Positions 1-64,000 of a stretch of DNA of 64,000 nucleotides are shown here, one piece after another. Made by a program: the position numbers and the translations under genes. This stretch comes from Candidatus Scalindua sp. Its GTDB lineage: Bacteria > Planctomycetota > Brocadiia > Brocadiales > Scalinduaceae. Location: contig JABHIW010000105.1 in NCBI GenBank assembly GCA_018670825.1, positions 1 through 64,000 of the forward strand, in the 5' to 3' direction. Position 1 is the first letter of the stretch; every line of letters begins with the position of its first letter. Under the pieces are notes generated by a model. That model had not been told where the DNA came from. It saw nothing but the letters and a program-made list of their open reading frames with translations, and ran no database searches.

Positions 1-10
1 CAACACTCTC

Positions 11-37
11 TAGATTCCCGTTTTCATGGGAATGACA
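11..37. repeat. short dispersed hairpin repeat
   Basis: A small inverted repeat (ATTCCC at 14-19, GGGAAT at 28-33) followed by GACA. It resembles a second copy near 47038-47069, which reads TCATTCCCGC...GCGGGATCCAGG, so it belongs to a dispersed intergenic hairpin family. The remainder of 1-191 shows no convincing gene. Confidence 0.5.
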
Positions 38-191
38 GATGTGGAAGATATCGCTTCTACAATTAAAAAAAACTATCGCTGAAAGCCTTGCACTGAAAGT
101 GCATAGTTTTAAACTAGCGTGTTGATACAATAAAATACATTCATATTTTATATAGTCCAGGAGAGAATCTATCCCATTACTCTAGACTACA

Positions 192-881
192 TCAACCTTT
201 TTCAATAATTTTTTTTATTAGCACAAAGAAATCATCTTCAAATTTACCCTTTGAAAGAAATTTCGCCTGCGAAATATCCACTTTAGCTTCTTGCGTCAAT
301 TGTTGTCCAGCCCAAAAACCTGTCTGTGCACTTGAATATTTAATCTCGGGCTGTGCAGGGTACGCAAATATATTAATGACTACTTTAGAATTGTTGTTAT
401 CAATTTCCTGAACATATATATTGTACGAAAGAAAGAGTAAAACACCTTGCTCCTCAAACACAGATAACAGATCTGATTCAACTACTTCACTTTTGACTGT
501 TTTACCTTTTGCAGCTACATAGGACTGACTAGCTGTATAATCCATCCATCCTGCCGGCTTTTTCTTGTCATAGGTTAATTCTATCCGTCCTGTTTCAAAT
601 GTTTCCCTTAATTCCTCAGTGGCAGCAACTGATCTTTCGGCAATTATAATTCCACTTTCCCTTTCCTCCCGTTCTAATTTTTCTGAGGTTTTTATTGAAA
701 TATCTGCCACTGTACACGCTTTAACAACTGTTTTCCATAGATCATCGAAGTCTTTGTTAAACACTTTACCTCTTCTTACATTCTCTCCGGTTGGGTTAAT
801 TACATTCCCTGAGCGAATAACAGATGCTGTACAGCCGGATGATATTATTACCAGCAACATTAAGATTAAGAACTTTCTCAT
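192..881 (-). CDS. hypothetical exported lipoprotein
   Basis: A 229-residue protein with a hydrophobic leader (about residues 4-16) ending in a lipobox, ISSGC, with Cys17 as the probable lipidated residue. It is therefore likely anchored in a membrane facing the periplasm. The mature part is mixed alpha/beta and hydrophilic, with no motif I recognise. The start is an ATG directly upstream of the leader. It stands alone on the minus strand between repeat-rich intergenic stretches, and no operon partner is apparent. Lipoprotein status is well supported by the N-terminus; the function is unknown. Confidence 0.75.
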   Translation of the reverse strand: MRKFLILMLLVIISSGCTASVIRSGNVINPTGENVRRGKVFNKDFDDLWKTVVKACTVADISIKTSEKLEREERESGIIIAERSVAATEELRETFETGRIELTYDKKKPAGWMDYTASQSYVAAKGKTVKSEVVESDLLSVFEEQGVLLFLSYNIYVQEIDNNNSKVVINIFAYPAQPEIKYSSAQTGFWAGQQLTQEAKVDISQAKFLSKGKFEDDFFVLIKKIIEKG

Positions 882-921
882 CGTTGACCTTTCCCTTCTT
901 AATTTAACTAAGACCTAAATT

Positions 922-1046
922 GAGCGATCTTATTTTCTATACTGTAGTAGCCGCGGGCTTTAGCCTGCGTTTTCTCTCATCCGATGGGTACATGTAAATT
1001 TCACGTAAGTCACGCAACCTAAAGGATGCGGCTACTCAAATCGCTC
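922..1046. repeat. inverted-repeat (MITE-like) intergenic element
   Basis: Two imperfect arms face each other: GTAGCCGCGGGCTTTAGCC near 947-965 and a partly complementary CCTAAAGGATGCGGCTAC ending near 1036. Outer arms are GAGCGAT (922-928) and ATCGCTC (1040-1046). The element is non-coding and can fold into a long hairpin. Together with the repeat at 1114-1166 it fills the 395-base gap between the two lipoprotein genes. Confidence 0.5.
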
Positions 1047-1113
1047 TATTTAGCTAAGAATATGTAGTAAGTATTTCCTATATTCTAAAATCAGTTTGAT
1101 TTTTGGTTACCGT

Positions 1114-1166
1114 TTTCCCCGGACAAAAAGCGCCGAAGACTTTCCCCGGACAAAAGGCGCCAAGAA
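1114..1166. repeat. tandem pair of a CCCCGGACAAAA repeat
   Basis: Two near-identical copies of about 26 bases (1114-1139 and 1141-1166) share the core TTTCCCCGGACAAAA followed by GGCGCC or AGCGCC. A third copy of the core lies inverted at 56469-56486. The repeat creates spurious short open frames on both strands. Confidence 0.6.
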
Positions 1167-1276
1167 TGTTACTCGGGCAAAACTATTATTGGAATCTTTT
1201 CTCACGTAGTATGAGTAGATGCATAAGGCTGATGACAAACGTAGAAAGTATTGTGTAAGTAAGAGTATATCTTTCA

Positions 1277-1573
1277 CTAAAAGGATGGTTTTGACAAAAA
1301 CCATACACGATTGTCGGTTTTACGGAAACTAACAGTGCCATATGATCGGGCAATATCATATTCATACTTCCATATTTCGGCCTCTTCACTATAAAGAATA
1401 TCAGTAGGGATACCCAGTATTTTTTCTACCTCATTTTTAGTAAAGTAATTTTCTATTTGAGACCATTTATAAGTAATCTGACGTTTTGTTTGTACAGTTG
1501 AAGTAGTAGAGGGTTTAATCAAAGCGCATCCAATAACAGACAATATTATTACAGACAATAACAAGTTTTTCAT
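1277..1573 (-). CDS. small lipoprotein, SmpA/BamE-like
   Basis: A 98-residue protein with a short hydrophobic leader and a lipobox (SVIGC, Cys16). The mature part contains a stretch reading NEVEKILGIPTDI followed by WKYEYD. This resembles the small alpha-beta SmpA/OmlA (BamE-like) fold, in which a helix with LGxPT precedes a beta hairpin with an aromatic strand. Family assignment is by pattern only; many small bacterial lipoproteins share this fold without acting in outer-membrane protein assembly. It is transcribed alone, downstream of the multiheme locus on the same strand. Confidence 0.6.
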   Translation of the reverse strand: MKNLLLSVIILSVIGCALIKPSTTSTVQTKRQITYKWSQIENYFTKNEVEKILGIPTDILYSEEAEIWKYEYDIARSYGTVSFRKTDNRVWFLSKPSF

Positions 1574-1792
1574 TATATTTATCCTCTCCTCATCGAAACA
1601 GTACTACCTTATATTTTCGGATCTAACGTTTACTTTACAATTTTCATATCTTACTCCTTATTAGTTCTCTGTCAATAAATAACAGAGTGAAATACAAATT
1701 GCATACAGGAGCATAACAGGTATGATTCAACATTTCTTGTTCTTTATTCAATGTTCTCCAGATCCTTGTAACCTAGTAACATTGTAGAGAAA

Positions 1793-3031
1793 CTACTTTA
1801 TCTTCTCTTCAAGTCTATCCAGAATCGCCCTTGTCAGGTTAAAATTGTGTGTTCCGTATTTTGTTATTAAGTCAACAGTCACACCTGTGTTCTCCAGGAA
1901 TGAATTCATGTCTGATCGCCCTACCGCTTCTTTGTTTTTATTTCCATCAATATCTGAACCGCTTATACTTGAAATATTACCGTCTTCAACAAGGTCCTGT
2001 ACACGAAGGTTGAATTTTTCCAATCTTCTCTTAATGGTGTCTGTCCAGGCGTTGTACAGTTTCCCATAATCTTCATTATGACACTCTATACAGTACTCTT
2101 CTACTCCCCTGAACTTTAACTTTTCACTATTGTATTTGTGACAGTCTTCACATTTGACCGCTCTGGACATCATATCCGGTATTGGTGTAATCTCTTTTAC
2201 TCCTATCTCTCCCCCTATATATGCTAAAGGCTCCTTGTGACATTCAATACACCCTGCCTTTTTTTCAGAGTCATGATGGCATTTACTGCAATTGATATTG
2301 TATTCCACAATACCTGCGTCGTTCTCATGACTGATTGAGTGACATTCCTTACATGACAAGTCCTGTTCGGGATGCTGAGAGTGCATGAAAGATACTGTCC
2401 ATGAGAGGCTGTCCTTCCTCTTTGCATCTACATTAAAATACCTATCTATATCATCTTTGTGACACTTTACACAATCTAAATCAGGAGTAGTATGGTGACA
2501 TTTGATGCAGTTGATCTCATCATCTATTAAAGAGGCGTTAGGATCTTTGACATGACACAATCCACAATCTACATCGCTGTCCACGGTAAATCCGTGAATA
2601 AACTTTTCCTTCTTATACTTCATGGGATTTGCATCAATACCCTGATGACATCTTTTGCACTCAGATTCTTTTAGTTCTACATGATGGCACTTAAGGCAGT
2701 TTTCCTTTTTTATTGTTAATTTGCCATGCCCCTCAGTATTAACCTCACTATTATCATGACAGGACGTACAATCGAGGTCCTGCTCAAATGAATGTGTCTT
2801 GTGCCTGAAGATTTCCGCTCTTTGAGTCACTTCAAATTTATTTTCATATGCCATGTAATTGACATGGCATCTATCCGTACATGAATACGCCTTCTTTATA
2901 GATACCTTTGGTACATGAATAGGCACAGGCTTACTTAATTCCTCTTTTGCATACACACGACTGCCGCCAAGAAAAGAAAACAAAAGAAGCATAACTACAA
3001 ATAAACTAACACCTGATACTATTTTGCACAT
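1793..3031 (-). CDS. periplasmic multiheme c-type cytochrome (12 heme sites)
   Basis: A 412-residue protein with a signal peptide (hydrophobic residues about 7-27). It has eleven canonical CXXCH heme sites (CTSCH, CLKCH, CKRCH, CGLCH, CIKCH, CVKCH, CKECH, CSKCH, CIECH, CEDCH, CIECH), preceded by a CX3CH motif, CTDRCH, near residues 51-56. The C-terminal ~100 residues are heme-free and mostly helical. Many extra histidines suit bis-His ligation. It is the last gene of the minus-strand cytochrome cluster, separated from the next gene by a repeat-filled 0.7 kb. Likely a soluble electron carrier of the anammoxosome lumen or periplasm; partner and redox role cannot be read from sequence. Confidence 0.85.
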   Translation of the reverse strand: MCKIVSGVSLFVVMLLLFSFLGGSRVYAKEELSKPVPIHVPKVSIKKAYSCTDRCHVNYMAYENKFEVTQRAEIFRHKTHSFEQDLDCTSCHDNSEVNTEGHGKLTIKKENCLKCHHVELKESECKRCHQGIDANPMKYKKEKFIHGFTVDSDVDCGLCHVKDPNASLIDDEINCIKCHHTTPDLDCVKCHKDDIDRYFNVDAKRKDSLSWTVSFMHSQHPEQDLSCKECHSISHENDAGIVEYNINCSKCHHDSEKKAGCIECHKEPLAYIGGEIGVKEITPIPDMMSRAVKCEDCHKYNSEKLKFRGVEEYCIECHNEDYGKLYNAWTDTIKRRLEKFNLRVQDLVEDGNISSISGSDIDGNKNKEAVGRSDMNSFLENTGVTVDLITKYGTHNFNLTRAILDRLEEKIK

Positions 3032-3143
3032 ATGAATTATTCTCTTCTCAATGGAGTACTTTAAATTATTATGCGGCTTTTCTCCTGCATTCCTGGCTTC
3101 CTTATCGTTATTTCTTTTATAGCTACCAATACTAATTTTTAAT

Positions 3144-3164
3144 AGGAATCCAGGAAACCAAGAT
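3144..3164 (-). repeat. short repeat shared with 63827-63847
   Basis: The minus strand reads ATCTTGGTTTCCTGGATTCC plus T. A copy with one mismatch lies on the plus strand at 63827-63847. A related, partly complementary segment (ATTCCTGGCTTCC) lies upstream around 3090, so the unit may be one arm of a degenerate inverted repeat. Confidence 0.5.
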
Positions 3165-3205
3165 ACTATTTAATTAGCAAATTCAGCGGACTTTACCCGC
3201 TAGCG

Positions 3206-3316
3206 TGTCATTCTGAATGAGGAACGACTGAAGAATCTCTTTACGAAGATTTCACTAACCTCACGAAACATTATTAGCTTATTAACAAGAGATTCTTCGC
3301 TTCACTCAGAATGACA
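3206..3316. repeat. MITE-like inverted repeat, TGTCATTCTGA ends
   Basis: A 111-base non-coding element with perfect 11-base terminal inverted repeats (TGTCATTCTGA at 3206-3216, TCAGAATGACA at 3306-3316). Inner complementary segments are GAAGAATCTCT and AGAGATTCTTC. A shorter copy with the same ends lies at 56271-56351. It sits between the two large multiheme cytochrome genes and may separate their transcripts. Confidence 0.7.
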
Positions 3317-3370
3317 AAGGTATATCTTCGAAGATGGAAATTTCTATACATTGGATTAGCACCATTCAAC

Positions 3371-4714
3371 TTATTCCAAGCTTTGTATACTATAATTAAT
3401 CAAATCCTTTACATATTTAATATTATGTACCCCGAAACTTCCATCGTTTGTAATTAAGTTATAATTGTAACGCGCCCCATTTATCAGAGTCTTGGACACA
3501 CCTTTCTTTGGGGGCTTTTGAAGCAATTCTGATAATGAGCTTAAGCGCCCTGTAATATATTTTTTCTGCTCTGCCATTGTCTTATTAAACCCCTTTTTAT
3601 GGCAGACATTGCAAGCCAGAGGATGAACACTCAGGTCTTTACTTTTGTGGCATGCGGTACAGTTGACTGTAGCAAGATACATAGGATCCGGACTGTCCTC
3701 AATCCCGCGACCGCCTTTACCAGCATATAATTCTCTTTGCAGTAAATAAGGCAATTTCCCAAAAATAGGCTCCTTATCTTTCGTGTTAACAGAAGCAACT
3801 CCTCGTCTTGTTCTACTAGTAACAACTGAGGCCATCGAGGAATCCTCACCTCCTGAAACAGTATTCCTCTTCGGCAGGATATTGGTAAGGTATTCATCAC
3901 CCCACTCATGCAGAATCTCATTATGACACGGGTAGCATGGGACCTTATGTTCTTCCACATGATCACGATGCATCCTCTCTGCTCCCTGGTAATCATTCGG
4001 AATCTTTGTATGACAGCGGTAGCAATTTTTCTCTTCTATATTCCCACCTCTATGTACAGTATCTAGATGACAGTTTGCACATTTAACTTTTCGTTCCTTT
4101 TGAAATTCCAGATGATCAAACTCCTTCTCGTATATCACAACCTTAACCGCCACATCCTTATGACACAGTGAGCACTCATCCACTTTAATCTTCTCTTTGG
4201 CGCTTAGCAGAGGGTTTTTGCTCTCTAAAAAGTGACAGATATAACACGTATTTTCATCTATACCAAAATGCCTGGTTTTCCCATCTACCGGTGCATCACT
4301 GCCCAGGTATGAATGACATCCGGTACATTTTAATTTGAGATTGGTGGGATACTCTTTCAAGTGTGTCTTGTGATTAAAAGAGAATACGTCCTTGTAATTT
4401 GATACTTTAGACGTAAGCTTTTCAACAGGATGGCATTCTGTGTTTGTACAGTTACTATCTTCAATTTCAACCGACAATGTTCTGCCACTATTATCATGTG
4501 TATGACAACTCAGACATCCGGTATTACAGGATACTGTTTCGTTCCATGTATTATATGAAGGCCCCATACTGTGACACCTTGCGCAGAATTCGGGAGAGCC
4601 GGGTTTATGTGCTGTTATAACAACCAACGTTATACAACATATTACAGACAGAATTGTCACTATGGACAGTGTCTTGACCGCCTTCTTATCTCTTTTTCTT
4701 ATATTATTAAGCAT
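3371..4714 (-). CDS. membrane-anchored multiheme c-type cytochrome (NapC/NrfH-like N-terminus)
   Basis: A 447-residue protein from the ATG at 4714; a longer frame from a TTG at 4750 would start inside a dispersed repeat and is rejected. One N-terminal membrane segment (about residues 16-36) is followed at once by SPEFCARCHSMGP, the arrangement of NapC/NrfH-type quinol dehydrogenases. Ten canonical CXXCH sites are visible, plus one CX4CH (CTNTECH). A heme-free Ser/Thr/Arg-rich linker separates the last two hemes from the rest. It follows the pentaheme lipoprotein gene and the cytochrome b genes on the same strand, so a role in passing quinone-derived electrons outward is plausible. The exact partner is unknown. 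Confidence 0.85.
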   Translation of the reverse strand: MLNNIRKRDKKAVKTLSIVTILSVICCITLVVITAHKPGSPEFCARCHSMGPSYNTWNETVSCNTGCLSCHTHDNSGRTLSVEIEDSNCTNTECHPVEKLTSKVSNYKDVFSFNHKTHLKEYPTNLKLKCTGCHSYLGSDAPVDGKTRHFGIDENTCYICHFLESKNPLLSAKEKIKVDECSLCHKDVAVKVVIYEKEFDHLEFQKERKVKCANCHLDTVHRGGNIEEKNCYRCHTKIPNDYQGAERMHRDHVEEHKVPCYPCHNEILHEWGDEYLTNILPKRNTVSGGEDSSMASVVTSRTRRGVASVNTKDKEPIFGKLPYLLQRELYAGKGGRGIEDSPDPMYLATVNCTACHKSKDLSVHPLACNVCHKKGFNKTMAEQKKYITGRLSSLSELLQKPPKKGVSKTLINGARYNYNLITNDGSFGVHNIKYVKDLINYSIQSLE

Positions 4715-4740
4715 AGGATTTAGATATTTGTTGCAAGAAG

Positions 4741-4772
4741 ACACGGACAATCAAGTTTGTCCATGCCACCCG
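4741..4772 (-). repeat. 32-base repeat shared with 56112-56143
   Basis: The minus strand carries GGGTGGCATGGACAAACTTG followed by ATTGTCCGTGT, matching 56112-56143 at about 30 of 32 positions. GGACAA and TTGTCC can pair, forming a small hairpin. It lies in the gap between the pentaheme and 11-heme genes. Confidence 0.6.
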
Positions 4773-4823
4773 TTATTTCTTCATGTCAATGTTGTAGAAA
4801 TATATGGCAAATTGCGGCTACTA

Positions 4824-5918
4824 TTACAAACCTAGTTGTAACTCTACCTTTGCAAATAATGTTTTATCTGTTCTGTTAAAGTTGCTCCTGAAAAGGACAG
4901 CCTCTAATTCCTTAAGTTCACCGCTTTTATCATCCAGATCAAACACAAAACTATAGATCTTCTTTTCTCCCGGTTTTATTTGGGTATTCAGTTCCACAAA
5001 CATACTCTCTTGTTTAGATTTGATAATTTTCCCCAGGTTATCCTTAAGGTTGATCAATAAAAGAACTTCTCTATAGCCATATTTCCCGGTTGGAATAGAG
5101 TGATTAACCTTAGTATTAATAATTTCAACATTACCGGCAATTTGGTCATTGTTGTTGTTAATCTCAGTAAATTTGAGTCGTACGAAATCTTTGTTTTTCT
5201 CTATGGCACTTAAACGGGAAAAAGTGTGTTTCTTTCCTTCCTTCTTTTTGTGTAGTTTCTGCCACGGTTCATCCTGTATCAACTTACGCCTGACGGCAGG
5301 CATATGACAATCCTGACATGTTTCATCATTACCATTACCGACATACGTTAAATACTCCTCAAATGTATCAACATGGCATGTACCGCATAGTTCGCTACTT
5401 TTGTAGAACTCTTCGTCCTTCTTTAGGGGATGCGGGGAGATTCCCTCATGAGGGCCTGAAAATTCACAGTCCACGGTAAGGTGGCAACCCTGGCAGTCTA
5501 CACCATCTTTCAGATTATAGTCCCTTGCCGCTATTTCACTATTCTTTGCCTGTGTTACTGGAACATCTATGTTATCAACAGTCTCTTTTTCTAATAACGT
5601 AAATATTGTTTTCGGCGCGTGACATCTGATACAAAATCCGTATTCGTAATTGTTGGTAGCGATCCTGAACTTATCGCTAGTGTAACTCTTTGAGTGTGTT
5701 GATCCCTCCCACTCCTTGTAGATATCGATATGGCAATGCCCGCATTTGTACGAACCGGGAAACTTTTCACCTCTTTCAGCAAGTTCAGGATGTATGTTCA
5801 TGCTTGTCAACATTTTTTGAAACAAACCACAACCTGACAATGTAGCCATAATGGCAACTACAGCCAGTACACCTGATATCCGCAGAATAGTCCTTGTACC
5901 CGTAAGTTTATGTATCAT
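4824..5918 (-). CDS. pentaheme c-type cytochrome lipoprotein, c554-like
   Basis: A 364-residue protein with a hydrophobic leader and lipobox (LSGC, Cys30). Five CXXCH sites follow (CGHCH, CIRCH, CQGCH, CGTCH, CQDCH) in the first ~210 residues, with spacing reminiscent of the cytochrome c554 family. The C-terminal ~130 residues are a predicted beta domain with NHSIPTGKYG, a motif I associate with multiheme proteins of this type. It starts 2 bases after subunit IV, so the two are almost certainly co-transcribed and probably form a complex with the b-type subunits. Lipid anchoring would hold it at the membrane next to them. Confidence 0.85.
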   Translation of the reverse strand: MIHKLTGTRTILRISGVLAVVAIMATLSGCGLFQKMLTSMNIHPELAERGEKFPGSYKCGHCHIDIYKEWEGSTHSKSYTSDKFRIATNNYEYGFCIRCHAPKTIFTLLEKETVDNIDVPVTQAKNSEIAARDYNLKDGVDCQGCHLTVDCEFSGPHEGISPHPLKKDEEFYKSSELCGTCHVDTFEEYLTYVGNGNDETCQDCHMPAVRRKLIQDEPWQKLHKKKEGKKHTFSRLSAIEKNKDFVRLKFTEINNNNDQIAGNVEIINTKVNHSIPTGKYGYREVLLLINLKDNLGKIIKSKQESMFVELNTQIKPGEKKIYSFVFDLDDKSGELKELEAVLFRSNFNRTDKTLFAKVELQLGL

Positions 5919-5920
5919 TA

Positions 5921-6319
5921 TTATTGGAAATATTTAGTTATACCCAATACAAAGATCATCAGTAGATTAATGATGACAACAGAGAGAAATATTGGTTTTT
6001 TCCATAAACTTCTTTCCGCATTTCTATCGATAAACGGGACACTGATAAACGCTATTGCATAGATTAAAAAAATGGTAATGCACCAGATCTTATTATTTGT
6101 TAAATCTGAAACATGATAGAATGGGATTAAAAACCATGGAGGTTTGGTTTGAAATGAGGCAAATTCATCTGTTGATTTCTGGAATGATTCCGGAAAGAAT
6201 AATACCCCTAGCATGACAGCACTTATAAAGAAAAATGTTACAAGAGTATGCCTGAGTATCTCATTTGGAAAGAACGGTTCAAGCTCCTCTTGACTTCTTC
6301 CTTTGCTGTAGTCTGTCAT
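5921..6319 (-). CDS. cytochrome b6f-type subunit IV (cytochrome b C-terminal part)
   Basis: A 132-residue protein with three predicted membrane helices, the size and topology of subunit IV of split cytochrome b complexes. The Qo-site motif, normally PEWY, appears as PPWF within KPPWFLIPFYHVSD, so the acidic residue is absent and Tyr is replaced by Phe. It lies 115 bases downstream of the cytochrome b6 gene and 2 bases upstream of the pentaheme lipoprotein gene. Such proteins complete the quinol-oxidising site of bc/b6f complexes. The altered Qo motif and the lack of a nearby Rieske gene raise doubt that this is a classical bifurcating complex. Confidence 0.85.
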   Translation of the reverse strand: MTDYSKGRSQEELEPFFPNEILRHTLVTFFFISAVMLGVLFFPESFQKSTDEFASFQTKPPWFLIPFYHVSDLTNNKIWCITIFLIYAIAFISVPFIDRNAERSLWKKPIFLSVVIINLLMIFVLGITKYFQ

Positions 6320-6434
6320 GATTAATTAAATAGTTGCGAAGGACGATAGACGCGAGAGGAAAAATGGAGCAATCACATTTCTCCCTTTGACCTTCGTTTA
6401 TCTCTGCGTCCACAAATAAAATCGTATACATAAA

Positions 6435-7073
6435 TTAAAGTGGTTCTGAAACACCGGTTCTGCGTATCATCAGAAAGTGGAATGCCATGATAATGCACAT
6501 CATTAGCGGGATACATATGACATGCAACGCGTAAAACAACGAAAAGCCGCGACTGGATATCGCAGTTTCATTCCGATAATCCCCTACATCATGATCCGCC
6601 ACCATAGTCGGCATTCCAATTTCGTTTCCAACTGCATTTATACCCCAATACGACAAATCATTAGCAGGAAGACGAGTACCGGTATAACAGATAATCAATG
6701 TTAGTATCAGTAGCGATGCGCCTGACACCCAGTGAAGTTCTCTTGGATTTTTATAAAGACCCTTAAACAATATCCTTATCATGTGCACTAATAGTGTTAC
6801 CACCATAAAATACGGGGCGACGGCATGGATCTTCTGTATAAACCATCCATAAGAAACCGCATGTCTTATGTACTGAACGCTATTAAACGCACTACTTGCA
6901 GAGGGCACATAATAAAATACTAAGAATATACCCGTAGCAATTTGTAACAAAAACGCGATTAACGCAAACCCACCCATACAGCGAAACCAGCTAATTCCCT
7001 TTGGAATCTTTTTTTTGGTTAAGTTATTTTCAATTATTTCTCTTAGCTGAAATCTTTCCTCAATCCAACCCAT
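6435..7073 (-). CDS. cytochrome b6 (N-terminal cytochrome b)
   Basis: A 212-residue, four-helix cytochrome b6. Both heme-b histidine pairs are present with b6-type spacing: His83/His97 and His184/His199 (14 and 15 apart). Cys32 in SWFRCMGGF aligns with the Cys of chloroplast b6 that binds heme cn (ci) covalently, so a third heme is predicted. It is split from subunit IV, as in b6f complexes. It follows the aminotransferase gene by 7 bases on the minus strand and heads the electron-transfer genes. Expected location is an energised membrane, in anammox bacteria perhaps that of the anammoxosome. Confidence 0.9.
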   Translation of the reverse strand: MGWIEERFQLREIIENNLTKKKIPKGISWFRCMGGFALIAFLLQIATGIFLVFYYVPSASSAFNSVQYIRHAVSYGWFIQKIHAVAPYFMVVTLLVHMIRILFKGLYKNPRELHWVSGASLLILTLIICYTGTRLPANDLSYWGINAVGNEIGMPTMVADHDVGDYRNETAISSRGFSLFYALHVICIPLMMCIIMAFHFLMIRRTGVSEPL

Positions 7074-7080
7074 AGTTTTA

Positions 7081-8388
7081 TTATTTACGGTTTTCCGTAT
7101 AACTTAATGCATCATCAAGTACATCAGTCAATTCGTCAATATTATCCTTATCGATTATCAGGGGAGGTTGAAAGGCTAAAACATTACGGTTGCTCCCGGT
7201 CTTCCCTATAAGGACCCCTTTGTCCTTCATATATTCCAGAATTGTGTCTGTCTCCTGTACAGCAGGCTCTTTACCCTGATTAACGAGCTCTGCACCCAGC
7301 ATCAATCCTATTCCTCTGACATCACCTATTAATGTATGTTTTTCCTGAAGTACTTTCAACTTCTCTTTGAGGTATTCACCCATTGTTTTTGCATTATCCA
7401 CCAGATTATATTTACTTATTACGTCCAAAGTCGCCAGAGCAGACACACTTGTAACAGGGTTTCCTCCGAATGTAGACGCTCCCGGTCTTTTATAAGAAGA
7501 GGCAATCTTATCAGATGTTATAAAACCGCCAACAGGTGTTCCATTAGAAATTGCTTTAGCAAATGTCATGATATCCGGCTCAACACCGGAATGCTCAATG
7601 GCAAACATCTTACCGGTCCTCCCGAATCCCGTCTGTATTTCATCCGTAATAAACAATATTCCGTGTTTATCCAATATCTCTTTAACCACTTTGAAATATT
7701 CGTCTGGTGGAGTTATAATACCACCGTTACCCTGTATAGGCTCAGCAATAAACGCAGCAACCTCTCCTGACGTAGATGTTTCTATTACCTTTTCTATCTG
7801 TCTTGCACATTCAAGATTACAATCAGGATATTTAAGTTTGAAAACACAACGATAACAGTAAGCATTAGGCACAAAGCTGATACCTCCAACAGGATTAGTA
7901 TCCGTACGCCAGAACTTCAATCCTGTCACGCTCATAGTCAATTTTGTTCTTCCGTGCAAACCGTTATAAAGTGAAAGGAATTCATGCTTGCCAGTATATA
8001 TTTGAGAAAGCAATAACGCACCCTCATTCGCTTCTGACCCACTCGCGCAAAAGAAACTTTTCCTTAGGTTCTGAGGAGTGACATGTGCAAGCCTTTCAGC
8101 AAGATCTACTATTGGCTGAGTTAAATATATCGTTGTAGTATGTTGAAGGGTCCTTACCTGTTCACATATCTTATCCACAATCTCAGGATGACAGTGTCCT
8201 GCATTTAATACGGAAACACCGGCATAAAAGTCCAGATATTTTTTCCCGGAATGATCAAAAACATACTGCCCTTCTCCTCTTACCATCTGTACAGGTTCTT
8301 GATAAAAATGATAGACACAGGGAATCAGGAATTCCTTTTTTTTACGAATTATTTCTTGTGGGCCAATATATGATTCTTTATTTTGCAT
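7081..8388 (-). CDS. class III PLP-dependent aminotransferase
   Basis: A 435-residue fold-type I aminotransferase of subgroup III (alanine-glyoxylate 2, ornithine, 4-aminobutyrate group). Visible features are CASGSEANEGALLL (cofactor phosphate binding), ITDEIQTGFGRTGK (pyridine-ring Asp) and MTFAKAISNGTPVGGF containing the Schiff-base Lys. Overall it resembles alanine-glyoxylate aminotransferase 2, but the substrate is not certain. A small insertion, YCYRCVFKLKYPDCNLEC, carries four cysteines. The stop lies 7 bases before cytochrome b6, so it may be co-transcribed with the cytochrome genes despite having no obvious biochemical link. Confidence 0.85.
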   Translation of the reverse strand: MQNKESYIGPQEIIRKKKEFLIPCVYHFYQEPVQMVRGEGQYVFDHSGKKYLDFYAGVSVLNAGHCHPEIVDKICEQVRTLQHTTTIYLTQPIVDLAERLAHVTPQNLRKSFFCASGSEANEGALLLSQIYTGKHEFLSLYNGLHGRTKLTMSVTGLKFWRTDTNPVGGISFVPNAYCYRCVFKLKYPDCNLECARQIEKVIETSTSGEVAAFIAEPIQGNGGIITPPDEYFKVVKEILDKHGILFITDEIQTGFGRTGKMFAIEHSGVEPDIMTFAKAISNGTPVGGFITSDKIASSYKRPGASTFGGNPVTSVSALATLDVISKYNLVDNAKTMGEYLKEKLKVLQEKHTLIGDVRGIGLMLGAELVNQGKEPAVQETDTILEYMKDKGVLIGKTGSNRNVLAFQPPLIIDKDNIDELTDVLDDALSYTENRK

Positions 8389-8406
8389 TATTATTTTTTA
8401 AAGATT

Positions 8407-8845
8407 TTCTCACGCAAAGGCGCAAAGAGCGCTGAGGGATTTATTCGTCCAAGCCATTTACAATCCGTGTAAAACCATCCCTCATCAAGTCCTCGCCAAA
8501 GTTCAATAAGTAGCCAAGCTTACATCCTGTCAGCCTGAGATAAGTTAATACTTGTTTTTTATGTGCTTTTGTGACAGATGCAACTGATTTTAATTCCAAG
8601 ATTACCTTGTTTTCAATAATAACATCTGCTCTGAATCCTTCGTCAAATTTTATTCCATCATATTCTATTAATACGGGAACTTACCTTTCAACATTTAAAC
8701 CAAGTTCTTTGTGAATTGTAGTTGAAGCACCAACTACCGCTTTCCCAATCCCTGGCCCAGACCGCAGGGCGGTTCGCACCAGGGCAGGCACATTTTCAGT
8801 CATCATACTTTTTCCATTTGCGATCTTTGCGGCTCTGCGTGAGAA
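8407..8845. mobile_element. inverted-repeat-bounded cassette carrying a dead GxxExxY gene
   Basis: The left end (8407-8432) reads TTCTCACGCAAAGGCGCAAA then GAGCGC. The right end (8820-8845), read inward on the minus strand, is TTCTCACGCAGAGCCGCAAA then GATCGC: three mismatches in 26. The pair exactly brackets the broken GxxExxY gene, so the whole looks like a unit that moves or moved with its gene. No transposase is present; movement would need to be in trans. The target-site duplication is not evident. Confidence 0.55.
8441..8806 (-). pseudogene. GxxExxY family protein, degraded
   Basis: The minus-strand frame from ATG 8806 to TAA 8441 reads as a GxxExxY-family protein (short proteins with a PDDEXK-like core). 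It has three lesions. An in-frame segment reading VPALVRTALRSGPG (about 8747-8791) splits MMTEN from IGKAVVGA. The usual ELGPGLLExxY region is missing, so HKELG joins directly to LNVER. A TAA stop (8681-8683) replaces the expected Gln before VPVLIEYDGIKFDEGFRADV. The C-terminal half (LELKSV, QVLTYLRLTG, GYLLNFG) is otherwise intact and in frame. Confidence 0.8.
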
Positions 8846-8864
8846 CTTTTTTTAAGTTATACTT

Positions 8865-9632
8865 TCATTTTGTAGATGTAAGTTGATTAAGGAAAAATAT
8901 GACTTCCGGGTTATCAGGATTAATCTCCTGTAACCGTTTAAAAATGTTTATTGCATTCTCCACTTCACCATTCTCCACATAGGCGGTGCCTAAATTTGTA
9001 TACCCTTTTTCCAATTCAGGATTATCTATTACAACATTCCTGATGATTTCTATTCCTTTATTAATATCACCCCCCAGTATTCCAGGTTTGTTAATATACA
9101 TTCTTGCATTCTCAATTCGTGCCATAGGATTATTTTTATCAATCTGCAGTGCGATGTCGATATCCTCCTCCGCCAGACTTCCATTCTTCATCCCGGAAAT
9201 CATGCCTGATATCTTGTTAGAAATAAGAGCTCCCCTTACCCTGTACGATTCAGAAAAATTATCATTCAGTTTAATAGATTTATCCGCGAATGGCATTCCT
9301 TCCTCGGCGATAGCAACCCTTTTGGCCTTCAAAGCCTTCTTCACTTTCTTTACCGTACTTTGTACAATTTCAAAGTTTTTTATGTCACACAATCCGAGAT
9401 ATGCTGATGCGGTATAGTAAGCGTATTCATAGTCAGATGGATTATCATTACACAGTTGTATGAATATCTTTTTTGCATCTTGCAACAGTTGTTCATTGTA
9501 TGTATTACTTCCTTTTTCAAGATACTTTTTTGCCTGTTCAAACCTATCATTCCCCGCATCTGAAACTACGGCATTAAAAGAAACAATAAGTAAAATAAAG
9601 AATAGTATTCCTGCTTTTTTAAGCATTATCAT
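8865..9632 (-). CDS. exported TPR-repeat protein
   Basis: A 255-residue protein with a signal peptide (hydrophobic residues about 5-24, ending near SDAGN) and degenerate tetratricopeptide repeats. The clearest are near the C-terminus: LEKGYTNLGTAYVENGEVEN followed by AINIFKRLQEINPDNPEV. TPR arrays mediate protein-protein contacts, here presumably in the periplasm or anammoxosome lumen. Two close in-frame ATGs exist; AAGGTA upstream suits either. It stands alone between the GxxExxY cassette and the U32 peptidase gene. No partner can be named. Confidence 0.8.
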   Translation of the reverse strand: MIMLKKAGILFFILLIVSFNAVVSDAGNDRFEQAKKYLEKGSNTYNEQLLQDAKKIFIQLCNDNPSDYEYAYYTASAYLGLCDIKNFEIVQSTVKKVKKALKAKRVAIAEEGMPFADKSIKLNDNFSESYRVRGALISNKISGMISGMKNGSLAEEDIDIALQIDKNNPMARIENARMYINKPGILGGDINKGIEIIRNVVIDNPELEKGYTNLGTAYVENGEVENAINIFKRLQEINPDNPEVIFFLNQLTSTK

Positions 9633-9682
9633 AATTACTACCTTTCAGAAAGAGTTAAAAGTACCTAAAGCATAAAAAGAGC

Positions 9683-9718
9683 TTAAACTATTTAAACAAT
9701 TTAAACCGTTCAAATCGC
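9683..9718. repeat. 9-base tandem repeat, about four units
   Basis: Successive units TTAAACTAT, TTAAACAAT, TTAAACCGT and TCAAATCGC form an imperfect 9-base tandem repeat in the gap downstream of the U32 peptidase gene and upstream of the TPR gene. It may be a protein-binding array or simple slippage. Confidence 0.45.
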
Positions 9719-9761
9719 GTCTGTTTCCTGGCGTTAGGCATTTCAAACTTAATTGATGTTT

Positions 9762-11771
9762 TCAATTAGTCTGTGTCGCATTTTTCATTACTTCCAGAGT
9801 ACTTCTTGATCGTGTAATGTTCTGAGAATAAGCACATAAGCTTAGTCCCTTTGGGCTTTCCTCTACCAGGTTACTCCACTCAGATTCAGGCAGAGGATAA
9901 AAGATACTAGGGTTCTCCATTAATAAATCCATACGTCTACGGTATTGATTTACTACCGTTTCTACCATGTCATTTTCATAGTACTGTGCTTCAATTCTGA
10001 ATACTTCAACATCTGTCATTAAGAAAGAATTCAGATAAGGCAGTACACACAAGTCTGAAGCAAACATAATATGGTTCCTGCAATACTGGTCTACCTCTAT
10101 CGTCCTGATTTCACCCTTTTCATCCTTAAGTGCGTAGTTAATGTAACGACATGGTAATCGGCAACCACTTTTTGCATTTGTCTTGGTAACCAGCATTGCC
10201 GGCAGACAATGTTCCAGTAACATACTAGGGAGAGAACCATGTACTATACACTCTACCGGGATGGACGAATTTCTTGCGAGTTTATCAAGATCATTGAATG
10301 AAGACTCAATAGAAGATGTTACCCTTTTCACACCTAACTTTTCCAGCATTTTAATAGAATCAGTATTTAAAACATTAAATGAAAAATCAGTAAATATGTC
10401 CAGATCAAACTTTTTTGCACAATGCAAAGCACCCAGGTTATGAACAAGTACACCGTCTACCCCTGTCTTCGTTCCTATATCAAAAAGCCATTCAATCTCT
10501 GATAATTCTCGTGAAGTGCATATACGTGGTGTACCGTATACAAGCTTTCTGCCCATATCATGCGCCATCTTAACCGCATCCTGCAAATCCTCTTTTGTCC
10601 ACCCTTCTCCTCTAACAGGAGATATATCTGCTGCTAAATATACGTAATCCGCACCGGCATTCAATGACTTTTTTACCGCATTTATTGTTGATACTTTTAC
10701 GGCAAGGAATTTTTTGTTTTTTGGAATTTCATTATCTGTCTCAAATGGATTTTCGTTCAAGTCATCTAATGTCAGATTCTTTTCCACTGCTCCACGACTT
10801 AAAAACAGAGGTTCTTTACTGCCAGTATAATCAAATACATTTGACGTTGCGTGAGAGAATGCCACTGAAGTAGTAAAATCTCTTACTCTATCTTTATACA
10901 TTTTCTCAAAATCTTCTATCTTGTGCCAATAGGTAAATGGTGAACGCAGATAATCATCAATAGCTTTGCGATACAATGCGATAATTGGTCTGAGAAAATC
11001 TTCGTGTCGCATCCTGCCCTCTATCTTAAAAGAACTCACTCCAGCTTGAATCAGTTCAGGTATATGCTGAAACATGCACATGTCCTTCATGGCAAGCAGA
11101 TAACCATCTGGCAAGTCTCCAATCGCTTCTCCGGATTTACTTTCTACGATACTATACTTCCATCTACATGGCTTCATACATTCACCACGATTCGCGCTTT
11201 TACCAAATATCACTCCGCTGGAGTGACATTGTCCACTCTGACTTACACACATATCACCATGAACAAAATATTCTGTTTCAATATCAGCCTTTTCTCCTAT
11301 TTCCTTTACCTGATAAAGGGCAATATCACGAGAAGTAATGATCCTTGATACACCCAGCTCCTTTAATTCAGTAGCCATCTCTGCACTATGTACATTCATC
11401 ATCGTACTGGCATGCATTGGTATGTCGAGTTTCCTTTCGTTAACCAGATTAATAACTCCCAGATCATGGACTATTATGGCATCAACTTTAATATCCTGAA
11501 GATATTTCAGATAATCATATAGTCCATCCATTTCAGCATCGCTGATAAGATTGTTTACTGTCACATAAATTTTTACATTCCGCTCATGCGAGTATTCAAC
11601 TGCCAGCTCTAATTGCTCGTCCGTAAAATTGAAATCAGAACGATGCATACGCATATTAAACCGCTTACCCGCAAGGTAAACAGCGTCAGCCCCTGCATCT
11701 ATTACAGCCACTAACACATCCCATTTGCCGGCTGGAGCAAGTAATTCAACTTTTGTTTGTGATAATTTCAT
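9762..11771 (-). CDS. U32 family peptidase-like protein (two U32 modules)
   Basis: A 669-residue protein with an N-terminal TIM-barrel-like U32 module (starts VELLAPAGKWDVLVAVIDAG). It bears the U32 signature EYFVHGDMCVSQSGQCHSS near residue 170 and further Cys in GECMKPCRWKY. A second, divergent module carries ECIVHGSLPSMLLEHC and SGCRLPCRYINYAL. Characterised U32 proteins include collagenase-like peptidases and RNA or quinone hydroxylation enzymes (RlhA, UbiU/V), many of which bind an iron-sulfur cluster via such cysteines. Which activity applies here is undecided. It is 94 bases downstream of the AMP-binding gene with a hairpin between, so co-transcription is possible but unproven. Confidence 0.85.
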   Translation of the reverse strand: MKLSQTKVELLAPAGKWDVLVAVIDAGADAVYLAGKRFNMRMHRSDFNFTDEQLELAVEYSHERNVKIYVTVNNLISDAEMDGLYDYLKYLQDIKVDAIIVHDLGVINLVNERKLDIPMHASTMMNVHSAEMATELKELGVSRIITSRDIALYQVKEIGEKADIETEYFVHGDMCVSQSGQCHSSGVIFGKSANRGECMKPCRWKYSIVESKSGEAIGDLPDGYLLAMKDMCMFQHIPELIQAGVSSFKIEGRMRHEDFLRPIIALYRKAIDDYLRSPFTYWHKIEDFEKMYKDRVRDFTTSVAFSHATSNVFDYTGSKEPLFLSRGAVEKNLTLDDLNENPFETDNEIPKNKKFLAVKVSTINAVKKSLNAGADYVYLAADISPVRGEGWTKEDLQDAVKMAHDMGRKLVYGTPRICTSRELSEIEWLFDIGTKTGVDGVLVHNLGALHCAKKFDLDIFTDFSFNVLNTDSIKMLEKLGVKRVTSSIESSFNDLDKLARNSSIPVECIVHGSLPSMLLEHCLPAMLVTKTNAKSGCRLPCRYINYALKDEKGEIRTIEVDQYCRNHIMFASDLCVLPYLNSFLMTDVEVFRIEAQYYENDMVETVVNQYRRRMDLLMENPSIFYPLPESEWSNLVEESPKGLSLCAYSQNITRSRSTLEVMKNATQTN

Positions 11772-11799
11772 ATTAATACCTTTCTGAAACTGTTTTTTT

Positions 11800-11855
11800 G
11801 GAGTGCAGTGACCGTGTCACTACTTTAATATGCATCATCACGGATGATGCACTCC
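11800..11855. repeat. nested hairpin element
   Basis: Outer arms GGAGTGCA (11800-11807) and TGCACTCC (11848-11855) enclose AGTGAC/GTCACT and TGCATCAT/ATGATGCA inverted repeats. The arms partly compete, so either one long or several short hairpins can form. No T-run follows on the minus strand, so it is not a standard terminator for the AMP-binding gene; a REP-like repeat is more likely. Confidence 0.5.
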
Positions 11856-11865
11856 ATGTTTCCCA

Positions 11866-13005
11866 CTAATACAATCCCGTCTTAACCACTTGTTTACTGC
11901 CCTCCAAAAGCCCGGGGTTTCTAACCCCATCTTGAGTAATTCCATACTCTATTGCTGTAGAAGTCGGAGGTATTCGAACAGCCCTGTCACGCTCAAACAT
12001 ATTTGGAATAAAAAAGCTTTCATCCAATCGGTGAAACACTACCTGCCCCTCTTCCTCATAGTTAACAACCTTTTCCAAACGCCCGCTACCTGGCACATTA
12101 CCATCTTCCATTTCAACCACCTGCACTATCATCCTGGGGCCAAGAGGAAAGTAATCAAGATCATAGGTAGATGATGCTTCTATTTCGAGACATAGGCCAA
12201 AAAGGGTATTACCATATCCTGAAATGTGAACAGCATTTGGAAAGTTTTCCTCTTTGAACCGCTTCAATGCGTCCTTTCCTATTGAGATACCACCGTAATG
12301 CACACCTTTAATAGCCATACGTTTTTGTTCACTCATGCGCAGTGCTAATGCCGCAAGGACGGGAGGAGTGGTGTATAATACGTCTATTTCCTGTGTCTCT
12401 ATAATATCCATCGACTGCTCCAATACATGTTCAAGATACCGTTTGCTTCCGATTGACTCAGGCTGCATCTTTTTTGCCCATCGTGGATCAAAATCTATAG
12501 AAAACGGGTCCATACTTCCCATTCTATTAGCAACCGGTCCTACCGCCTTACCAATTATGTGTGGACCACTTGGTCCAATCCATAACCAGTTTCCTCCCGT
12601 AGGAAAATTACGCTTTCCGGCAATAAAAGCAAACCAGTCAACGAAGATGGCATGAAATTCATTCTTGCGATAGGCAGTTACTTTAGGCCTGCCGGTAGTA
12701 CCTGCTGTTTCACCTAAAATAAAATCACTTTTTTGGCCTAGAAATACCTTTGGAATAAAATGTTCAATGGGATATTTCCGTAGATCATCTTCACACATTG
12801 GCCCGAGAATCTTTAAATCATCGAAGGTTTTAATCTCTTTTTTCGCGTTAATCCCCAGCTCTTTCTCTTTATCAAGCCAGTATTGACTTCCATGGTCAGG
12901 GTCAAAGTGTCTGGAGACAACTGAAGGCAGCCATTCATCAGGAGATAAACCACACCACTTTGAATTCAGGGATTGAGACATATCAGTTTTGTTTAAGGTC
13001 ATCAT
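11866..13005 (-). CDS. acyl/aryl-activating AMP-binding enzyme (PaaK-like)
   Basis: A 379-residue protein of the adenylate-forming group. The phosphate-binding motif is GETAGTTGRPKVTAYR near residue 98, matching the TSGTTGxPK core. The rest resembles phenylacetate-CoA-ligase-type enzymes but is shorter, suggesting a reduced C-terminal domain. It probably activates a carboxylic acid as an acyl-adenylate. Its start overlaps the RND gene stop (ATGATGA), so the two are translationally coupled. With the SCP-2 and reductase genes upstream, a lipid-like acid is the favoured substrate, by inference only. Confidence 0.75.
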   Translation of the reverse strand: MMTLNKTDMSQSLNSKWCGLSPDEWLPSVVSRHFDPDHGSQYWLDKEKELGINAKKEIKTFDDLKILGPMCEDDLRKYPIEHFIPKVFLGQKSDFILGETAGTTGRPKVTAYRKNEFHAIFVDWFAFIAGKRNFPTGGNWLWIGPSGPHIIGKAVGPVANRMGSMDPFSIDFDPRWAKKMQPESIGSKRYLEHVLEQSMDIIETQEIDVLYTTPPVLAALALRMSEQKRMAIKGVHYGGISIGKDALKRFKEENFPNAVHISGYGNTLFGLCLEIEASSTYDLDYFPLGPRMIVQVVEMEDGNVPGSGRLEKVVNYEEEGQVVFHRLDESFFIPNMFERDRAVRIPPTSTAIEYGITQDGVRNPGLLEGSKQVVKTGLY

Positions 13006-15326
13006 TTTGGTTTAAACAATAAAATACATGCTGGTAAAATAAGCAGAACAGCGAAAATTGCGCTCACCATTGTTATACCGGTCAGCAATCCAAAATATTG
13101 AATGGCCTTAAAGTTCGAGAGGCTAAAAACCAGAAACCCACACGTTGCAACAATGGTAGTAAAGATTAATGCCCTGCCGACTCCGGAGAGTGTACGCTGT
13201 ATTGCAAGGTAATGGTCACCGTCTTTTTTAAATTCCTCTTTGAAACGGTATAGAAAATGGATTGTGTCATCAACCGAAATCCCTATCGCGACACTCGCTA
13301 TCATAATTGTCGCGACATCCAGGTTTATTCCCACGTATCCCATAACGCCAAGGGTGACAGCAATGGGAACCAAATTGGGTATCATACTCATCATGCCAAT
13401 TCTTGCCGATTTCAAGAGCAGTGCAATACATATGAAAATCAAGATAAAAGCAAGGGTAAATGTCTTTATCTGGCTCTCAATCAAGTATCCCTGCATGTCC
13501 ATAAGAAGCGGCACGATACCGGTGATAGTGCAAACAACGTTTAATGGAAAATTTGCCTTAATAAATCCTTCGATATCATTTACTATCGCCTGGTATCTGG
13601 AGGAACCTACGTTTTTCATTCTTACGGAAACACGTCCTTCATTGTAATCTTCTGTGTAAAGGCTTTTGACTATAGTATCTCCATGCAGTGAGGCAAGCTT
13701 TACATAATCAATCGCCTTATCTTTTGTTATCACCTGACTGTCTGGGTTATCTTTATTGAGTAATGTGTTAAGATATTTTACATAATCTGCCACAGAAACA
13801 CTCTTGGTCACCTCAGGTATTCCTTTTAAATGGTCCTGTAAATTTTCCATATTCACAAGGACATCTGGCTGAAACACACCTCCTATTTTTCCGGCATCAA
13901 CAACGATATCCATGGGTATAAGTCCCATTAATTCCTTCTCAATATGTTCCGTTGATATTGTTATCTCACTGCTCTCAGGAAACGACTCAAATATGCTGGA
14001 TTCAGCATCAATCTTTGTGATTCCATAAATCGCAACACCAACGAACAGCAAACTCAAGGCAAAGACATATATAGTATAATTTTTAACAAACCTTCCAATA
14101 AACCCGTATAAGCCCCGAAATTCCTTATGACCAGACTCACGGTCTTTTTGAATATTCATGAATGGTCTACTCATCCATTCCGGAAAAAGAGAAAGCATGC
14201 CAGGTACAAGGGTTATACAGACAATGAATGACATCATTATTCCTGCAGCCATAAATATGCCGGTAGTTTTAACCGGTGTTACATCACTGGCTATTAGTGA
14301 AAGGAAGCCAATCGAAGTAGTAACACACATCAGAAAACAAGGCACGGATATGTGTTTTACTGTTTTCAACATACTTTCTCTCCTATCACCAGTAATCTTA
14401 ACTTCCTGATAAAATCTATTTAGTATGTGTACGGTAGTCGCCAATGAAATTATGAAAATAAGGGGGATAAGCATCCCAGATACCATATTCATTTTATTGC
14501 CAAACATAACAAACAAGCCAACTGTCCATATAATATTTATACTGATTGTTATCGCTGGAATTAATATTCCGGAAATATTATTAAAAAGTGCTAGCAGTAT
14601 AATGAGTGCTACTGCAAACATTACCGGAGTGAAAGTCCTCATGTCCTTTTGCGACATTCGATCCAGTTCTGTATTTACGATTGATGGACCCGCCAGAAAG
14701 AAATCCTTCTGTGGGCCATTTACTTTATCTATTACTTCTTGTAATGGAGGTTGAGACGGCCCATTGCTGTCTTCAATTTCTACCGCCCTCAGTATCTCCC
14801 TGGTTTCCTTTACCAGACTCCCTCTTGATTCCGGTGACCCCTTTGCCACTATCGCTATAATTGCGGTTGTTTCACCATCGCTTGATATCACATTATTAAT
14901 GTACATTGGATCATCTAAAATCTTTTCTTTAAAAACCTCAATGACAGATTTTGTCTTATTTCTCTTTAAAATTTCTTTAAAATATGGAGAGGATAACTTA
15001 TCTTTGTAAACACTTGCCAGAGACATTACACTCCTTACACCCTTAACCGCCTCCAGACTTGTTGCTATATCATTAATTAACTTAACCTTTTTACCGGTAA
15101 AAAGATCATTACCATCAATTGCGATTATAAGAAACTCATCATCCCCAAACTTATCTATAAAGTCGTAATAATAATCAAGCTTGGGATCGTTATGTTTCAA
15201 CCATACTTCAATAGAATTATCAGTCTTTGATTTAATTGCATAATGCCCAAACAGACCGGTTAAAAGCCCTATCAGGACAAAAAACACTATACGATATTTT
15301 AGTATTACACCTGCAATTCGATCCAT
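13002..15326 (-). CDS. RND/MMPL-family lipid-type exporter
   Basis: A 774-residue membrane protein with about 12 helices arranged as two RND halves: one helix, a large extracytoplasmic loop, then five helices, repeated. The N-terminal KTDNSIEVWLKHNDPKLDYY is typical of the MMPL/HpnN-like branch, which moves lipids and hydrophobic compounds rather than drugs. Second-half features include VGISVDDTIHFLYRF, the helix-4-type acidic motif of this branch. It lies between the SCP-2 gene (3 bases upstream) and the acyl-activating gene (4-base overlap), so all three form one operon. Confidence 0.88.
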   Translation of the reverse strand: MDRIAGVILKYRIVFFVLIGLLTGLFGHYAIKSKTDNSIEVWLKHNDPKLDYYYDFIDKFGDDEFLIIAIDGNDLFTGKKVKLINDIATSLEAVKGVRSVMSLASVYKDKLSSPYFKEILKRNKTKSVIEVFKEKILDDPMYINNVISSDGETTAIIAIVAKGSPESRGSLVKETREILRAVEIEDSNGPSQPPLQEVIDKVNGPQKDFFLAGPSIVNTELDRMSQKDMRTFTPVMFAVALIILLALFNNISGILIPAITISINIIWTVGLFVMFGNKMNMVSGMLIPLIFIISLATTVHILNRFYQEVKITGDRRESMLKTVKHISVPCFLMCVTTSIGFLSLIASDVTPVKTTGIFMAAGIMMSFIVCITLVPGMLSLFPEWMSRPFMNIQKDRESGHKEFRGLYGFIGRFVKNYTIYVFALSLLFVGVAIYGITKIDAESSIFESFPESSEITISTEHIEKELMGLIPMDIVVDAGKIGGVFQPDVLVNMENLQDHLKGIPEVTKSVSVADYVKYLNTLLNKDNPDSQVITKDKAIDYVKLASLHGDTIVKSLYTEDYNEGRVSVRMKNVGSSRYQAIVNDIEGFIKANFPLNVVCTITGIVPLLMDMQGYLIESQIKTFTLAFILIFICIALLLKSARIGMMSMIPNLVPIAVTLGVMGYVGINLDVATIMIASVAIGISVDDTIHFLYRFKEEFKKDGDHYLAIQRTLSGVGRALIFTTIVATCGFLVFSLSNFKAIQYFGLLTGITMVSAIFAVLLILPACILLFKPK

Positions 15327-15329
15327 AAA

Positions 15330-15749
15330 CTATAAATAATTAACAAGAACGTTCATCTTAAGGGCAATCATTATGTTACCTGCAATCTTGACTTTTCTTT
15401 TGAAAAAAGCCTTTTGCGGTGTAAATTCTCTTTTTAAAATGGACATAAAAGTTTCACAATCCATTCGAAATGTTGATACCGGACGTAATACCGTTTCATT
15501 TGACGAAGAGCAGATCTCAGGGGAATTTCTTACAACACGCGTTAAATGTCCACCTTCCACTACAATAGTCCAACTACCACCGTTGTCTCCATCAATGTCA
15601 AATCTGATAACAGTATTAAGGCTCTCAATCTTGGGCAAAGAGCAAAAGTTTACCCGTGCAAAAATCAACTGCTCAAAATATTCGACAGGAGTTATTCCAT
15701 TTGCAATATCCGGTCGTTTTTCAAAATCGCCTGGCTTTATGTCAATCAT
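15330..15749 (-). CDS. SCP-2-like sterol/lipid carrier domain protein
   Basis: A 139-residue protein resembling the SCP-2 fold. A central strand region reads VIRFDIDGDNGGSWTIVVEG, and the end is FKRKVKIAGNIMIALKMNV, close to the common FxGKxKIxGDMxLALKL ending of SCP-2 domains. Such domains bind sterols, hopanoids or acyl lipids in a hydrophobic tunnel. There is no signal peptide, so it should act in the cytoplasm. It sits 3 bases before the exporter and 36 bases after the SDR-type reductase, supporting a role in handing a lipid to or from these enzymes. Confidence 0.7.
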   Translation of the reverse strand: MIDIKPGDFEKRPDIANGITPVEYFEQLIFARVNFCSLPKIESLNTVIRFDIDGDNGGSWTIVVEGGHLTRVVRNSPEICSSSNETVLRPVSTFRMDCETFMSILKREFTPQKAFFKRKVKIAGNIMIALKMNVLVNYL

Positions 15750-15785
15750 TTGATAAATCTTATAATCATTTATAAATATCTACAT

Positions 15786-17018
15786 TTAGGCTTTTTGTAA
15801 TACTGTCGGTTTGCCTTCTCCCCAATTATGAGAAACAGCAAACTCTATTAATGTCCTGACTAATTCCTTCGTCAAAGTCGGACAAATAATACCAGTACCT
15901 TTCAAAAACTGCTGAGTATTACTATCATCAAATCGTAATGTACTAAATAGATACGAATAATAAGACCTTGTCTGACGAAGGAACAATTTCTCTACGGCAC
16001 TCAGACTTTGCTTTTCAAGTTCTCTATCAATCGTCACATGCATACCCTTGATTTCCAGGAAAGGCAGTACCAAATCTCTTAATTCACGGAGTCTCGGTGG
16101 GTTTGGATTTGTAATATGAAAAATTTTGCCGTTACTCTCTCTCATTCTCAAAATTGCAACTATGGCATCAGCAACATAATCTATAGGAACAAGATTAATC
16201 AAAGCATCAGGGTCTCCGGGTACCCTGATAGTAACATTTTTTAGACCCTCACTATTATGTTTAGTAAATGAGTTTTTCATATTGAACAACACCTTCACAA
16301 AAAGGTATAGATTATCAAATTTACAAGTAGCCCCGGTTTTAGAATCTCCTACTATTATGCCAGGACGGTATATCGTATAGGGAATATCATTACTCTTTGC
16401 ATATTCAATCACAAGTTGCTCGGCAACGAATTTACTCCTTTCATACTCATTATTAAAGAGAGGCTCATTTACCATCTTATTTTCACCAATTATACCATTC
16501 TGTTTACCGGCCACATATGCTGTACTTATATAATGAAACCTCTTCTGTTTGCCGGAATTAGCAAACTGCAGAACGTTTTCTGTCCCTTTAACATTAACGA
16601 CCATATGCTCATCAGCTCCCTGCATTTCGAAATGAGTCACCGCGGCACAGTGAAATACCTCGTCTACTTCATTACACAACCGTGTATATTCTTGTGTCTC
16701 TAATCCAAAACCACGGGATGTTATGTCTCCCTCATATATCTCTACATTACTAATAAACAATTCTTGAAGTAGTTTATCTTTATTCGACCCCTCACCAACC
16801 ACTCTGCATTGATATTGTAAGTCTTCGTCTGACTGATTTCCCAGTATCAGCTCCTTAAGCAAACTTTCCAAGACATATGAGATTTGAGAGGAATCGTTAT
16901 CTCTTTTTCTTATTAACAACTTTAGCTTACAACCTGAAACTAAAAGTCTCTGCGTAATAGCACTACCGAGGAAACCTGTTGATCCTGTTACTAAAATAGT
17001 TTTTTCTCTTTTCTCCAT
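15786..17018 (-). CDS. thioester-reductase-like NAD(P)-dependent SDR
   Basis: A 410-residue extended short-chain dehydrogenase. The Rossmann motif ILVTGSTGFLGSAI is at residues 8-21, and YERSKFVAEQLV contains the YxxxK catalytic pair. The layout matches the thioester-reductase (Lys2/CAR terminal domain, fatty acyl-CoA reductase) group, which converts acyl thioesters to aldehydes or alcohols. Other members of the group are epimerases, so the reaction is not certain. It precedes the SCP-2, exporter and acyl-activating genes, consistent with a route that activates, reduces and exports an acyl compound. Confidence 0.75.
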   Translation of the reverse strand: MEKREKTILVTGSTGFLGSAITQRLLVSGCKLKLLIRKRDNDSSQISYVLESLLKELILGNQSDEDLQYQCRVVGEGSNKDKLLQELFISNVEIYEGDITSRGFGLETQEYTRLCNEVDEVFHCAAVTHFEMQGADEHMVVNVKGTENVLQFANSGKQKRFHYISTAYVAGKQNGIIGENKMVNEPLFNNEYERSKFVAEQLVIEYAKSNDIPYTIYRPGIIVGDSKTGATCKFDNLYLFVKVLFNMKNSFTKHNSEGLKNVTIRVPGDPDALINLVPIDYVADAIVAILRMRESNGKIFHITNPNPPRLRELRDLVLPFLEIKGMHVTIDRELEKQSLSAVEKLFLRQTRSYYSYLFSTLRFDDSNTQQFLKGTGIICPTLTKELVRTLIEFAVSHNWGEGKPTVLQKA

Positions 17019-17057
17019 ATTAAATTGATTCCCTTCCGTTGCTCATACCAATACGTA

Positions 17058-17432
17058 TCATTTACTATTTACTTTCACCTGGACCGCTTCACAGACAGCC
17101 TCTGTAATTTCATTACAATCGACCGGCTTTTGAAATAACTTAAAAGACTCATGAATTATAGAAGAAACGGATGACAACGTCACATCACTGTCAGTAACAA
17201 CAATAACCGGCAGTTTATAATCAATTGCCTTTATAGCAGAAAAAATCTGAACACCGTTAGAATCTTCCGGTTGCAGGTTGAAGACAACAACACTAAATCC
17301 GTCTTTCAGTATAAGTTTTACCGCTTCACTTGGTCTGGAAGCTTCCTGTACACCAAAGCCTTTTGACTCAAGAGCATTTCTTAAATTGCATCGGAAAAAC
17401 TCGTCAAGATCACAAATAAGAATTTTTTGCAT
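17058..17432 (-). CDS. stand-alone receiver domain lacking the phospho-acceptor Asp
   Basis: A 124-residue CheY-like receiver. The N-terminal acidic cluster (ICDLDEF, Asp8, Asp10, Glu11), the Thr80 position (VVTD) and Lys102 (FQKPVD) are present. The expected phospho-acceptor Asp after strand 3 is Asn52 (VVVFNLQPEDSNG). It should therefore not be phosphorylated in the usual way and may act as a constitutive or protein-binding module. No output domain is attached. It lies 40 bases before the SDR-type reductase gene and may regulate the lipid operon or be a passenger. Confidence 0.85.
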   Translation of the reverse strand: MQKILICDLDEFFRCNLRNALESKGFGVQEASRPSEAVKLILKDGFSVVVFNLQPEDSNGVQIFSAIKAIDYKLPVIVVTDSDVTLSSVSSIIHESFKLFQKPVDCNEITEAVCEAVQVKVNSK

Positions 17433-17501
17433 TTTATATAATTTGCAGTGACATTAACATTTAATCTTCTAACTTAGGTACATCATTTCTCAATTGTTTT
17501 A

Positions 17502-17867
17502 TTATAGTTTGAAGAATAATACCGGTTTCTCTTTCCCCGTAAGAATATCTTCAGTGATTAGATATGTACCGCCCATAGAAGAATCCCTTATTTTTTTGGA
17601 TATTCCGTTATAAAAGCCACCTAATGGGTATGTCACCCCACCCACTACACCACCAATCATCGCTATGTTCACCTTTATAGTTGTGTACACCAAACTCAAC
17701 AGGCTACTATTCATTCCATTTTTAAAATGGTGCAAAGTACTCTCTTCTACTTGTTCATTCTTCTCGGCAGAAACCACATTATTTTTAACTTTGGCTTTTT
17801 CGCTCTCTGCGAAAACCGGACTTGCAAAAAAAACTATCATAGCGATGCAAACCAATAATTTTCTCAT
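17502..17867 (-). CDS. small exported protein
   Basis: A 121-residue protein with a clear signal peptide (KLLVCIAMIVFFASPVFAES). The mature part contains a Gly-rich hydrophobic stretch, IAMIGGVVGGVTYPLGGFYN, and ends MGGTYLITEDILTGKEKP. I recall small bacterial proteins of unknown function with a similar GTYxITxxxLTG ending, but cannot name a family. It is first in the minus-strand series leading into the receiver, reductase, SCP-2, exporter and ligase genes. Function unknown. Confidence 0.65.
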   Translation of the reverse strand: MRKLLVCIAMIVFFASPVFAESEKAKVKNNVVSAEKNEQVEESTLHHFKNGMNSSLLSLVYTTIKVNIAMIGGVVGGVTYPLGGFYNGISKKIRDSSMGGTYLITEDILTGKEKPVLFFKL

Positions 17868-18072
17868 CCCGACCTCTCCTCTAAAATATTTCTAAAATAA
17901 AAGCGCACTCACTTTGGTGTTCATATAAGATCGCAATAAAGGTGCCGTCTGTACAAATTCGAAAATGATTATGTATGCCATGTTTGATTAAGTATCTAGT
18001 TTAACAAACCTTACAACAACTATTAATGTTTGGCTCTGATTATGGGAAACTCATTGGAGGGATTGGATAATG

Positions 18073-18103
18073 TAATAATTACATGGATGCCATGTAATTA
18101 TTA
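18073..18103. repeat. perfect 14-base palindrome arms
   Basis: TAATAATTACATGG and CCATGTAATTATTA are exact reverse complements separated by ATG. It lies in the 0.4-kb gap between the eIF2B-like gene (ending at 18279) and the start of the small exported protein gene. An operator-like site or a hairpin is possible; a T-rich but broken run follows on the plus strand. Nothing else stands out in 17868-18278. Confidence 0.55.
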
Positions 18104-18278
18104 TATGCTTTTCGTTTGTAGAGGCATTTTACCTTATTTGTAACACATCAGCACTTATGGATTTTTATGGTGGACAGTGACAGAGAAACAACATCCTGTC
18201 TCCACTCCCCTCTGCTCACGACTCCACCATTTTCCACAATTGACACAAAAAAAATCTAAAAAATATATTGATATTGCT

Positions 18279-19151
18279 CTATAATGTTCCAATTTCAACC
18301 TCACCATTTTCAGTGATCAAATGGTCTACAAGTTTGAGGTCGATGAGATCATGGGAGTGTGTGGTTAGAGGATAGACACAACCGTCCTGTACCATATCTA
18401 CCACTTTCAAATAGATATGCTGTCGAGTACAGGGTTGATGGGAAAATTTTAAAGTTTTCACAAATAGGTATACCGGTATGTGGTTATAATGACAGAAGGA
18501 GACAACATTTGCAGTCCCTACTACAGCCACAGCCTGTTTGTCATGGGTAAAGGAGACCGCACCGATAAACATTTTAGTGGCTTTTTCAAGTTGAAGGCTC
18601 AAGGAATATTCCGGAACTATGATATGATCGATATTAGCTTCCGTCAGCCAGGTGATCATCTGTTTTGTCCTCAAAAAATCCTGTTTGAGGACTATTACCG
18701 AGAATTTACGATTCAGTTCTTTTTTGGCTTCAACCAAAATACGTTCCACAACGGTACTAGCGGAATGGGTAATGATGACGTCATTGTCCAAAACATGTTC
18801 CCGGCCAGCCAGGATAACTTCTTCCGTCATGGACTCATACAGTTCTATTTTTTGCTTTAGGATCCTAATCGTTTGGTTTTTAATCTCATCAGAACCCGCA
18901 TCCACATAGGCCCTTATTTCTGTTTCAAATTGTTCGATAAGATGGATAAGGGGTACTATACGAGGTTCAGTATTTTTAATAATTTCAATCAGTTCTGCAT
19001 ATTGGACGAGAAGATATTCCCGTTTACATCGTAATAACTTGACCGCATTTATGAAGGACTGTAATACTGTCGTCGTAGTACGGTTTGTTCCGAGCGCTTC
19101 TCCATGGTCTCTGAAAAGACTGTATAATTTTTCACGTTCTGATATATTCAT
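18279..19151 (-). CDS. eIF2B alpha/beta/delta-like protein (sugar-phosphate isomerase superfamily)
   Basis: A 290-residue protein. An ATG at 19151 overlaps the permease stop as ATGA and is preferred over a TTG at 19175. The C-terminal half has the eIF2B/IF-2B fold pattern: DNDVIITHSASTVVERIL, VIVLKQDF, VAVVGTANVVSFCHYNHIPVYL. Bacterial and archaeal relatives include methylthioribose-1-phosphate isomerase and ribose-1,5-bisphosphate isomerase. The usual acidic signature FDVTPPELI near the end of those enzymes is absent, so enzymatic activity is doubtful. Tight coupling with an anion/proton permease is the main clue to its role. Confidence 0.75.
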   Translation of the reverse strand: MNISEREKLYSLFRDHGEALGTNRTTTTVLQSFINAVKLLRCKREYLLVQYAELIEIIKNTEPRIVPLIHLIEQFETEIRAYVDAGSDEIKNQTIRILKQKIELYESMTEEVILAGREHVLDNDVIITHSASTVVERILVEAKKELNRKFSVIVLKQDFLRTKQMITWLTEANIDHIIVPEYSLSLQLEKATKMFIGAVSFTHDKQAVAVVGTANVVSFCHYNHIPVYLFVKTLKFSHQPCTRQHIYLKVVDMVQDGCVYPLTTHSHDLIDLKLVDHLITENGEVEIGTL

Positions 19152-20452
19152 ATTGACATCCACAAATAAATACAAAGATAGAACGAAGAAATTACTAATG
19201 TTATCAATGCAATCAGAGCGCTTGATCTCATAAATTCAAAAAAGCTGATATTATGATTATATTTTTTTGCAATTCCTACGGTAACGATATTAGCCGAAGC
19301 ACCGAGCATTGTCAGGTTTCCCCCAAAACAGGCCCCAAGGACCAACGCCCACCAGAGAATATTATTGGGAATGGGAGTTGATTCCTGCATGAGTTTGACG
19401 ATAGGTACCATGGCAATGGTGAAAGGAATGTTATTCAATAATCCGGCTGCTAAACCCGACACCCATAAAACCATTAACACGATTAAATAAGGATTATCAC
19501 CCACCCGCAGGAACACATTGTGGGCCAGCCACTCACTCACCCCTTTTTCTTCCAGCACACCAACCAAGGCAAAAAGACCTGAAAAGAAGAGCAGGGTATC
19601 CCATTCGATCTCTTCCAGCATTTGCTCCACATCGACCTTTGATATTACAAAGAGTAGCATGGCTACAAAGATAGACGCAACGCCAGGTGATATTCTAGTT
19701 ATGGTTTGAGTGACAAACAGGCAAATGGCTATCACGAGACAGGCAAGGCCCTTACAGACAAACATCTTATTGATCTTAACGTTTAAAAATTCATTTCGAA
19801 TTTTTTCCAGGAGTAATTGGACCGAGAATAATTTGGTTAGATTTGTATTAATTGGTTTGAATTTCTCTCTATGGGTTATCCAGATAAATAGCATTGCCGA
19901 GCACATGGCTATAATAACTGGAATAGCAAGGTTGAATATAAATTGATTAAAAGTCAACCCAACCTTGGAACCGATAATTATATTGGGTGGATCTCCGATC
20001 AGCGTCGCTGTACCCCCAATATTTGAAATAACCGCCTGGCTGATAACGTATATTTTTGGATCCAACCCCATACCAGCCGTTAATTGAATAACTATGGGAA
20101 TAACAATGAGCACCGTAGTAACGTTATCAAGGAATGCCGACAAAAATGCGGTAACAACAGAAAACAGGATCAATATCTTTAGTGGACTACCTTGGGTGAG
20201 CTCTGCAATTTTTACCGACACAAATGAAAAGAGCATGGTTTTTTTGAGAATAGCAACGATAGCCATCATCCCCAGCAGCAGCATAATAGTTTCAAAATCA
20301 ATGAAACCAATGGCCGTATGTTCATCGACCACACGAAATATCAACAGTACCATGACTCCAAGCAGTACAGCAACCGCTTTATTGATTATTTCAAGGGAGA
20401 TAACAATGTAGACCGCTATAAAAACGATTATCGGCAACAATACTTCATACAT
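19148..20452 (-). CDS. ArsB/NhaD (ion transporter superfamily) permease
   Basis: A 434-residue membrane protein with about 11-12 helices. It belongs to the ion-transporter superfamily containing ArsB, NhaD and the eukaryotic P protein. Conserved stretches are FLDNVTTVLIVIP, NIGGTATLIGDPPNIIIG and the mirrored C-terminal NNIPFTIAMVPIV and GACFGGNLTMLGASANIV. The two halves show the expected inverted-repeat organisation. Likely a sodium/proton antiporter or anion exporter; the substrate cannot be assigned. It is co-transcribed with the eIF2B-like gene through a 4-base ATGA overlap. Confidence 0.85.
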   Translation of the reverse strand: MYEVLLPIIVFIAVYIVISLEIINKAVAVLLGVMVLLIFRVVDEHTAIGFIDFETIMLLLGMMAIVAILKKTMLFSFVSVKIAELTQGSPLKILILFSVVTAFLSAFLDNVTTVLIVIPIVIQLTAGMGLDPKIYVISQAVISNIGGTATLIGDPPNIIIGSKVGLTFNQFIFNLAIPVIIAMCSAMLFIWITHREKFKPINTNLTKLFSVQLLLEKIRNEFLNVKINKMFVCKGLACLVIAICLFVTQTITRISPGVASIFVAMLLFVISKVDVEQMLEEIEWDTLLFFSGLFALVGVLEEKGVSEWLAHNVFLRVGDNPYLIVLMVLWVSGLAAGLLNNIPFTIAMVPIVKLMQESTPIPNNILWWALVLGACFGGNLTMLGASANIVTVGIAKKYNHNISFFEFMRSSALIALITLVISSFYLCIYLWMSI

Positions 20453-20676
20453 ATTTACACTCTATTCCATGCTTTACTTAAAATATAAATTGAATGTTCT
20501 GATCGCTGATGATAACGGACGGTGATTATAAAATCATTAGAAAAAACAAGTGAATACAAATAAACACAATTTTATATTGATACAAAATAAAAGGAATTCC
20601 TGCCGAAGGATCTTTTCACGCTTTAGATTTTCACGTAAACCACTGTCCCTAACTGACATTCGCAGAAATTTATTCT

Positions 20677-21108
20677 ATGAGCAACCTTTTAGATTTAGTG
20701 CAACCATACGACTACCCGGACCAGGAGAAAAGCAAATACGAAATAATTTTAAATATTTTACATAAAGCCAGATATTTGGCCAGGCCGGGTATGATCCGTA
20801 TCGGCTATCTTTTCAAACTGAAGCGGTTAATTCAAAAACGTGGAATGCTTTTTGCTGGAGGAAACGGCCACGAAAAAAAGGCATTTTTGGATAATAATAT
20901 GTTAGATGGTTTCCTGGAAACTGTTAGTAGTAAGGATTGTCGTAGCAGAGATTGCGAAGAATGTCTTTACTGTCATCAAGTAGCAGCAAAAGCATTTCGT
21001 ATTGCTCCGGAACATAAAGACGAATGCCTTACTCTATATCAAGAAATTTCTGACTCGATGCTTAACGGAGACATGTGGAAAGCGAGTGGAAAAGGCAGGA
21101 GAAAGTAA
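20677..21108 (+). CDS. hypothetical cysteine-cluster protein
   Basis: A 143-residue cytoplasmic protein without signal peptide. A cluster of Cys88, Cys93, Cys96, Cys99 and His100 (CRSRDCEECLYCH) with Cys117 further on suggests a bound zinc ion or iron-sulfur cluster. The N-terminal half is predicted helical and basic. Although CLYCH matches the heme-c pattern, the absence of an export signal argues against heme attachment. It is an isolated plus-strand gene between the minus-strand permease and PLD genes. No family recognised. Confidence 0.55.
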   Translation: MSNLLDLVQPYDYPDQEKSKYEIILNILHKARYLARPGMIRIGYLFKLKRLIQKRGMLFAGGNGHEKKAFLDNNMLDGFLETVSSKDCRSRDCEECLYCHQVAAKAFRIAPEHKDECLTLYQEISDSMLNGDMWKASGKGRRK

Positions 21109-21252
21109 AATCTGTAAAATAATCCGTTTTATTCTTTCGAAGTCTAAGACTGAAGCGTCGCTACTGTCGACAGGCTGGAACAATCAGGCGCATCACTTTA
21201 CTTACTATACAGCTTACTATATGAAATAGTATTGTTAAGAATGATTTAATTA

Positions 21253-22332
21253 TTATCTCACCACTTGTAGCACATCCGCATCTTCAACCCTATATGAAGA
21301 AAATGTGCTGCTCAGAGATACCAACCTTCCCGTGTAAGTCACTATATCACCAACTTTCAATTTCATTACTTTTCTCTGTTTCGAATAGTCAAACCTGAGA
21401 TTAACGTCTATGTTACTGCTTTTATGACTTATGCCAACTTTATTCCAGTCATAAACGGCAAACCCTCTAAAACTAATTCTACCTGTCCACCTGATATATT
21501 TCCCTTCGAATTCACTCTTCCACAAACGCGTCTTCTCAGATTTATCGAGTTTACTTTCACTACCAAACTTTTTATCAAATTCTTCAAAAGAAATAGTAAC
21601 AAACTGTTTCAATGACTTTTCAATAGTTTTTAAATGCTTAATATCTTTCCTGGCAACAAATTTGATAACATTATCTTCGGAAGTGGTGTTTCCATCGCTT
21701 TTTTCTTTCATGTTCCCAACGCTGCCCTGTTTTGCCAGTTCCTTTACCTCATTTGATGCAGCAATCACCGCCCTCCTGCTAGCTCCCTGTACGACACTTT
21801 TGTTATATAACGACTCAAATTCTCTCTTGTATTTCTCCACTGCATCAGCTTCGTCAATAAAGATCGCATTTTCATAATTGAATTTTTCAGCATATTCTGT
21901 CCAGGTATATGAGCCAGTCACGAGAAGTTTATCATCAAAAATTGCAAATGCATTGTGCATGGATCCGCCAATATTACCTTTAAGAAATTGTAAATCAAAT
22001 TGTTCCTGCTTAAGAAACCCTAACACCGGATAGCACTTTGCATCTTGTGTCTGATCTACAACGACCCTTATAACTACGCCACGCTCTTTCGCCTGATACA
22101 ACGCCTCTGCTATATCACCTGCCGTAAACGTAAAGGCCGTAATATCTATTGTAACTTTTGATGAAATAATATTTTTTATTATAGCTTCTTTAATTGACCC
22201 TTTTGGCGAGAAAAGTACCTCGGTCTTTGCATATATCGTATTAGAAGCACATAACAGAGAAAGAACACTTATGCTTAAAGTCAACAAAATGGTAATCAAA
22301 TCATTTTTTTTAATAAATCCGAATCTATTCAT
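21253..22332 (-). CDS. exported phospholipase-D-fold protein with OB-like C-terminus, altered HKD motif
   Basis: A 359-residue protein with an N-terminal hydrophobic segment (about residues 10-30) and a single PLD-superfamily domain (residues ~38-175) like the endonuclease Nuc. The HxKx4Dx6GS motif appears as MHNAFAIFDDKLLVTGS: His126, Asp133 and Gly-Ser are kept but the catalytic Lys is Ala128. The codon is GCA, so this is not a reading error in the frame. The C-terminal ~90 residues look like an OB-fold strand set (GKYIRWTGRI ... VGDIVTYTGRLV). Activity as a nuclease or lipase is doubtful; a binding role is possible. It is isolated on the minus strand. Confidence 0.75.
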   Translation of the reverse strand: MNRFGFIKKNDLITILLTLSISVLSLLCASNTIYAKTEVLFSPKGSIKEAIIKNIISSKVTIDITAFTFTAGDIAEALYQAKERGVVIRVVVDQTQDAKCYPVLGFLKQEQFDLQFLKGNIGGSMHNAFAIFDDKLLVTGSYTWTEYAEKFNYENAIFIDEADAVEKYKREFESLYNKSVVQGASRRAVIAASNEVKELAKQGSVGNMKEKSDGNTTSEDNVIKFVARKDIKHLKTIEKSLKQFVTISFEEFDKKFGSESKLDKSEKTRLWKSEFEGKYIRWTGRISFRGFAVYDWNKVGISHKSSNIDVNLRFDYSKQRKVMKLKVGDIVTYTGRLVSLSSTFSSYRVEDADVLQVVR

Positions 22333-22689
22333 AGCTTATTAACAAAAATTTCAAAATAACAGGTAGTTATCCAATATTTCATAGAACCAATAATTTATAA
22401 TTTATGGCTGAAATCTGACGGCTCTCTTATAACTGATGTAAACAATTTTTTCAATTGATAAACAAATCAGATAATACAGTAAATGAATTAGATGAAAAAT
22501 TACCGTAAACAAACTTCCTGACTGAAATCACAAGTACTTTAATGGATAGCTCTTAGATATGTTCTGGCCTTATTCGTAAGGCTGTCAAAAAAAACTCAAA
22601 CAAAGAATATAATCTTTTTTGAATATTAACACACTGTGCAATTAGCCTCTTGGCACTGGTTTTGCGCATTCACATTAGCTTAGTAAGAT

Positions 22690-23604
22690 TCAAATTCCAG
22701 TTAATATACGATTAGCGAGATCGAAGGGGAGTCCGGCTTCAAGAATTTTTTTTCTGACGACTTCCCTATCATACTCTGCTTTCTCCATATAAACTTTATT
22801 TGTTTCCGTATCGTAAATCTTGTAAGAGGCCATAGGAATGCCGTCTCGTGGCTGACCGACTGAACCGGGGTTTATATAGTATCGTTGGCCAGGTTTTAAA
22901 GAGATATCAAATGTTTCCAGTCTATCTGATGACCCTCTTTCGGCCAACATAAGATTTTTATCGAATTTGTCTGTGGGAACAAAGACGGAAGCATGAATGT
23001 CTCTTTTATATTTAGTATATAAATATGCTGCCGGTTTATGTGTATGACCGGCAAATGTTATTTTTGAATGCAATAAGTTGTAATTTAATAATATTGAATT
23101 CATCACATATACATAATCTTCAGGACGATTAGATGTACTGTGGACCAACTCGATATTATATTCTAATAGTTTTTCTTTGTATGATAGAGATTTAAGAAAA
23201 CGAATATTGTCATTATGGATTACTTTCTTAGTCCAATTTATCGATATACCTGCTGAAGAGGCCATTACGGTATTAAGCTGACCAATGACCCGTTGATCAT
23301 GATTGCCTGCGATAACGGTAGCTTTTTTGCCTAAAGAGAAAATATAGTTAATTATATTTTCTTTATCAGTAGCGTCAATGTCAATACTTTGAATAATGGT
23401 TTGAATTTCTTTTTTTAAAGCAGGTTTACCGCTCTTTAAAAATTTAACGATAGTGCAGCATTCATTGGGGTTTACACCGTAGCCGACAATGTCGCCAAGC
23501 ACGAATACATTGTCTATTTTTTCATTTTGATTGTGAAGTTCTGAAAAAACTGAAACCAACGCTTCGATGTTACTGTGGATGTCTGAAATAATAAGAAATC
23601 GCAT
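22690..23604 (-). CDS. calcineurin-type metallophosphoesterase (paralogue 1)
   Basis: A 304-residue metallophosphoesterase. The start is placed at ATG 23604, beginning MRFLIISDIHSN; a longer frame from 23700 adds a poor N-terminus absent from the paralogue at 24749. Metal-ligand motifs are DIHSN, GDIVGYG, GNHD and GHTH. Compared with YfcE-like enzymes, it has an insert of about 60 residues between GDIVGYG and GNHD containing NPNECC. It is divergently oriented to kinase 1 with a 313-base gap. The kinase linkage suggests a phosphoprotein substrate, though nucleotide or other phosphoesters are possible. Confidence 0.85.
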   Translation of the reverse strand: MRFLIISDIHSNIEALVSVFSELHNQNEKIDNVFVLGDIVGYGVNPNECCTIVKFLKSGKPALKKEIQTIIQSIDIDATDKENIINYIFSLGKKATVIAGNHDQRVIGQLNTVMASSAGISINWTKKVIHNDNIRFLKSLSYKEKLLEYNIELVHSTSNRPEDYVYVMNSILLNYNLLHSKITFAGHTHKPAAYLYTKYKRDIHASVFVPTDKFDKNLMLAERGSSDRLETFDISLKPGQRYYINPGSVGQPRDGIPMASYKIYDTETNKVYMEKAEYDREVVRKKILEAGLPFDLANRILTGI

Positions 23605-23917
23605 ACTTTTAATTATTGAATTAGATTTATTGGTGCCTTTGGTAGAATTTAGAGATATTCGTATTAGGTGTGCAATGCACACCCAACAGTAACGATACAT
23701 CTGATTATATGTATCAAGTGTTATACAATCTCAACCTAGTAGAGCTTATACGATTTTTTATGTTGTCAGTACAGTATTAATTGATTATTGTGGAGAAAAT
23801 ATCTGTAAACCGATCGTACTTCATTTTAACATATAGTTAAATTAGAATTTTTTACGGCTTGCATCTGATCAAATATTATTGTATTAAGAAATCGATCTAA
23901 TAGCCTGACCCAATATT

Positions 23918-24739
23918 ATGTACACAATAAAAGACTACAAATTTGAATCTTTCAAAACAATTGCTGATATGCATAAGTCGAATTATGCTAAATTAGTGGA
24001 CGATGATACCTTAGAAATTAAAAATATGGGTGTTAAATATTGTCCACATCTGAGCTTTGAAGATGAATATTATATTTTGCAGCAATTAGATCATGAGCAA
24101 ATTCCCAAGGCTTATGAATTTGGCCATGAGATTTTGTATAAGGATACAAAGGTCGTGTTGAAACAACATTTTATTGTCCTTAGACATACGAGTGATACCG
24201 ACCTTGTAAATCATTTTAAAATGAAAACAGGATTTTTTCCTCCGGTAGATGAAGTTATTAAATGTTTCATTAGCGTTTGCGACCCACTTGATTATTTACA
24301 CTCAAAAGACTTCATTCACTGTGATATCAAGCCGGGCCATCTATTGCTGGATACTGATACAGGCACAGTTTATTTGATTGATTTCGAACTTGCAATAAAA
24401 AAATCAGGTGTTTTAAAAGGAATTAGCATGGATTATGCTTCCCCTGAGCAACATACCCTGGTTGAACAACTAAGGGGTACGCCTGAAAATGTTCCTCTGG
24501 AAGCAATCTCGTTCTTTTTGTCCATTGATGGCAAGGCAGATATATATTCAACAGGTGCAATTTTCTATGAAATCCTGACAGGACAGAAATGGCACGAAAA
24601 AAAATGTCCTCCAAGTGAGTTTAATAAATCAATCCCTCCGAAACTGGAAGAGATTCTCATGGCAACATTGGAGAAAACTCCGGCGAATAGAGTCGCTACA
24701 GCACAGCAACTAAAACAGTCATTAGAGGCTTTAATCTAA
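23918..24739 (+). CDS. atypical Ser/Thr protein kinase 1
   Basis: A 273-residue soluble kinase-fold protein. The catalytic loop reads HCDIKPGHLLLD (Asp136, Lys138), with Cys in place of the HRD Arg and His141 where the Mg-binding Asn normally is. The DFG motif is DFE (155-157). A Gly-rich loop is not recognisable; Lys40 (GVKY) may be the ATP-anchoring lysine. After ASPEQ there is an insert of about 30 residues before DGKADIYSTGAIFYEILTG. It has no sensor or membrane domain. The phosphatase gene begins 9 bases downstream, giving a kinase-phosphatase pair just upstream of the Amt genes. Confidence 0.85.
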   Translation: MYTIKDYKFESFKTIADMHKSNYAKLVDDDTLEIKNMGVKYCPHLSFEDEYYILQQLDHEQIPKAYEFGHEILYKDTKVVLKQHFIVLRHTSDTDLVNHFKMKTGFFPPVDEVIKCFISVCDPLDYLHSKDFIHCDIKPGHLLLDTDTGTVYLIDFELAIKKSGVLKGISMDYASPEQHTLVEQLRGTPENVPLEAISFFLSIDGKADIYSTGAIFYEILTGQKWHEKKCPPSEFNKSIPPKLEEILMATLEKTPANRVATAQQLKQSLEALI

Positions 24740-24748
24740 GGTGGGAAA

Positions 24749-25669
24749 ATGAAATTCTTAATCATATCAGATATTCACAGTAACCTTGAAGCACTGGTCT
24801 CAGTTTTCTCTGGTCTTCATAGTAATAACGAAAAGATAGATAGAATATTGATACCCGGTGACATTGTCGGATACGGGCCGAACCCGAATGAATGTTGCAC
24901 AATCATAAGGTTTTTAAAGAACGGTAAGCCGTCATTAAAAAAAGAAATTCAAACAATCATACAAGAATTAGATCTCGACGATACTGACAAGAATAACATT
25001 ATAGACTATATTTTTTCAATGAGTAAAAAAGCTTATGTAATAGCAGGTAATCATGACATGCAAGTGATCGGTCAACCTTCGCTATGTAGTATTATGGCTG
25101 CTTCAGCTGGTAACGCTGCGAAGTGGACAACCAAGGTACTGAAAAAGGATAATGCTCGTTTCCTCGAATCATTATGGTATAAAAAGAAAATAAGAAAATA
25201 TGGCATAGAGTTGGTCCACAGTACACCAGTCTACCCTCAAGGTTATCGATATGTTAAGAATGCAGCAACTTTGAGCTACGACATACTACATTCAAGCATT
25301 ACAATTTCCGGCCATACGCACATGCCGTCTGCATATTTATATACAAAAGAAAAAAGGGATATCTCTGCTTCTGTTTTTATTCCAACAGACCAATTTGATA
25401 ATAGACTTATGTTGGTTGAAAGACAATCAATGGAGAGGCAGGAAACATTTGATGTCTCATTGAAACCCGGTCAACGTTACTACATAAACCCCGGTTCGGT
25501 TGGCCAGCCTAGAGACGGTACGCCGAAAGCATCTTACATGATTTACGATACAATGGCAAAACAAGCTTCTCTGAAAAAAGCAGCGTATAATACCGAGGTA
25601 GTAAAGAAAAAAGTTCTTAAGGCCACCCTTCCATTTGACCTTGCAGAACGTATAGTAAAAGGGGTCTGA
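24749..25669 (+). CDS. calcineurin-type metallophosphoesterase (paralogue 2)
   Basis: A 306-residue paralogue of the protein at 22690-23604, collinear along the whole length. Motifs are SDIHSN (Asp8, His10), PGDIVGYG (Asp38), GNHD and GHTH, giving the dinuclear metal site of calcineurin-like phosphoesterases. The NECC-containing insert is shared. A Shine-Dalgarno (GGTGGG) lies in the 9-base gap after the kinase stop, so kinase and phosphatase are co-translated. The natural reading is reversal of the neighbouring kinase's phosphorylation, but this is inference. The amt gene starts 280 bases further on. Confidence 0.88.
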   Translation: MKFLIISDIHSNLEALVSVFSGLHSNNEKIDRILIPGDIVGYGPNPNECCTIIRFLKNGKPSLKKEIQTIIQELDLDDTDKNNIIDYIFSMSKKAYVIAGNHDMQVIGQPSLCSIMAASAGNAAKWTTKVLKKDNARFLESLWYKKKIRKYGIELVHSTPVYPQGYRYVKNAATLSYDILHSSITISGHTHMPSAYLYTKEKRDISASVFIPTDQFDNRLMLVERQSMERQETFDVSLKPGQRYYINPGSVGQPRDGTPKASYMIYDTMAKQASLKKAAYNTEVVKKKVLKATLPFDLAERIVKGV

Positions 25670-25702
25670 ATTTTTGTAAATTATTATGATAATGTTTCTC
25701 TT

Positions 25703-25729
25703 AAGGAGGTGACAATTATGGCTCTTTGA
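25703..25729 (+). other. strong ribosome-binding site before a three-codon frame
   Basis: AAGGAGGTGA (25703-25712), a near-perfect anti-SD complement, is followed 5 bases later by ATG GCT CTT TGA (25718-25729), encoding only Met-Ala-Leu. It lies in the leader between the phosphatase gene and amt 1. It could be a minimal leader ORF affecting amt expression or the remnant of a lost gene. The rest of 25670-25949 is AT-rich without a recognised site. Confidence 0.4.
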
Positions 25730-25949
25730 TAGATTGATTAGTAAATTTTCCTTTTATAAAAAAACTGATTTCATATAATTTTTTTTGATTAAAGGAAAAA
25801 ATATTCAATCTTCACTGATAAAGCGGAATTTTCAAAAGTAGTATTTTTTTTATTAACATAAGTGTCTATCTATCGTATAATCAGCCTGTCACAGCTGATT
25901 TGCGGTTTATTATTACTTGTGTATTTTTTACCTTACTAAGGAGGGGGAA

Positions 25950-27509
25950 ATGAACTTGTTGTATAGAAAGTCGGATAGTAATTGGAAGTGGTTGAATCTA
26001 GTTTTTTTTCTTATAAGTGTATCATGTCTGGTTTATTTTAGTTCTAAGCTTCTGTTTGCCGGAGACCCAAGTGGCACAGTGGATTATGGCGCTGAAAACA
26101 GCATTGAGCGTCTTGGACACTCTATTAACTTTACTTGGACCCTTGTTGCCGCATTCCTGGTGTTTTCGATGCAAGGTGGGTTTGTATTGCTCGGCGGGTT
26201 CCTGCAATCCAAAAATATGCTTGGCTATATGGGACACTGTGTCGTAGACGGTTTTGTGGGTGCGCTTCTTTTCTGGGCGTGTGGTTTTGCGGTAATGTTT
26301 GGTGGCTCTGCGGCAGCACCAGGCTTGGAGTCTGGTAACTGGTTTATGGGGTGGAGTGGTTTTTTTCTTGCCGGTGGTAGTTATGATGTTCAAACTATCA
26401 TGCTCTGGCTCTTCCAGATGGTATTTTGTACCAAGGCAGTTACCATTATTGCGGGTGCCGTTGCAGAACGAATGAAGTTCGCACCATACGTGGTTTACAG
26501 TGTTTTTGTATGTGCCATAATCTATCCTGTATATGGACACTGGATGTGGGGTGGAGGCTGGTTAAGCAGCTTACCATATGGTGCAGGCTGTGTAGATTTT
26601 GCGGGATCAGGAGTTGTGCATACAGTGGGTGGAATGCTTGCCCTGACTGGCGCCTTTTTCCTCGGACCAAGAAAAAATAAATTTAACCCTGACGGATCAG
26701 CCAATGCAATACCCGGTCACAACCTTACACTGGTAGTCTTCGGGACCCTGCTTCTGGGGTTTGGATGGTTCGGATTTAATGCCGGTAGTACGCTTGGCGC
26801 AACAGACTTAAGAATTTCAGTCGTAGCGACTAACACATTTTTAGGAGCTGCCGGCGGTGCAGCCCTCGTAATCTTCGTATCGTGGATCGCTTTTGGATTC
26901 GTAGATATCGGCATGGCCTGTAACGGTGCACTTGGCGGATTAGTTGCCATTACCGGGCCTTGTGCCTACGTCCCACCATGGGCTGCCGTAACTATTGGTA
27001 TACTGGCTGGAGCAATAATGTGGGGTACAGTAATATTTGTTGAATCAAAACTGAAGATTGATGACCCTCTCGGTGCGGTTGCAGTACACGGTGCCAACGG
27101 TATATGGGGTATGCTCGCAATCGGAATTTTTGCAGATGGAACGTACGGAGGTGTAAGTGGTTGCATCACTGGTTCAATAGGACAACTTCAAGCTCAAGTC
27201 ATTGGCGCTGCTACTGCTATTGCCTGGGCTTTTGCCTGTGGAGCACTTTTGTTTGGTATTCTCAAATTAACCTTTGGTCTCCGTGTATCTGAACTGGTTG
27301 AATTCGAGGGTGTTGATATACATTTACACGGTTCACCATGTTATCCTGCCCAACATGAATTAACATCTCAAATAGGTTCAGTTGATGTCGAAGAGACGGT
27401 CCACAGAGATATGGCCATACTGGAAGAATCTATGGCAAAGGACGCAAGCAGGGAGCAGATTTATTCTGATAAACTTGGCAGATGGATCTATGCTAAACCA
27501 AAAAAGTAA
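25950..27509 (+). CDS. amt: ammonium transporter Amt 1
   Basis: A 519-residue Amt/Rh-family protein. The start ATG at 25950 is chosen because AAGGAGGGGG lies just upstream; an extension from 25917 lacks such a site. A signal-like first helix precedes 11 core helices. Pore features: GHWMWGGGWL, DFAGSGVVHTVGG (first twin His), GWFGFNAGSTL (Phe gate and Ser site) and VHGANGIWG (second twin His). It ends with about 60 extra hydrophilic residues after the GLRV region, more than usual, possibly for regulation. A P-II gene follows 85 bases downstream. Passes ammonium/ammonia into the cell. Confidence 0.93.
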   Translation: MNLLYRKSDSNWKWLNLVFFLISVSCLVYFSSKLLFAGDPSGTVDYGAENSIERLGHSINFTWTLVAAFLVFSMQGGFVLLGGFLQSKNMLGYMGHCVVDGFVGALLFWACGFAVMFGGSAAAPGLESGNWFMGWSGFFLAGGSYDVQTIMLWLFQMVFCTKAVTIIAGAVAERMKFAPYVVYSVFVCAIIYPVYGHWMWGGGWLSSLPYGAGCVDFAGSGVVHTVGGMLALTGAFFLGPRKNKFNPDGSANAIPGHNLTLVVFGTLLLGFGWFGFNAGSTLGATDLRISVVATNTFLGAAGGAALVIFVSWIAFGFVDIGMACNGALGGLVAITGPCAYVPPWAAVTIGILAGAIMWGTVIFVESKLKIDDPLGAVAVHGANGIWGMLAIGIFADGTYGGVSGCITGSIGQLQAQVIGAATAIAWAFACGALLFGILKLTFGLRVSELVEFEGVDIHLHGSPCYPAQHELTSQIGSVDVEETVHRDMAILEESMAKDASREQIYSDKLGRWIYAKPKK

Positions 27510-27594
27510 GATACGTCATACCGTATCAAACTTATGATTTTAATTTTTAAATAATTTTTTATGCAAATATTCTAGTTCGAAGGAGGAATACTTT

Positions 27595-27933
27595 ATGAAA
27601 AAGATAGAAGCAATAATTCGTCCCGAAAAGTTTGATATCATCAAGGATGCCCTTACAGAGAAGGGTTATGGCGGGATGTCAGTAGCAGAAATGAAGGGAC
27701 ATGGTAACCAGAAAGGAGTCAGCGAAGTCTGGAGAGGAAAGAGATACCGGGTAGATCTGCTGCCAAAGATAAAGATTGAGCTTGTTGTTGCAGATGAGGC
27801 ATTAGATCAGGTAGTCCAGACTATTATTGACGAATCACAGACAGGAAGTATTGGAGACGGAAAGATATTTGTTTCTGAGATCACAAACGTGTACAGAATT
27901 CGTACCGGTGAACAGGGTGATACCGCAATTTAA
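27595..27933 (+). CDS. glnK: P-II nitrogen regulatory protein GlnK 1
   Basis: A 112-residue P-II trimer subunit. The T-loop reads GHGNQKGVSEVWRGKRYRVD, keeping Tyr51 (the uridylylation site in proteobacteria), with Trp at position 46 where Tyr is common. The B-loop [11 protein letters not shown] and C-terminal RIRTGE are intact, so ATP/ADP and 2-oxoglutarate binding is expected. P-II proteins of this type plug Amt pores when nitrogen is sufficient. A strong SD (GGAGG) lies upstream and a terminator at 27985 ends the unit, so amt 1-glnK 1 form an operon. Confidence 0.95.
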   Translation: MKKIEAIIRPEKFDIIKDALTEKGYGGMSVAEMKGHGNQKGVSEVWRGKRYRVDLLPKIKIELVVADEALDQVVQTIIDESQTGSIGDGKIFVSEITNVYRIRTGEQGDTAI

Positions 27934-27984
27934 GACAACTATTTTCAAACACAATTTTTTGGGTTTAATTGTCTTTTAATCCGG

Positions 27985-28044
27985 GGAGATCAGTGCTGTC
28001 TTGAGTCATGCAATATAATGATTAGAGGCCACTGATCTCCTTTT
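27985..28044 (+). terminator. intrinsic terminator after glnK 1
   Basis: A perfect 11-base stem, GGAGATCAGTG (27985-27995) with CACTGATCTCC (28030-28040), followed by TTTT. It lies 52 bases after the glnK 1 stop, with a rather long loop. It separates the amt 1-glnK 1 operon from amt 2, which must then use its own promoter in 28045-28202. Confidence 0.75.
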
Positions 28045-28202
28045 GAATTCACATTTTTACTTACCAAAACAATCCGTTAACATTTAGTTTGTTAATGCCT
28101 GAACAGATGACATTTTAAATAAGCATTTGACCTCTCCTGCCAGAACAGTGGCATTCATACAGTATAAGGGCGATGGAGCCTCATTATTGAGTTATATAAA
28201 TT

Positions 28203-29645
28203 TTGAATATGAATATGATACATAATAGGATAAAAACAGGTAGTATGTTAAATCGGATAACGCGATGGTACATAGTTGCACCTGTAATTACGTTCTGTCT
28301 TTTGCTTGCTGCATTTCACACAACTGCCGCCTCTGATATAGCTATAGCCAGTAATTATCCGGTCCACTCTGAAGAAATTAAAGACGTAGCGGAACTCAAG
28401 GTATCTATTGATCTAGCGTGGACATTATTGTGCGGATTCCTTGTCTTCAATATGCAGGCAGGATTTGCTTTTCTGGGTGCAGGTTTTCTTCAAAAGAAAA
28501 ATACTTTAAACTACCTGACAATGAGTTTTATGGATTTTTGTGTTGGAGGTTTAATCTTTTGGGTGTTTGGTTTCGCGCTCATGTTTGGAGGATCATATCT
28601 GGCATATGGACTCGATGCCGGAAACACGCTTGTCGGCTATAGTGGATTCTTTCTCTCTTTTAGCTCATTTGACTATTCAACGTCAAGTTTGTGGTTGTTT
28701 CAAATGATGTTTTCCGCTGCCGCCTGTACAATTGTAGCTGGAGCCGTAGCTGAACGAATTAAGTTCAATGCTCACGTAATTTGTAGTGCTGTACTGTGCG
28801 GACTCATATATCCTATATATGGTCATTGGGTTTGGGGAGGCGGTTGGCTTGCGAACCTTCCTTTCGGTTCCGGGATGAAGGATTTTGCAGGATCAGGTGT
28901 TGTCCATGGAGTTGGCGGCTTAATAGCCTTTGTAGGAGCATGGATGGTTGGCCCCAGATTTGGCAAGTATAACCCTGATGGCACGGCGAACATGTTTCAT
29001 GGCCATAATCTCTCTTTTGTCGTTTTAGGGACCCTGTTTCTACTGTTTGGATGGTTTGGGTTTAACGCAGGAAGCACATTAGGTTCAACCGATCTCAGGG
29101 TTTCAATAATTGCGGCAAACACTTTTCTTGCTGCATGTACTGGGGGAGTTGCACTTATGTACATTACGTACTACGATACAGGCAAATACGATATTGTTAT
29201 GACATGCAATGGCACTCTGGCTGGTTGTGTGGCTATAACAGCTTCAGGTGCCTATGTTTCACATTGGGCAGCCGTGGCTATCGGATTTATTGCTGTTATT
29301 ATTTTGAGAGAAAGCCTGCACTTTGTAGAAACGAAGCTGAGAATAGATGATCCGGTCGGGGCAATATCTGTCCACGGTGCAAATGGTCTATGGGGGTTAC
29401 TTTCTGTAGGTATTTTCGCTGATGGATCTTATCTCGGAGTTAAGGGATTAATTACTGGTTCAGGATGGCAACTGTTATCCCAGTTCATAGGTTGTATTGT
29501 CCTCATGATATGGGCATTAGGCATTGGTTTTATATTATTCTATGTTTTAAAGAAAACCATCGGACTCAGAGTACCGGTAAATGAAGAAAATACAGGTATT
29601 GATGTCTATGAACACGGAATTTCATGCTATCCTGGTTTTAATTAA
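28203..29645 (+). CDS. amt: ammonium transporter Amt 2
   Basis: A 480-residue Amt-family protein, close to Amt 1 in its motifs: GHWVWGGGWL, DFAGSGVVHGVGG, GWFGFNAGSTLGSTDLR and VHGANGLWGLLSVGIFADG. Both twin histidines and the aromatic gate are present. The N-terminal start is uncertain: TTG 28203, ATG 28209, 28215 or 28245 are all possible; the ATG at 28245 has a weak ACAGGT upstream and leads directly into the first hydrophobic helix. No P-II gene is adjacent; kinase 2 follows 127 bases downstream on the same strand. Confidence 0.92.
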   Translation: MNMNMIHNRIKTGSMLNRITRWYIVAPVITFCLLLAAFHTTAASDIAIASNYPVHSEEIKDVAELKVSIDLAWTLLCGFLVFNMQAGFAFLGAGFLQKKNTLNYLTMSFMDFCVGGLIFWVFGFALMFGGSYLAYGLDAGNTLVGYSGFFLSFSSFDYSTSSLWLFQMMFSAAACTIVAGAVAERIKFNAHVICSAVLCGLIYPIYGHWVWGGGWLANLPFGSGMKDFAGSGVVHGVGGLIAFVGAWMVGPRFGKYNPDGTANMFHGHNLSFVVLGTLFLLFGWFGFNAGSTLGSTDLRVSIIAANTFLAACTGGVALMYITYYDTGKYDIVMTCNGTLAGCVAITASGAYVSHWAAVAIGFIAVIILRESLHFVETKLRIDDPVGAISVHGANGLWGLLSVGIFADGSYLGVKGLITGSGWQLLSQFIGCIVLMIWALGIGFILFYVLKKTIGLRVPVNEENTGIDVYEHGISCYPGFN

Positions 29646-29772
29646 TTTCCAAGGACATATAAACAATCATAGAAGTTTTTTATAAATGTAGCATTAAAAG
29701 TAACCTGACAATCACAACTTTGTAAATCCGATCCAGAGAAATTAATGATCACGTCATTATGAAAGGAAACAA

Positions 29773-30588
29773 ATGTATAAAATAGGAAATTATGAATTTG
29801 AAAATTTCAAATATAGGCCAGGCCACAGAGCAAATTATGGTATTTTGGCTAAACCTGGAAATAATGAATGGGGAATGAAGTACTCTCCTACTTACAGTTA
29901 TGACCGAGAATATGAAGTATTGAAAAAATTTTCTCATTTACAGATTCCAAAACGATATGAAAAAGGTACCGGAAGAGGTGAATTGTATGAAGATGATAAA
30001 TTAGTGTTGAATGAGTATTATATTGTATTACAAAATTTTAAAGGTGAAGATCTGGTTGAGTACTATAAGCAAAAAGGTATACCCGATTCTAATGAAATAG
30101 GAAATGTAATCAAGTATATTGCAAGTGCTACTGAACCCTTACATTATCTCCATTCAAAAGGATATGTCCATGCCGACATTAAACCGGGCCATCTAATTCT
30201 TAACCCCGATACCGGAGAAATAGGTTTGATTGACTTAGAACTTGCTATAAAGACAGGTGAACTTATAAAAGGCTTGACCGTAGAATACGCTTCACCAGAA
30301 CAAAAACAGATGAATAATTTATTGAGAGATGTGACAGACGAAAAAGGTGAAAAGGCGGTTTTACAACAGGTAACAATTGATGGTAAAACTGATTTGTACA
30401 CCATGGGATTGATATTATTCGAAGTGCTAACTGGCAAAGTTCGAGCACAAACCAGCCAGCCCCCGATAGAAATCAACAATGCAGTCCCTCAAAAATTGAA
30501 TGAAATAACCCTGGGGCTACTGGAGGAAGATCCATCAAACAGGATATCTTCTACAGAAACATTAAAAAGCGAGCTCGCAAGTATATAA
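29773..30588 (+). CDS. atypical Ser/Thr protein kinase 2
   Basis: A 271-residue paralogue of the kinase at 23918, alignable end to end. The catalytic loop is HADIKPGHLILN (Asp135, Lys137, His140 for the usual Asn) and the DFG motif is DLE (154-156). Lys36 in GMKY matches Lys40 of the paralogue. The ASPEQ segment is followed by the same ~30-residue insert before DGKTDLYTMGLILFEVLTG. It is preceded by an AAAGGA ribosome site and closely followed by a terminator. Its placement directly after amt 2 suggests that the kinase acts on ammonium uptake or on a downstream nitrogen signal. Confidence 0.85.
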   Translation: MYKIGNYEFENFKYRPGHRANYGILAKPGNNEWGMKYSPTYSYDREYEVLKKFSHLQIPKRYEKGTGRGELYEDDKLVLNEYYIVLQNFKGEDLVEYYKQKGIPDSNEIGNVIKYIASATEPLHYLHSKGYVHADIKPGHLILNPDTGEIGLIDLELAIKTGELIKGLTVEYASPEQKQMNNLLRDVTDEKGEKAVLQQVTIDGKTDLYTMGLILFEVLTGKVRAQTSQPPIEINNAVPQKLNEITLGLLEEDPSNRISSTETLKSELASI

Positions 30589-30634
30589 TATACTGTTCTA
30601 TAAAAAAAGCGTATGAGGTGAAATAGTAAGAAGG

Positions 30635-30665
30635 CTATGATATGTAGCAATATCATAGTTTTTTT
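30635..30665 (+). terminator. intrinsic terminator after kinase 2
   Basis: CTATGATAT (30635-30643) pairs perfectly with ATATCATAG (30650-30658), followed by seven T. Flanking GTGAAAT/ATTTCAC sequences can extend the stem. It ends the amt 2-kinase 2 transcript 46 bases after the kinase stop. Confidence 0.85.
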
Positions 30666-30796
30666 ACTCATTTCACTTTGGCATATTGTTTCCTCAAATA
30701 GAGATATAACAGATTCAATGAAAGTCAAATCGCCTATGTCGGTATCTTTGTACACCAGGCACCCTACCGTCGTAATCTCTTTAATGCACACCAAAT

Positions 30797-31264
30797 ATGA
30801 TTCTTTCCAAACTCAATGCACTTATTAAGAAATTTGAAAATCTAGCTAAAGATCCTGAGAGCTTTTTTACAAATAAATATCAGAAAAATCGCAGACCAAA
30901 CGGTTTTCGTATCGAGCTTTATATCGCAAGAAAATGCAATTCTATTTGCAGCAAATATAAATGGATTAAATTCACAAATCTTAAAACAGTCGACATCGCT
31001 CCTGAACAAGGAAAAAGCAAAGTCCACACAACACGTTTATGGCCAAACAGGCAGCCTGAAAGAAAGTTCTGCCCATACTGTGAAAAAACGGTAGTTCCGA
31101 AGAGGCTTCATAAATTAGATATTGCAGATATTATAATTACATTACTTACCGCAGGGTTGTGGGCGATATTTCTTTTTGCAATGTATCTCTTTATTAGAAG
31201 ATGCCCCGTTTGCAATTACAATTTGAGAGGTTTCAAATATCTTTCTGATAAAAAAAAGCGCTGA
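30797..31264 (+). CDS. hypothetical zinc-ribbon membrane protein
   Basis: A 155-residue protein. A CPYC (in KFCPYCEKTVVPK) and a CPVC (in RRCPVCNYNL) flank one or two hydrophobic helices (about residues 106-132). The zinc ribbon is thus split around a membrane segment, with both cysteine pairs on the same side if there are two short helices. The N-terminal half is basic and contains further Cys. No signal peptide. It lies alone between kinase 2 and the convergent amt 3; the amt 3 terminator overlaps its final codons. Function unknown. Confidence 0.55.
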   Translation: MILSKLNALIKKFENLAKDPESFFTNKYQKNRRPNGFRIELYIARKCNSICSKYKWIKFTNLKTVDIAPEQGKSKVHTTRLWPNRQPERKFCPYCEKTVVPKRLHKLDIADIIITLLTAGLWAIFLFAMYLFIRRCPVCNYNLRGFKYLSDKKKR

Positions 31265-31287
31265 CTATTATAAAAATAGCCAGCGCT
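31251..31287 (-). terminator. intrinsic terminator of amt 3
   Basis: AGCGCTGACTATT (31257-31269) pairs with AATAGCCAGCGCT (31275-31287) with one mismatch. On the minus strand the stem is followed by seven T, so it terminates amt 3, whose stop is 78 bases upstream. It overlaps the last codons of the convergent zinc-ribbon gene. Confidence 0.85.
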
Positions 31288-31364
31288 CACAAAAATCTAT
31301 TGACCCCACCATATTCAACAATTCAAGGCAGACTCAACGGTTAACACAATTCTCAAAAACCTGC

Positions 31365-32696
31365 TTACTTCAAAGTACCTGTTGATTCGGTTTCTAAGTG
31401 ATAAGCAGCTTCTGCATGTAGCGACAGATCAAGACCTTTGTCCTCAGCTTCTTGAGTTGTTCTTAACCCCGTCGTATATTTAACTATAAAGCAAATTACT
31501 ATGGTAACAGCAAATGCATAAGCCCATGTTGCTAGAAACCCGACAACTTGCATTCCCAATTGGTGAAAACCTTCAGCACCCCATCCGATGAACACACCAT
31601 CAACACCATCAGGACCCATAACAAACTTAGTACAGTAAAGCCCCGTAGCAAATGCTCCTATGGTTCCACCGACGCCATGTACTCCAACAACATCTAATGC
31701 ATCATCATAACCAAAAGCTGCTTTCATTTTCACACAAGCAAAGTAGCAGCCTATACCTGCCATAATTCCCATCTGCACGGCACCGAGAGGTCCAACAAAG
31801 CCAGCTGCTGGTGTTATACAAACCAGACCGGCAATAGCACCGGAAGCCATACCAAGTAGGGTTGGTTTTCCACGATGAATCCATTCGCACACAATCCATG
31901 TGAATGCAGCAGAAGCAGCAGCTGTATTCGTTATCACCCATGCAAATGCCGCTCTACCATCAGCAGCCAACTCACTACCTGCATTAAAACCAAACCAACC
32001 AAACCAGAGTAAGCCAGCACCAAGCGCTATCATAGGAACATTGGCAGGAGGTCTTATATTTGCATTTTTACGCTTCCCAAGCATTAAACAGAGAGCGAGA
32101 GCTGCAGCAGCGGAGTTTATATGAACAACTGTTCCACCTGCAAAATCAAGAATACCCAAGTCAGCACACCAGCCACCACCCCAAACCCAATGGCAAACCG
32201 GATCGTAACAGGCTGTCGCCCAAAGAGGAATAAATACCATACATGCGCTAAACTTCATGCGTCCCTCAACAGCGCCTAATATGAGGCCTAATGTAATAAT
32301 GGCAAATGTCGCCTGGAACGCTATAAACGTATATTCAGACAACGTACCTGATAGTGAATCAGGAGTTATACCATGTAAACCCGCCATACCAAGTCCACCG
32401 ATAAAGTGTCCATAATCCGGGCCAAATGAAAGGGTATATCCCCAGAATACCCACTGAACACTGATTATGGCCATACACAAAAATATCATCATAATCATGT
32501 TATTTATGTTTTTAACAGAACACATTCCACCATAAAAGAATGCCAGACCGGGTGACATGAGGAGCACCAGGGCTGAACAGGTAAGAATCCAGGCATTATC
32601 ACCAGTATCAAGGGTGGCATCATCTGCCCATCCCGTCTGGGATGCCACCACCATAAAGACCATCATCAATATAGAAATATAACTAAACTTTCTCAT
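31365..32696 (-). CDS. amtB: ammonium transporter Amt 3 (canonical AmtB type)
   Basis: A 443-residue transporter with a cleavable-type signal sequence (ends near GWADD) and 11 helices. It is closer to E. coli AmtB than the other three in the window: FYGGM, HWVWGGGW, LDFAGGTVVHIN (first His), WFGFNAGSELA, and VGVHGVGGTIG (second His). The C-terminal GLRTTQEAEDKGLDLSLHAE is the conserved cytoplasmic tail used for inter-subunit signalling and P-II contact. An AAGGAGG site precedes the ATG. It is the second gene of a glnK-amtB operon (98-base gap). Confidence 0.95.
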   Translation of the reverse strand: MRKFSYISILMMVFMVVASQTGWADDATLDTGDNAWILTCSALVLLMSPGLAFFYGGMCSVKNINNMIMMIFLCMAIISVQWVFWGYTLSFGPDYGHFIGGLGMAGLHGITPDSLSGTLSEYTFIAFQATFAIITLGLILGAVEGRMKFSACMVFIPLWATACYDPVCHWVWGGGWCADLGILDFAGGTVVHINSAAAALALCLMLGKRKNANIRPPANVPMIALGAGLLWFGWFGFNAGSELAADGRAAFAWVITNTAAASAAFTWIVCEWIHRGKPTLLGMASGAIAGLVCITPAAGFVGPLGAVQMGIMAGIGCYFACVKMKAAFGYDDALDVVGVHGVGGTIGAFATGLYCTKFVMGPDGVDGVFIGWGAEGFHQLGMQVVGFLATWAYAFAVTIVICFIVKYTTGLRTTQEAEDKGLDLSLHAEAAYHLETESTGTLK

Positions 32697-32794
32697 TCGC
32701 GTAACCTCCTTTTGCTAACAATTATTTTTAGTTTAAACTAAATACGTTAACAATTAATTCGCATTACAAAAAAATTTCTTATGAAATAAAATCA

Positions 32795-33145
<351 letters not shown>

Positions 33146-33373
33146 CTATTAAAGCACTAAATAATAAAAATTTTACGTTTAATACAAACTACCGGCTTAA
33201 AGCTCCCCCTTTCTTTCAGCCAACAAGGTTCACCTCTTCTCTTAATACTTGAAACTCGCCCAGATAACAGGTCCAGAGATTGGCGACACTGTCGGGCATC
33301 CAAAATTATGAAATTTGTACTTTGCCTGAGCATAGTCAAATCTCTCCGTCATTCTGTCATTAAAAAAAAGCAA

Positions 33374-33418
33374 CAAAAAACCGCGTTGCCACAGCTGAGC
33401 TATAACAACACGGTTTTT
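33374..33418 (-). terminator. strong stem-loop terminator
   Basis: AAAAACCGCGTTG (33376-33388) pairs with CAACACGGTTTTT (33406-33418) with one mismatch. On the minus strand the stem runs into T-rich sequence (the complement of 33362-33380). It terminates the small ORF at 33400-33786, whose stop codon lies in the loop. Confidence 0.8.
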
Positions 33419-33786
33419 CGATATGAGTTTCTTGATAAAAAAACGAATTCTACCTGCTTTTTCTGAGAAAAAGACAGCTTAGAAATATATTCTTTACTCT
33501 CCATAAAAAAAGCAATTGCTATATAAACAGAATTCGTTCTTTTACTAAATTTTCTCTGAATACTATTTCCAAAACGAGATAAGCTGTTTAGGAAAAAAGA
33601 TAATACTGGACAAAGAAAATAATTAACATAAATCATCAATAGTAAATAAAAGTCCCTGGCAGCCCTGGTATTATCGTTCAACAACAAACTATTGTACCCT
33701 GCTATGAACAAAACATTCTTACCTTCTGAAGGGTTCGATATCGATGATGATGTTACATTTGTAAACGCTTCCATCTGAATAGCCAT
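33400..33786 (-). CDS. possible small protein, hypothetical
   Basis: A 128-residue frame on the minus strand with a hydrophobic stretch (DFYLLLMIYVNYFLCPVLSF) and a basic C-terminal part (QRKFSKRTNSVY). No family is recognised and no ribosome site is clear. The argument that it is expressed is positional: its stop (33400-33402) lies exactly in the loop of a strong minus-strand terminator. It may equally be the remnant of a longer gene. The region 33787-34518 upstream is AT-rich with nothing else recognised. Confidence 0.35.
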   Translation of the reverse strand: MAIQMEAFTNVTSSSISNPSEGKNVLFIAGYNSLLLNDNTRAARDFYLLLMIYVNYFLCPVLSFFLNSLSRFGNSIQRKFSKRTNSVYIAIAFFMESKEYISKLSFSQKKQVEFVFLSRNSYRKTVLL

Positions 33787-34518
33787 ATTATATTTATAGA
33801 AAATAATGATTTTAAATAAACGACACCGTTACTAAAATCTAAATCAACAACAGGAAATCTTTAAACCTAATGATATCGCAATACACATACCAAAAAATAT
33901 ATTGAAAACAAGAAACAGCATAAGACAAATGATAACAATAGCTTATAAATATTTTTGTACCATTTACGCCAGTTGCTCGACTGCAATGTTATGGCTTATA
34001 TATGCCATCAGCAAAACAGCCACACCTATTACTAAGCTATAATTGCACTTACGACTGGCTGTCGAAATCATGAAGAAACGCAGAATTATTTGCGATATCA
34101 CTGTTATTTAACGCCATAACAATATATAAAGCTTATTTTGTGGGAAGTGGTACAATTTTCCACAGTATTATTTAGCCTGATAAAGTAATAATATTTCTTT
34201 ATGTACAATAACTCAAATTATTATGAAGCGGCTAACGTACTTAGGTATGTAAGTGGGTATGTATTTGTATCTAAAACCAAAACATTAACTATACTGAATG
34301 ACTCTTGATCAGAAAATGTATGGCCTGTTTTCCAAACTGACTTAAATATGCAACTCTCTCAGAAGCCGGCCTTACCGTTTATATCTCACCTGACGCGTGT
34401 TATCATCTTTCTGCTAAATTCATTTACAATAAACGATAACGTGTTAGCAGTTATCGCTCAAATCAGGTCTTAATAAAGAATCAAGACATTAATTACTTCA
34501 ATCGGACAACGGTAATAA

Positions 34519-34547
34519 TAGCCCCCCGCCTGTGTGGCGGGTGGCTA
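34519..34547 (-). terminator. GC-rich hairpin downstream of amt 4
   Basis: TAGCCCCCCGCC (34519-34530) pairs with GGCGGGTGGCTA (34536-34547) with one mismatch around a TGTGT loop. It lies 27 bases after the amt 4 stop. On the minus strand only a weak T/A stretch (TTATTA) follows, so termination may be incomplete; a REP-like hairpin is an alternative. Confidence 0.55.
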
Positions 34548-34573
34548 TACGTAAGCATTCAATACATTACATT

Positions 34574-35959
34574 CTATTGTTCAGGGTAACATGCTGTACC
34601 ATGAATATGTATATCCAGACCATCTTTCTCAACTTCTTCAGAAACCCTCATCTTTGATTTGCTGTTTTTACCGCCAATCAATTTGAATATTATAAAGGCC
34701 ATTCCACCGGCAAATGCGAAGGCAACTCCAGCTCCAATAGCCTGTGATACTAACTGCCCATAATGCCCGGTTATTACGCCGTAAACGCCACCATACGAAC
34801 CATCTGCAAAGATACCTAAGGCAATTAATCCCCAGAATCCATTGGCACCATGAACTGAACATGCACCAAGCGGATCATCAACCTTAAATTTGTTACCGAT
34901 AATCCAGAATGAAATCAGGTAGAGTACGGCAGCTAGAAATCCTATCACAACCGCAGCCCAAGGTGCAACATAAGCGCATCCTGCTGAAATAGCAACGAAA
35001 CCGGCAAGTGCACCATTACACGCCTCACCAACATCAGTATGACCTGACAACAGATAGGTAAGGAACAGTACCGTAACAGCACCAATTGAACCGGCAAGAC
35101 ACGTATTAGCAGCTACTACTGACATTCTCAAGTCACCCGCTGCCAATGTACTTCCGGCATCATAAAACAACCAACCAAATGCAAGGAGTATTGTTCCGAC
35201 AATCATATATCCTACATTATGACCTGGTATTGAGTTTGATGATCCATCCTCATTATACCTGCCAGCTCTAGGTCCCAGGAATGCGGCCCCAACAAAACCA
35301 ATAGTTCCACCAACTGCATGAACGACTCCGGAACCTGCAAAGTCTCGCATACCTGCACCGTATGGCAGTTCCCATAACCATCCTTCTCCCCATACCCAAT
35401 GTCCATATACTGGGTATATGAATATATATACAAAGAAAAACATAAGAATATACGAACAGAGTTTCATTCTCTCTGCAACTGCACCGGCAATAATACTGCC
35501 GATAAATGTTGCCACAACCGCCTGGAATATAAACAGTAAAACCACTCTAACATCGTATGCATCACCCAACAACATAAAGCCACTCAGACCCATAAATTTA
35601 TTACCATGGCCAATATGTTGCCCCAGAAACTCAAATCCGCCAAACATTATTCCAAAACCTACGAACCAGTAAATGATGACACCGAGAGTAGTGGCAATAA
35701 AGCAGTGAGTCATGTAGTTCAGTGCATTCTTTGCCGGCAATAAGCCTCCTAACAAGACAAAACCTACCTGCATGAACCATATCACAAAAGCACAAATAAG
35801 AACCCAAGTAAAGTTATTGGACATACTTATACCCCTGATGTCCAACGCAAAAGTCTTGTCACCTGTTGGATCTGCCGCTTCCGAAACACCACACATCAGG
35901 AAAACAGCAGCAACTAAAATCAACAGAAACCATATCACATTATTCTGCTTAAAACGCAT
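34574..35959 (-). CDS. amt: ammonium transporter Amt 4, divergent pore motif
   Basis: A 461-residue Amt-family protein with a signal-like first helix (ends near VSEAADP). It shares GHWVWGEGWLW, DFAGSGVVHAVGG (first twin His) and VHGANGFWGLIALGIFADG (second) with Amt 1 and 2. The segment GWFGFNAGST of the others is GWLFYDAGST here: the gate Phe position is Tyr, the Gly before it Phe, and Asn is Asp. The Ser is kept. A GGGGGAAA stretch precedes the ATG. No P-II gene is adjacent, and long AT-rich gaps flank it. It may conduct with altered properties or act as a sensor (Amt-type transceptor). Confidence 0.9.
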   Translation of the reverse strand: MRFKQNNVIWFLLILVAAVFLMCGVSEAADPTGDKTFALDIRGISMSNNFTWVLICAFVIWFMQVGFVLLGGLLPAKNALNYMTHCFIATTLGVIIYWFVGFGIMFGGFEFLGQHIGHGNKFMGLSGFMLLGDAYDVRVVLLFIFQAVVATFIGSIIAGAVAERMKLCSYILMFFFVYIFIYPVYGHWVWGEGWLWELPYGAGMRDFAGSGVVHAVGGTIGFVGAAFLGPRAGRYNEDGSSNSIPGHNVGYMIVGTILLAFGWLFYDAGSTLAAGDLRMSVVAANTCLAGSIGAVTVLFLTYLLSGHTDVGEACNGALAGFVAISAGCAYVAPWAAVVIGFLAAVLYLISFWIIGNKFKVDDPLGACSVHGANGFWGLIALGIFADGSYGGVYGVITGHYGQLVSQAIGAGVAFAFAGGMAFIIFKLIGGKNSKSKMRVSEEVEKDGLDIHIHGTACYPEQ

Positions 35960-36773
35960 ATACTTTCCCCCTTTTTCTTTCCTATTTCTTTCATTAGATA
36001 TAAAGTTAAAAAATCATATACAGACTGATTAAAGTTTTGCATATAATAAGACGAAATTACTCTTATTTAATAAAACGTTAAACTGTAAAAAATTGTTTTT
36101 TCTTAAAACAAAGATAATTAAAGACAATACTTTGTGGTAGGAATTTTTCTCTAGGCATGTAGTTAGATTAGGAATCTGCATATCCAATTACAAACGTGTG
36201 TAAAATAAAGCCCCTTACAACCTTAAACTACGAAACAATATCTAATATGAAAAACATAAACAAGGTTGTATCGCAACAGATATACCAAAACTAAAAATTG
36301 TAATACGCAAAAGTCACAACACCCTTGCACACAACAGCTTACTCAATGCTACGTATTATGTCAACATCAATAAAACACTAAATATCTGGTGCAAATCAGC
36401 CTCAAAGGAACATATATACCGTTTAAGATGCATCAGCATTTTGACTTATGACACTGAAGCAAAGATCTGTTACTGCCTCGTGTGGCCAGCCATATTCTAC
36501 TTGTAGCCAAATAAGCAAGCAAACGCATTGATGCGGATTATATTGCAGCCTCCCCCTTAAAGTCAACAAAAAATATACGAACAAAACGGATAAACTCTGT
36601 TTCTTGCTTATTAAGAATAAGGGTAATCAATATAAAGGAACGGTTTTCGTTTCATAAACACGGCATAAATAATCTCTTCGTCAAGTTTACGACACAGAAT
36701 TTATTAAATAAAGCCATATCACCTGATTTGGTAGCCAATTATCCTGTAGTACAGAATAATACTTAAAGAAAAC
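35960..36773. other. long AT-rich intergenic region, nothing recognised
   Basis: About 0.8 kb between amt 4 and mazG. It must contain the amt 4 promoter but no clear sigma-54 (GG-N10-GC type) or other consensus was identified by eye, and no coding frame is convincing. Confidence 0.5.
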
Positions 36774-37562
36774 TCACCTTTTAATTTCATTCCAGATACC
36801 ATCTAACTCACTCAACGAGCACTCTTCAATTTTTTTCCCCAAAGCAGCAACTTGCATCTCTACTTTCTTAAACCTGCCGGTAAATTTAGATATACTCTTC
36901 CGCAATAAATCTTCCGAATCTAATTTGAGAAATCGAGAAATGTTCACTACTGCAAACAACAAATCACCTATCTCTTCAGCTATCGGCTCTTTTTCCTTGT
37001 TGTTAATTGCCTCCTTGACCTCCTCTAACTCTTCATGAACCTTCGCTATTACATCCTCTATTACTTCCCAGTCAAAGCCTACACGTGCAACTTTTTCTTG
37101 AATTTTTTGTGCCTTTTGTAACGCCGGCATATGGTTCGGAACATTATCAACTATTGATTTAGTACTATTTTTATCACTTTGCTTAGATTCTCTTTCTTTC
37201 TTCTTTATTTCATTCCATTGGTCCAAGGCCTCACTTGCATCTTGAGCGGTCTTATCACCAAAGACATGAGGGTGCCTTCTGGTCATTTTTTCTAAACAAA
37301 CTTCCAGCATACTATTGATATCAAAATTATTACTGTCATCGGCTATTTTACAATAAAATATTATTAAAAAGAACAGATCTGCAAGTTCTTCTCTTAAATG
37401 TTCGTGATCTTTTGAGTCTACCGCATCAACAATTTCGTAAACTTCTTCTATCAAGCAGGATTTTAGCGACTCATGCGTCTGCTCGTTATCCCAGGCACAT
37501 CCGTCTTTGCTCCTGAGCGTTTCCATTATTCCCACTAAACTCTTAAAATTACTACTCAACAA
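36774..37562 (-). CDS. mazG: MazG nucleoside triphosphate pyrophosphohydrolase
   Basis: A 262-residue two-domain MazG. The N-terminal domain has CAWDNEQTHESLKSCLIEEV and EELADLFFLIIFY; the C-terminal domain has KVHEELEEVKEAI and EEIGDLLFAVVNISRF, giving the two ExxE...ExxD magnesium sites. MazG hydrolyses NTPs, including non-canonical ones, to NMP and pyrophosphate. A TTG start at 37562 is preceded by AAAGGAGT; an internal ATG at 37526 would also leave a complete domain. The upstream exbD gene ends 68 bases away. Confidence 0.93.
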   Translation of the reverse strand: MLSSNFKSLVGIMETLRSKDGCAWDNEQTHESLKSCLIEEVYEIVDAVDSKDHEHLREELADLFFLIIFYCKIADDSNNFDINSMLEVCLEKMTRRHPHVFGDKTAQDASEALDQWNEIKKKERESKQSDKNSTKSIVDNVPNHMPALQKAQKIQEKVARVGFDWEVIEDVIAKVHEELEEVKEAINNKEKEPIAEEIGDLLFAVVNISRFLKLDSEDLLRKSISKFTGRFKKVEMQVAALGKKIEECSLSELDGIWNEIKR

Positions 37563-37629
37563 ATCCTATACTCCTTTCATTATTTATTGAACCTGGTCTA
37601 CCTGTTTTTACTGTATTCATCTTCCGACC

Positions 37630-38031
37630 TTATTCTTCCATGATGGTTGGAGCAACTACCTTTCTGAAGCCTGCTCCTTTAGCATCATCCATGATATCAA
37701 CGACATCCCCGTAAGGCACCATCTTATCAGCCTTTAAAACCAGTACCTCATCTCCTGTGTCCAATACTATTCTCCTGAGTTCTTTTTCAAGGTTTATTTT
37801 GTCCACAGGCCTGTCCTGTAAAAACAACTGTCCATCACGAGATATGGTTAACACGGTCCTGTCTATCTTGCTTACCTCTGAATGCCTGGTGGCAGGTAAC
37901 TCTAATTTAATATTCGGCTGTTCTACAAATGCGGAGGTTACCATGAAAAATATTAAAAGTAGAAAAAGTACATCCACTAATGAAGCAATATTGATTACCG
38001 GTTTTATATATCGTTTTACACGAAATTGCAT
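37630..38031 (-). CDS. exbD: ExbD/TolR-family biopolymer transport protein
   Basis: A 133-residue protein with one N-terminal membrane helix (SLVDVLFLLLIFFMVTSAF). It contains the conserved Asp of ExbD/TolR (Asp20) used in proton-motive-force coupling. The periplasmic part ends YGDVVDIMDDAKGAGFRKV, typical of the family. It is 2 bases downstream of exbB and completes a TonB-ExbB-ExbD operon, which energises outer-membrane transport or Tol-like envelope functions. Confidence 0.92.
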   Translation of the reverse strand: MQFRVKRYIKPVINIASLVDVLFLLLIFFMVTSAFVEQPNIKLELPATRHSEVSKIDRTVLTISRDGQLFLQDRPVDKINLEKELRRIVLDTGDEVLVLKADKMVPYGDVVDIMDDAKGAGFRKVVAPTIMEE

Positions 38032-38033
38032 GG

Positions 38034-38669
38034 TTACTTATCTCCAAAACCCACGGTTTTCTCAGCTTTCTCTACAGAGTAAATCTTGTTCAAGAGCAAC
38101 ATTGAGTATTTTTCCATTTCGAGTATCATGCTATCAACCTTCTTATCAAAACTCGTATATGCTATTAAAGACGGTATTGCCACGCCAAGTCCAACTATGG
38201 TAGTTCTGAGGGCCTGTGCTATACCACCGGAAAACGCCTTTGTCTCTCCTAATCCTACTTTTGCGATCACATCAAATACTTGGCTCATGCCAAGCACCGT
38301 TCCAAGTAATCCGAGAAGTGGTGTAATTGCCGTAATAATTTCCAATACGACTAACATTCTCTCCAGGACTTGGGCTTCCTGCCTTCCTGTAGCCTGGATA
38401 TCTAATACTTTTTCTTCCCTTGACAAATGAGTATTCGAAATAGCACGTTTGATTATAGCGGAAAATGGACCCTTTATTACATTACATCTATTATGTATTA
38501 GCGCAATATCCTCCGGGCCCCTGATCGCTTCAATTACGTCGACCAATTCAGGCCGCAGAATACGGTTTCTGCGAAGGCTCACCGCACGCTCCATGACAAC
38601 GGCAACCGCTACAACTGAACAAATAAGTAAGGGTATCATTATTGGGCCACCGCCCGCTAACCATTCCAA
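38034..38669 (-). CDS. exbB: ExbB/TolQ/MotA-family proton channel protein
   Basis: A 211-residue protein with three membrane helices: one near the N-terminus (GPIMIPLLICSVVAVAVVME) and two around ITAITPLLGLLGTVLGMSQV and AQALRTTIVGLGVAIPSLIA, the MotA/TolQ/ExbB signature. A TTG start at 38669 is supported by GGGAGG upstream. It lies 15 bases after the TonB-like gene and 2 bases before exbD. It forms the proton-conducting stator with ExbD that drives the TonB-like protein. Confidence 0.92.
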   Translation of the reverse strand: MEWLAGGGPIMIPLLICSVVAVAVVMERAVSLRRNRILRPELVDVIEAIRGPEDIALIHNRCNVIKGPFSAIIKRAISNTHLSREEKVLDIQATGRQEAQVLERMLVVLEIITAITPLLGLLGTVLGMSQVFDVIAKVGLGETKAFSGGIAQALRTTIVGLGVAIPSLIAYTSFDKKVDSMILEMEKYSMLLLNKIYSVEKAEKTVGFGDK

Positions 38670-38684
38670 TATAATGCCTCCCTG

Positions 38685-40070
38685 TTAATAGAAAAAGTAA
38701 CTAAATTTAACATCTATATGTTTTTCGTTAATATAATCCGGAAATTTGTCTAACATCGTATTCTGAATTGACATTCTAATCTTAGAAGCCAATAGCTCGT
38801 TTCCTGCGGAGTCCTCAATTGCAACATTCGCTATTTTTCCAGAAGGTATTACCTTAAAAGTGACGACTATGGGCTTGTAACCTTTGGTTACTTGGTTAAT
38901 AGACGCATCTGTACCATACTGCAACAACCAGTACAACCTTATTTTAACTTTTATCTGTTTGTAATATTGAGCATATTCATGTTTTTTTACATTAAATGAT
39001 GCTGCTCCCGTCATTGGCGCATTTGATATATTATCTTCGAAGAAGGGCGCATCGTCACCTGCCGGCACATTGTTTACCTGGTTCTCGGAAGGCTTAGATT
39101 TGTTCTGTGGCGTACTTGCAACACTCTCTCTGCTGCCGTCAACTATCTCTTTCATCAATGCTTTAGAAATAGATGCTGTTTCTGTATATTCTCCTACCAG
39201 ATCAGTTGTTTCCTCTATTTCTTCCTCTACTACATCGGTATCTGTATCCTGACCTTCTTCTGGTTCTGCATCAAGGATAAATACGTCAGATTCCAACACG
39301 GTAGAGACTCTCTCATCAACATTCTCTACTGGTTCCGTATCTTGACTACTCAGGGCTTGAGAACTTACTTCCTCACTATCTGCTACATTTACATCCTGAA
39401 CGACAGATTCATCCTCAGTCGTATCGAATTCCTCAACTTCATCATTAACCGGCAAATCTTCACTATTTTCAGTTTCAGACAAACTGGCTACCGTTTCCTC
39501 TTCAACCAAATCCTCAACAGCCTCTTCATCTACATCCTCGACAGGTTCGCTAAGACTAACATCTTTCGGCAAATCTGATACTTGAGACACCGCTGATGCA
39601 AGCTCGTCGGGAGTCTCTCCAGGGAAAACAGTTTCACTCTCTAGCCGGGGTTTATCATTTACATTATTTTCATCAGCATACATATCTCTCGCAATAGACC
39701 CTTTTTCCCCTATTTTATTACTCTCTACTTGAGTCTCCTCATCTATTGTCCTTCCGGATGTATCAACAAAAAGCGGCCTCTTCTCTTCACGCACATCAGA
39801 TTCAATCAACTCCTCTTCTTCTGGCAACTCTTCTGCTATCAGTTCTTCGTTTTCAACATTTTCTTCCTTCTGCTCCTCGGTTCCTAGATCTATTTCTACA
39901 ATATAGTCACTGTCCTTTGTTCCATAATCGCTAAAATTAAGATCCGGTTTTAGAAAATCACTGATACTCGAAGTTGAAAAGATGAAAATCAGGTGTATTA
40001 TTCCGGATATCGCCAGAAAATAAATAAAGATCGTCTTATTTTCATAAACAAAATGAGGTTTTAGATGCAT
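38685..40070 (-). CDS. TonB-like energy transducer with acidic spacer
   Basis: A 461-residue protein. There is one N-terminal membrane helix (about residues 13-30), then a very acidic spacer (about residues 60-310) rich in Glu, Asp, Ser and Val. The C-terminal TonB/TolA-like domain reads AQYYKQIKVKIRLYWLLQYG through VVTFKVIPSGKIANVAIEDS. Classic TonB proteins use a Pro-rich spacer; here it is acidic and about three times longer. It heads the operon with exbB and exbD, so coupling of the ion gradient to an outer-membrane or envelope partner is expected. A TolA role is an alternative. Confidence 0.8.
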   Translation of the reverse strand: MHLKPHFVYENKTIFIYFLAISGIIHLIFIFSTSSISDFLKPDLNFSDYGTKDSDYIVEIDLGTEEQKEENVENEELIAEELPEEEELIESDVREEKRPLFVDTSGRTIDEETQVESNKIGEKGSIARDMYADENNVNDKPRLESETVFPGETPDELASAVSQVSDLPKDVSLSEPVEDVDEEAVEDLVEEETVASLSETENSEDLPVNDEVEEFDTTEDESVVQDVNVADSEEVSSQALSSQDTEPVENVDERVSTVLESDVFILDAEPEEGQDTDTDVVEEEIEETTDLVGEYTETASISKALMKEIVDGSRESVASTPQNKSKPSENQVNNVPAGDDAPFFEDNISNAPMTGAASFNVKKHEYAQYYKQIKVKIRLYWLLQYGTDASINQVTKGYKPIVVTFKVIPSGKIANVAIEDSAGNELLASKIRMSIQNTMLDKFPDYINEKHIDVKFSYFFY

Positions 40071-40330
40071 AAATATTTATTAACGGAAGATAGTTTATGT
40101 TCATATTAATGAGGACGGAAGTAATATTTACTTTTTGAAAAAGATAAAATATCAGCTACCAGTACGATATATCCAAGGGGGTAAGTATGAAATGCAGTCA
40201 GGCATGTTATACATCGAGTCTTAAATCAAACAACGTTAATTATAATACTTATTGTAACTTTAATACAAATCGTTCGTTAATCAATACCTGATCCTTCACT
40301 TACTTTCCGATGGTAATAGTACAGAGGCTC

Positions 40331-41302
40331 TTACTTTTCCACAAAACCATTTATATACTTATAGTAATCACTATCTGTGCTCAAATACAAACGGGTGTTA
40401 TCGTTAATTGTCTTTTCATATGTTTCGAGGGTCTTTGTAAAAGAATAGAATTCAGGAGATTTTTGATAGGCATCCGCATATATTTTTATTACTTCAGCAT
40501 CCGCTTCACCTCTTGTCTCAGTCGCTATCTTATAACCTTCAGATTCTATCTTCTCCAGCTCCTTCTTCATATACCCCATTATTTCCGCCTCTTCTCTTCT
40601 ACCTTCAGACTCATACTTGTTTGCAATCCTTATTCTTTCTGAACGCATCCTGTCAAATATCTTAGGTATTACCGCACGTACATAATTAACATGTTTTATC
40701 CTTACATCAATCAGTTCCATACCATATCTGTCACGTAATCCAGCATTTGCCATTTTATTTATCTCTCCAACAAGGTTTGCCCTGCCATGAGAAACTTTTA
40801 CCTTCTTGTCCATTTCCGCCTTTTCCAACTCTACTGTCGTGTATTCAAGCTTCCTATTCGTGTTCCTTAAAACCTCATTTAAAGGATACGAACTCACAAT
40901 ATTTTTAACAGCCGAGCCTATTACCTCATCCAGAACACCCTGACCTCTATCTTCCGTTCCTATTGATGTATAAAATTTCAAAGGATCAACAATCTTCCAA
41001 CGGGCCCAGGTATTAATGCCAATATTTTCTTTATCTCTTGTTAAGATATCGCTCGGCTCGCCATCCCATTCTATAATTCTTTTTTCAAAATATTTTGTTT
41101 TTTGAATAAAAGGTGTTTTCATCTTTAGGCCGGGCTCTGTTACAACTTTTTTTGGTTTACCAAATTGAGTAATTATACACTGCGATTTAATATCAACTAC
41201 GTAAAAAGAACTACTGGCTACGATAATTATTGCAACCACTGCGATTATGGCGATGGTTATGTATACCTGCGTCTTTTGCATATTTTGCTTTACTTCATTC
41301 AT
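40331..41302 (-). CDS. hflC: HflC-like band-7 membrane protease regulator
   Basis: A 323-residue SPFH/band-7 protein with an N-terminal anchor (TIAIIAVVAIIIVASSSF). A stomatin-type domain follows, with ITQFGKPKKVVTEPGLKMKTPF and DVRIKHVNYVRAVIPKIFDR. The C-terminal coiled segment ERIRIANKYESEGRREEAE and GEADAEVIKIYADAY are characteristic of HflC. With HflK it forms a ring that controls FtsH proteolysis of membrane proteins. Its start overlaps the hflK stop by 4 bases. Confidence 0.92.
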   Translation of the reverse strand: MNEVKQNMQKTQVYITIAIIAVVAIIIVASSSFYVVDIKSQCIITQFGKPKKVVTEPGLKMKTPFIQKTKYFEKRIIEWDGEPSDILTRDKENIGINTWARWKIVDPLKFYTSIGTEDRGQGVLDEVIGSAVKNIVSSYPLNEVLRNTNRKLEYTTVELEKAEMDKKVKVSHGRANLVGEINKMANAGLRDRYGMELIDVRIKHVNYVRAVIPKIFDRMRSERIRIANKYESEGRREEAEIMGYMKKELEKIESEGYKIATETRGEADAEVIKIYADAYQKSPEFYSFTKTLETYEKTINDNTRLYLSTDSDYYKYINGFVEK

Positions 41303-42294
41303 TTAATCACCTTACTCTCTCCCAGACTGAGTATCGGTAAGATCCCTTTCTGATTTTTATCAATTATATATATTTCTTCACATTTTGGGATCACCTTTTC
41401 CATTGTTTCGAGGTAAAGTCTCCTTCTGGTAACATCCTTTGCCTTCTCATACTCTTTCCATACGGCAAGAAACGCCAATGTATCTCCAGTTGCCTCGTTG
41501 ATTCTCTTTATTTTATACCCTTCCGCCTCTCTGATCGCCTGCTGCTTCTTACCCATTGCAGCCGGTATGACTTTATTCTTCTTTCCTTCTGCTTCATTCG
41601 TAATCTGATCTCTCATCTGCACCGCCTTATTAACGGCATCAAAGGCATCCTTAACCTCCGCCGGCGGGTTAACACCCTTTAGGTTTACTACCTGTATATC
41701 AATTCCACAGCCATAAGTATCCAGTACTGTCTCTATCTCCGTCTCTGCAGTTTCCTCTATTTTTCTTCTGCCAATAGTCAGTACTTCATCAATAGACATG
41801 TTACCTACAATTCTTCTCATTACCGCTTCACTTACATCTCTTATAGAGCCTCTTACATCCCTTACATGAAAGAGAAACTCTTTCAGATTTTTAATCTTGT
41901 ATCTTATTACCCAATGCACCTCGGCACAATTTCTATCTCCGGTCAACATGAGCGAAACATCGCTCGCTCCCCTGAAGTTATAATCAATCATACTTTCTCT
42001 ACCGGAACGAACCGTTCTATAGCCAAATTCTTCATTGTATATACGCTTGACCTCCCCGACATATACCTTGTCAATACCAAAAGGTAACTTGAAATGCAAT
42101 CCCGGTCCGACAGTTTCCGTATACTTACCAAACCGTAACATTGCAGCTTCCTGATTTGCCTTTACCGTAAATACTGAAGAATACCCAAGTATGATAACAC
42201 CTATAACGATAGCTATTGGTATCATATATTTTTTAAGCGGATCAAATTGTATTTTATCAAACTTGAAATCCGGTTTATCGCCGTAACCATTCAT
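41299..42294 (-). CDS. hflK: HflK-like band-7 membrane protease regulator
   Basis: A 331-residue SPFH protein with a single N-terminal helix (MIPIAIVIGVIILGYSSVF) after a short cytoplasmic segment lacking the Gly/Pro-rich stretch of enterobacterial HflK. Family stretches include EAAMLRFGKYTETVGPGLHF, GIDIQVVNLKGVNPPAEVKD, and EAEGKKNKVIPAAMG in the coiled C-terminal part. It partners HflC in the FtsH-regulating complex. hflK and hflC are translationally coupled on the minus strand. Confidence 0.92.
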   Translation of the reverse strand: MNGYGDKPDFKFDKIQFDPLKKYMIPIAIVIGVIILGYSSVFTVKANQEAAMLRFGKYTETVGPGLHFKLPFGIDKVYVGEVKRIYNEEFGYRTVRSGRESMIDYNFRGASDVSLMLTGDRNCAEVHWVIRYKIKNLKEFLFHVRDVRGSIRDVSEAVMRRIVGNMSIDEVLTIGRRKIEETAETEIETVLDTYGCGIDIQVVNLKGVNPPAEVKDAFDAVNKAVQMRDQITNEAEGKKNKVIPAAMGKKQQAIREAEGYKIKRINEATGDTLAFLAVWKEYEKAKDVTRRRLYLETMEKVIPKCEEIYIIDKNQKGILPILSLGESKVIK

Positions 42295-42462
42295 AATTTA
42301 TCTCTCATTCAAAATTACCTAAACATCTCACTAACAAATGCTTAAGCACTACTCACTTCAAATATATGTCTCGTCTTCCAGACTTCGGAAATATTACAAG
42401 CAATACCGATAAGTGTCAAGCTAATTATAATGACTAGAGTAGTTTATATACATTTCTCTGTT

Positions 42463-43470
42463 CTAGATGACCTTGGTAATTTCATCCGCTTCAAAGAAAG
42501 GCAACTCTCTCGTCTCCCCATCAACTATTATTTTTAAACCATCCTCTTTATCAGTCAATTTACCTATCACCGAGCACTCAATATCATTTTGTACAAGTTT
42601 GCTTAATACTGTCTCTCTGTCTTCAGGGACTACTACTATTAATAACGCACCGGAAGCAATAACACCTAATGGATCAAGATTATACTCGGAACATAATATT
42701 CTTGCTTCCTCTAAATACCGGATATTCTCCTCATAAATAAGAACACCCGTGTTTGCAGCTCTTGCAAGTTCGAATAATCCGGTCGCCAGTCCGCCTTCGG
42801 TTGGATCATGCATTGCACGAATATCTGCTGTTTGATTTGCAATAAGCGCCTCCGCAACAACACTAATCCCCGGATTATGCAAAAAGTTCTGGACCCTCTC
42901 GACAAACAAATTGCCATATTTCGCAGTTAGCTCCTTTTCTCTTTCTCTCGCAAGAAGCGCCATTCCTTCGATTGCGATGCCCTTGGTCAATATAATCTCA
43001 TCTCCAACCCTTGCATGAGAGTTTGTCACTAATTTGTTTTTATCAACCTCACCAAGCATATGCCCTGATACAATAGGTCTGTCCAGGCCTTTGGTAATTT
43101 CTGTATGTCCTCCACAAATGGCAATGCCTAATTCATCCGCAGCTTTTTCAATATCGTAAAATATTTCTTTAACTAATACACGGTCAGTTTTGTTTTCCGG
43201 CAGAAAGATAGACGAAAGAAGCCACTTTGGCGTCCCTCCCATGGCAGCTATATCATTTGCATTCACATTAACCATATACCAACCAATCCTATTGGAAGTA
43301 AAGGTTATAGGATCCGTTGTTGAAATAAGATACTTGTCACCAAAGTCTATTACGGCAGCATCCTCACCGACTTTCGGACCTACAATAACTCTTGGGTCCT
43401 TTTTCTTAATACTACTTATTAATTCATCCAGGAGATTAGTATTTAACTTGCCAACTCGAAATGTGTTCAT
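42463..43470 (-). CDS. AIR synthase/HypE-like protein without the C-terminal Cys
   Basis: A 335-residue PurM/HypE-fold protein. The nucleotide-binding VGPKVGEDAAVIDFGDKYLI, NVNANDIAAMGGTPKWLLSS, CGGHTEIT and MHDPTEGGLATGL are all typical. In HypE the chain ends with a PRIC-type Cys that carries the cyanide ligand for NiFe hydrogenase; this protein ends DEITKVI without Cys, so hydrogenase maturation is unlikely. Related stand-alone AIR-synthase-like proteins of unknown substrate exist. It is adjacent to the inverted-repeat cassette at 43481-44062 and has no hyp neighbours. Confidence 0.85.
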   Translation of the reverse strand: MNTFRVGKLNTNLLDELISSIKKKDPRVIVGPKVGEDAAVIDFGDKYLISTTDPITFTSNRIGWYMVNVNANDIAAMGGTPKWLLSSIFLPENKTDRVLVKEIFYDIEKAADELGIAICGGHTEITKGLDRPIVSGHMLGEVDKNKLVTNSHARVGDEIILTKGIAIEGMALLAREREKELTAKYGNLFVERVQNFLHNPGISVVAEALIANQTADIRAMHDPTEGGLATGLFELARAANTGVLIYEENIRYLEEARILCSEYNLDPLGVIASGALLIVVVPEDRETVLSKLVQNDIECSVIGKLTDKEDGLKIIVDGETRELPFFEADEITKVI

Positions 43471-43480
43471 TGTCTCTAAA

Positions 43481-44062
43481 TTAAGGAATTTAAGGATTGA
43501 GGAATTTAGGAATTGAAGAGATTCTATTTATACACTCAATCCTTTTTGTAATTTCTTAAATACTTTCTAAAACCTTTAATTTGTTTTCTACATTCACTCG
43601 CAAGTTCATATACAATATCAAATTCTGAATCATTGATATAACCACAATCTAATGCGCGATATAACTGCGATTGGACTTCCCCACACGACCTTTGTGAATA
43701 ACCTAAAAACGAATAAATTCACGTGACGAACCATCATCAAATCCTTCTGCAATATTGTCCATGGTAGAACCTGCAGCTTTCCATATCTGTCCATTAAGGT
43801 TTGAATCCTTTCGAAACCTGGCTTTGTTTATCCGTTTTGATACTGCCTGACACAATTCTCTGGTCTTTTGCTTCACCCTGTTAAATGTTAGCACTCATCG
43901 CAGGCCAATTTGACAACTTTATTAGTTCAACACGTTTCTGAAACAAGGATATAATCTTACTATTTAACAGGGCAGGGCATGGTAACTCTTCAAACTTCTT
44001 ATAATTCCCCAAACCACAAATCCCTCAATTCTTAAATCCCTGAATTCCTCAATTTCTTCAAA
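43481..44062. mobile_element. inverted-repeat-bounded cassette with a dead four-helix-bundle gene
   Basis: The left arm (about 43481-43520) reads TTAAGGAATTTAAGGATTGA then GGAATTTAGGAATTGA. The right arm (about 44018-44062), inverted, reads TTGAAGAAATTGAGGAATTC then AGGGATTTAAGAATTGAGG. The arms are imperfect but the same low-complexity AATT/GGATT text. Between them lies only the broken four-helix-bundle gene. The right arm overlaps the stop codon of the PIG-L deacetylase gene. It fills the whole gap between two genes, as expected for an inserted unit. Confidence 0.5.
43536..43894 (-). pseudogene. four-helix-bundle (23S rRNA IVP-like) protein, frameshifted
   Basis: The first frame (GTG 43894 to 43703) reads RELCQAVSKRINKARFRKDS ... 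NIAEGFDDGSSREFIRF, typical of the S23/IVP four-helix-bundle family. It then hits a stop. The family sequence resumes one base off at a run of five A on the plus strand (43705-43709): FLGYSQRSCGEVQSQLYRAL then DCGYINDSEFDIVYELASE, ending at TGA 43536-43538. A one-base deletion in the T-run explains this. The N-terminus also lacks a good ATG start, so it is likely dead. Such genes are commonly carried in rRNA intervening sequences or dispersed cassettes. Confidence 0.8.
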
Positions 44063-44756
44063 TCACATCCCTTATGTCTCTCAGTCCTAATTTCTCACGA
44101 CTCGCAAATGGTTCCCCATATTGTGTTCCTATTAATGACCCAAAGTACTGGCCGCAAGAACGCATTGCACCATTTACGACCTGCCATCTTTCTTCGTTAT
44201 AAGCGTATTGAGACTGATAAGATTTTGCAGCCTCAACCTTTCTTTCAAACTCGTCACTAATATCGATAATGAAGGCCGGGGAGAGATGGACTCTCTGGTG
44301 AGACCATAAATAATAAAGGATACGACCGGGATACCAAGGCTCACCTGCCAAATCTGTTTTTGTAAGCTTGGCATAAAATCTTGCAGCCTCACCTATCTGT
44401 GTTGCCTGTATGTGATCGGGATGAGAATCCTCCCAATAGGGAAGAAACATTATCTGAGGTCTCACTCTTCGGATAACCTCAGCCAATTTGTTCCTTGATT
44501 CTATATTATCAAAAAGATAACGGTTTGGAAGATCCAGATTTGTCCTGCCGGATACACCAAGTAAGGCAGTCGCCCTGTTACACTCTTCACGCCTTATTTC
44601 CGGGGTGCCATGCGGTGTCGGCTCTCCATTTGTCAGGTCTACAATATGAACTTTGTGTCCAAGCTTCAGGAATTTTATTATACTGCCGCCCATACCCGCT
44701 TCAACATCATCAGGATGTGTGCTTACGGCAAGAATGGTTGTTTTAGAATTTGACAT
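44058..44756 (-). CDS. PIG-L/LmbE-type deacetylase, BshB1-like
   Basis: A 232-residue zinc-dependent deacetylase of the LmbE/PIG-L family. The zinc motif AVSTHPDDVEAGMGGSI (HPDD) is at residues ~13-18 and the second motif SHPDHIQA near residue 112. The region HIVDLTNGEPTPHGTPEIRR resembles BshB1 enzymes that deacetylate GlcNAc-malate in bacillithiol synthesis. No other bacillithiol gene is in the window, so the substrate remains open. Its stop codon is overlapped by the inverted-repeat cassette. Confidence 0.85.
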   Translation of the reverse strand: MSNSKTTILAVSTHPDDVEAGMGGSIIKFLKLGHKVHIVDLTNGEPTPHGTPEIRREECNRATALLGVSGRTNLDLPNRYLFDNIESRNKLAEVIRRVRPQIMFLPYWEDSHPDHIQATQIGEAARFYAKLTKTDLAGEPWYPGRILYYLWSHQRVHLSPAFIIDISDEFERKVEAAKSYQSQYAYNEERWQVVNGAMRSCGQYFGSLIGTQYGEPFASREKLGLRDIRDVI

Positions 44757-44761
44757 AAAGT

Positions 44762-44886
44762 ATTATCTCAAAGTTTAAAGTGCCTAAAGTTTGCCCGCCC
44801 GGCAAGCCGTTCGGACGGGAAGTGAGCTAAAGTTCAGGAAAAATACTTTTTAACTTTAGGCATTTTAGGCACTTAAAACTTGAAAC
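44762..44886. repeat. inverted repeat containing AAAGTGCCTAAAG
   Basis: AAGTTTAAAGTGCCTAAAGT (from about 44770) faces ACTTTAGGCATTTTAGGCAC plus TTAAAACTTG near 44854-44884. It occupies the gap between the PIG-L gene and the DICT-like gene. A related text (AGTTAAAAGTACCTAAAG) lies at 9653-9670. Confidence 0.5.
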
Positions 44887-44893
44887 TTTTATG

Positions 44894-45472
44894 TTAGATA
44901 TTAAAATGGGTTTGTTTACCCGGAACCGGGTCATCACTCAGTACATCATTATCAATTAATAAATTAACCGCTTTTTCGGTAAGGGATTTACTGTTTGTAT
45001 AAAAGCCAATGTACCCTCCGTGATGTTCCTGGGTAGTCAACTCTTGTGCTATTAATGAAATATTGATGTTCTTGCTCGTAATAATTGAAATCCAATTATT
45101 ACGAATTATATCTGCATTCTTCGTCCGGATATGGACATTATCAGCAATGCTTTCAACATGCGCATCCGGAATACCTATAACAAACATCTGGTCTGCGCAG
45201 GCTGCTAATTTGGCATATCTTTCACGGTGTTCATTAAACCTGCTTAATTCCTGAAACCCGGAATACAATGAACACTGTTTTTTATGCAGCTTCAAAGTAT
45301 CTTCGATAACCTTACTCATCATTAACAAAGTCCTCTTTGATGTCGTAAAATGGTATTCCCCATCAAGAGATTCAACATCCAAGTCTTCAACAAGGGGACA
45401 GGGATTGTGAGACTCTGTTAACGTTCTTACTTCTACGATAAGGTCATGAAAAATGTTGTTTTTATCTAGCAT
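44894..45472 (-). CDS. DICT-like sensory domain protein
   Basis: A 192-residue protein from ATG 45472; a TTG nine codons upstream is less likely. The middle, CSLYSGFQELSRFNEHRERY then AKLAACADQMFVIGIPD, resembles the DICT domain found with diguanylate cyclases and two-component proteins. No enzymatic or transmembrane domain is attached, so it is a stand-alone sensor or binding module. It lies 39 bases downstream of the polyferredoxin gene on the same strand. Family call is by pattern and moderate. Confidence 0.55.
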   Translation of the reverse strand: MLDKNNIFHDLIVEVRTLTESHNPCPLVEDLDVESLDGEYHFTTSKRTLLMMSKVIEDTLKLHKKQCSLYSGFQELSRFNEHRERYAKLAACADQMFVIGIPDAHVESIADNVHIRTKNADIIRNNWISIITSKNINISLIAQELTTQEHHGGYIGFYTNSKSLTEKAVNLLIDNDVLSDDPVPGKQTHFNI

Positions 45473-45510
45473 AAATAAATAACACCTTACTGCCACCAAA
45501 TAATGAAAAA

Positions 45511-46851
45511 CTACTCTTCTTCTATCTCAAATTTCCCTTGCTGATGTTTAAACCTGGGATTATCCAGATCCTGGACCAATTCCGTGTACTCCTGTACTGA
45601 CACATTATTATACCAGTATCCGGTAAATCGTGCGACATTCATAAAAACTACAAATAGACCGACTACAAGACCGGCATAGACCGCATAATGGACCTTCTTC
45701 CCAAGCCCCAAAACTTTCATATCAAGCGCTCCATTTACCGGGCACGAATCAACACAATCATAGCATCCCAGACATTCTACATCATAAACAATACTCTTTT
45801 TCTCTACTTCTATATGAACAGGACAGGCAACCGTACACTTACTGCAATCAATACATGTCTTTTTGTTTCTCACTATTCTGGTTGGACTGGCCCATCCCAT
45901 GATACCTATCAAGGCGCCATACGGGCAAAAATACCTGCACCAGTAATTCTTACTGAAGATGGAGAAAATAAAAATAACCGATAAAATAATTATTGCCAGA
46001 ACGGAAAGATTCATGAAAAACTTCATCATCTTTATATCAGCAACTTTCATATACGGGGCCCTTTCAAATATCATCCCAATCTGTGCCGCCGACATCTTTA
46101 TCACAATGTTAACGGTAAAAAAAGCCAAAAGGGTATACTTCCACGCACGCGCGATAGCATCTTCCACACGAGCGGGCCAAATCTTCCGGGGAAGGACAAA
46201 GGGTATGACAATGGCTGCAATCATAAAAGGGAAGATATACTTCATACTTGGAGATTTAAACGAGGCAAACGTTATCATATCCAGAAGCATCAAGGCGACA
46301 ATCGGTGTTGTTATCATGCTGAGACCGCAGGTAAGTTTTACCGGAAACTTTTCCAACCAATAGCTAACCTTACTGTTAAATTTAGACTTCAGCCAATCAC
46401 CAAATCTCCATGCCCACTCCGACATTGTTCCAACCGGACATATCCAGCTGCAAAAACCCCTTTGAAAAAGAAACGATGTTACCAGAATAGAAGCGAATAT
46501 AATAAAGCCCGCTGGATGCAAAGGGTCTACCGCCCCGGTACCCAGAAAATACTTCAACCCCATAAATGCGCCTATAGGCAAAAATGCCTCTATCCCTGGC
46601 GGTCTTGCCACAAAAGCAGTAACACCGCCGGATTCACAATATCGCACAAACAGATAAAACGACCATCCAATGTATATTGTTATAATAAAAAACGAAATCT
46701 GTGAAAACCATCTAAACCTGAGCGAAGTGATCCATGATGATTTCTTCTTTTTTGATACCGGTGATTTACCGGTTTTCTGTATCGAATCTTCTGTTATTAC
46801 AGCCAAGACACTCTCCCATTTCAGTAACAAGTACGTAATCGCCTGAAACAT
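45511..46851 (-). CDS. NapH/CcoG-like membrane polyferredoxin
   Basis: A 446-residue membrane protein with about eight helices. Two CxxxCP motifs in the membrane part (GFCSWICPVGTMSEW and WCRYFCPYGALIG) and a pair of cytoplasmic 4Fe-4S sites (CIDCSKCTVACP and CLGCYDCVDSCP) are the hallmark of NapH/NosR/CcoG-type proteins. These pass electrons between quinol and periplasmic or cofactor-assembly partners. The short C-terminal tail after the last helix is acidic. No nap, nos or cco genes are adjacent, so the partner is unknown. A following DICT-like gene is probably co-transcribed. Confidence 0.85.
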   Translation of the reverse strand: MFQAITYLLLKWESVLAVITEDSIQKTGKSPVSKKKKSSWITSLRFRWFSQISFFIITIYIGWSFYLFVRYCESGGVTAFVARPPGIEAFLPIGAFMGLKYFLGTGAVDPLHPAGFIIFASILVTSFLFQRGFCSWICPVGTMSEWAWRFGDWLKSKFNSKVSYWLEKFPVKLTCGLSMITTPIVALMLLDMITFASFKSPSMKYIFPFMIAAIVIPFVLPRKIWPARVEDAIARAWKYTLLAFFTVNIVIKMSAAQIGMIFERAPYMKVADIKMMKFFMNLSVLAIIILSVIFIFSIFSKNYWCRYFCPYGALIGIMGWASPTRIVRNKKTCIDCSKCTVACPVHIEVEKKSIVYDVECLGCYDCVDSCPVNGALDMKVLGLGKKVHYAVYAGLVVGLFVVFMNVARFTGYWYNNVSVQEYTELVQDLDNPRFKHQQGKFEIEEE

Positions 46852-47037
46852 ACAAGGTATACGTACGGTAAAATTCTTAAAATTCTCGTGTTTTTTTCAA
46901 AATAACCACCTGTTTAAGGTGCGAAATATATCATAAACCGTGATAGAAAAGTGTCAAGTATTTTGTTTAAAACCCGCTTATTACTCAGTAGCATCCGGTT
47001 AGGTTTTTGCACTTGTTCCATTTATTGTCCGAAAGCT

Positions 47038-47069
47038 GTCATTCCCGCATTCTTTTAGCGGGATCCAGG
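47038..47069. repeat. TCATTCCCGC hairpin repeat
   Basis: TGTCATTCCCGC and GCGGGATCCAGG flank ATTCTTTTA; CCCGC pairs with GCGGG. It is the same family as the repeat at 11-37. The remainder of 46852-47387 holds degenerate repeats (for example AATCCGTGAAATTCGTGTCT near 47173) and the promoter region of the defence-like operon, with no clear consensus. Confidence 0.55.
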
Positions 47070-47387
47070 ATGAACAAACAGGTGTACACCTTACAAGCTT
47101 GTACTCGTACCCGTCCGTATGAATGCTATTTGCCTGGTGTGGAGAATAATCTATTTTTTCTCTTTTAGTGTCAATCCGTGAAATTCGTGTCTAATGTATT
47201 TTGCCTTGCAAAACACCCCCACTCTTTTATAATACCCCTGAACAGGAAGAAGCCACAGATCACTTTTACCACATTTTAAATATCTTCAAAAAGATAGTTT
47301 TACTTGTTTCATAAGAAGTAAGATTTTCCATATACATTTATATTTGCAGAAGTTTTCACATTTAACTTCTTTTGTATATAACAAATC

Positions 47388-48542
47388 ATGAAAAGTGTAT
47401 TTATACTATACATGCCTAAAAGTAATTATGAGGCGATGGTACACTATGAAGATACAATAAAAAACAAGGTTAAACCTGAAAGAATATTTCGCTATGTCGA
47501 TCATAATCTAAGAGCTCGGTTGACCAATCTTTTCGGGAATAGACCAATTGCCGCTTGGGGATCACGTGATTCTGCTGCTAATAGATCACGGTTTGAAAGC
47601 ATGTCTGTTGGTGATGATATCCTTATTGTTGAAGGGGAAACAATAAAGCTTTTGGGTAAAATTGCTGACAAGACTATTAATCCTGACTTGTCTAGAGATC
47701 TTTGGAAAAACCTAAAAGGTGATACAACTGACGGATGGGACTTGATATATTTTATTGCTAATCCCTTGGAAATTGAATTGCCTTTCAGTGAATTCAAGAA
47801 GCTATTCAATTATAGTCAGAATTATAGTTTGCGAGGTTTTACAAATGTTGCTAAAGACAAATTAGAAGAATTTTATTCAAGATATGATGATTTATATTCA
47901 ATACTGATACGAATAAGAAATGGTGATACATTTGAAGAAAAGAAAGATGCCGCTTATGAGAGTGATATCGAAGAAGATAAAACGGGTGCAGTAAAAGAAA
48001 ATGTTAATGAAGATTTGTATGATAGCGAAGAACCTTCTGAACATGTACAAATGCAATGGAAGCTCCTGCGTTTAGGCCAGAAAGCAGGATCAAAAGTATG
48101 GATACCCCGTAACGACCAGTCGAGAATCAAGAAAGAATACCAATTTAATAACTTCGAGTCTGAATTTACAGCAGGCATAGACACACCGTCTAAATATGTT
48201 GAAAATATCGATGTGGTGTGGAAAGAAGAGTTTAGAATTGATGCCGCTTTTGAAGTTGAACATACTACTTCCATTTATTCAGGATTGTTACGATTTTCAG
48301 ATCTAAAAATAATTGCTCCTAATAGTAATTATCCACTTTTTATTGTAGCACCAAAATCAAAACGTAATCGTTTGTTGGATCAAATCAAACGGCCTACTTT
48401 TAGAAAAATTGAATTTGAAAAGAAGGTTAGATATTTATCTTATGAAGCAGTTAATGAAATAGACGATTTCTTTAAAGATACGACAAGTGGGTTGAATATT
48501 GACTTGTTAATTGGAAAGTCAGAATCATTGTTGGCATCCTGA
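47388..48542 (+). CDS. probable modification-sensing endonuclease (PUA/EVE-like plus nuclease domain)
   Basis: A 384-residue protein with two parts. The N-terminal ~170 residues contain IAAWGSRDSAANRSRFESM then SVGDDILIVEG and GWDLIYFIANPLEIELPF, the layout of PUA/EVE/YTH-like readers found in modification-dependent restriction enzymes. An acidic linker (about residues 180-220) follows. The C-terminal part has IDVVWKEEFRIDAAFEVEHT then TSIYSGLLRFSDL, a PDDEXK-like core with Asp and the ExE pair, where FEVEHTTSIYSG is a known restriction-type text. It is the first gene of a four-gene plus-strand operon. A role in cutting modified foreign DNA is inferred. Confidence 0.65.
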   Translation: MKSVFILYMPKSNYEAMVHYEDTIKNKVKPERIFRYVDHNLRARLTNLFGNRPIAAWGSRDSAANRSRFESMSVGDDILIVEGETIKLLGKIADKTINPDLSRDLWKNLKGDTTDGWDLIYFIANPLEIELPFSEFKKLFNYSQNYSLRGFTNVAKDKLEEFYSRYDDLYSILIRIRNGDTFEEKKDAAYESDIEEDKTGAVKENVNEDLYDSEEPSEHVQMQWKLLRLGQKAGSKVWIPRNDQSRIKKEYQFNNFESEFTAGIDTPSKYVENIDVVWKEEFRIDAAFEVEHTTSIYSGLLRFSDLKIIAPNSNYPLFIVAPKSKRNRLLDQIKRPTFRKIEFEKKVRYLSYEAVNEIDDFFKDTTSGLNIDLLIGKSESLLAS

Positions 48543-48627
48543 TAATAAATAGGGACATCTTTCCCCAATTATTCCATTCATAAGCACGGGTATTTTCCCT
48601 AAAAATATTTTCATTTTCGAAAAAGAT

Positions 48628-49101
48628 ATGCAGTCAATGGACGATTTGAAACGAATAAAAATATTTTTTGATGAAGGACGAAAGTTTGACCCTCGTAACA
48701 TTAAACTTCTTATGGGAATCACTGGTTTGTACTTTATATACAACGATGAAATCAGAATACAGTATCCATTTCATAAATCGAGACTGATTTATATTGGGAT
48801 GAGCGAGAAAAAAATGAATAGTATAGGCAAGCGCTTGCAGGGACACTTAGAAGGCAAATCAGGAAATAGAGGTATTGTCAGCTACGGCAAAGTCAATAGT
48901 CTTTCCTTTACCTATATCAACTTTGAAATGCTTAAAGGAACATGGTCTTTAAGAATAGAAGACTTGGAAAGCTATTTTATTCTCGATTTCGTGAAACGGT
49001 ACGGTGTGTATCCCATTTGCAATAACAAATCGGGATACGATATTCTCCAAAGCGAGCTGGACAACAACCTGATTATAGACTGGAAATACTTTGAATTATG
49101 A
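48628..49101 (+). CDS. GIY-YIG-type nuclease
   Basis: A 157-residue protein with the GIY-YIG pattern: GLYFIY (near residue 32), RLIYIGMSE (near 49-57), then KRLQGHL with the catalytic Arg. A downstream Glu (RIEDLESYF) is followed by YPICNNKSG, matching the Glu and Asn positions of these nucleases. It has no DNA-binding extension, so targeting is probably by its operon partners. The stop overlaps the next start as ATGA. It is 85 bases after the first gene. Confidence 0.75.
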   Translation: MQSMDDLKRIKIFFDEGRKFDPRNIKLLMGITGLYFIYNDEIRIQYPFHKSRLIYIGMSEKKMNSIGKRLQGHLEGKSGNRGIVSYGKVNSLSFTYINFEMLKGTWSLRIEDLESYFILDFVKRYGVYPICNNKSGYDILQSELDNNLIIDWKYFEL

Positions 49102-49283
49102 CTAAAGAAATAAAAAGCGGGAAAAGAATACTAGACGAGTTTTTTAAGGACATAAAGACCGATGAAAGTCTTGACCGGGACACTGTTGCAGCTATCGTTA
49201 ATTTATACGAATCCGGCAAGCTCACAGACAGAAATCTAACTAGTACACTATCCGAATTAAGAGAAGGTAAGGACAATGGTTGA
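49098..49283 (+). CDS. 61-residue linker protein of the nuclease/ATPase operon
   Basis: A 61-residue, charged, helical protein (KSGKRILDEFFKDIKTDESL ... LTSTLSELREG). No family recognised. It starts inside the GIY-YIG stop (ATGA) and ends 8 bases inside the ATPase gene, so all three are translated in a coupled manner. Such fixed small genes are often adaptors, toxins' partners or regulatory subunits. Its position argues that it is real despite its length. Confidence 0.65.
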   Translation: MTKEIKSGKRILDEFFKDIKTDESLDRDTVAAIVNLYESGKLTDRNLTSTLSELREGKDNG

Positions 49284-51699
49284 AATAAATAACTTATCTA
49301 TTACTGGATTGCGTGGAGTGCGCTACAATATTTCTATTCCTCTGAATGGTAAGTCCGTACTGCTATATGGAGACAATGGTACGGGTAAAAGCACATTGTC
49401 AGATGTATTTGAGTGGTTTTTTTATGACCGGATAAACCACCTTATACCAGAGATAGGAAGAAAAGGCTACGAGGGATTGCGCAACATTTTTATGAATGAT
49501 AATGAGACCGGCTCATTATCATTAGAGTTCACAAAAAAGGTGTACAACTGTAAAAAGACTATTGAGTTTAAAAACAATAATCTTAAAGCAAAGCTATCCA
49601 ATGAATCAGAGGATTTTACCGACTATCTCAAGGCTTCACAGGACGAAAACCTCATACTGCGTTATAGAGAGCTGATAAATTTTGTGCTTTCTTCTAAATC
49701 TGAAAAATTAGGCACTTTGTCAGAAATTATCGGTTATTCAAAAGTAACAGATACTAGGGATATGCTACGCATAGTTTACAACAGGTTATCCAAAGAGATA
49801 AAGTCCAAAGGGTTTGATAATCTGATTAATCACCAGAACGGTCAAATAATTGCTCAGTTTGACCAGAATATAACCTCTGACGAACAATTTGTTGAAGTAG
49901 TAAAAGTGTTGGTGGAACCATTCAAGTTGGATATGAAGATTAAGGTGCTAAAGGATGTTAATGAGGTTCTTGACAAGATTAAAAAGCCAGATGATAGTAA
50001 AGAGATTAAACAAGAAACATTTCTGGGGAAGATTGAAGAAAGTTTGGTTAACCTTCCCACCAACCTAGATGAGCTGGAGAAACAATACAAGGACTACAAA
50101 AAACAATTTGATGCGATAGTTTCGGATATAGAAAAGTTAAAGAAACTTACTATTGAGAAACTACTTACTACTGGCAAGGAACTTCTTTCACGTGAAAGCT
50201 ATACGGAGAACAATTGCCCTTTGTGTTTGGAGGGACAGAACAAGGCAGAATTGCTTTCCGATATTAAAGACAGAATTACTGAGTTGGAGGAAATTAAGAA
50301 AGAGCAAAAGGTACTTACAGAATCCAATACTGCGCTTCAACAACAAATCACAGTAACAGTAAGGCCATTGCAATCGATTTTGGATGATAAGCAAATAGAT
50401 GAATTGTGTAATGCCGAACACAAGACGAATATCGAAACTGTTGTCAAAGCAATCGAGGAATACCAGGAACCATTGAAGTTAAAAGTAGCTGGTGAAAATA
50501 AACTGAACGAAGAAAACACGCTCTTAATTCACAGAAAAGAAATAGAGTACTTAGAGAAAGATTGTAGAGTTCAATTAGAGGCATTCAGGAAATCCAGGAA
50601 AATAGACTCCAAGTGGGATGCTCATGGAAAAATCAATATTGCTTCTTATGCCTACACTCAAATAAGGCGTTTAAAAAAAGAGAAAGCGGCCTATGAGAAA
50701 CAACGAGATACAATGGAAGCGGTGTATAGTAGATTTCTTAAAAAGCAGAAGGAAGTTCTTGAAGTCTTTTTGGATACTTACTCGAATAAAATTGATGAGA
50801 TATTCCAATTTCTTAATCCTGGTGAGAAAATTGAGAACATTAAACTCGTTCCCATTGAAAAGGACGATGTGTTATCCGGTATTACTATCCAGTTTGATTT
50901 TCAGGAATGCAAAGGAGTTACCCCTCCTCATAAGTTTTTAAGTGAATCACACATAAACTGCCTGGGAATTGCCTTCTTCCTTACTTCCGTCGACGCATTT
51001 AATAAGCAAAATAAGTTTATTGTACTAGATGATCTTATTTCGAGTTTCGATGCGAACCACCGGAAAAGATTTGCTGATTTACTCTTTGAGAAATATGACG
51101 ACTATCAAATCATTTTGCTAACCCACGAAAAGTCTTGGTTTGATATTGTAAAGAATCTAGCACGCAGTAAAGGATGGAACATTAAAACTATAAAGCACAA
51201 CGAGGCTAAAGGAACTCACTTAGAGGATTCACCGCAAACAGTAATGGAACGTATTGAACAGAAAATTGCAAATGGAAATGAATCAGGTCTAGGAAATGAT
51301 GCACGAAAATATCTTGAAAACAAATTAAAACTCATTGCCTTGAACCTTAATGTGGAGGTCGCATTTCGGCTCAATGATGTAAACGAAGACCGGATGGCTT
51401 TCGAGCTGTTGACCAAATTAAAGAGTACAATTACTAAACGAAAAAGTACGGAGTTGGAATCAAAGGAGGTTATTGACAGATTGTTGAGATCATTGTTTAT
51501 TGGCAACAAAGACTCACACGACAGCTCTATTGAACTAACATTCGGAGACATGAAAGCATTTTGGCAGGATGTAACAGACTTTGAAGACCTCTTTTTTTGC
51601 GATACTTGTAAATCTTCGGTATCGCTACGATACTATGACGAAGGGACCAAACAGGTTCGCTGTAAGAAAGGTGAGCTTTCTTATACTTGGAAAAAATAA
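49276..51699 (+). CDS. SMC/RecF-like AAA ATPase with CxxC hook and C-terminal zinc-finger-like tail
   Basis: An 807-residue ABC-type ATPase of the RecF/RecN/SMC-like (AAA_23) group. Walker A is GDNGTGKST at residues 32-40. Long coiled coils flank a CPLC hook near residue 313. A degenerate signature (LSESHINCLGIAF) and Walker B FIVLDDLISSFD follow near residues 565-592. After the ATPase head, ~190 extra residues end in FFCDTCKSSVSLRYY ... VRCKKGE, a possible zinc site. Related ATPases power many anti-phage systems. It probably loads on or senses DNA and controls the two upstream nucleases. Confidence 0.8.
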   Translation: MVEINNLSITGLRGVRYNISIPLNGKSVLLYGDNGTGKSTLSDVFEWFFYDRINHLIPEIGRKGYEGLRNIFMNDNETGSLSLEFTKKVYNCKKTIEFKNNNLKAKLSNESEDFTDYLKASQDENLILRYRELINFVLSSKSEKLGTLSEIIGYSKVTDTRDMLRIVYNRLSKEIKSKGFDNLINHQNGQIIAQFDQNITSDEQFVEVVKVLVEPFKLDMKIKVLKDVNEVLDKIKKPDDSKEIKQETFLGKIEESLVNLPTNLDELEKQYKDYKKQFDAIVSDIEKLKKLTIEKLLTTGKELLSRESYTENNCPLCLEGQNKAELLSDIKDRITELEEIKKEQKVLTESNTALQQQITVTVRPLQSILDDKQIDELCNAEHKTNIETVVKAIEEYQEPLKLKVAGENKLNEENTLLIHRKEIEYLEKDCRVQLEAFRKSRKIDSKWDAHGKINIASYAYTQIRRLKKEKAAYEKQRDTMEAVYSRFLKKQKEVLEVFLDTYSNKIDEIFQFLNPGEKIENIKLVPIEKDDVLSGITIQFDFQECKGVTPPHKFLSESHINCLGIAFFLTSVDAFNKQNKFIVLDDLISSFDANHRKRFADLLFEKYDDYQIILLTHEKSWFDIVKNLARSKGWNIKTIKHNEAKGTHLEDSPQTVMERIEQKIANGNESGLGNDARKYLENKLKLIALNLNVEVAFRLNDVNEDRMAFELLTKLKSTITKRKSTELESKEVIDRLLRSLFIGNKDSHDSSIELTFGDMKAFWQDVTDFEDLFFCDTCKSSVSLRYYDEGTKQVRCKKGELSYTWKK

Positions 51700-51709
51700 T
51701 AGGGAGAAC

Positions 51710-51808
51710 ATGGTCAAACCTAATCTATTGACAAACTATTCAATCCATGTAAGAAAAGTTGCAAATCGGGGGGGGACGCCATACCTATTTAATTTAATAG
51801 CCTCCTAA
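51710..51808 (+). CDS. possible truncated gene, 32 residues
   Basis: A 32-codon frame starts 10 bases after the ATPase stop with AGGGAG upstream and reads MVKPNLLTNYSIHVRKVANR then GGTPYLFNLIAS. It may be a very small fifth gene or the start of a gene cut off by the repeat-rich DNA that follows (51809-52056, including a run of 10 or more C near 51930). No homology recognised. Confidence 0.25.
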   Translation: MVKPNLLTNYSIHVRKVANRGGTPYLFNLIAS

Positions 51809-52056
51809 TCTTCATACCAATACAAGGAAAAGCCTGAAAACCACAGGTTTTCATTTTACAATCTGGCCTATCATGAACATATTAGATATCTATTCGTGCC
51901 AATTCGTGTAATTCGTGCTTGGCATCTATTCCCCCCCCCCTTTTGAATTCGTGCTCGGCCAGGTTGAGCGTAATATTATAATAACTTGAGTTTATGTAAA
52001 AAACTGTTAAAATAAGTACTTTAAATTCGATAACGTTAATTATAGACGGCTTTTAT

Positions 52057-53106
52057 ATGACAAATAGACGTAAAACAAGAACTGTTTCCGTTGGTTCTGT
52101 AGAGATTGGTGGTAATGCACCGGTCGCTATTCAATCAATGACAAATACCCACACAGATGACATCGATGCAACCGTAAAGCAGATCCACGAGTTGGAAGCA
52201 CTCAAATGCAAAATTATTCGAGTTGCCGTTCCTGATGTGAAAGCAGTCAAATGTCTCGGTGAAATCAAAAAGAGAATAAATATACCGCTGGTTGCTGATA
52301 TACATTTTGGACATAATCTCGCCCTAGAGGCCATTAAACAGGGTGTAGATAAGATCCGTATCAATCCCGGCAATATGAAAAACAAGGACAAACTGGAGGA
52401 CATTGTGCGTCTTGCTAAAGACAAGGGTGTTCCTATCAGAATAGGTGTTAATTCAGGATCTATCAGAAGTAATAATGGCCAGAATGAGGACCTTGTAGCG
52501 TTAATGGTTAAAACAACGTTAAGCTACTGTGAACATTTCGAATCATTGGGTTTTAAAGATATAGTGGTCTCATTGAAGGCGTCTGATGTGCAACAAACAA
52601 TGGATGCATACAGGTCCATTGCAAAACAGTGTGACTATCCACTGCATGTGGGTATTACTGCAGCTGGTGCACCGGATGATGCAGCAATAAAATCTGCAAT
52701 CGGTATTGGCGGTTTGCTTTCAGAAGGAATTGGCGACACACTAAGAGTCTCTTATACAGGACCTCCCCACCAGGAAGTAGATGCGGGGTATAAGATCCTT
52801 GAAGCACTTGGGCTATCAAAAAAAACAGATGCAGAGATAATATCGTGTCCGACTTGCGGACGTTGCGAAATAGATCTTCTGAATATAGTCAATGAAGTAA
52901 AGAAAAGGCTGCCTGCTCAGAAAAAATCCGTGCAGATTGCCGTTATGGGATGCATTGTTAACGGCCCCGGAGAGGCGATGGAAGCCGACATAGGAATTGC
53001 CGGTGGAAATGGTGTTGGCTTCTTGTTTAAAAAAGGTGAAAAGATAAGAAAGATTCCTGAAAGTGAAATGGTATCTGCCTTACTGGAAGAGATCGAAACA
53101 ATATAA
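52057..53106 (+). CDS. ispG: 4-hydroxy-3-methylbut-2-enyl diphosphate synthase IspG
   Basis: A 349-residue IspG (GcpE). It starts RRKTRTVSVGSVEIGGNAPV then AIQSMTNTHTDD and carries the iron-sulfur ligands in ISCPTCGRCEID and AVMGCIVNGPGEA. It converts MEcPP to HMBPP in the MEP isoprenoid pathway. It leads the plus-strand group ispG-dxr-rseP with a 2-base gap to dxr. Isoprenoid supply would feed quinones and hopanoids. Confidence 0.97.
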   Translation: MTNRRKTRTVSVGSVEIGGNAPVAIQSMTNTHTDDIDATVKQIHELEALKCKIIRVAVPDVKAVKCLGEIKKRINIPLVADIHFGHNLALEAIKQGVDKIRINPGNMKNKDKLEDIVRLAKDKGVPIRIGVNSGSIRSNNGQNEDLVALMVKTTLSYCEHFESLGFKDIVVSLKASDVQQTMDAYRSIAKQCDYPLHVGITAAGAPDDAAIKSAIGIGGLLSEGIGDTLRVSYTGPPHQEVDAGYKILEALGLSKKTDAEIISCPTCGRCEIDLLNIVNEVKKRLPAQKKSVQIAVMGCIVNGPGEAMEADIGIAGGNGVGFLFKKGEKIRKIPESEMVSALLEEIETI

Positions 53107-53108
53107 TT

Positions 53109-54257
53109 ATGAAAAATGTAGTCATTCTCGGATCAACAGGCTCAATAGGCACAAGCACCCTGGACGTTGTAAGAAACCTGAACCACAAATATAAGGTTGT
53201 AGCATTGTCAGCAAATTCACAATGGGAGCTATTGTCAAAACAGGTCAACGAGTTCAAGCCGGAACATGTATCCCTTGCGGATGAAAGATGTGTAGACTCA
53301 CTAAGAAATAGCCTATCAGACAATTCTGTACAAATTCTTACCGGTGAAGACAGCGTCAGGGAGATGGTTTCCCAGGAAAATGTAGACATTGTCCTTTCGG
53401 CCATAGTGGGAGGGGCCGGACTTCCTGCTGCTATTGAGGTAATTAAAAACGGAAAAACTCTCGCCCTGGCTAACAAGGAAGCTTTAGTTATGGCGGGTGG
53501 ATTGATTATGCCTATGGCAAAAGAGCATGGCGTAAACATCATCCCGGTAGATAGTGAACACAGCGCAGTGCTTCAGGCATTAAGAGCGGGACGTCGTGAT
53601 GAGGTAAAAAAGATTATAATTACGGCTTCCGGTGGTCCGTTTCGTAATCACCCGAAGGAGAAACTGTCGGAAGTTACAAGAGAAGAAGCACTCAACCACC
53701 CGACATGGAACATGGGGAATAAAATAACTATTGACTCTGCAACATTGATGAATAAAGCCCTCGAAGTAATTGAAGCAAAATGGCTTTTTGGACTGGACGC
53801 ATCTCAGATTGAAGTAGTTATACATCCTGAGTCAATAATCCATTCACTTGTAGAGTTCTGTGATGGTTCTGTAATCGCCCAAATGGGATTGCCGGATATG
53901 AAGGTACCGATACAATTCGCGTTGACATACCCTGACAGAGAGAATGGTAATGTCAAATCACTTGATCTTGCGGAGTTGGGCACTCTTAATTTTCAAAAGC
54001 CGGATATGGATAAATTCCCGGCATTAAGATTAGGATACGAAGTAGTTGAAAAAGGCGGTACTATGGGCGCTACATTTAACGCAGCAAATGAAGTAGCTGT
54101 CCAGGAGTTCTTAGATAATAAAATTAAATTTACCGATATCACAAAGGCAGTGGAACACGTTATGAAAGAACATAATTTTATAAAAGACCCCACTTTGCAG
54201 GATATCATGGATGCGGATGAATACGCGCGCAAGGAGACGAAAATATGCCTTTCATAG
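53109..54257 (+). CDS. dxr: 1-deoxy-D-xylulose 5-phosphate reductoisomerase
   Basis: A 382-residue DXR. The NADPH site VVILGSTGSIGTSTLDVV, LANKEALVMAG, the metal-ligand segment PVDSEHSAVLQAL, and ASGGPFRN and TMNKALEVIEA-like ATLMNKALEVIEA are all present. It catalyses the second step of the MEP pathway. It sits between ispG and rseP; the dxr-rseP pairing is common in bacteria. The rseP start overlaps its 3' end by 13 bases. Confidence 0.97.
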   Translation: MKNVVILGSTGSIGTSTLDVVRNLNHKYKVVALSANSQWELLSKQVNEFKPEHVSLADERCVDSLRNSLSDNSVQILTGEDSVREMVSQENVDIVLSAIVGGAGLPAAIEVIKNGKTLALANKEALVMAGGLIMPMAKEHGVNIIPVDSEHSAVLQALRAGRRDEVKKIIITASGGPFRNHPKEKLSEVTREEALNHPTWNMGNKITIDSATLMNKALEVIEAKWLFGLDASQIEVVIHPESIIHSLVEFCDGSVIAQMGLPDMKVPIQFALTYPDRENGNVKSLDLAELGTLNFQKPDMDKFPALRLGYEVVEKGGTMGATFNAANEVAVQEFLDNKIKFTDITKAVEHVMKEHNFIKDPTLQDIMDADEYARKETKICLS

Positions 54258-56059
54258 GAATATCATCTAATGTCATTTTAGTAATTATTGGAATAGGTTT
54301 GCTTATTTTTATTCATGAACTTGGCCATTTTCTGGTAGCCAAGAAAATAGGAGTAAGAGTACATGCATTTTCACTTGGATTTGGCCCGGCAATCATCAAG
54401 AAACAGATAGGTGAAACGGACTACAGGGTTTCGCTCATACCTTTGGGCGGTTACGTAAAACTTGCGGGTGAACAGAGGGAGGATTCGAACACAGGTGAGG
54501 ATTGGGAGTTCATGTCTAAAAAGCCATGGCAGCGCGCCTCAGTACTTGTAGCCGGTGTCACTTGTAATACAATTTTAGCGTTTATCCTTTTTATCGCTGC
54601 CTTTAAAGTAGGAGTCCCTTTCATTACCGCAGAAATAGGACAGACCTTGCCAGGAGGATCTGCATGGGAAGCCGGAATACGGCCGGGAGATAAAATTGTC
54701 AGGATTGACAACGTCACCGACCCCGACTTTGAGGATATCTTCATTTCCGTCGCACTTAATGGTTCCCCTGAAGGCATTAACATGGAAATCGAAAGAGACA
54801 ATGAGACATTCGAGGTCAATGTAAAGCCGGAATATGACGCATCTGTTGGTGTTCAGCGTATTGGAATCGCACCAGCCAGCACTTTGGAAGTACACAAAAT
54901 ATTTACCGTAGAAAATGCGGACACGCCTGCAGAAGTATCAGAATTGCACGCTAATGATGAAATACTGGAAGCTAATGGTAAAGCGATTGCCACCGTAAGT
55001 GATTTTAGAGTAATAGTAAATGCGAACCCCGGCAAGGTACTCAACCTTTCAGTTTTACGTGATGGTCAAGATGTTGACATCAAAGTAACACCATCTGTTG
55101 TTACTCGATGGATGATCGGGCTCTCCTGTGCCACATCTAAGATTGATGGTGTAAAAAATGACAGTTTTGCACACTCCCTCGGACTGGAAAAAGGGGATGA
55201 GATAGTTAAGGTAAATTCACAGAACGTTCATGGATTTTCAGAGTTAATAGAAACGATAAATGACTCACCTGATGGCATTATCACACTACAGGTGAAAAGA
55301 GACGATGAAACAAAACATATAAAATTAACAAAATTAGGAGAAGAGACAGTCAAAGAATTTGCCGAAGGACTCTTCCCCCACTACGGATTGACGGTAGACT
55401 CAACAGTTGAAGATTTCCCTGCCGAAAAAACAGGTATTAAGCCAGGTGATACCATTACATCAATTAGCGGAGAAAATGTAACTGAATGGAGCCAGCTTTT
55501 AACGCTTGTTACCGCCAGCCAGGGCAAAGAGTTTGAAATTGCATGGACACATAACTATGAAACTATTACAAAGACAATCAAACCTCAGAAAAATGAGAAG
55601 AACGCACAAGGTGTACTCGGTGTTAAATTCAGAGAAAAAAAGGTTGTCAGGAAATACGGCTTAGCTCAAGCGTGTGTGGTAGGTACGCATAAAACGACTA
55701 TAAATATAAAAAGGATCTATCTGACTTTACAGGGATTTATTTCAAAGAAATTATCAACGAAGGCTTTAGGCGGCCCTGTCCTCATAGCTCAGGCCTCCTA
55801 CGAATCTGCAAAGTCCGGAATTGGTAAGCTTATGTATTTCATGGCTATTATCAGTATTAACCTGGCAGTGATAAATATACTACCCGTCCCGGTTCTGGAT
55901 GGAGGACATCTCTTGTTCCTCGGTATAGAAAAGCTCAAAGGTTCTCCAGTAAGTGAAAAGACAATGGCAATTGCTAATTATATCGGCATGGGGTTAGTGT
56001 TATCCCTTATGATCTACGCAACCAAGAATGACATCATGAGATTATTTCATATTTCTTAA
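54245..56059 (+). CDS. rseP: RIP site-2 metalloprotease RseP with several PDZ domains
   Basis: A 604-residue membrane protease. The zinc site HELGHF is near residue 25 in the first helix, and the second conserved motif NILPVPVLDGGHLLF lies in the C-terminal helices. Between them lie at least three PDZ-like repeats (for example GSAWEAGIRPGDKIVRIDN, LEKGDEIVKVNSQNVHG, KTGIKPGDTITSISGENVTE), more than the two of E. coli RseP, explaining the length above the usual ~450. It probably cleaves anti-sigma factors within the membrane in envelope stress signalling. Confidence 0.93.
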   Translation: MPFIGISSNVILVIIGIGLLIFIHELGHFLVAKKIGVRVHAFSLGFGPAIIKKQIGETDYRVSLIPLGGYVKLAGEQREDSNTGEDWEFMSKKPWQRASVLVAGVTCNTILAFILFIAAFKVGVPFITAEIGQTLPGGSAWEAGIRPGDKIVRIDNVTDPDFEDIFISVALNGSPEGINMEIERDNETFEVNVKPEYDASVGVQRIGIAPASTLEVHKIFTVENADTPAEVSELHANDEILEANGKAIATVSDFRVIVNANPGKVLNLSVLRDGQDVDIKVTPSVVTRWMIGLSCATSKIDGVKNDSFAHSLGLEKGDEIVKVNSQNVHGFSELIETINDSPDGIITLQVKRDDETKHIKLTKLGEETVKEFAEGLFPHYGLTVDSTVEDFPAEKTGIKPGDTITSISGENVTEWSQLLTLVTASQGKEFEIAWTHNYETITKTIKPQKNEKNAQGVLGVKFREKKVVRKYGLAQACVVGTHKTTINIKRIYLTLQGFISKKLSTKALGGPVLIAQASYESAKSGIGKLMYFMAIISINLAVINILPVPVLDGGHLLFLGIEKLKGSPVSEKTMAIANYIGMGLVLSLMIYATKNDIMRLFHIS

Positions 56060-56111
56060 GTTCAAACTGCATTCAGCACTTGTTCCGGTATTAGCTTAAA
56101 TAATAGAATGC

Positions 56112-56143
56112 CGGGTGGCATGAACAAACTTGTTTGTCCGTGT
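56112..56143 (+). repeat. 32-base repeat shared with 4741-4772
   Basis: Begins CGGGTGGCATGAACAAACTT and continues GTTTGTCCGTGT; about 30 of 32 positions match the inverted copy at 4741-4772. ACAAAC and GTTTGT can pair. It lies 50 bases after rseP and could form a weak hairpin. Confidence 0.6.
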
Positions 56144-56270
56144 CACCCATTTGTTAGTTCCCTACCTGACGCAATCATTGATCGGCGCGTATACCTTGCC
56201 CGACTGCGTCATTCAGACGGGGAAACGCGCCCTACATATCTATGTTGCAGAAAACCCAAAAATCCAACAA

Positions 56271-56351
56271 TGTCATTCTGAGGAGGAACGACGAAGAATC
56301 TCTATTTAATCTATTGTAACCTTTAGATTCTTCACTGCGTTCAGAATGACA
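56271..56351. repeat. MITE-like inverted repeat, second copy
   Basis: An 81-base copy of the element at 3206-3316, with TGTCATTCTGA (56271-56281) and TCAGAATGACA (56341-56351) ends and an inner GAAGAATCTCT segment. The centre is shorter than in the first copy. Confidence 0.7.
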
Positions 56352-56545
56352 TGAGTGTGTTATCCCGGATTGCAACACATTCTTGTAACCCACCCGGATG
56401 AATCTCTGCCCGTCGAGCAGGCATACCCGACATTCTAATTTTTAGTTCTTTGCGACTTCTTGTCCTCAGCGCCTTTTGTCCGGGGAGCGGTGAATTGCTC
56501 TTTGTTTTCTGAAAAGCGGTAGCTTCAAACAGTAATTTCATTCAG
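56352..56545. repeat. composite repeat region
   Basis: This stretch carries an inverted CCCCGGACAAAA core (56469-56486) and a long spurious minus-strand frame covering 56341-56541. The frame runs from inside the MITE through the repeat core, so it is most likely a chance product of repeat DNA. The adjoining AATTCGTGTAATTAGTGTCT text (near 56550) is another dispersed repeat. Confidence 0.45.
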
Positions 56546-56602
56546 TGTAAATTCGTGTAATTAGTGTCTGTTATTGATTTTTATTTTGAATTTTCTGATC
56601 AA

Positions 56603-57265
56603 CTACACCACCTCTTTAATAATACTTTCTGCCTCATCCCCCAATTTGATGAGCACCTTCTCTAATGATACCCGGCACTCCTCCATCTCACTCTTTTCCA
56701 GCTTTGGTGGTACGACAATTGGATCACCATAAAAAATCCTTGCTTTAGAAAAAGGTTTGGGTATGCAAAAGCGGTCCCAACTTGGAATTTCCCAATACTT
56801 TTCCAGGTATATCATTACCGGAATAATGGGATATTGTGTCTTTTGCCCTAAAAGTATTGCTCCTGATTGAGCAACAAATCTGGGACCTTTCGGGCCGTCG
56901 GGAGTAATTGCCAATGATATCGATTCCTCTTTTATCTTCTTTATCATTCTTAATAACGCCTTTGCGCCTCCCCTTGTTGTAGATCCCCTGGCAACACCAT
57001 AGCCTAACCGCTGAACTACCTGTGCAATATATTCACCATCACGATGTTGGCTTATTAAAACCTTTACGTTACGATTTCGGCCTACATAACACGGAAGAAG
57101 CATATGAGCGTGCCAGAACGCATATATCGCATATTTACCCTGACGTTCGAGGTCTTGTGAATAACCATTTGGAATTTCTTTAATACTCATTGTACTAAAC
57201 AAAATCCTGATAATGAGTGAGCCCAAAACACCAACCAGAAAGTACTTAATTTTTTGTAAATCCAT
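56603..57265 (-). CDS. DUF374 / LPLAT-family acyltransferase
   Basis: A 220-residue protein with an N-terminal hydrophobic segment. The acyltransferase-like motif FWHAHMLLPCYV is near residue 50 (HxxxxD-like region of this divergent branch). LAITPDGPKGPRFVAQSG is the strongly conserved DUF374 stretch. It belongs to the lysophospholipid acyltransferase superfamily; members of this branch may acylate lipid A-type or other envelope lipids. It follows DUF2851 by 11 bases on the minus strand, so the two are co-transcribed. Confidence 0.85.
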   Translation of the reverse strand: MDLQKIKYFLVGVLGSLIIRILFSTMSIKEIPNGYSQDLERQGKYAIYAFWHAHMLLPCYVGRNRNVKVLISQHRDGEYIAQVVQRLGYGVARGSTTRGGAKALLRMIKKIKEESISLAITPDGPKGPRFVAQSGAILLGQKTQYPIIPVMIYLEKYWEIPSWDRFCIPKPFSKARIFYGDPIVVPPKLEKSEMEECRVSLEKVLIKLGDEAESIIKEVV

Positions 57266-57276
57266 TTTCTTATCAC

Positions 57277-58839
57277 CTACACTATTGAATTAATTGATCG
57301 CAATAGTACGCATTTTTCACACGCAATGTCGTCACTTTCACAAAAGTCTTTAAATATTTGTAAGAGCCCCTGCTGGCGTCTTGCCGAATTAACCACGCGT
57401 CCTTCCAATGAGTCTTTTCCAAGAATTCTATAGCTCATAAAACGTGTAATGTTATTAGGAGATACTTTAGAATGCAGCTTATAAGCCTTAAATAACTTCC
57501 CCTCTAACACAGAGTCTTCTCTTTTTCTTGCATACGCCAATAGAACAGGAATAATTATATTTATGAATATAACGTTAGCTCGTTCTTTGCCAATTAATCT
57601 TCCCTTTTCTTTCGACCTGCTTCCTCCAAACGTATAATAATGGGACCAGTGGCTGTCATATAATTCCAAAAAGAGAGATTCCGTATTTTTAATGTTAGTT
57701 TTTATCTTGTCGATGTCCCTCTTGATATTATCTGTCTTCTCAAAAGATGTTATTAAGGTTCTGAAAATACCGGTTTCATAATTTTCTGCCAGGAGGCGGC
57801 TGATCGCTGCAATTCTTCTCGTTGGATAGTTACCCGGTCTGGAATACTTAAAACTCCATGACTCTCCATCCATTGGCTTTTTCTTTATATCTTTTCTTAT
57901 TTCCGACCATAACCGTTCAATGTCTGCAATATATTCAAGGGTATGCTTGTCCTTAGCGCTCTTATATCTAGATCTCTGACTGGGCAAGAGTCCCGATATG
58001 CCAAACAGTAATGCCTGTATCTTCCTGCTTCTCTCATTTAAGGAAACGTCAGAAGGTATTAATCTTCTTATTTCATTGATGGTAACCAGAGTTCCTAAAC
58101 ACTTGAACTGCTCTTTATTATTCTTATAACCAAGCGATTCTAATAGTGCTTCATACAAAGTCTGCTCAAACGTCCTCGACTTCAGCTGCTTTTCAATCCT
58201 GTCCGCCTTAATCAAAATCCTTTCATCACCGGCATAATCCAGAAATTGTCCAATCCATTTATCATCGTGTGAAACTATGTTCAATCTCTTCTGACAGGGC
58301 CCAGCATTAGCACTGCCGGTGTGTGGATAGTTTTCGATATCAATCATATCGACAAGCTTATCTAATTCATATTTCAGATAATCATAAAGCTGCAGCTGAG
58401 GAATCCTGTGGTTTTTAATGGTAATATACTTATCTTTTCTATCATTCCACATAAAGACATGTAAACAGACATTTTCATACTCCTTCTGTTTACTGTGCCC
58501 ATGACGTGCCCAATCGCCCGAACATACATGTATCTCCACATCTCCTTTTACTACTCCCCTTCCTTCCAGAAGAATCTCAGCATCCTTAAAGTCAGGTCCC
58601 TCTTCCAGGTTCCATATACCTGAAGAGATGATCTCAATCCTCAATCCATCTACAGTATATAATTTATCACTCTTGAAAAGCTGTTCAGACCATATGCAGT
58701 TAACCAACTGCTCCTTTACCCTCTTCCCTTTTACCCAATACTTAAGGCTTCCGTCCTCTCTAACACCGCAAAATCGCCTGACAAGTTCACGGTAACGCGG
58801 TACACGAAAACTCTCTGAATAATCCTTATTCTTAAACAT
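57277..58839 (-). CDS. DUF2851 family protein
   Basis: A 520-residue protein of the DUF2851 family. The N-terminal part carries the characteristic NLEEGPDFKDAEILLEGRG then GDVEIHVCSGDWARHGH and YENVCLHVFMWND. The conserved Asp, Glu-x-His and His-x-His residues suggest a metal-dependent, possibly nuclease-like site, but the biochemical function is unknown. It precedes the LPLAT gene. The C-terminal part has several Cys (CESDDIACEKC) that may bind metal. Confidence 0.85.
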   Translation of the reverse strand: MFKNKDYSESFRVPRYRELVRRFCGVREDGSLKYWVKGKRVKEQLVNCIWSEQLFKSDKLYTVDGLRIEIISSGIWNLEEGPDFKDAEILLEGRGVVKGDVEIHVCSGDWARHGHSKQKEYENVCLHVFMWNDRKDKYITIKNHRIPQLQLYDYLKYELDKLVDMIDIENYPHTGSANAGPCQKRLNIVSHDDKWIGQFLDYAGDERILIKADRIEKQLKSRTFEQTLYEALLESLGYKNNKEQFKCLGTLVTINEIRRLIPSDVSLNERSRKIQALLFGISGLLPSQRSRYKSAKDKHTLEYIADIERLWSEIRKDIKKKPMDGESWSFKYSRPGNYPTRRIAAISRLLAENYETGIFRTLITSFEKTDNIKRDIDKIKTNIKNTESLFLELYDSHWSHYYTFGGSRSKEKGRLIGKERANVIFINIIIPVLLAYARKREDSVLEGKLFKAYKLHSKVSPNNITRFMSYRILGKDSLEGRVVNSARRQQGLLQIFKDFCESDDIACEKCVLLRSINSIV

Positions 58840-59067
58840 TAAAATCTTCCCTGATTTTGAAATAGTATTAAATGCGCATATTCACATATAAACAAAAGGT
58901 AATAAAATCAACTACTAAAATCAAGCAGTTTAATTTTCATTAAATAAATCCTGATATCTGTTTGGAAATGTTTTGCAAAAGTAAGATGGTTGTGAGTATT
59001 AGCTTAAATTGTAAGGACAGATATTTACTGGCAAGTTATTATTTTGGAGGGATAAAAGTTAATCCAT

Positions 59068-59097
59068 AAAAAAAGGGAGGCAATAATTATGCCCCCC
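59068..59097 (-). terminator. intrinsic terminator after the PEP-CTERM gene
   Basis: GGGAGGCA (59075-59082) pairs with TGCCCCCC (59090-59097) with one mismatch. On the minus strand the stem is followed by seven T (59068-59074 complement). It lies 25 bases after the stop at 59122. Confidence 0.8.
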
Positions 59098-59121
59098 TCG
59101 TGATTATGATTATGATGTAAG

Positions 59122-59895
59122 CTATTGTTTATAATGTTTTGCCTTTTTCACTCTTCGCCTTACTGCTGCCCCCACAAGTCCGACAAGACCTATTCCGAGT
59201 AAGGCAATGGTTGTGGGTTCGGGAACAGGCTCGGTGATTAATAGTGTACTATCTCCGGTGCCGGTGGAAAGGCCACTATCAGTAACCGACGGGAATCTGC
59301 TATCCAAATCAGTCCGCATGAAAAACTCGTAGTTGCCGGATACCAGTGTTCCTGTTTGCCCGCTTATTGAGTAGCTGGTAGTCGCTAAAGTACCTGTGTC
59401 AAATACCATTGTTGCGGTATCTGTGTTTTTCAAATAAAGATGAATAAAACCACCAGTAACTGCTCCACTTGCAGAAAAAGTTCCTGACAGATCATATAAC
59501 GCGGAATCATCTATATTGAACAAAGTACTATGTTCGGTAATAGACCAGTCAAATGCAGTGGCAAAATCTATAGCAAGGCTTGATGACGCATTGAAGGATG
59601 CCTGGCCAGCGCCGGGTGTGGTGAAATTATAGGAAGCTGTAGTATCAGTATAAATGCCACCTGGGATTGTCCCTTGTATGACATTCGCACTCCCTGACCC
59701 TGGAAGGGAAGTAAAATCGCTATTGGCGGATGTTCCATTAGATGCTTCATTATTAGCTGCAGAGGCTGTCATTTTGCTAAGAGGATCAAGCGTAATTGTT
59801 AAGGCACTGGCACTGTTAAATCCGCCCGCAAAAGCCAGAATAAAAAATACTATGAAAATACTAAATATTGTTTTTTTTGAATTTCTTTTCAACAT
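59122..59895 (-). CDS. PEP-CTERM sorted exported protein
   Basis: A 257-residue protein. The ATG at 59895 is preferred because GGAGGG lies just upstream; the ATG at 59907 would overlap that site. A signal peptide (FSIFIVFFILAFAGGFNSAS) leads a Ser/Thr/Gly-rich beta-type body. The C-terminus VPEPTTIALLGIGLVGLVGA followed by AVRRRVKK is a textbook PEP-CTERM sorting signal, recognised by exosortase, so the organism must have an exosortase elsewhere. A surface or extracellular-matrix role is likely. It is a single-gene unit with its own terminator. Confidence 0.88.
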   Translation of the reverse strand: MLKRNSKKTIFSIFIVFFILAFAGGFNSASALTITLDPLSKMTASAANNEASNGTSANSDFTSLPGSGSANVIQGTIPGGIYTDTTASYNFTTPGAGQASFNASSSLAIDFATAFDWSITEHSTLFNIDDSALYDLSGTFSASGAVTGGFIHLYLKNTDTATMVFDTGTLATTSYSISGQTGTLVSGNYEFFMRTDLDSRFPSVTDSGLSTGTGDSTLLITEPVPEPTTIALLGIGLVGLVGAAVRRRVKKAKHYKQ

Positions 59896-60047
59896 AATGC
59901 CCTCCATTAATTTAATAAAGCCGCCAACATGCTAGTATCACGAACTAATACTGTTTTATAACGTAAACCTTTGAAGGTGAATTGTCAAGATTTATTGTGA
60001 ATAATGGAGATATTTATTATTTTTTCCCTTTTGGATAAATGTTAAAT

Positions 60048-61220
60048 CTATAATGAAAAGGATAAACAGTAATTATCAAATAATTCAAACAACCAGGACA
60101 TAATATCGCGTTGCTTTATAATACGAACAGGACGAACACAGAAATAATTTTCTCCATACCAGGCGACAAGACCATAGGTGAAATATACACTCCACGCCGA
60201 ATGATTCTCAACATAACGGTCACCAGTCCAAATCCATCTTTGCGTTTTATCGAAAACAGGATCTATACACAGGTCGCCACTCTTTTTGCTCATTTCTACG
60301 AGAGATACGGCTTCATCTATAGTAGGCAACCGCCAATCATTATAACCGGCATATCCCCTGCTTCTTAAACCACTCAACCATAACTTGGCTTCATACCATG
60401 TCATTGGGGCAATAGAACCGGACTGGTGCCACATCAAGCTTGTAGCACGATCTATAACTACCCTGTCTCCACTTTTGATCTTCATGGCATAATTATGATT
60501 AATTGTACTATAACTATAAAACCCCTTCTTATGTTTTTTCTTTATTGAAATATTTTTTATTGCCTTAACTTGTGGTACAGACAACTTTTGATAGGATGAA
60601 CGCAATGTTACGTGTTGCGTTAAATTGTTACCTTCATCCCCTGGCCATTCCGGGGTCAGTAACGTTTTCAGTCGAAGGATGCTTTCGTCACGATCTTCGA
60701 TAAAGGTTTTTATCCTTTTTTTATTCAGTTCTATTGTTTTACCACTGACACTGGTAAATGATTTTTTATCTGTAATCGATCGCAACATTCTTTTCGTATT
60801 CTCTTTTGACTCCACTATCTGTTTTTCAAATGATTTAATGAAAGCAGGGTAACCCCCTCTCCCTTTTGAAAAAGGAACTACGTCATTAGTATGTTCATCC
60901 AATTCACTTTGCAGTTCAATTAATCTTTCGGGTTTCACATCATTGCCTTCAACAAGTGAGATTAAAATACTTTCCCAAAGTCCTTTCTGGTACTCATGTA
61001 AAAATGTTATTTCACCAATCAGCCATTCTTGTAACGGATCCCATTCCTCGCTACTGAGAGCAGGCACCTCGACCCAGAATTCCTTGTGGACTTCTTGACT
61101 TATTTGACCATCTGCTGCCAACACCTGTTGTAATATCGATGCCTGCTCCTCTGTAAAGGTCCTTGAATATGCAACATGGGTAAACAACAAACATATAAAG
61201 ACGAGAATCAATTTTTTCAA
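60048..61220 (-). CDS. exported DUF1566 domain protein
   Basis: A 390-residue protein with a signal peptide (KKLILVFICLLFTHVAYS). The start is a TTG at 61220, supported by GGAGGA upstream. The N-terminal ~230 residues are helical with no recognised domain. The C-terminal ~120 residues form a DUF1566 (Lcl-like) domain: DRATSLMWHQSG, WYEAKLWLSGLRSRGYAGYN then DWRLPTIDEA, and CVRPVRI. DUF1566 proteins are often surface-exposed. The stop lies in an AT-rich gap. No partner can be identified. Confidence 0.82.
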   Translation of the reverse strand: MKKLILVFICLLFTHVAYSRTFTEEQASILQQVLAADGQISQEVHKEFWVEVPALSSEEWDPLQEWLIGEITFLHEYQKGLWESILISLVEGNDVKPERLIELQSELDEHTNDVVPFSKGRGGYPAFIKSFEKQIVESKENTKRMLRSITDKKSFTSVSGKTIELNKKRIKTFIEDRDESILRLKTLLTPEWPGDEGNNLTQHVTLRSSYQKLSVPQVKAIKNISIKKKHKKGFYSYSTINHNYAMKIKSGDRVVIDRATSLMWHQSGSIAPMTWYEAKLWLSGLRSRGYAGYNDWRLPTIDEAVSLVEMSKKSGDLCIDPVFDKTQRWIWTGDRYVENHSAWSVYFTYGLVAWYGENYFCVRPVRIIKQRDIMSWLFELFDNYCLSFSL

Positions 61221-61302
61221 TTTTTTGGTTCCTCCGGCTAAAAGAACATCATTCTGTTCTCATTATAAGAAAGACAAAACACTCTGCCTGACTATTCAAA
61301 TT

Positions 61303-62640
61303 TTACGCAAAGAAAATCTTTCCATCTGCTCCATCTATCTTACTTGTTGCATTACGAGTATCGATTATCAAGTTAGATTGCCTGACTATCTCAGCAAAGT
61401 CATACGCACTGTGATCGGTAACAATGATAACGGCATCCATCTCCCGCAATACCTCCGGGGTAATAGAGATAGAGTTTTTCTGAAAGTTGTATTTTCTGGT
61501 CTGTTTCAGTACCGGTATCCAGGGATCGTTGTAGCTTACAAAAGCACCTTTTTCTGACAACATCTTCATAATTGTATAACCTGGAGATTCTCTTTCGTCG
61601 TCAATGTCCTTCTTGTATGCAACTCCGAGCACCAGAATCTTACTGCCTTTGAGACTTTTCTCATGCTGATTTAAAGCCTCTATAGTCCTGTCTATTACGT
61701 AGTACGGCATTGACACATTAATCTCACCTGCCAGTTGAATAAAACGAGTTTCAAAATCATATTCTCTGGCTTTCCAGGAGAGATAAAAGGGATCAATTGG
61801 AATACAATGTCCACCAAGTCCCGGTCCGGGATAAAATGGCGTATAACCAAACGGTTTAGTCGCCGCCGCATTTATAACTTCAAAAATATCTATGCCCATC
61901 TTATGCCCCAGCACTTTCAACTCATTTACCAGAGCAATATTAACAGAACGGAATGTATTCTCCAGTATCTTTGTCATCTCGGCAGCTCCTGTGGATGATA
62001 CCGGTACCACCTTGGTAATACAATTATAGAGAGCAGAGGCAATCTCCAGGCAAGCAGAGGTGACCCCACCGACAACCTTTGGAATATTAGCAGCATCAAA
62101 TTTCTTGTTACCAGGGTCTTCTCTTTCAGGAGAATAAGCAAGAAAGAAATCCTCTCCTGCCTTCATATCATTAGTCTCCAACCTGGGTAAAAGAGCTTCC
62201 TCTGTAGTCCCTGGATATGTGGTACTTTCTAAAATAACAATTTGTCCTGCACGGAGGTTATCTGCGATACAATTTGTAGTGTCCATAACATAACTCAGGT
62301 CCGGTTCCTTCTTATCTGTAAGCGGAGTTGGCACACAGATCAGTATACAATCTGCCTCACTAAGGCGATTAAAATCAACGGTTACATCAAGCTTACCCGC
62401 CTTTATCTTTTCACCGATCTGCTCCATTTGAATGTGCTTAATATAAGATTCTCCACGAAGGAGCATATCTATTTTGCGCACATCCACATCAAAGCCAATT
62501 ACCTTGAACCCCTGATGTCCAAAATGAATTGCCAGCGGTAATCCTACATAACCAAGACCAATGATTCCTACTACAGCCTCTCTTTTCTCGATTTTGTTTA
62601 ACAGGCTTACCTGCGTCACGCTTTTATCATTTCCTTTCAT
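61303..62640 (-). CDS. nucleotide-sugar dehydrogenase (UDP-GlcNAc/UDP-Glc 6-dehydrogenase type)
   Basis: A 445-residue enzyme of the UDP-glucose/GDP-mannose dehydrogenase family. The NAD site is GIIGLGYVGLPLAIHFG (near residue 22). ESTTYPGTTEE and PGPGLGGHCIPIDPFYL with the catalytic Cys are typical of the WbpA/TviB branch that oxidises UDP-N-acetylhexosamines. The C-terminal domain contains LGVAYKKDIDDERESP. It supplies uronic acids for polysaccharide or capsule. No glycosyltransferase genes are adjacent within the window. Confidence 0.9.
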   Translation of the reverse strand: MKGNDKSVTQVSLLNKIEKREAVVGIIGLGYVGLPLAIHFGHQGFKVIGFDVDVRKIDMLLRGESYIKHIQMEQIGEKIKAGKLDVTVDFNRLSEADCILICVPTPLTDKKEPDLSYVMDTTNCIADNLRAGQIVILESTTYPGTTEEALLPRLETNDMKAGEDFFLAYSPEREDPGNKKFDAANIPKVVGGVTSACLEIASALYNCITKVVPVSSTGAAEMTKILENTFRSVNIALVNELKVLGHKMGIDIFEVINAAATKPFGYTPFYPGPGLGGHCIPIDPFYLSWKAREYDFETRFIQLAGEINVSMPYYVIDRTIEALNQHEKSLKGSKILVLGVAYKKDIDDERESPGYTIMKMLSEKGAFVSYNDPWIPVLKQTRKYNFQKNSISITPEVLREMDAVIIVTDHSAYDFAEIVRQSNLIIDTRNATSKIDGADGKIFFA

Positions 62641-63031
62641 TTTTTTCCCATTTCCTGTTTACAACAAACTGAGTCTAATTCTGCTCAGCATCCATGTAGT
62701 CCAAGAAGCTTTCCTTATTATTTCTATTGGTATTCATTATCCTCAAAATGTATTCTACTGAACTATTGTTTCTCATCCACAATCTGATCTGCCAATAATC
62801 GCCTTGCTTAAACAGCAGACTTACAGAAATATGAATGCAAAATGCTGACTTGATTTTTCTCCTAAGTGCTAACACACGCAAAGGCTACCACTGCAGGAGG
62901 CAGATTTCAAGACAATTTTCAGGCTTAATATTTTACATCACTATAAGATATACTGTATAATGATATTTCGTAATTAAGACTCTTTATCTATTTGTTGTTT
63001 TAAAAAAATTTATTTTAAAATAGACATTGTA

Positions 63032-63454
63032 ATGAAGGAAAAATCTAAGAATAATCCGAATATTAAAGAAATATACAAACAGCTCGAAGAAGAGCTTGCA
63101 AGTATAAACCCGGGTTGCAATACCTGTGGTACGTGCTGCCATTTCGATGAATTCGGCCACGTATTGTATACCTCAACCATAGAAACAGATTATATCAAGG
63201 ATAATGTAGAAGTACCCTCTTTTGATCCTGAAAAGAATGTGTGTCCCTTTCTCGTAAACCAAGAATGCAGTATCAGAGAGCACAGGGCACTTGGCTGCCG
63301 GGTCTTTTTCTGTAATCCACACTATAAAGAAACCTTAGCAGAAATATACGAAAAATATTATACAATGATCAAAGATTTGGCTATTGAGAATAAAGTTGAA
63401 TGGCATTATGCTCCCATGATGCAGCTGCTTAAAGAAAAGGAAGACAATACATAG
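63032..63454 (+). CDS. YkgJ-type cysteine-cluster protein
   Basis: A 140-residue protein with the zinc/iron-chelating cluster of the YkgJ family: GCNTCGTCCHFDEFG at residues ~29-43, NVCPFLVNQECSIREHRALG then CRVFFC further on. Such proteins bind zinc or an iron-sulfur cluster; the function is not established. It has no signal peptide. A small downstream ORF may be co-transcribed. Confidence 0.85.
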   Translation: MKEKSKNNPNIKEIYKQLEEELASINPGCNTCGTCCHFDEFGHVLYTSTIETDYIKDNVEVPSFDPEKNVCPFLVNQECSIREHRALGCRVFFCNPHYKETLAEIYEKYYTMIKDLAIENKVEWHYAPMMQLLKEKEDNT

Positions 63455-63542
63455 GAAAAGTACAAAGGCAGAACGAAAAAAGGAGTTCTTAAACCATTGC
63501 CAGAAGGCTATAGAACATCGGGAAGTATTTAACCGTATTTCA

Positions 63543-63737
63543 ATGGTAAACAAAAAGATAATACACATGGATACGGCCATGAAACACCTTGAGCAAAGTC
63601 TCGTCCATAGACCGGGAAATCATCTTCTCCGTAATCAGATAAAACTCTGCAAGGAAGAACTTATCATCCTGAAAGAAACCGGAAAGTGTTCAGCCGATAA
63701 TACCGTTGAGATATTATTTACGGCTGATCTGTTTTAG
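63543..63737 (+). CDS. small hypothetical protein, start uncertain
   Basis: A 64-residue helical protein (MDTAMKHLEQSLVHRPGNHL ... ELIILKETGKC). The frame stays open upstream to within the YkgJ gene and reads KAERKKEFLNHCQKAIEHRE, which looks equally coding, but no ATG, GTG or TTG occurs there. The true start could be an unusual codon, or the 5' end may be damaged. No family recognised. Confidence 0.35.
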   Translation: MVNKKIIHMDTAMKHLEQSLVHRPGNHLLRNQIKLCKEELIILKETGKCSADNTVEILFTADLF

Positions 63738-63826
63738 AACTCAGGAAAAAAAGCAATAAAAGAACCAACTATAATGACGCCAGGAAAAAGGCAATAAAGC
63801 AATAATATAAAATTTGTATTCATAAT

Positions 63827-63847
63827 ATCTTGGTTTCCTGGTTTCCT
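63827..63847 (+). repeat. short repeat shared with 3144-3164
   Basis: ATCTTGGTTTCCTGGTTTCC plus T differs at one position from the inverted copy at 3144-3164. Around it, 63738-64000 contains low-complexity AT-rich repeats, including AATCCCTGAATCATAAATCC (near 63886) that recalls the arms of the cassette at 43481-44062, and no recognised gene. Confidence 0.5.
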
Positions 63848-64000
63848 TATAATTATTTTTTCATTGTTTATGTTATGAATTTTTAAATCCCTGAATCATA
63901 AATCCATTAACACACCATACCTCAATCCCCTTGTGCTTATGTTGCATATATGAAAATTCAATTTCTCCATTGTTCTCCACATAATCATTGCTCCTGCCAG

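Follow-up and report, generated by a model that had tools for sequence, protein, structure and literature searches.

Our analysis reports on a conserved mobile cassette of three genes, which encode a GIY-YIG nuclease, a small protein and a Rad50/RloC-like ABC ATPase, in the window (the whole 64,000-nucleotide stretch of Candidatus Scalindua sp. DNA that was analysed). The core unit of this cassette is the small protein together with the ATPase. The cassette is probably a bacterial defence system that has no name yet, since it recurs as a unit in unrelated bacteria, often adjoining known anti-virus systems. An earlier note on this DNA had described four plus-strand genes joined by ATGA and 8-base overlaps; a check of the open reading frames confirmed all four (384, 157, 61 and 807 aa) and both overlaps, with 4 bp common to the GIY-YIG and small genes at the ATGA and 8 bp shared by the small and ATPase genes. 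The same note took the block for one overlap-coupled operon, which is true of these three genes and not of the first, a putative restriction enzyme (REase) gene that lies 85 bp from the GIY-YIG gene without overlap coupling. The features are as follows, in window positions.

45511-46851, minus strand: NapH-like gene, left flank of the insertion
46982..51946: insertion of ~4.97 kb containing exactly the four genes, delimited by flank homology to relatives
47388-48542, plus strand: putative restriction enzyme, 384 aa
Residues about 1-190 of the REase, plus strand: N-terminal EVE-like/PUA-like module
Residues about 217-358 of the REase, plus strand: PD-(D/E)XK nuclease domain (D275 ... E289-V-E291)
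48628-49101, plus strand: GIY-YIG nuclease, 157 aa
G33-L-Y35, Y55-I-G57, R69, H73, E114 and N132 of the nuclease, plus strand: GIY-YIG motif residues, invariant in 7/7 aligned members
49098-49283, plus strand: small protein, 61 aa, proposed adaptor and obligate neighbour of the ATPase
49276-51699, plus strand: Rad50/RloC-like ABC ATPase of 807 aa, bearing a zinc-hook coiled coil and a C-terminal extension
49369..49392, plus strand: Walker A, GDNGTGKS (ATPase residues 32-39)
50215..50226, plus strand: zinc hook, CPLC (residues 314-317)
51016..51033, plus strand: Walker B, FIVLDD (residues 581-586; D585 and D586 invariant in 8/8)
51304..51318, plus strand: R677-x3-E681, first RloC/PrrC-type motif
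51505..51519, plus strand: N744-x2-S747-H748, second RloC/PrrC-type motif
51598..51663, plus strand: zinc-ribbon-like C-terminal tail, C775-x2-C778 ... C796
52057, plus strand: ispG, right flank of the insertion

The coupled arrangement is not a product of chance, because relatives of all three coupled proteins lie in the same way elsewhere. All nine loci found with this GIY-YIG family hold the nuclease, the small protein and the ATPase together, including L043 and L044, the two that neither built nor seeded the profile; the same neighbourhood, for these three genes, thus exists in other genomes. Identities to the window proteins are 44-67% for the nuclease (six relatives), 45-53% for the small protein (four) and 28-50% for the ATPase (six triad relatives). 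The distances of the three proteins are congruent across the nine loci (r 0.94-0.96), and the nuclease falls on a single ATPase clade (SH-aLRT 87). Short coupled ORFs accompany 28 of 30 related ATPase loci, whereas five of 159 other large genes have one, and none of eight RloC-type controls; the ATPase loci L059 and L060 have no small ORF. A KTSC-like gene adjoins three of the nine triads; it was weighed as a part of the system and left as an accessory.

Distribution was sampled in 12 of 15 genomes (G352, G361 and G387 were left out) and 15 of 47 plasmid records. The cassette is patchy: of 62 genomes from the order, 7 carry it, and a scan of genome contigs for the ATPase found a single locus, L018. 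The small protein has a weak match in G176 (E 0.0097). Carriage by phages or viruses was rejected: the ATPase matched none of 50,697 phage records, and no relatives were found among the matches of pattern scans on viral contigs (139 for the GIY-YIG nuclease, 27 for the ATPase, 2 for the REase).

The identification of the second gene as a GIY-YIG nuclease stands on its invariant GIY and YIG motifs and R, H, E and N residues; we take the latter to be catalytic, as in I-TevI. Its Pfam scores (GIY_YIG_2 0.0012, GIY-YIG 0.037) are both under the cut-off, and it matched no PDB sequence and no PADLOC model. For the small protein, neither PADLOC nor the Pfam families of middle components gave a match at E <= 1.

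The best reading of the ATPase is that of a Rad50/RloC-like protein with an extra C-terminal domain, which carries RloC/PrrC-type motifs and may be an RNase. RloC and PrrC are ABC-ATPases with a HEPN anticodon nuclease (PADLOC PDC-S06, Pfam AAA_13). Searches of PDB sequences gave 25 matches, to SMC and Rad50 heads, and Pfam gave AAA_23 (3.4e-07) and AAA_13 (20.9 bits against a cut-off of 36), while alignment with RloC-type proteins by hhalign reached 97% (E 3e-11). The window's own genome gave no match to RloC-type AAA_13 at E <= 1e-20, and the AlphaFold model, made from two rows, has a pLDDT of 43.2. The predicted CxxC hook and zinc-finger-like tail were both found, as CPLC at 314-317 and CDTC...C at 775-796; the hook is CPxC in 26 of 26 tabulated relatives, and a fourth tail cysteine is present in most relatives and missing in the window and L018. 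To call the protein an SMC-like ATP-dependent sensor, as had been proposed, overlooks the extra C-terminal domain, which makes it look nearer to RloC than to SMC or LmuB.

The published description of RloC gives its C-terminus as Arg-x3-Glu-x36-52-His, with Ser often preceding His. R-x3-E and S-H are present in nine of nine triads, with an E-to-H spacing of 65-66 as against the published 36-52. The strict form of the motif occurs in 9/9 triad ATPases and 4/243 unrelated ORFs; the loose form is frequent by chance (21/243 unrelated ORFs), and 4 of 26 ATPases of the small-protein/ATPase dyad fail even this. As a family, the C-terminal domains resemble RloC more than all controls do; taken singly, the domain of the window ATPase falls short of this. 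A profile restricted to this region, built from 21 of 26 ATPase rows (five were left out for an unclear H-loop cut or shortness), scored 26.5 against RloC, and the triads 24.0, with HHalign probabilities of 8-16%; in 200 column shuffles each, the maximum was 18.9 for the 21 rows and 20.0 for the triads, and 95 unrelated C-termini reached no more than 18.8. Single C-termini scored 8.8-28.3; six of 21 exceeded the highest unrelated control, and that of the window ATPase (15.4) did not. When one RloC row was miscut, the triads scored 17.7, below the best controls (19.8 and 18.9). The ATPases of L021, L055 and L058 lack a recognisable C-terminal domain.

Four of the eight triads outside the window adjoin known defence genes: Kiwa in L023 (KwaA 6e-58, KwaB 9e-129) and L043 (KwaB 2e-114), CBASS in L024 (cyclase 5e-71, 2TM effector 5e-63) and OLD/type I R-M in L025. 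The other four are without a recognised defence neighbour. The earlier claim that no named system has such a composition agrees with the libraries and the accessible parts of the literature searched, in which we found no system made up of these three genes and no report of a GIY-YIG nuclease joined to an SMC-like ATPase in an anti-phage context; a survey of ABC-ATPase conflict systems may already depict the dyad.

From this analysis, we propose, with a probability of roughly 0.45, that the triad is a mobile anti-invader cassette in which the GIY-YIG nuclease is coupled through an adaptor of ~60 aa to the zinc-hook ATPase. Two ATPases, paired by way of both heads and hooks, would bind DNA that is foreign or damaged, such as ends or odd structures, and the adaptor would couple the state of the ATPase to the nuclease. 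As a first line the nuclease would nick or cut the invading DNA; should this fail, the RloC/PrrC-like C-terminal domain may provide a second, suicidal line, in which it cuts the RNA of the host. In the window genome, a separate, putatively modification-dependent restriction enzyme would have arrived along with the cassette. If this model is correct, one compact cassette unites DNA cutting with a Rad50/RloC-like sensor, itself perhaps a suicide RNase, and forms a bridge between Lamassu-type ATPase/effector systems and the RloC/PrrC anticodon nucleases, which are usually kept apart. Discrimination of self from foreign DNA by a Rad50-like protein would then become testable, because sensor, adaptor and cutter each have a gene of their own and can be deleted singly. 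The model would also account for a pair of 'AAA family ATPase' and 'hypothetical protein' that many plasmids carry with no function annotated.

A broader and more speculative proposal is that the small protein and ATPase form an unnamed, widespread two-gene guard module that plugs into varied front-line DNA systems and sets off suicide by RNA cutting once these give way. The dyad is seen in a haloarchaeal BREX operon (L020), beside type III R-M (L031) and a type IIG/DrmMI-like enzyme (L027), and it also stands alone on plasmids. Such a module would keep guard over the DNA or the front-line system, with the GIY-YIG triad as its most compact complete form.

It is somewhat doubtful that the cassette is instead a Lamassu/ABC-3C subtype, with the GIY-YIG nuclease as the LmuA effector, the small protein as LmuC and the ATPase as LmuB, in which DNA ends or hairpins release the effector and the C-terminal extension is only structural. 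The order of effector, small protein and ATPase and the zinc hook suit this reading, and the PADLOC LmuB model PDLC03859 matches ATPase residues 3-640 at 8.7e-23, with comparable LmuB matches in L019, L020, L024, L031 and L053. The model is, however, unspecific: of 14 control genomes, 13 give a match at E <= 1e-10, for which reason we rejected it as proof. It also matches the RloC-type L112 at 3e-17, and the nearest relative, L018, does not figure among its matches at E <= 0.01. No LmuA or LmuC model matches the nuclease or the small protein, and no LmuA or ABC-3C C-terminal-domain model the nuclease or the REase (PADLOC/Pfam, E <= 1), though some Lamassu systems do without the middle component; the nuclease gene is divergently transcribed in L019 and L026. 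LmuB is described with ~650 aa and a Walker B Gln in place of Glu (PMC10586767), as against 807 aa and Asp-Asp in the window ATPase. The earlier exclusion of Lamassu holds on most of the features tested.

The suggestion that all four genes form one system, in which reader-nuclease, second nuclease, adaptor and ATPase act jointly, appears improbable. The genes lie on one strand within a single insertion: flank homology to five same-genus relatives (nine genomes were fetched among 11 others with ispG) ends near 46981 and restarts near 51947, and in these relatives the site is empty, with the NapH-like gene and ispG ~290-330 bp apart. The pattern scan listed no plus-strand terminator-like site in the 85-bp gap. 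Against this, tblastn (E <= 0.1) of the fetched flanks found no REase relative in the other eight triad loci, L018 having only 386 bp upstream, and REase relatives occur without the cassette in 176 plasmid records and two other genomes of the order; among these plasmid records the GIY-YIG family is found only in Aliiroseovarius, with no REase there. The four-gene block was thus rejected as a conserved unit, and, given its absence from the other triads, the REase looks like an independent restriction gene, cargo of the same insertion and outside the conserved core. Its description as a fusion of modification reader and nuclease is supported in the nuclease half, where residues 217-358 match PADLOC REase_II (3.2e-14) and the D...E-x-E is common to two plasmid homologues. 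The reader half is more tentative: hhalign to EVE gives 40% probability (E 2.9e-4) and Pfam EVE no match. The REase matched no PDB sequence, and its single-sequence AlphaFold model has a pLDDT of 31.5.

Equally improbable is a DNA-repair or toxin-antitoxin cassette, with the ATPase as an SbcC/Rad50 analogue or the small protein as antitoxin of the nuclease. The Rad50-like ATPase and a small ORF overlapping both neighbours would fit, but the patchy spread (7/62 genomes), the mobility and the defence neighbours argue otherwise, and where the nuclease is absent the small ORF is still found next to the ATPase, so that its product is not an antitoxin of the nuclease. Very improbable is a Pbe/CxC-type or Dnd-linked locus, whose ATPase and small partner would guide modification or restriction: in such loci a zinc-hook ABC ATPase goes together with DndE and a small protein, and a URI (GIY-YIG) nuclease stands at the edge of some (PMC10853773), but the inserted block has neither DndE nor a modification gene, its hook is CPxC rather than CxC, two RHH repeats would have little room in 61 aa, and the PbeC HMM gives 5.7e-8 against 2.8e-25 for LmuB (L024).

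Wadjet JetABCD comprises a long SMC, a kleisin, a KITE protein and a Toprim nuclease; JetA, JetB and JetD match none of the four proteins, and JetC is not listed for the window ATPase (PADLOC, E <= 1). Wadjet, Septu, Gabija and PARIS were rejected, as the earlier note had also held, since what PADLOC reports for the ATPase under PtuA, AriA or JetC is either partial or ATPase-only. EVE-PD-(D/E)XK and EVE-HNH type IV enzymes share with the REase a reader-like N-terminal module swapped between HNH and PD-(D/E)XK nucleases, and the N-terminal module of the REase also occurs on HNH nucleases; Pfam EVE misses this module, however, and EVE homology is suggestive. PD-T4-3 and PD-lambda-1 are defence proteins with GIY-YIG domains (PMC10952713) and so place this nuclease domain in an anti-phage context, but the accessible text describes no ATPase/small-protein cassette for them, and no PADLOC model matches the window nuclease. 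CxC-ABC/Pbe and Dnd systems likewise have an ABC ATPase core with an obligate small partner and nuclease add-ons that include GIY-YIG. Lamassu, ABC-3C and DdmABC share the layout of effector, small protein and zinc-hook ATPase; the cassette differs in its longer ATPase with an extra domain and in Asp rather than Gln in Walker B. RloC and PrrC are alike in the Rad50-like head broken by a coiled coil with a CxxC hook, in the C-terminal R-x3-E followed by N-x2-S-H and in linkage to restriction genes, and the RloC-type L112 and L116 have the same Asp-Asp Walker B. Unlike RloC, the ATPase has an obligate small partner (28/30 against 0/8), a GIY-YIG partner in one clade, a C-terminal zinc ribbon and a longer E-to-H spacing.

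The four open reading frames lie in the window at the positions first claimed for them, as follows:

47388-48542, plus strand: gene 1, putative restriction enzyme (384 aa)
48628-49101, plus strand: gene 2, GIY-YIG nuclease (GIY, 157 aa)
49098-49283, plus strand: gene 3, small protein (61 aa)
49276-51699, plus strand: gene 4, zinc-hook ATPase (807 aa)

The reported overlaps are also present, ATGA between the GIY and small-protein genes and 8 bp between the small-protein and ATPase genes. Of the single four-gene operon in the earlier note, these overlaps couple genes 2-4; gene 1 ends 85 bp upstream of the GIY gene. Pfam matches gene 4 with AAA_23 (3.4e-07), gives weak GIY-YIG matches under the cut-off for gene 2, in which the conserved nuclease residues are intact, and has no meaningful match for genes 1 and 3. 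PADLOC places REase_II in the C-terminal half of gene 1 (3.2e-14), matches gene 4 with the LmuB, mad3 and PDC-S06 models and returns nothing for genes 2 and 3; NCBIfam has no useful match for the four proteins, and no model of the three collections exceeds its cut-off for GIY or the small protein.

The gene ispG is present in 12 of the 13 genomes of the genus, and its neighbourhood was compared in nine other genomes (L090-L098). In L090, L092, L094, L096 and L098 a NapH-like gene and ispG are separated by ~290-330 bp; at the same site L093 has a ~0.6-kb gap and L097 carries 7 kb of different, unrelated metabolic genes, while in L091 and L095 the NapH-like gene was not found within the fetched stretch and different genes precede ispG. 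The window flanks match the five empty-site relatives up to ~46981 and again from ~51947, and the ~4.97 kb of extra DNA between comprises the four genes and nothing further of size. These arrived by one joint insertion or by two in succession, both of which fit equally. The NapH-like/ispG junction (window ~46982 / ~51946) is a variable site in the genus, empty in five relatives and occupied by an AAA_21 ATPase in L091 and by TIR-TPR and GGDEF proteins in L095.

Gene 1 does not look like a fixed part of a four-gene unit, as no relative of it was found in the fetched stretches of the eight other loci that carry the triad of GIY, small protein and ATPase (tblastn, E <= 0.1). Relatives of its nuclease half occur without this GIY family in two further genomes of the order. 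On plasmids the nuclease half is common (176 records, none spanning 80% of the query); the plasmid relatives carry different N-terminal halves, and the N-terminal half of gene 1 also occurs on HNH nucleases. Of the proposed fusion of modification reader and nuclease, the nuclease stands through REase_II, while the putative reader has an EVE likeness (40% probability, E 2.9e-4, in a profile comparison with four EVE domains) that the Pfam EVE model does not match. Because of the nuclease half, this EVE-like match and the putative EVE-PD-(D/E)XK and EVE-HNH type IV enzymes described in PMC7641849 and PMC7897488, gene 1 is plausible as a modification-dependent restriction enzyme.

The expectation that homologues co-occur is borne out for the triad, whose genes are adjacent in all nine GIY-family loci (the window, L018, L019, L023, L024, L025, L026, L043 and L044). 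Six of these were originally detected via the ATPase; L043 and L044 were detected by GIY only, yet contain the full triad. GIY is co-directional in seven and divergent in two (L019, L026). Across the nine loci the three proteins give congruent pairwise identities (r 0.94-0.96), and the GIY carriers form one group on a 26-row ATPase tree (SH-aLRT 87; the tree was built rapidly and some of its branches are long). The row closest to the window is L018, from outside its order, found by an ATPase scan of genome contigs; this contig, assigned to a Gastranaerophilales MAG, measures 3,988 bp, so short that its binning is uncheckable. A profile of GIY from seven loci matches seven genomes among 62 of the order, the identical seven among 75 of the class, and 5 of 392 in a phylum sample, all among the order's seven; tblastn of GIY against 72,556 plasmid records gave one match, in Aliiroseovarius. 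The ATPase search found 12 of the 392 phylum genomes (E <= 1e-10) and 47 plasmid records.

Four of the eight other triads lie by defence genes. Those of L023 and L043 stand directly behind KwaA/KwaB (6e-58, 9e-129) and behind KwaB (1.7e-114), respectively. In the vicinity of the L024 triad are a CBASS cyclase in which ~76 profile positions are missing from the start (4.9e-71), together with a 2TM effector (5.2e-63) and a PDC-S02 gene of DUF1016 type; close to that of L025 are a type I methyltransferase/specificity protein and an OLD-type ATPase. The L019 triad adjoins TniQ/TniB/transposase genes on a plasmid, no defence gene was seen when the ORFs of L026 and L044 were read by eye, and the L018 contig is too short to judge. 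A KTSC or KTSC-like gene (~75 aa) adjoins three of the nine triads (L018:387-617, L044:2075-2299, L025:11883-12095); the L018 and L044 copies share 56% identity, and only that of L025 passes the Pfam cut-off. An unannotated protein of 181-193 aa lies directly upstream of GIY in L023 (8287-8868) and L024 (12190-12735; nothing in Pfam), its end recalling phage head proteins by eye. In L025, two inverted copies of one element (6894-8204 and 14165-15475) flank the triad and stand between the two parts of an OLD-type ATPase gene.

The core is the dyad of short ORF and ATPase. Of 30 loci that carry this ATPase or a relative, all but L059 and L060 (28) have a same-strand ORF of 45-90 aa ending -10 to +30 bases from the ATPase start. 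Among the other genes of at least 300 aa in these loci, 5 of 159 have such an ORF (Fisher p 4e-26). The short ORFs outside the GIY clade are grouped with those inside it by length, strand and position rather than by homology. The dyad adjoins an SNF2 helicase and type III methyltransferase in L031 and a type IIG/DrmMI-like enzyme in L027, stands alone on several plasmids, and in L020, a BREX locus from a haloarchaeon, has pglX on one side and pglZ on the other (by annotation; PglX also by PADLOC):

L020:6875-9539: small-ORF/zinc-hook ATPase pair

On the haloarchaeal plasmids L021 and L055 the paired ATPase has 654-657 aa, without the C-terminal domain and nearer LmuB in size. A 205-aa HNH-looking ORF upstream of the L028 dyad (8593-9210; by eye, Pfam none at 0.01) may make this locus the equivalent of the GIY triad with an HNH nuclease. 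L033:6460-7797, upstream of a dyad, resembles by eye a DUF2130-annotated gene (L119:1-508) upstream of an RloC-type ATPase.

The description of gene 4 as SMC-like stands for its head, which matches SMC and Rad50 heads among PDB sequences (best 3e-11), while the extra C-terminal domain, taken across the family, points to distant RloC/PrrC kinship. The best-matching LmuB model scores 8.7e-23 on gene 4; it also matches in 13 of 14 control genomes and an RloC-type protein (3e-17), and the L018 ATPase is not among its matches listed. RloC is described in PMC2610378 as a Rad50-like zinc-hook ATPase with an anticodon nuclease, assigned to HEPN in PMC3710099; its defining motif is Arg-x3-Glu-x36-52-His, often with Ser preceding His, and mutation of any of the three residues abolishes activity (PMC2610378). 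The dyad ATPases keep Arg-x3-Glu, then Asn-x2(-4)-His. RloC-type AAA_13 proteins for comparison came from the phylum and from plasmids. Whole-length profiles give 97% probability (E 3e-11) and bring the two motifs into line with each other, a match that owes much to the ATPase head. Profiles of the C-terminal domain only score 26.5 (21 rows, the alignment spanning the first motif only) and 24.0 (nine triads), with HHalign probabilities of 16% and 8%. The highest scores in 200 column shuffles of each profile were 18.9 and 20.0, respectively, and the best of 95 unrelated C-termini reached 18.8. When one row was miscut the two profiles scored 28.3 and 17.7, and the second value fell short of the best controls; single domains score 8.8-28.3, of which 6 of the 21 exceed the best unrelated C-terminus, and that of the window stands at 15.4 against 18.8. 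The strict RloC/PrrC-type pattern (R-x3-E ... N-x2-S-H) occurs in all nine triad ATPases and 13 of 26 overall; among 243 unrelated ORFs, 4 have it. The loose one matches 22 of the 26 ATPases and 21 of those ORFs. We read this sequence kinship with RloC/PrrC as real, if distant.

Reaching beyond the sequence, we infer as the best-supported mechanism that a zinc-hook ATPase dimer would sense DNA and the small protein would couple it to the GIY-YIG nuclease; as a possible second line, the ATPase's C-terminal domain may cut RNA. DNA ends could be the signal, since RloC is reported to respond to DNA breaks (PMC3874168), by analogy only.

As the earlier note supposed, no named system of this make-up was found in the literature searched, which did not include the principal survey of conflict systems with ABC ATPases. 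GIY-YIG (URI) nucleases also occur at the borders of some Dnd/CxC-ATPase loci (PMC10853773). Compared with Lamassu LmuB, gene 4 is longer, with an extra domain of ~150 aa and a zinc-ribbon-like tail. With RloC it shares the Rad50-like zinc-hook ATPase, and it has a C-terminal Arg-x3-Glu and later His in the same order, the Glu-to-His spacing in the triads being 65-66 where RloC has 36-52. RloC-type genes lack the coupled short ORF (0 of 8) that distinguishes the dyads (28 of 30).
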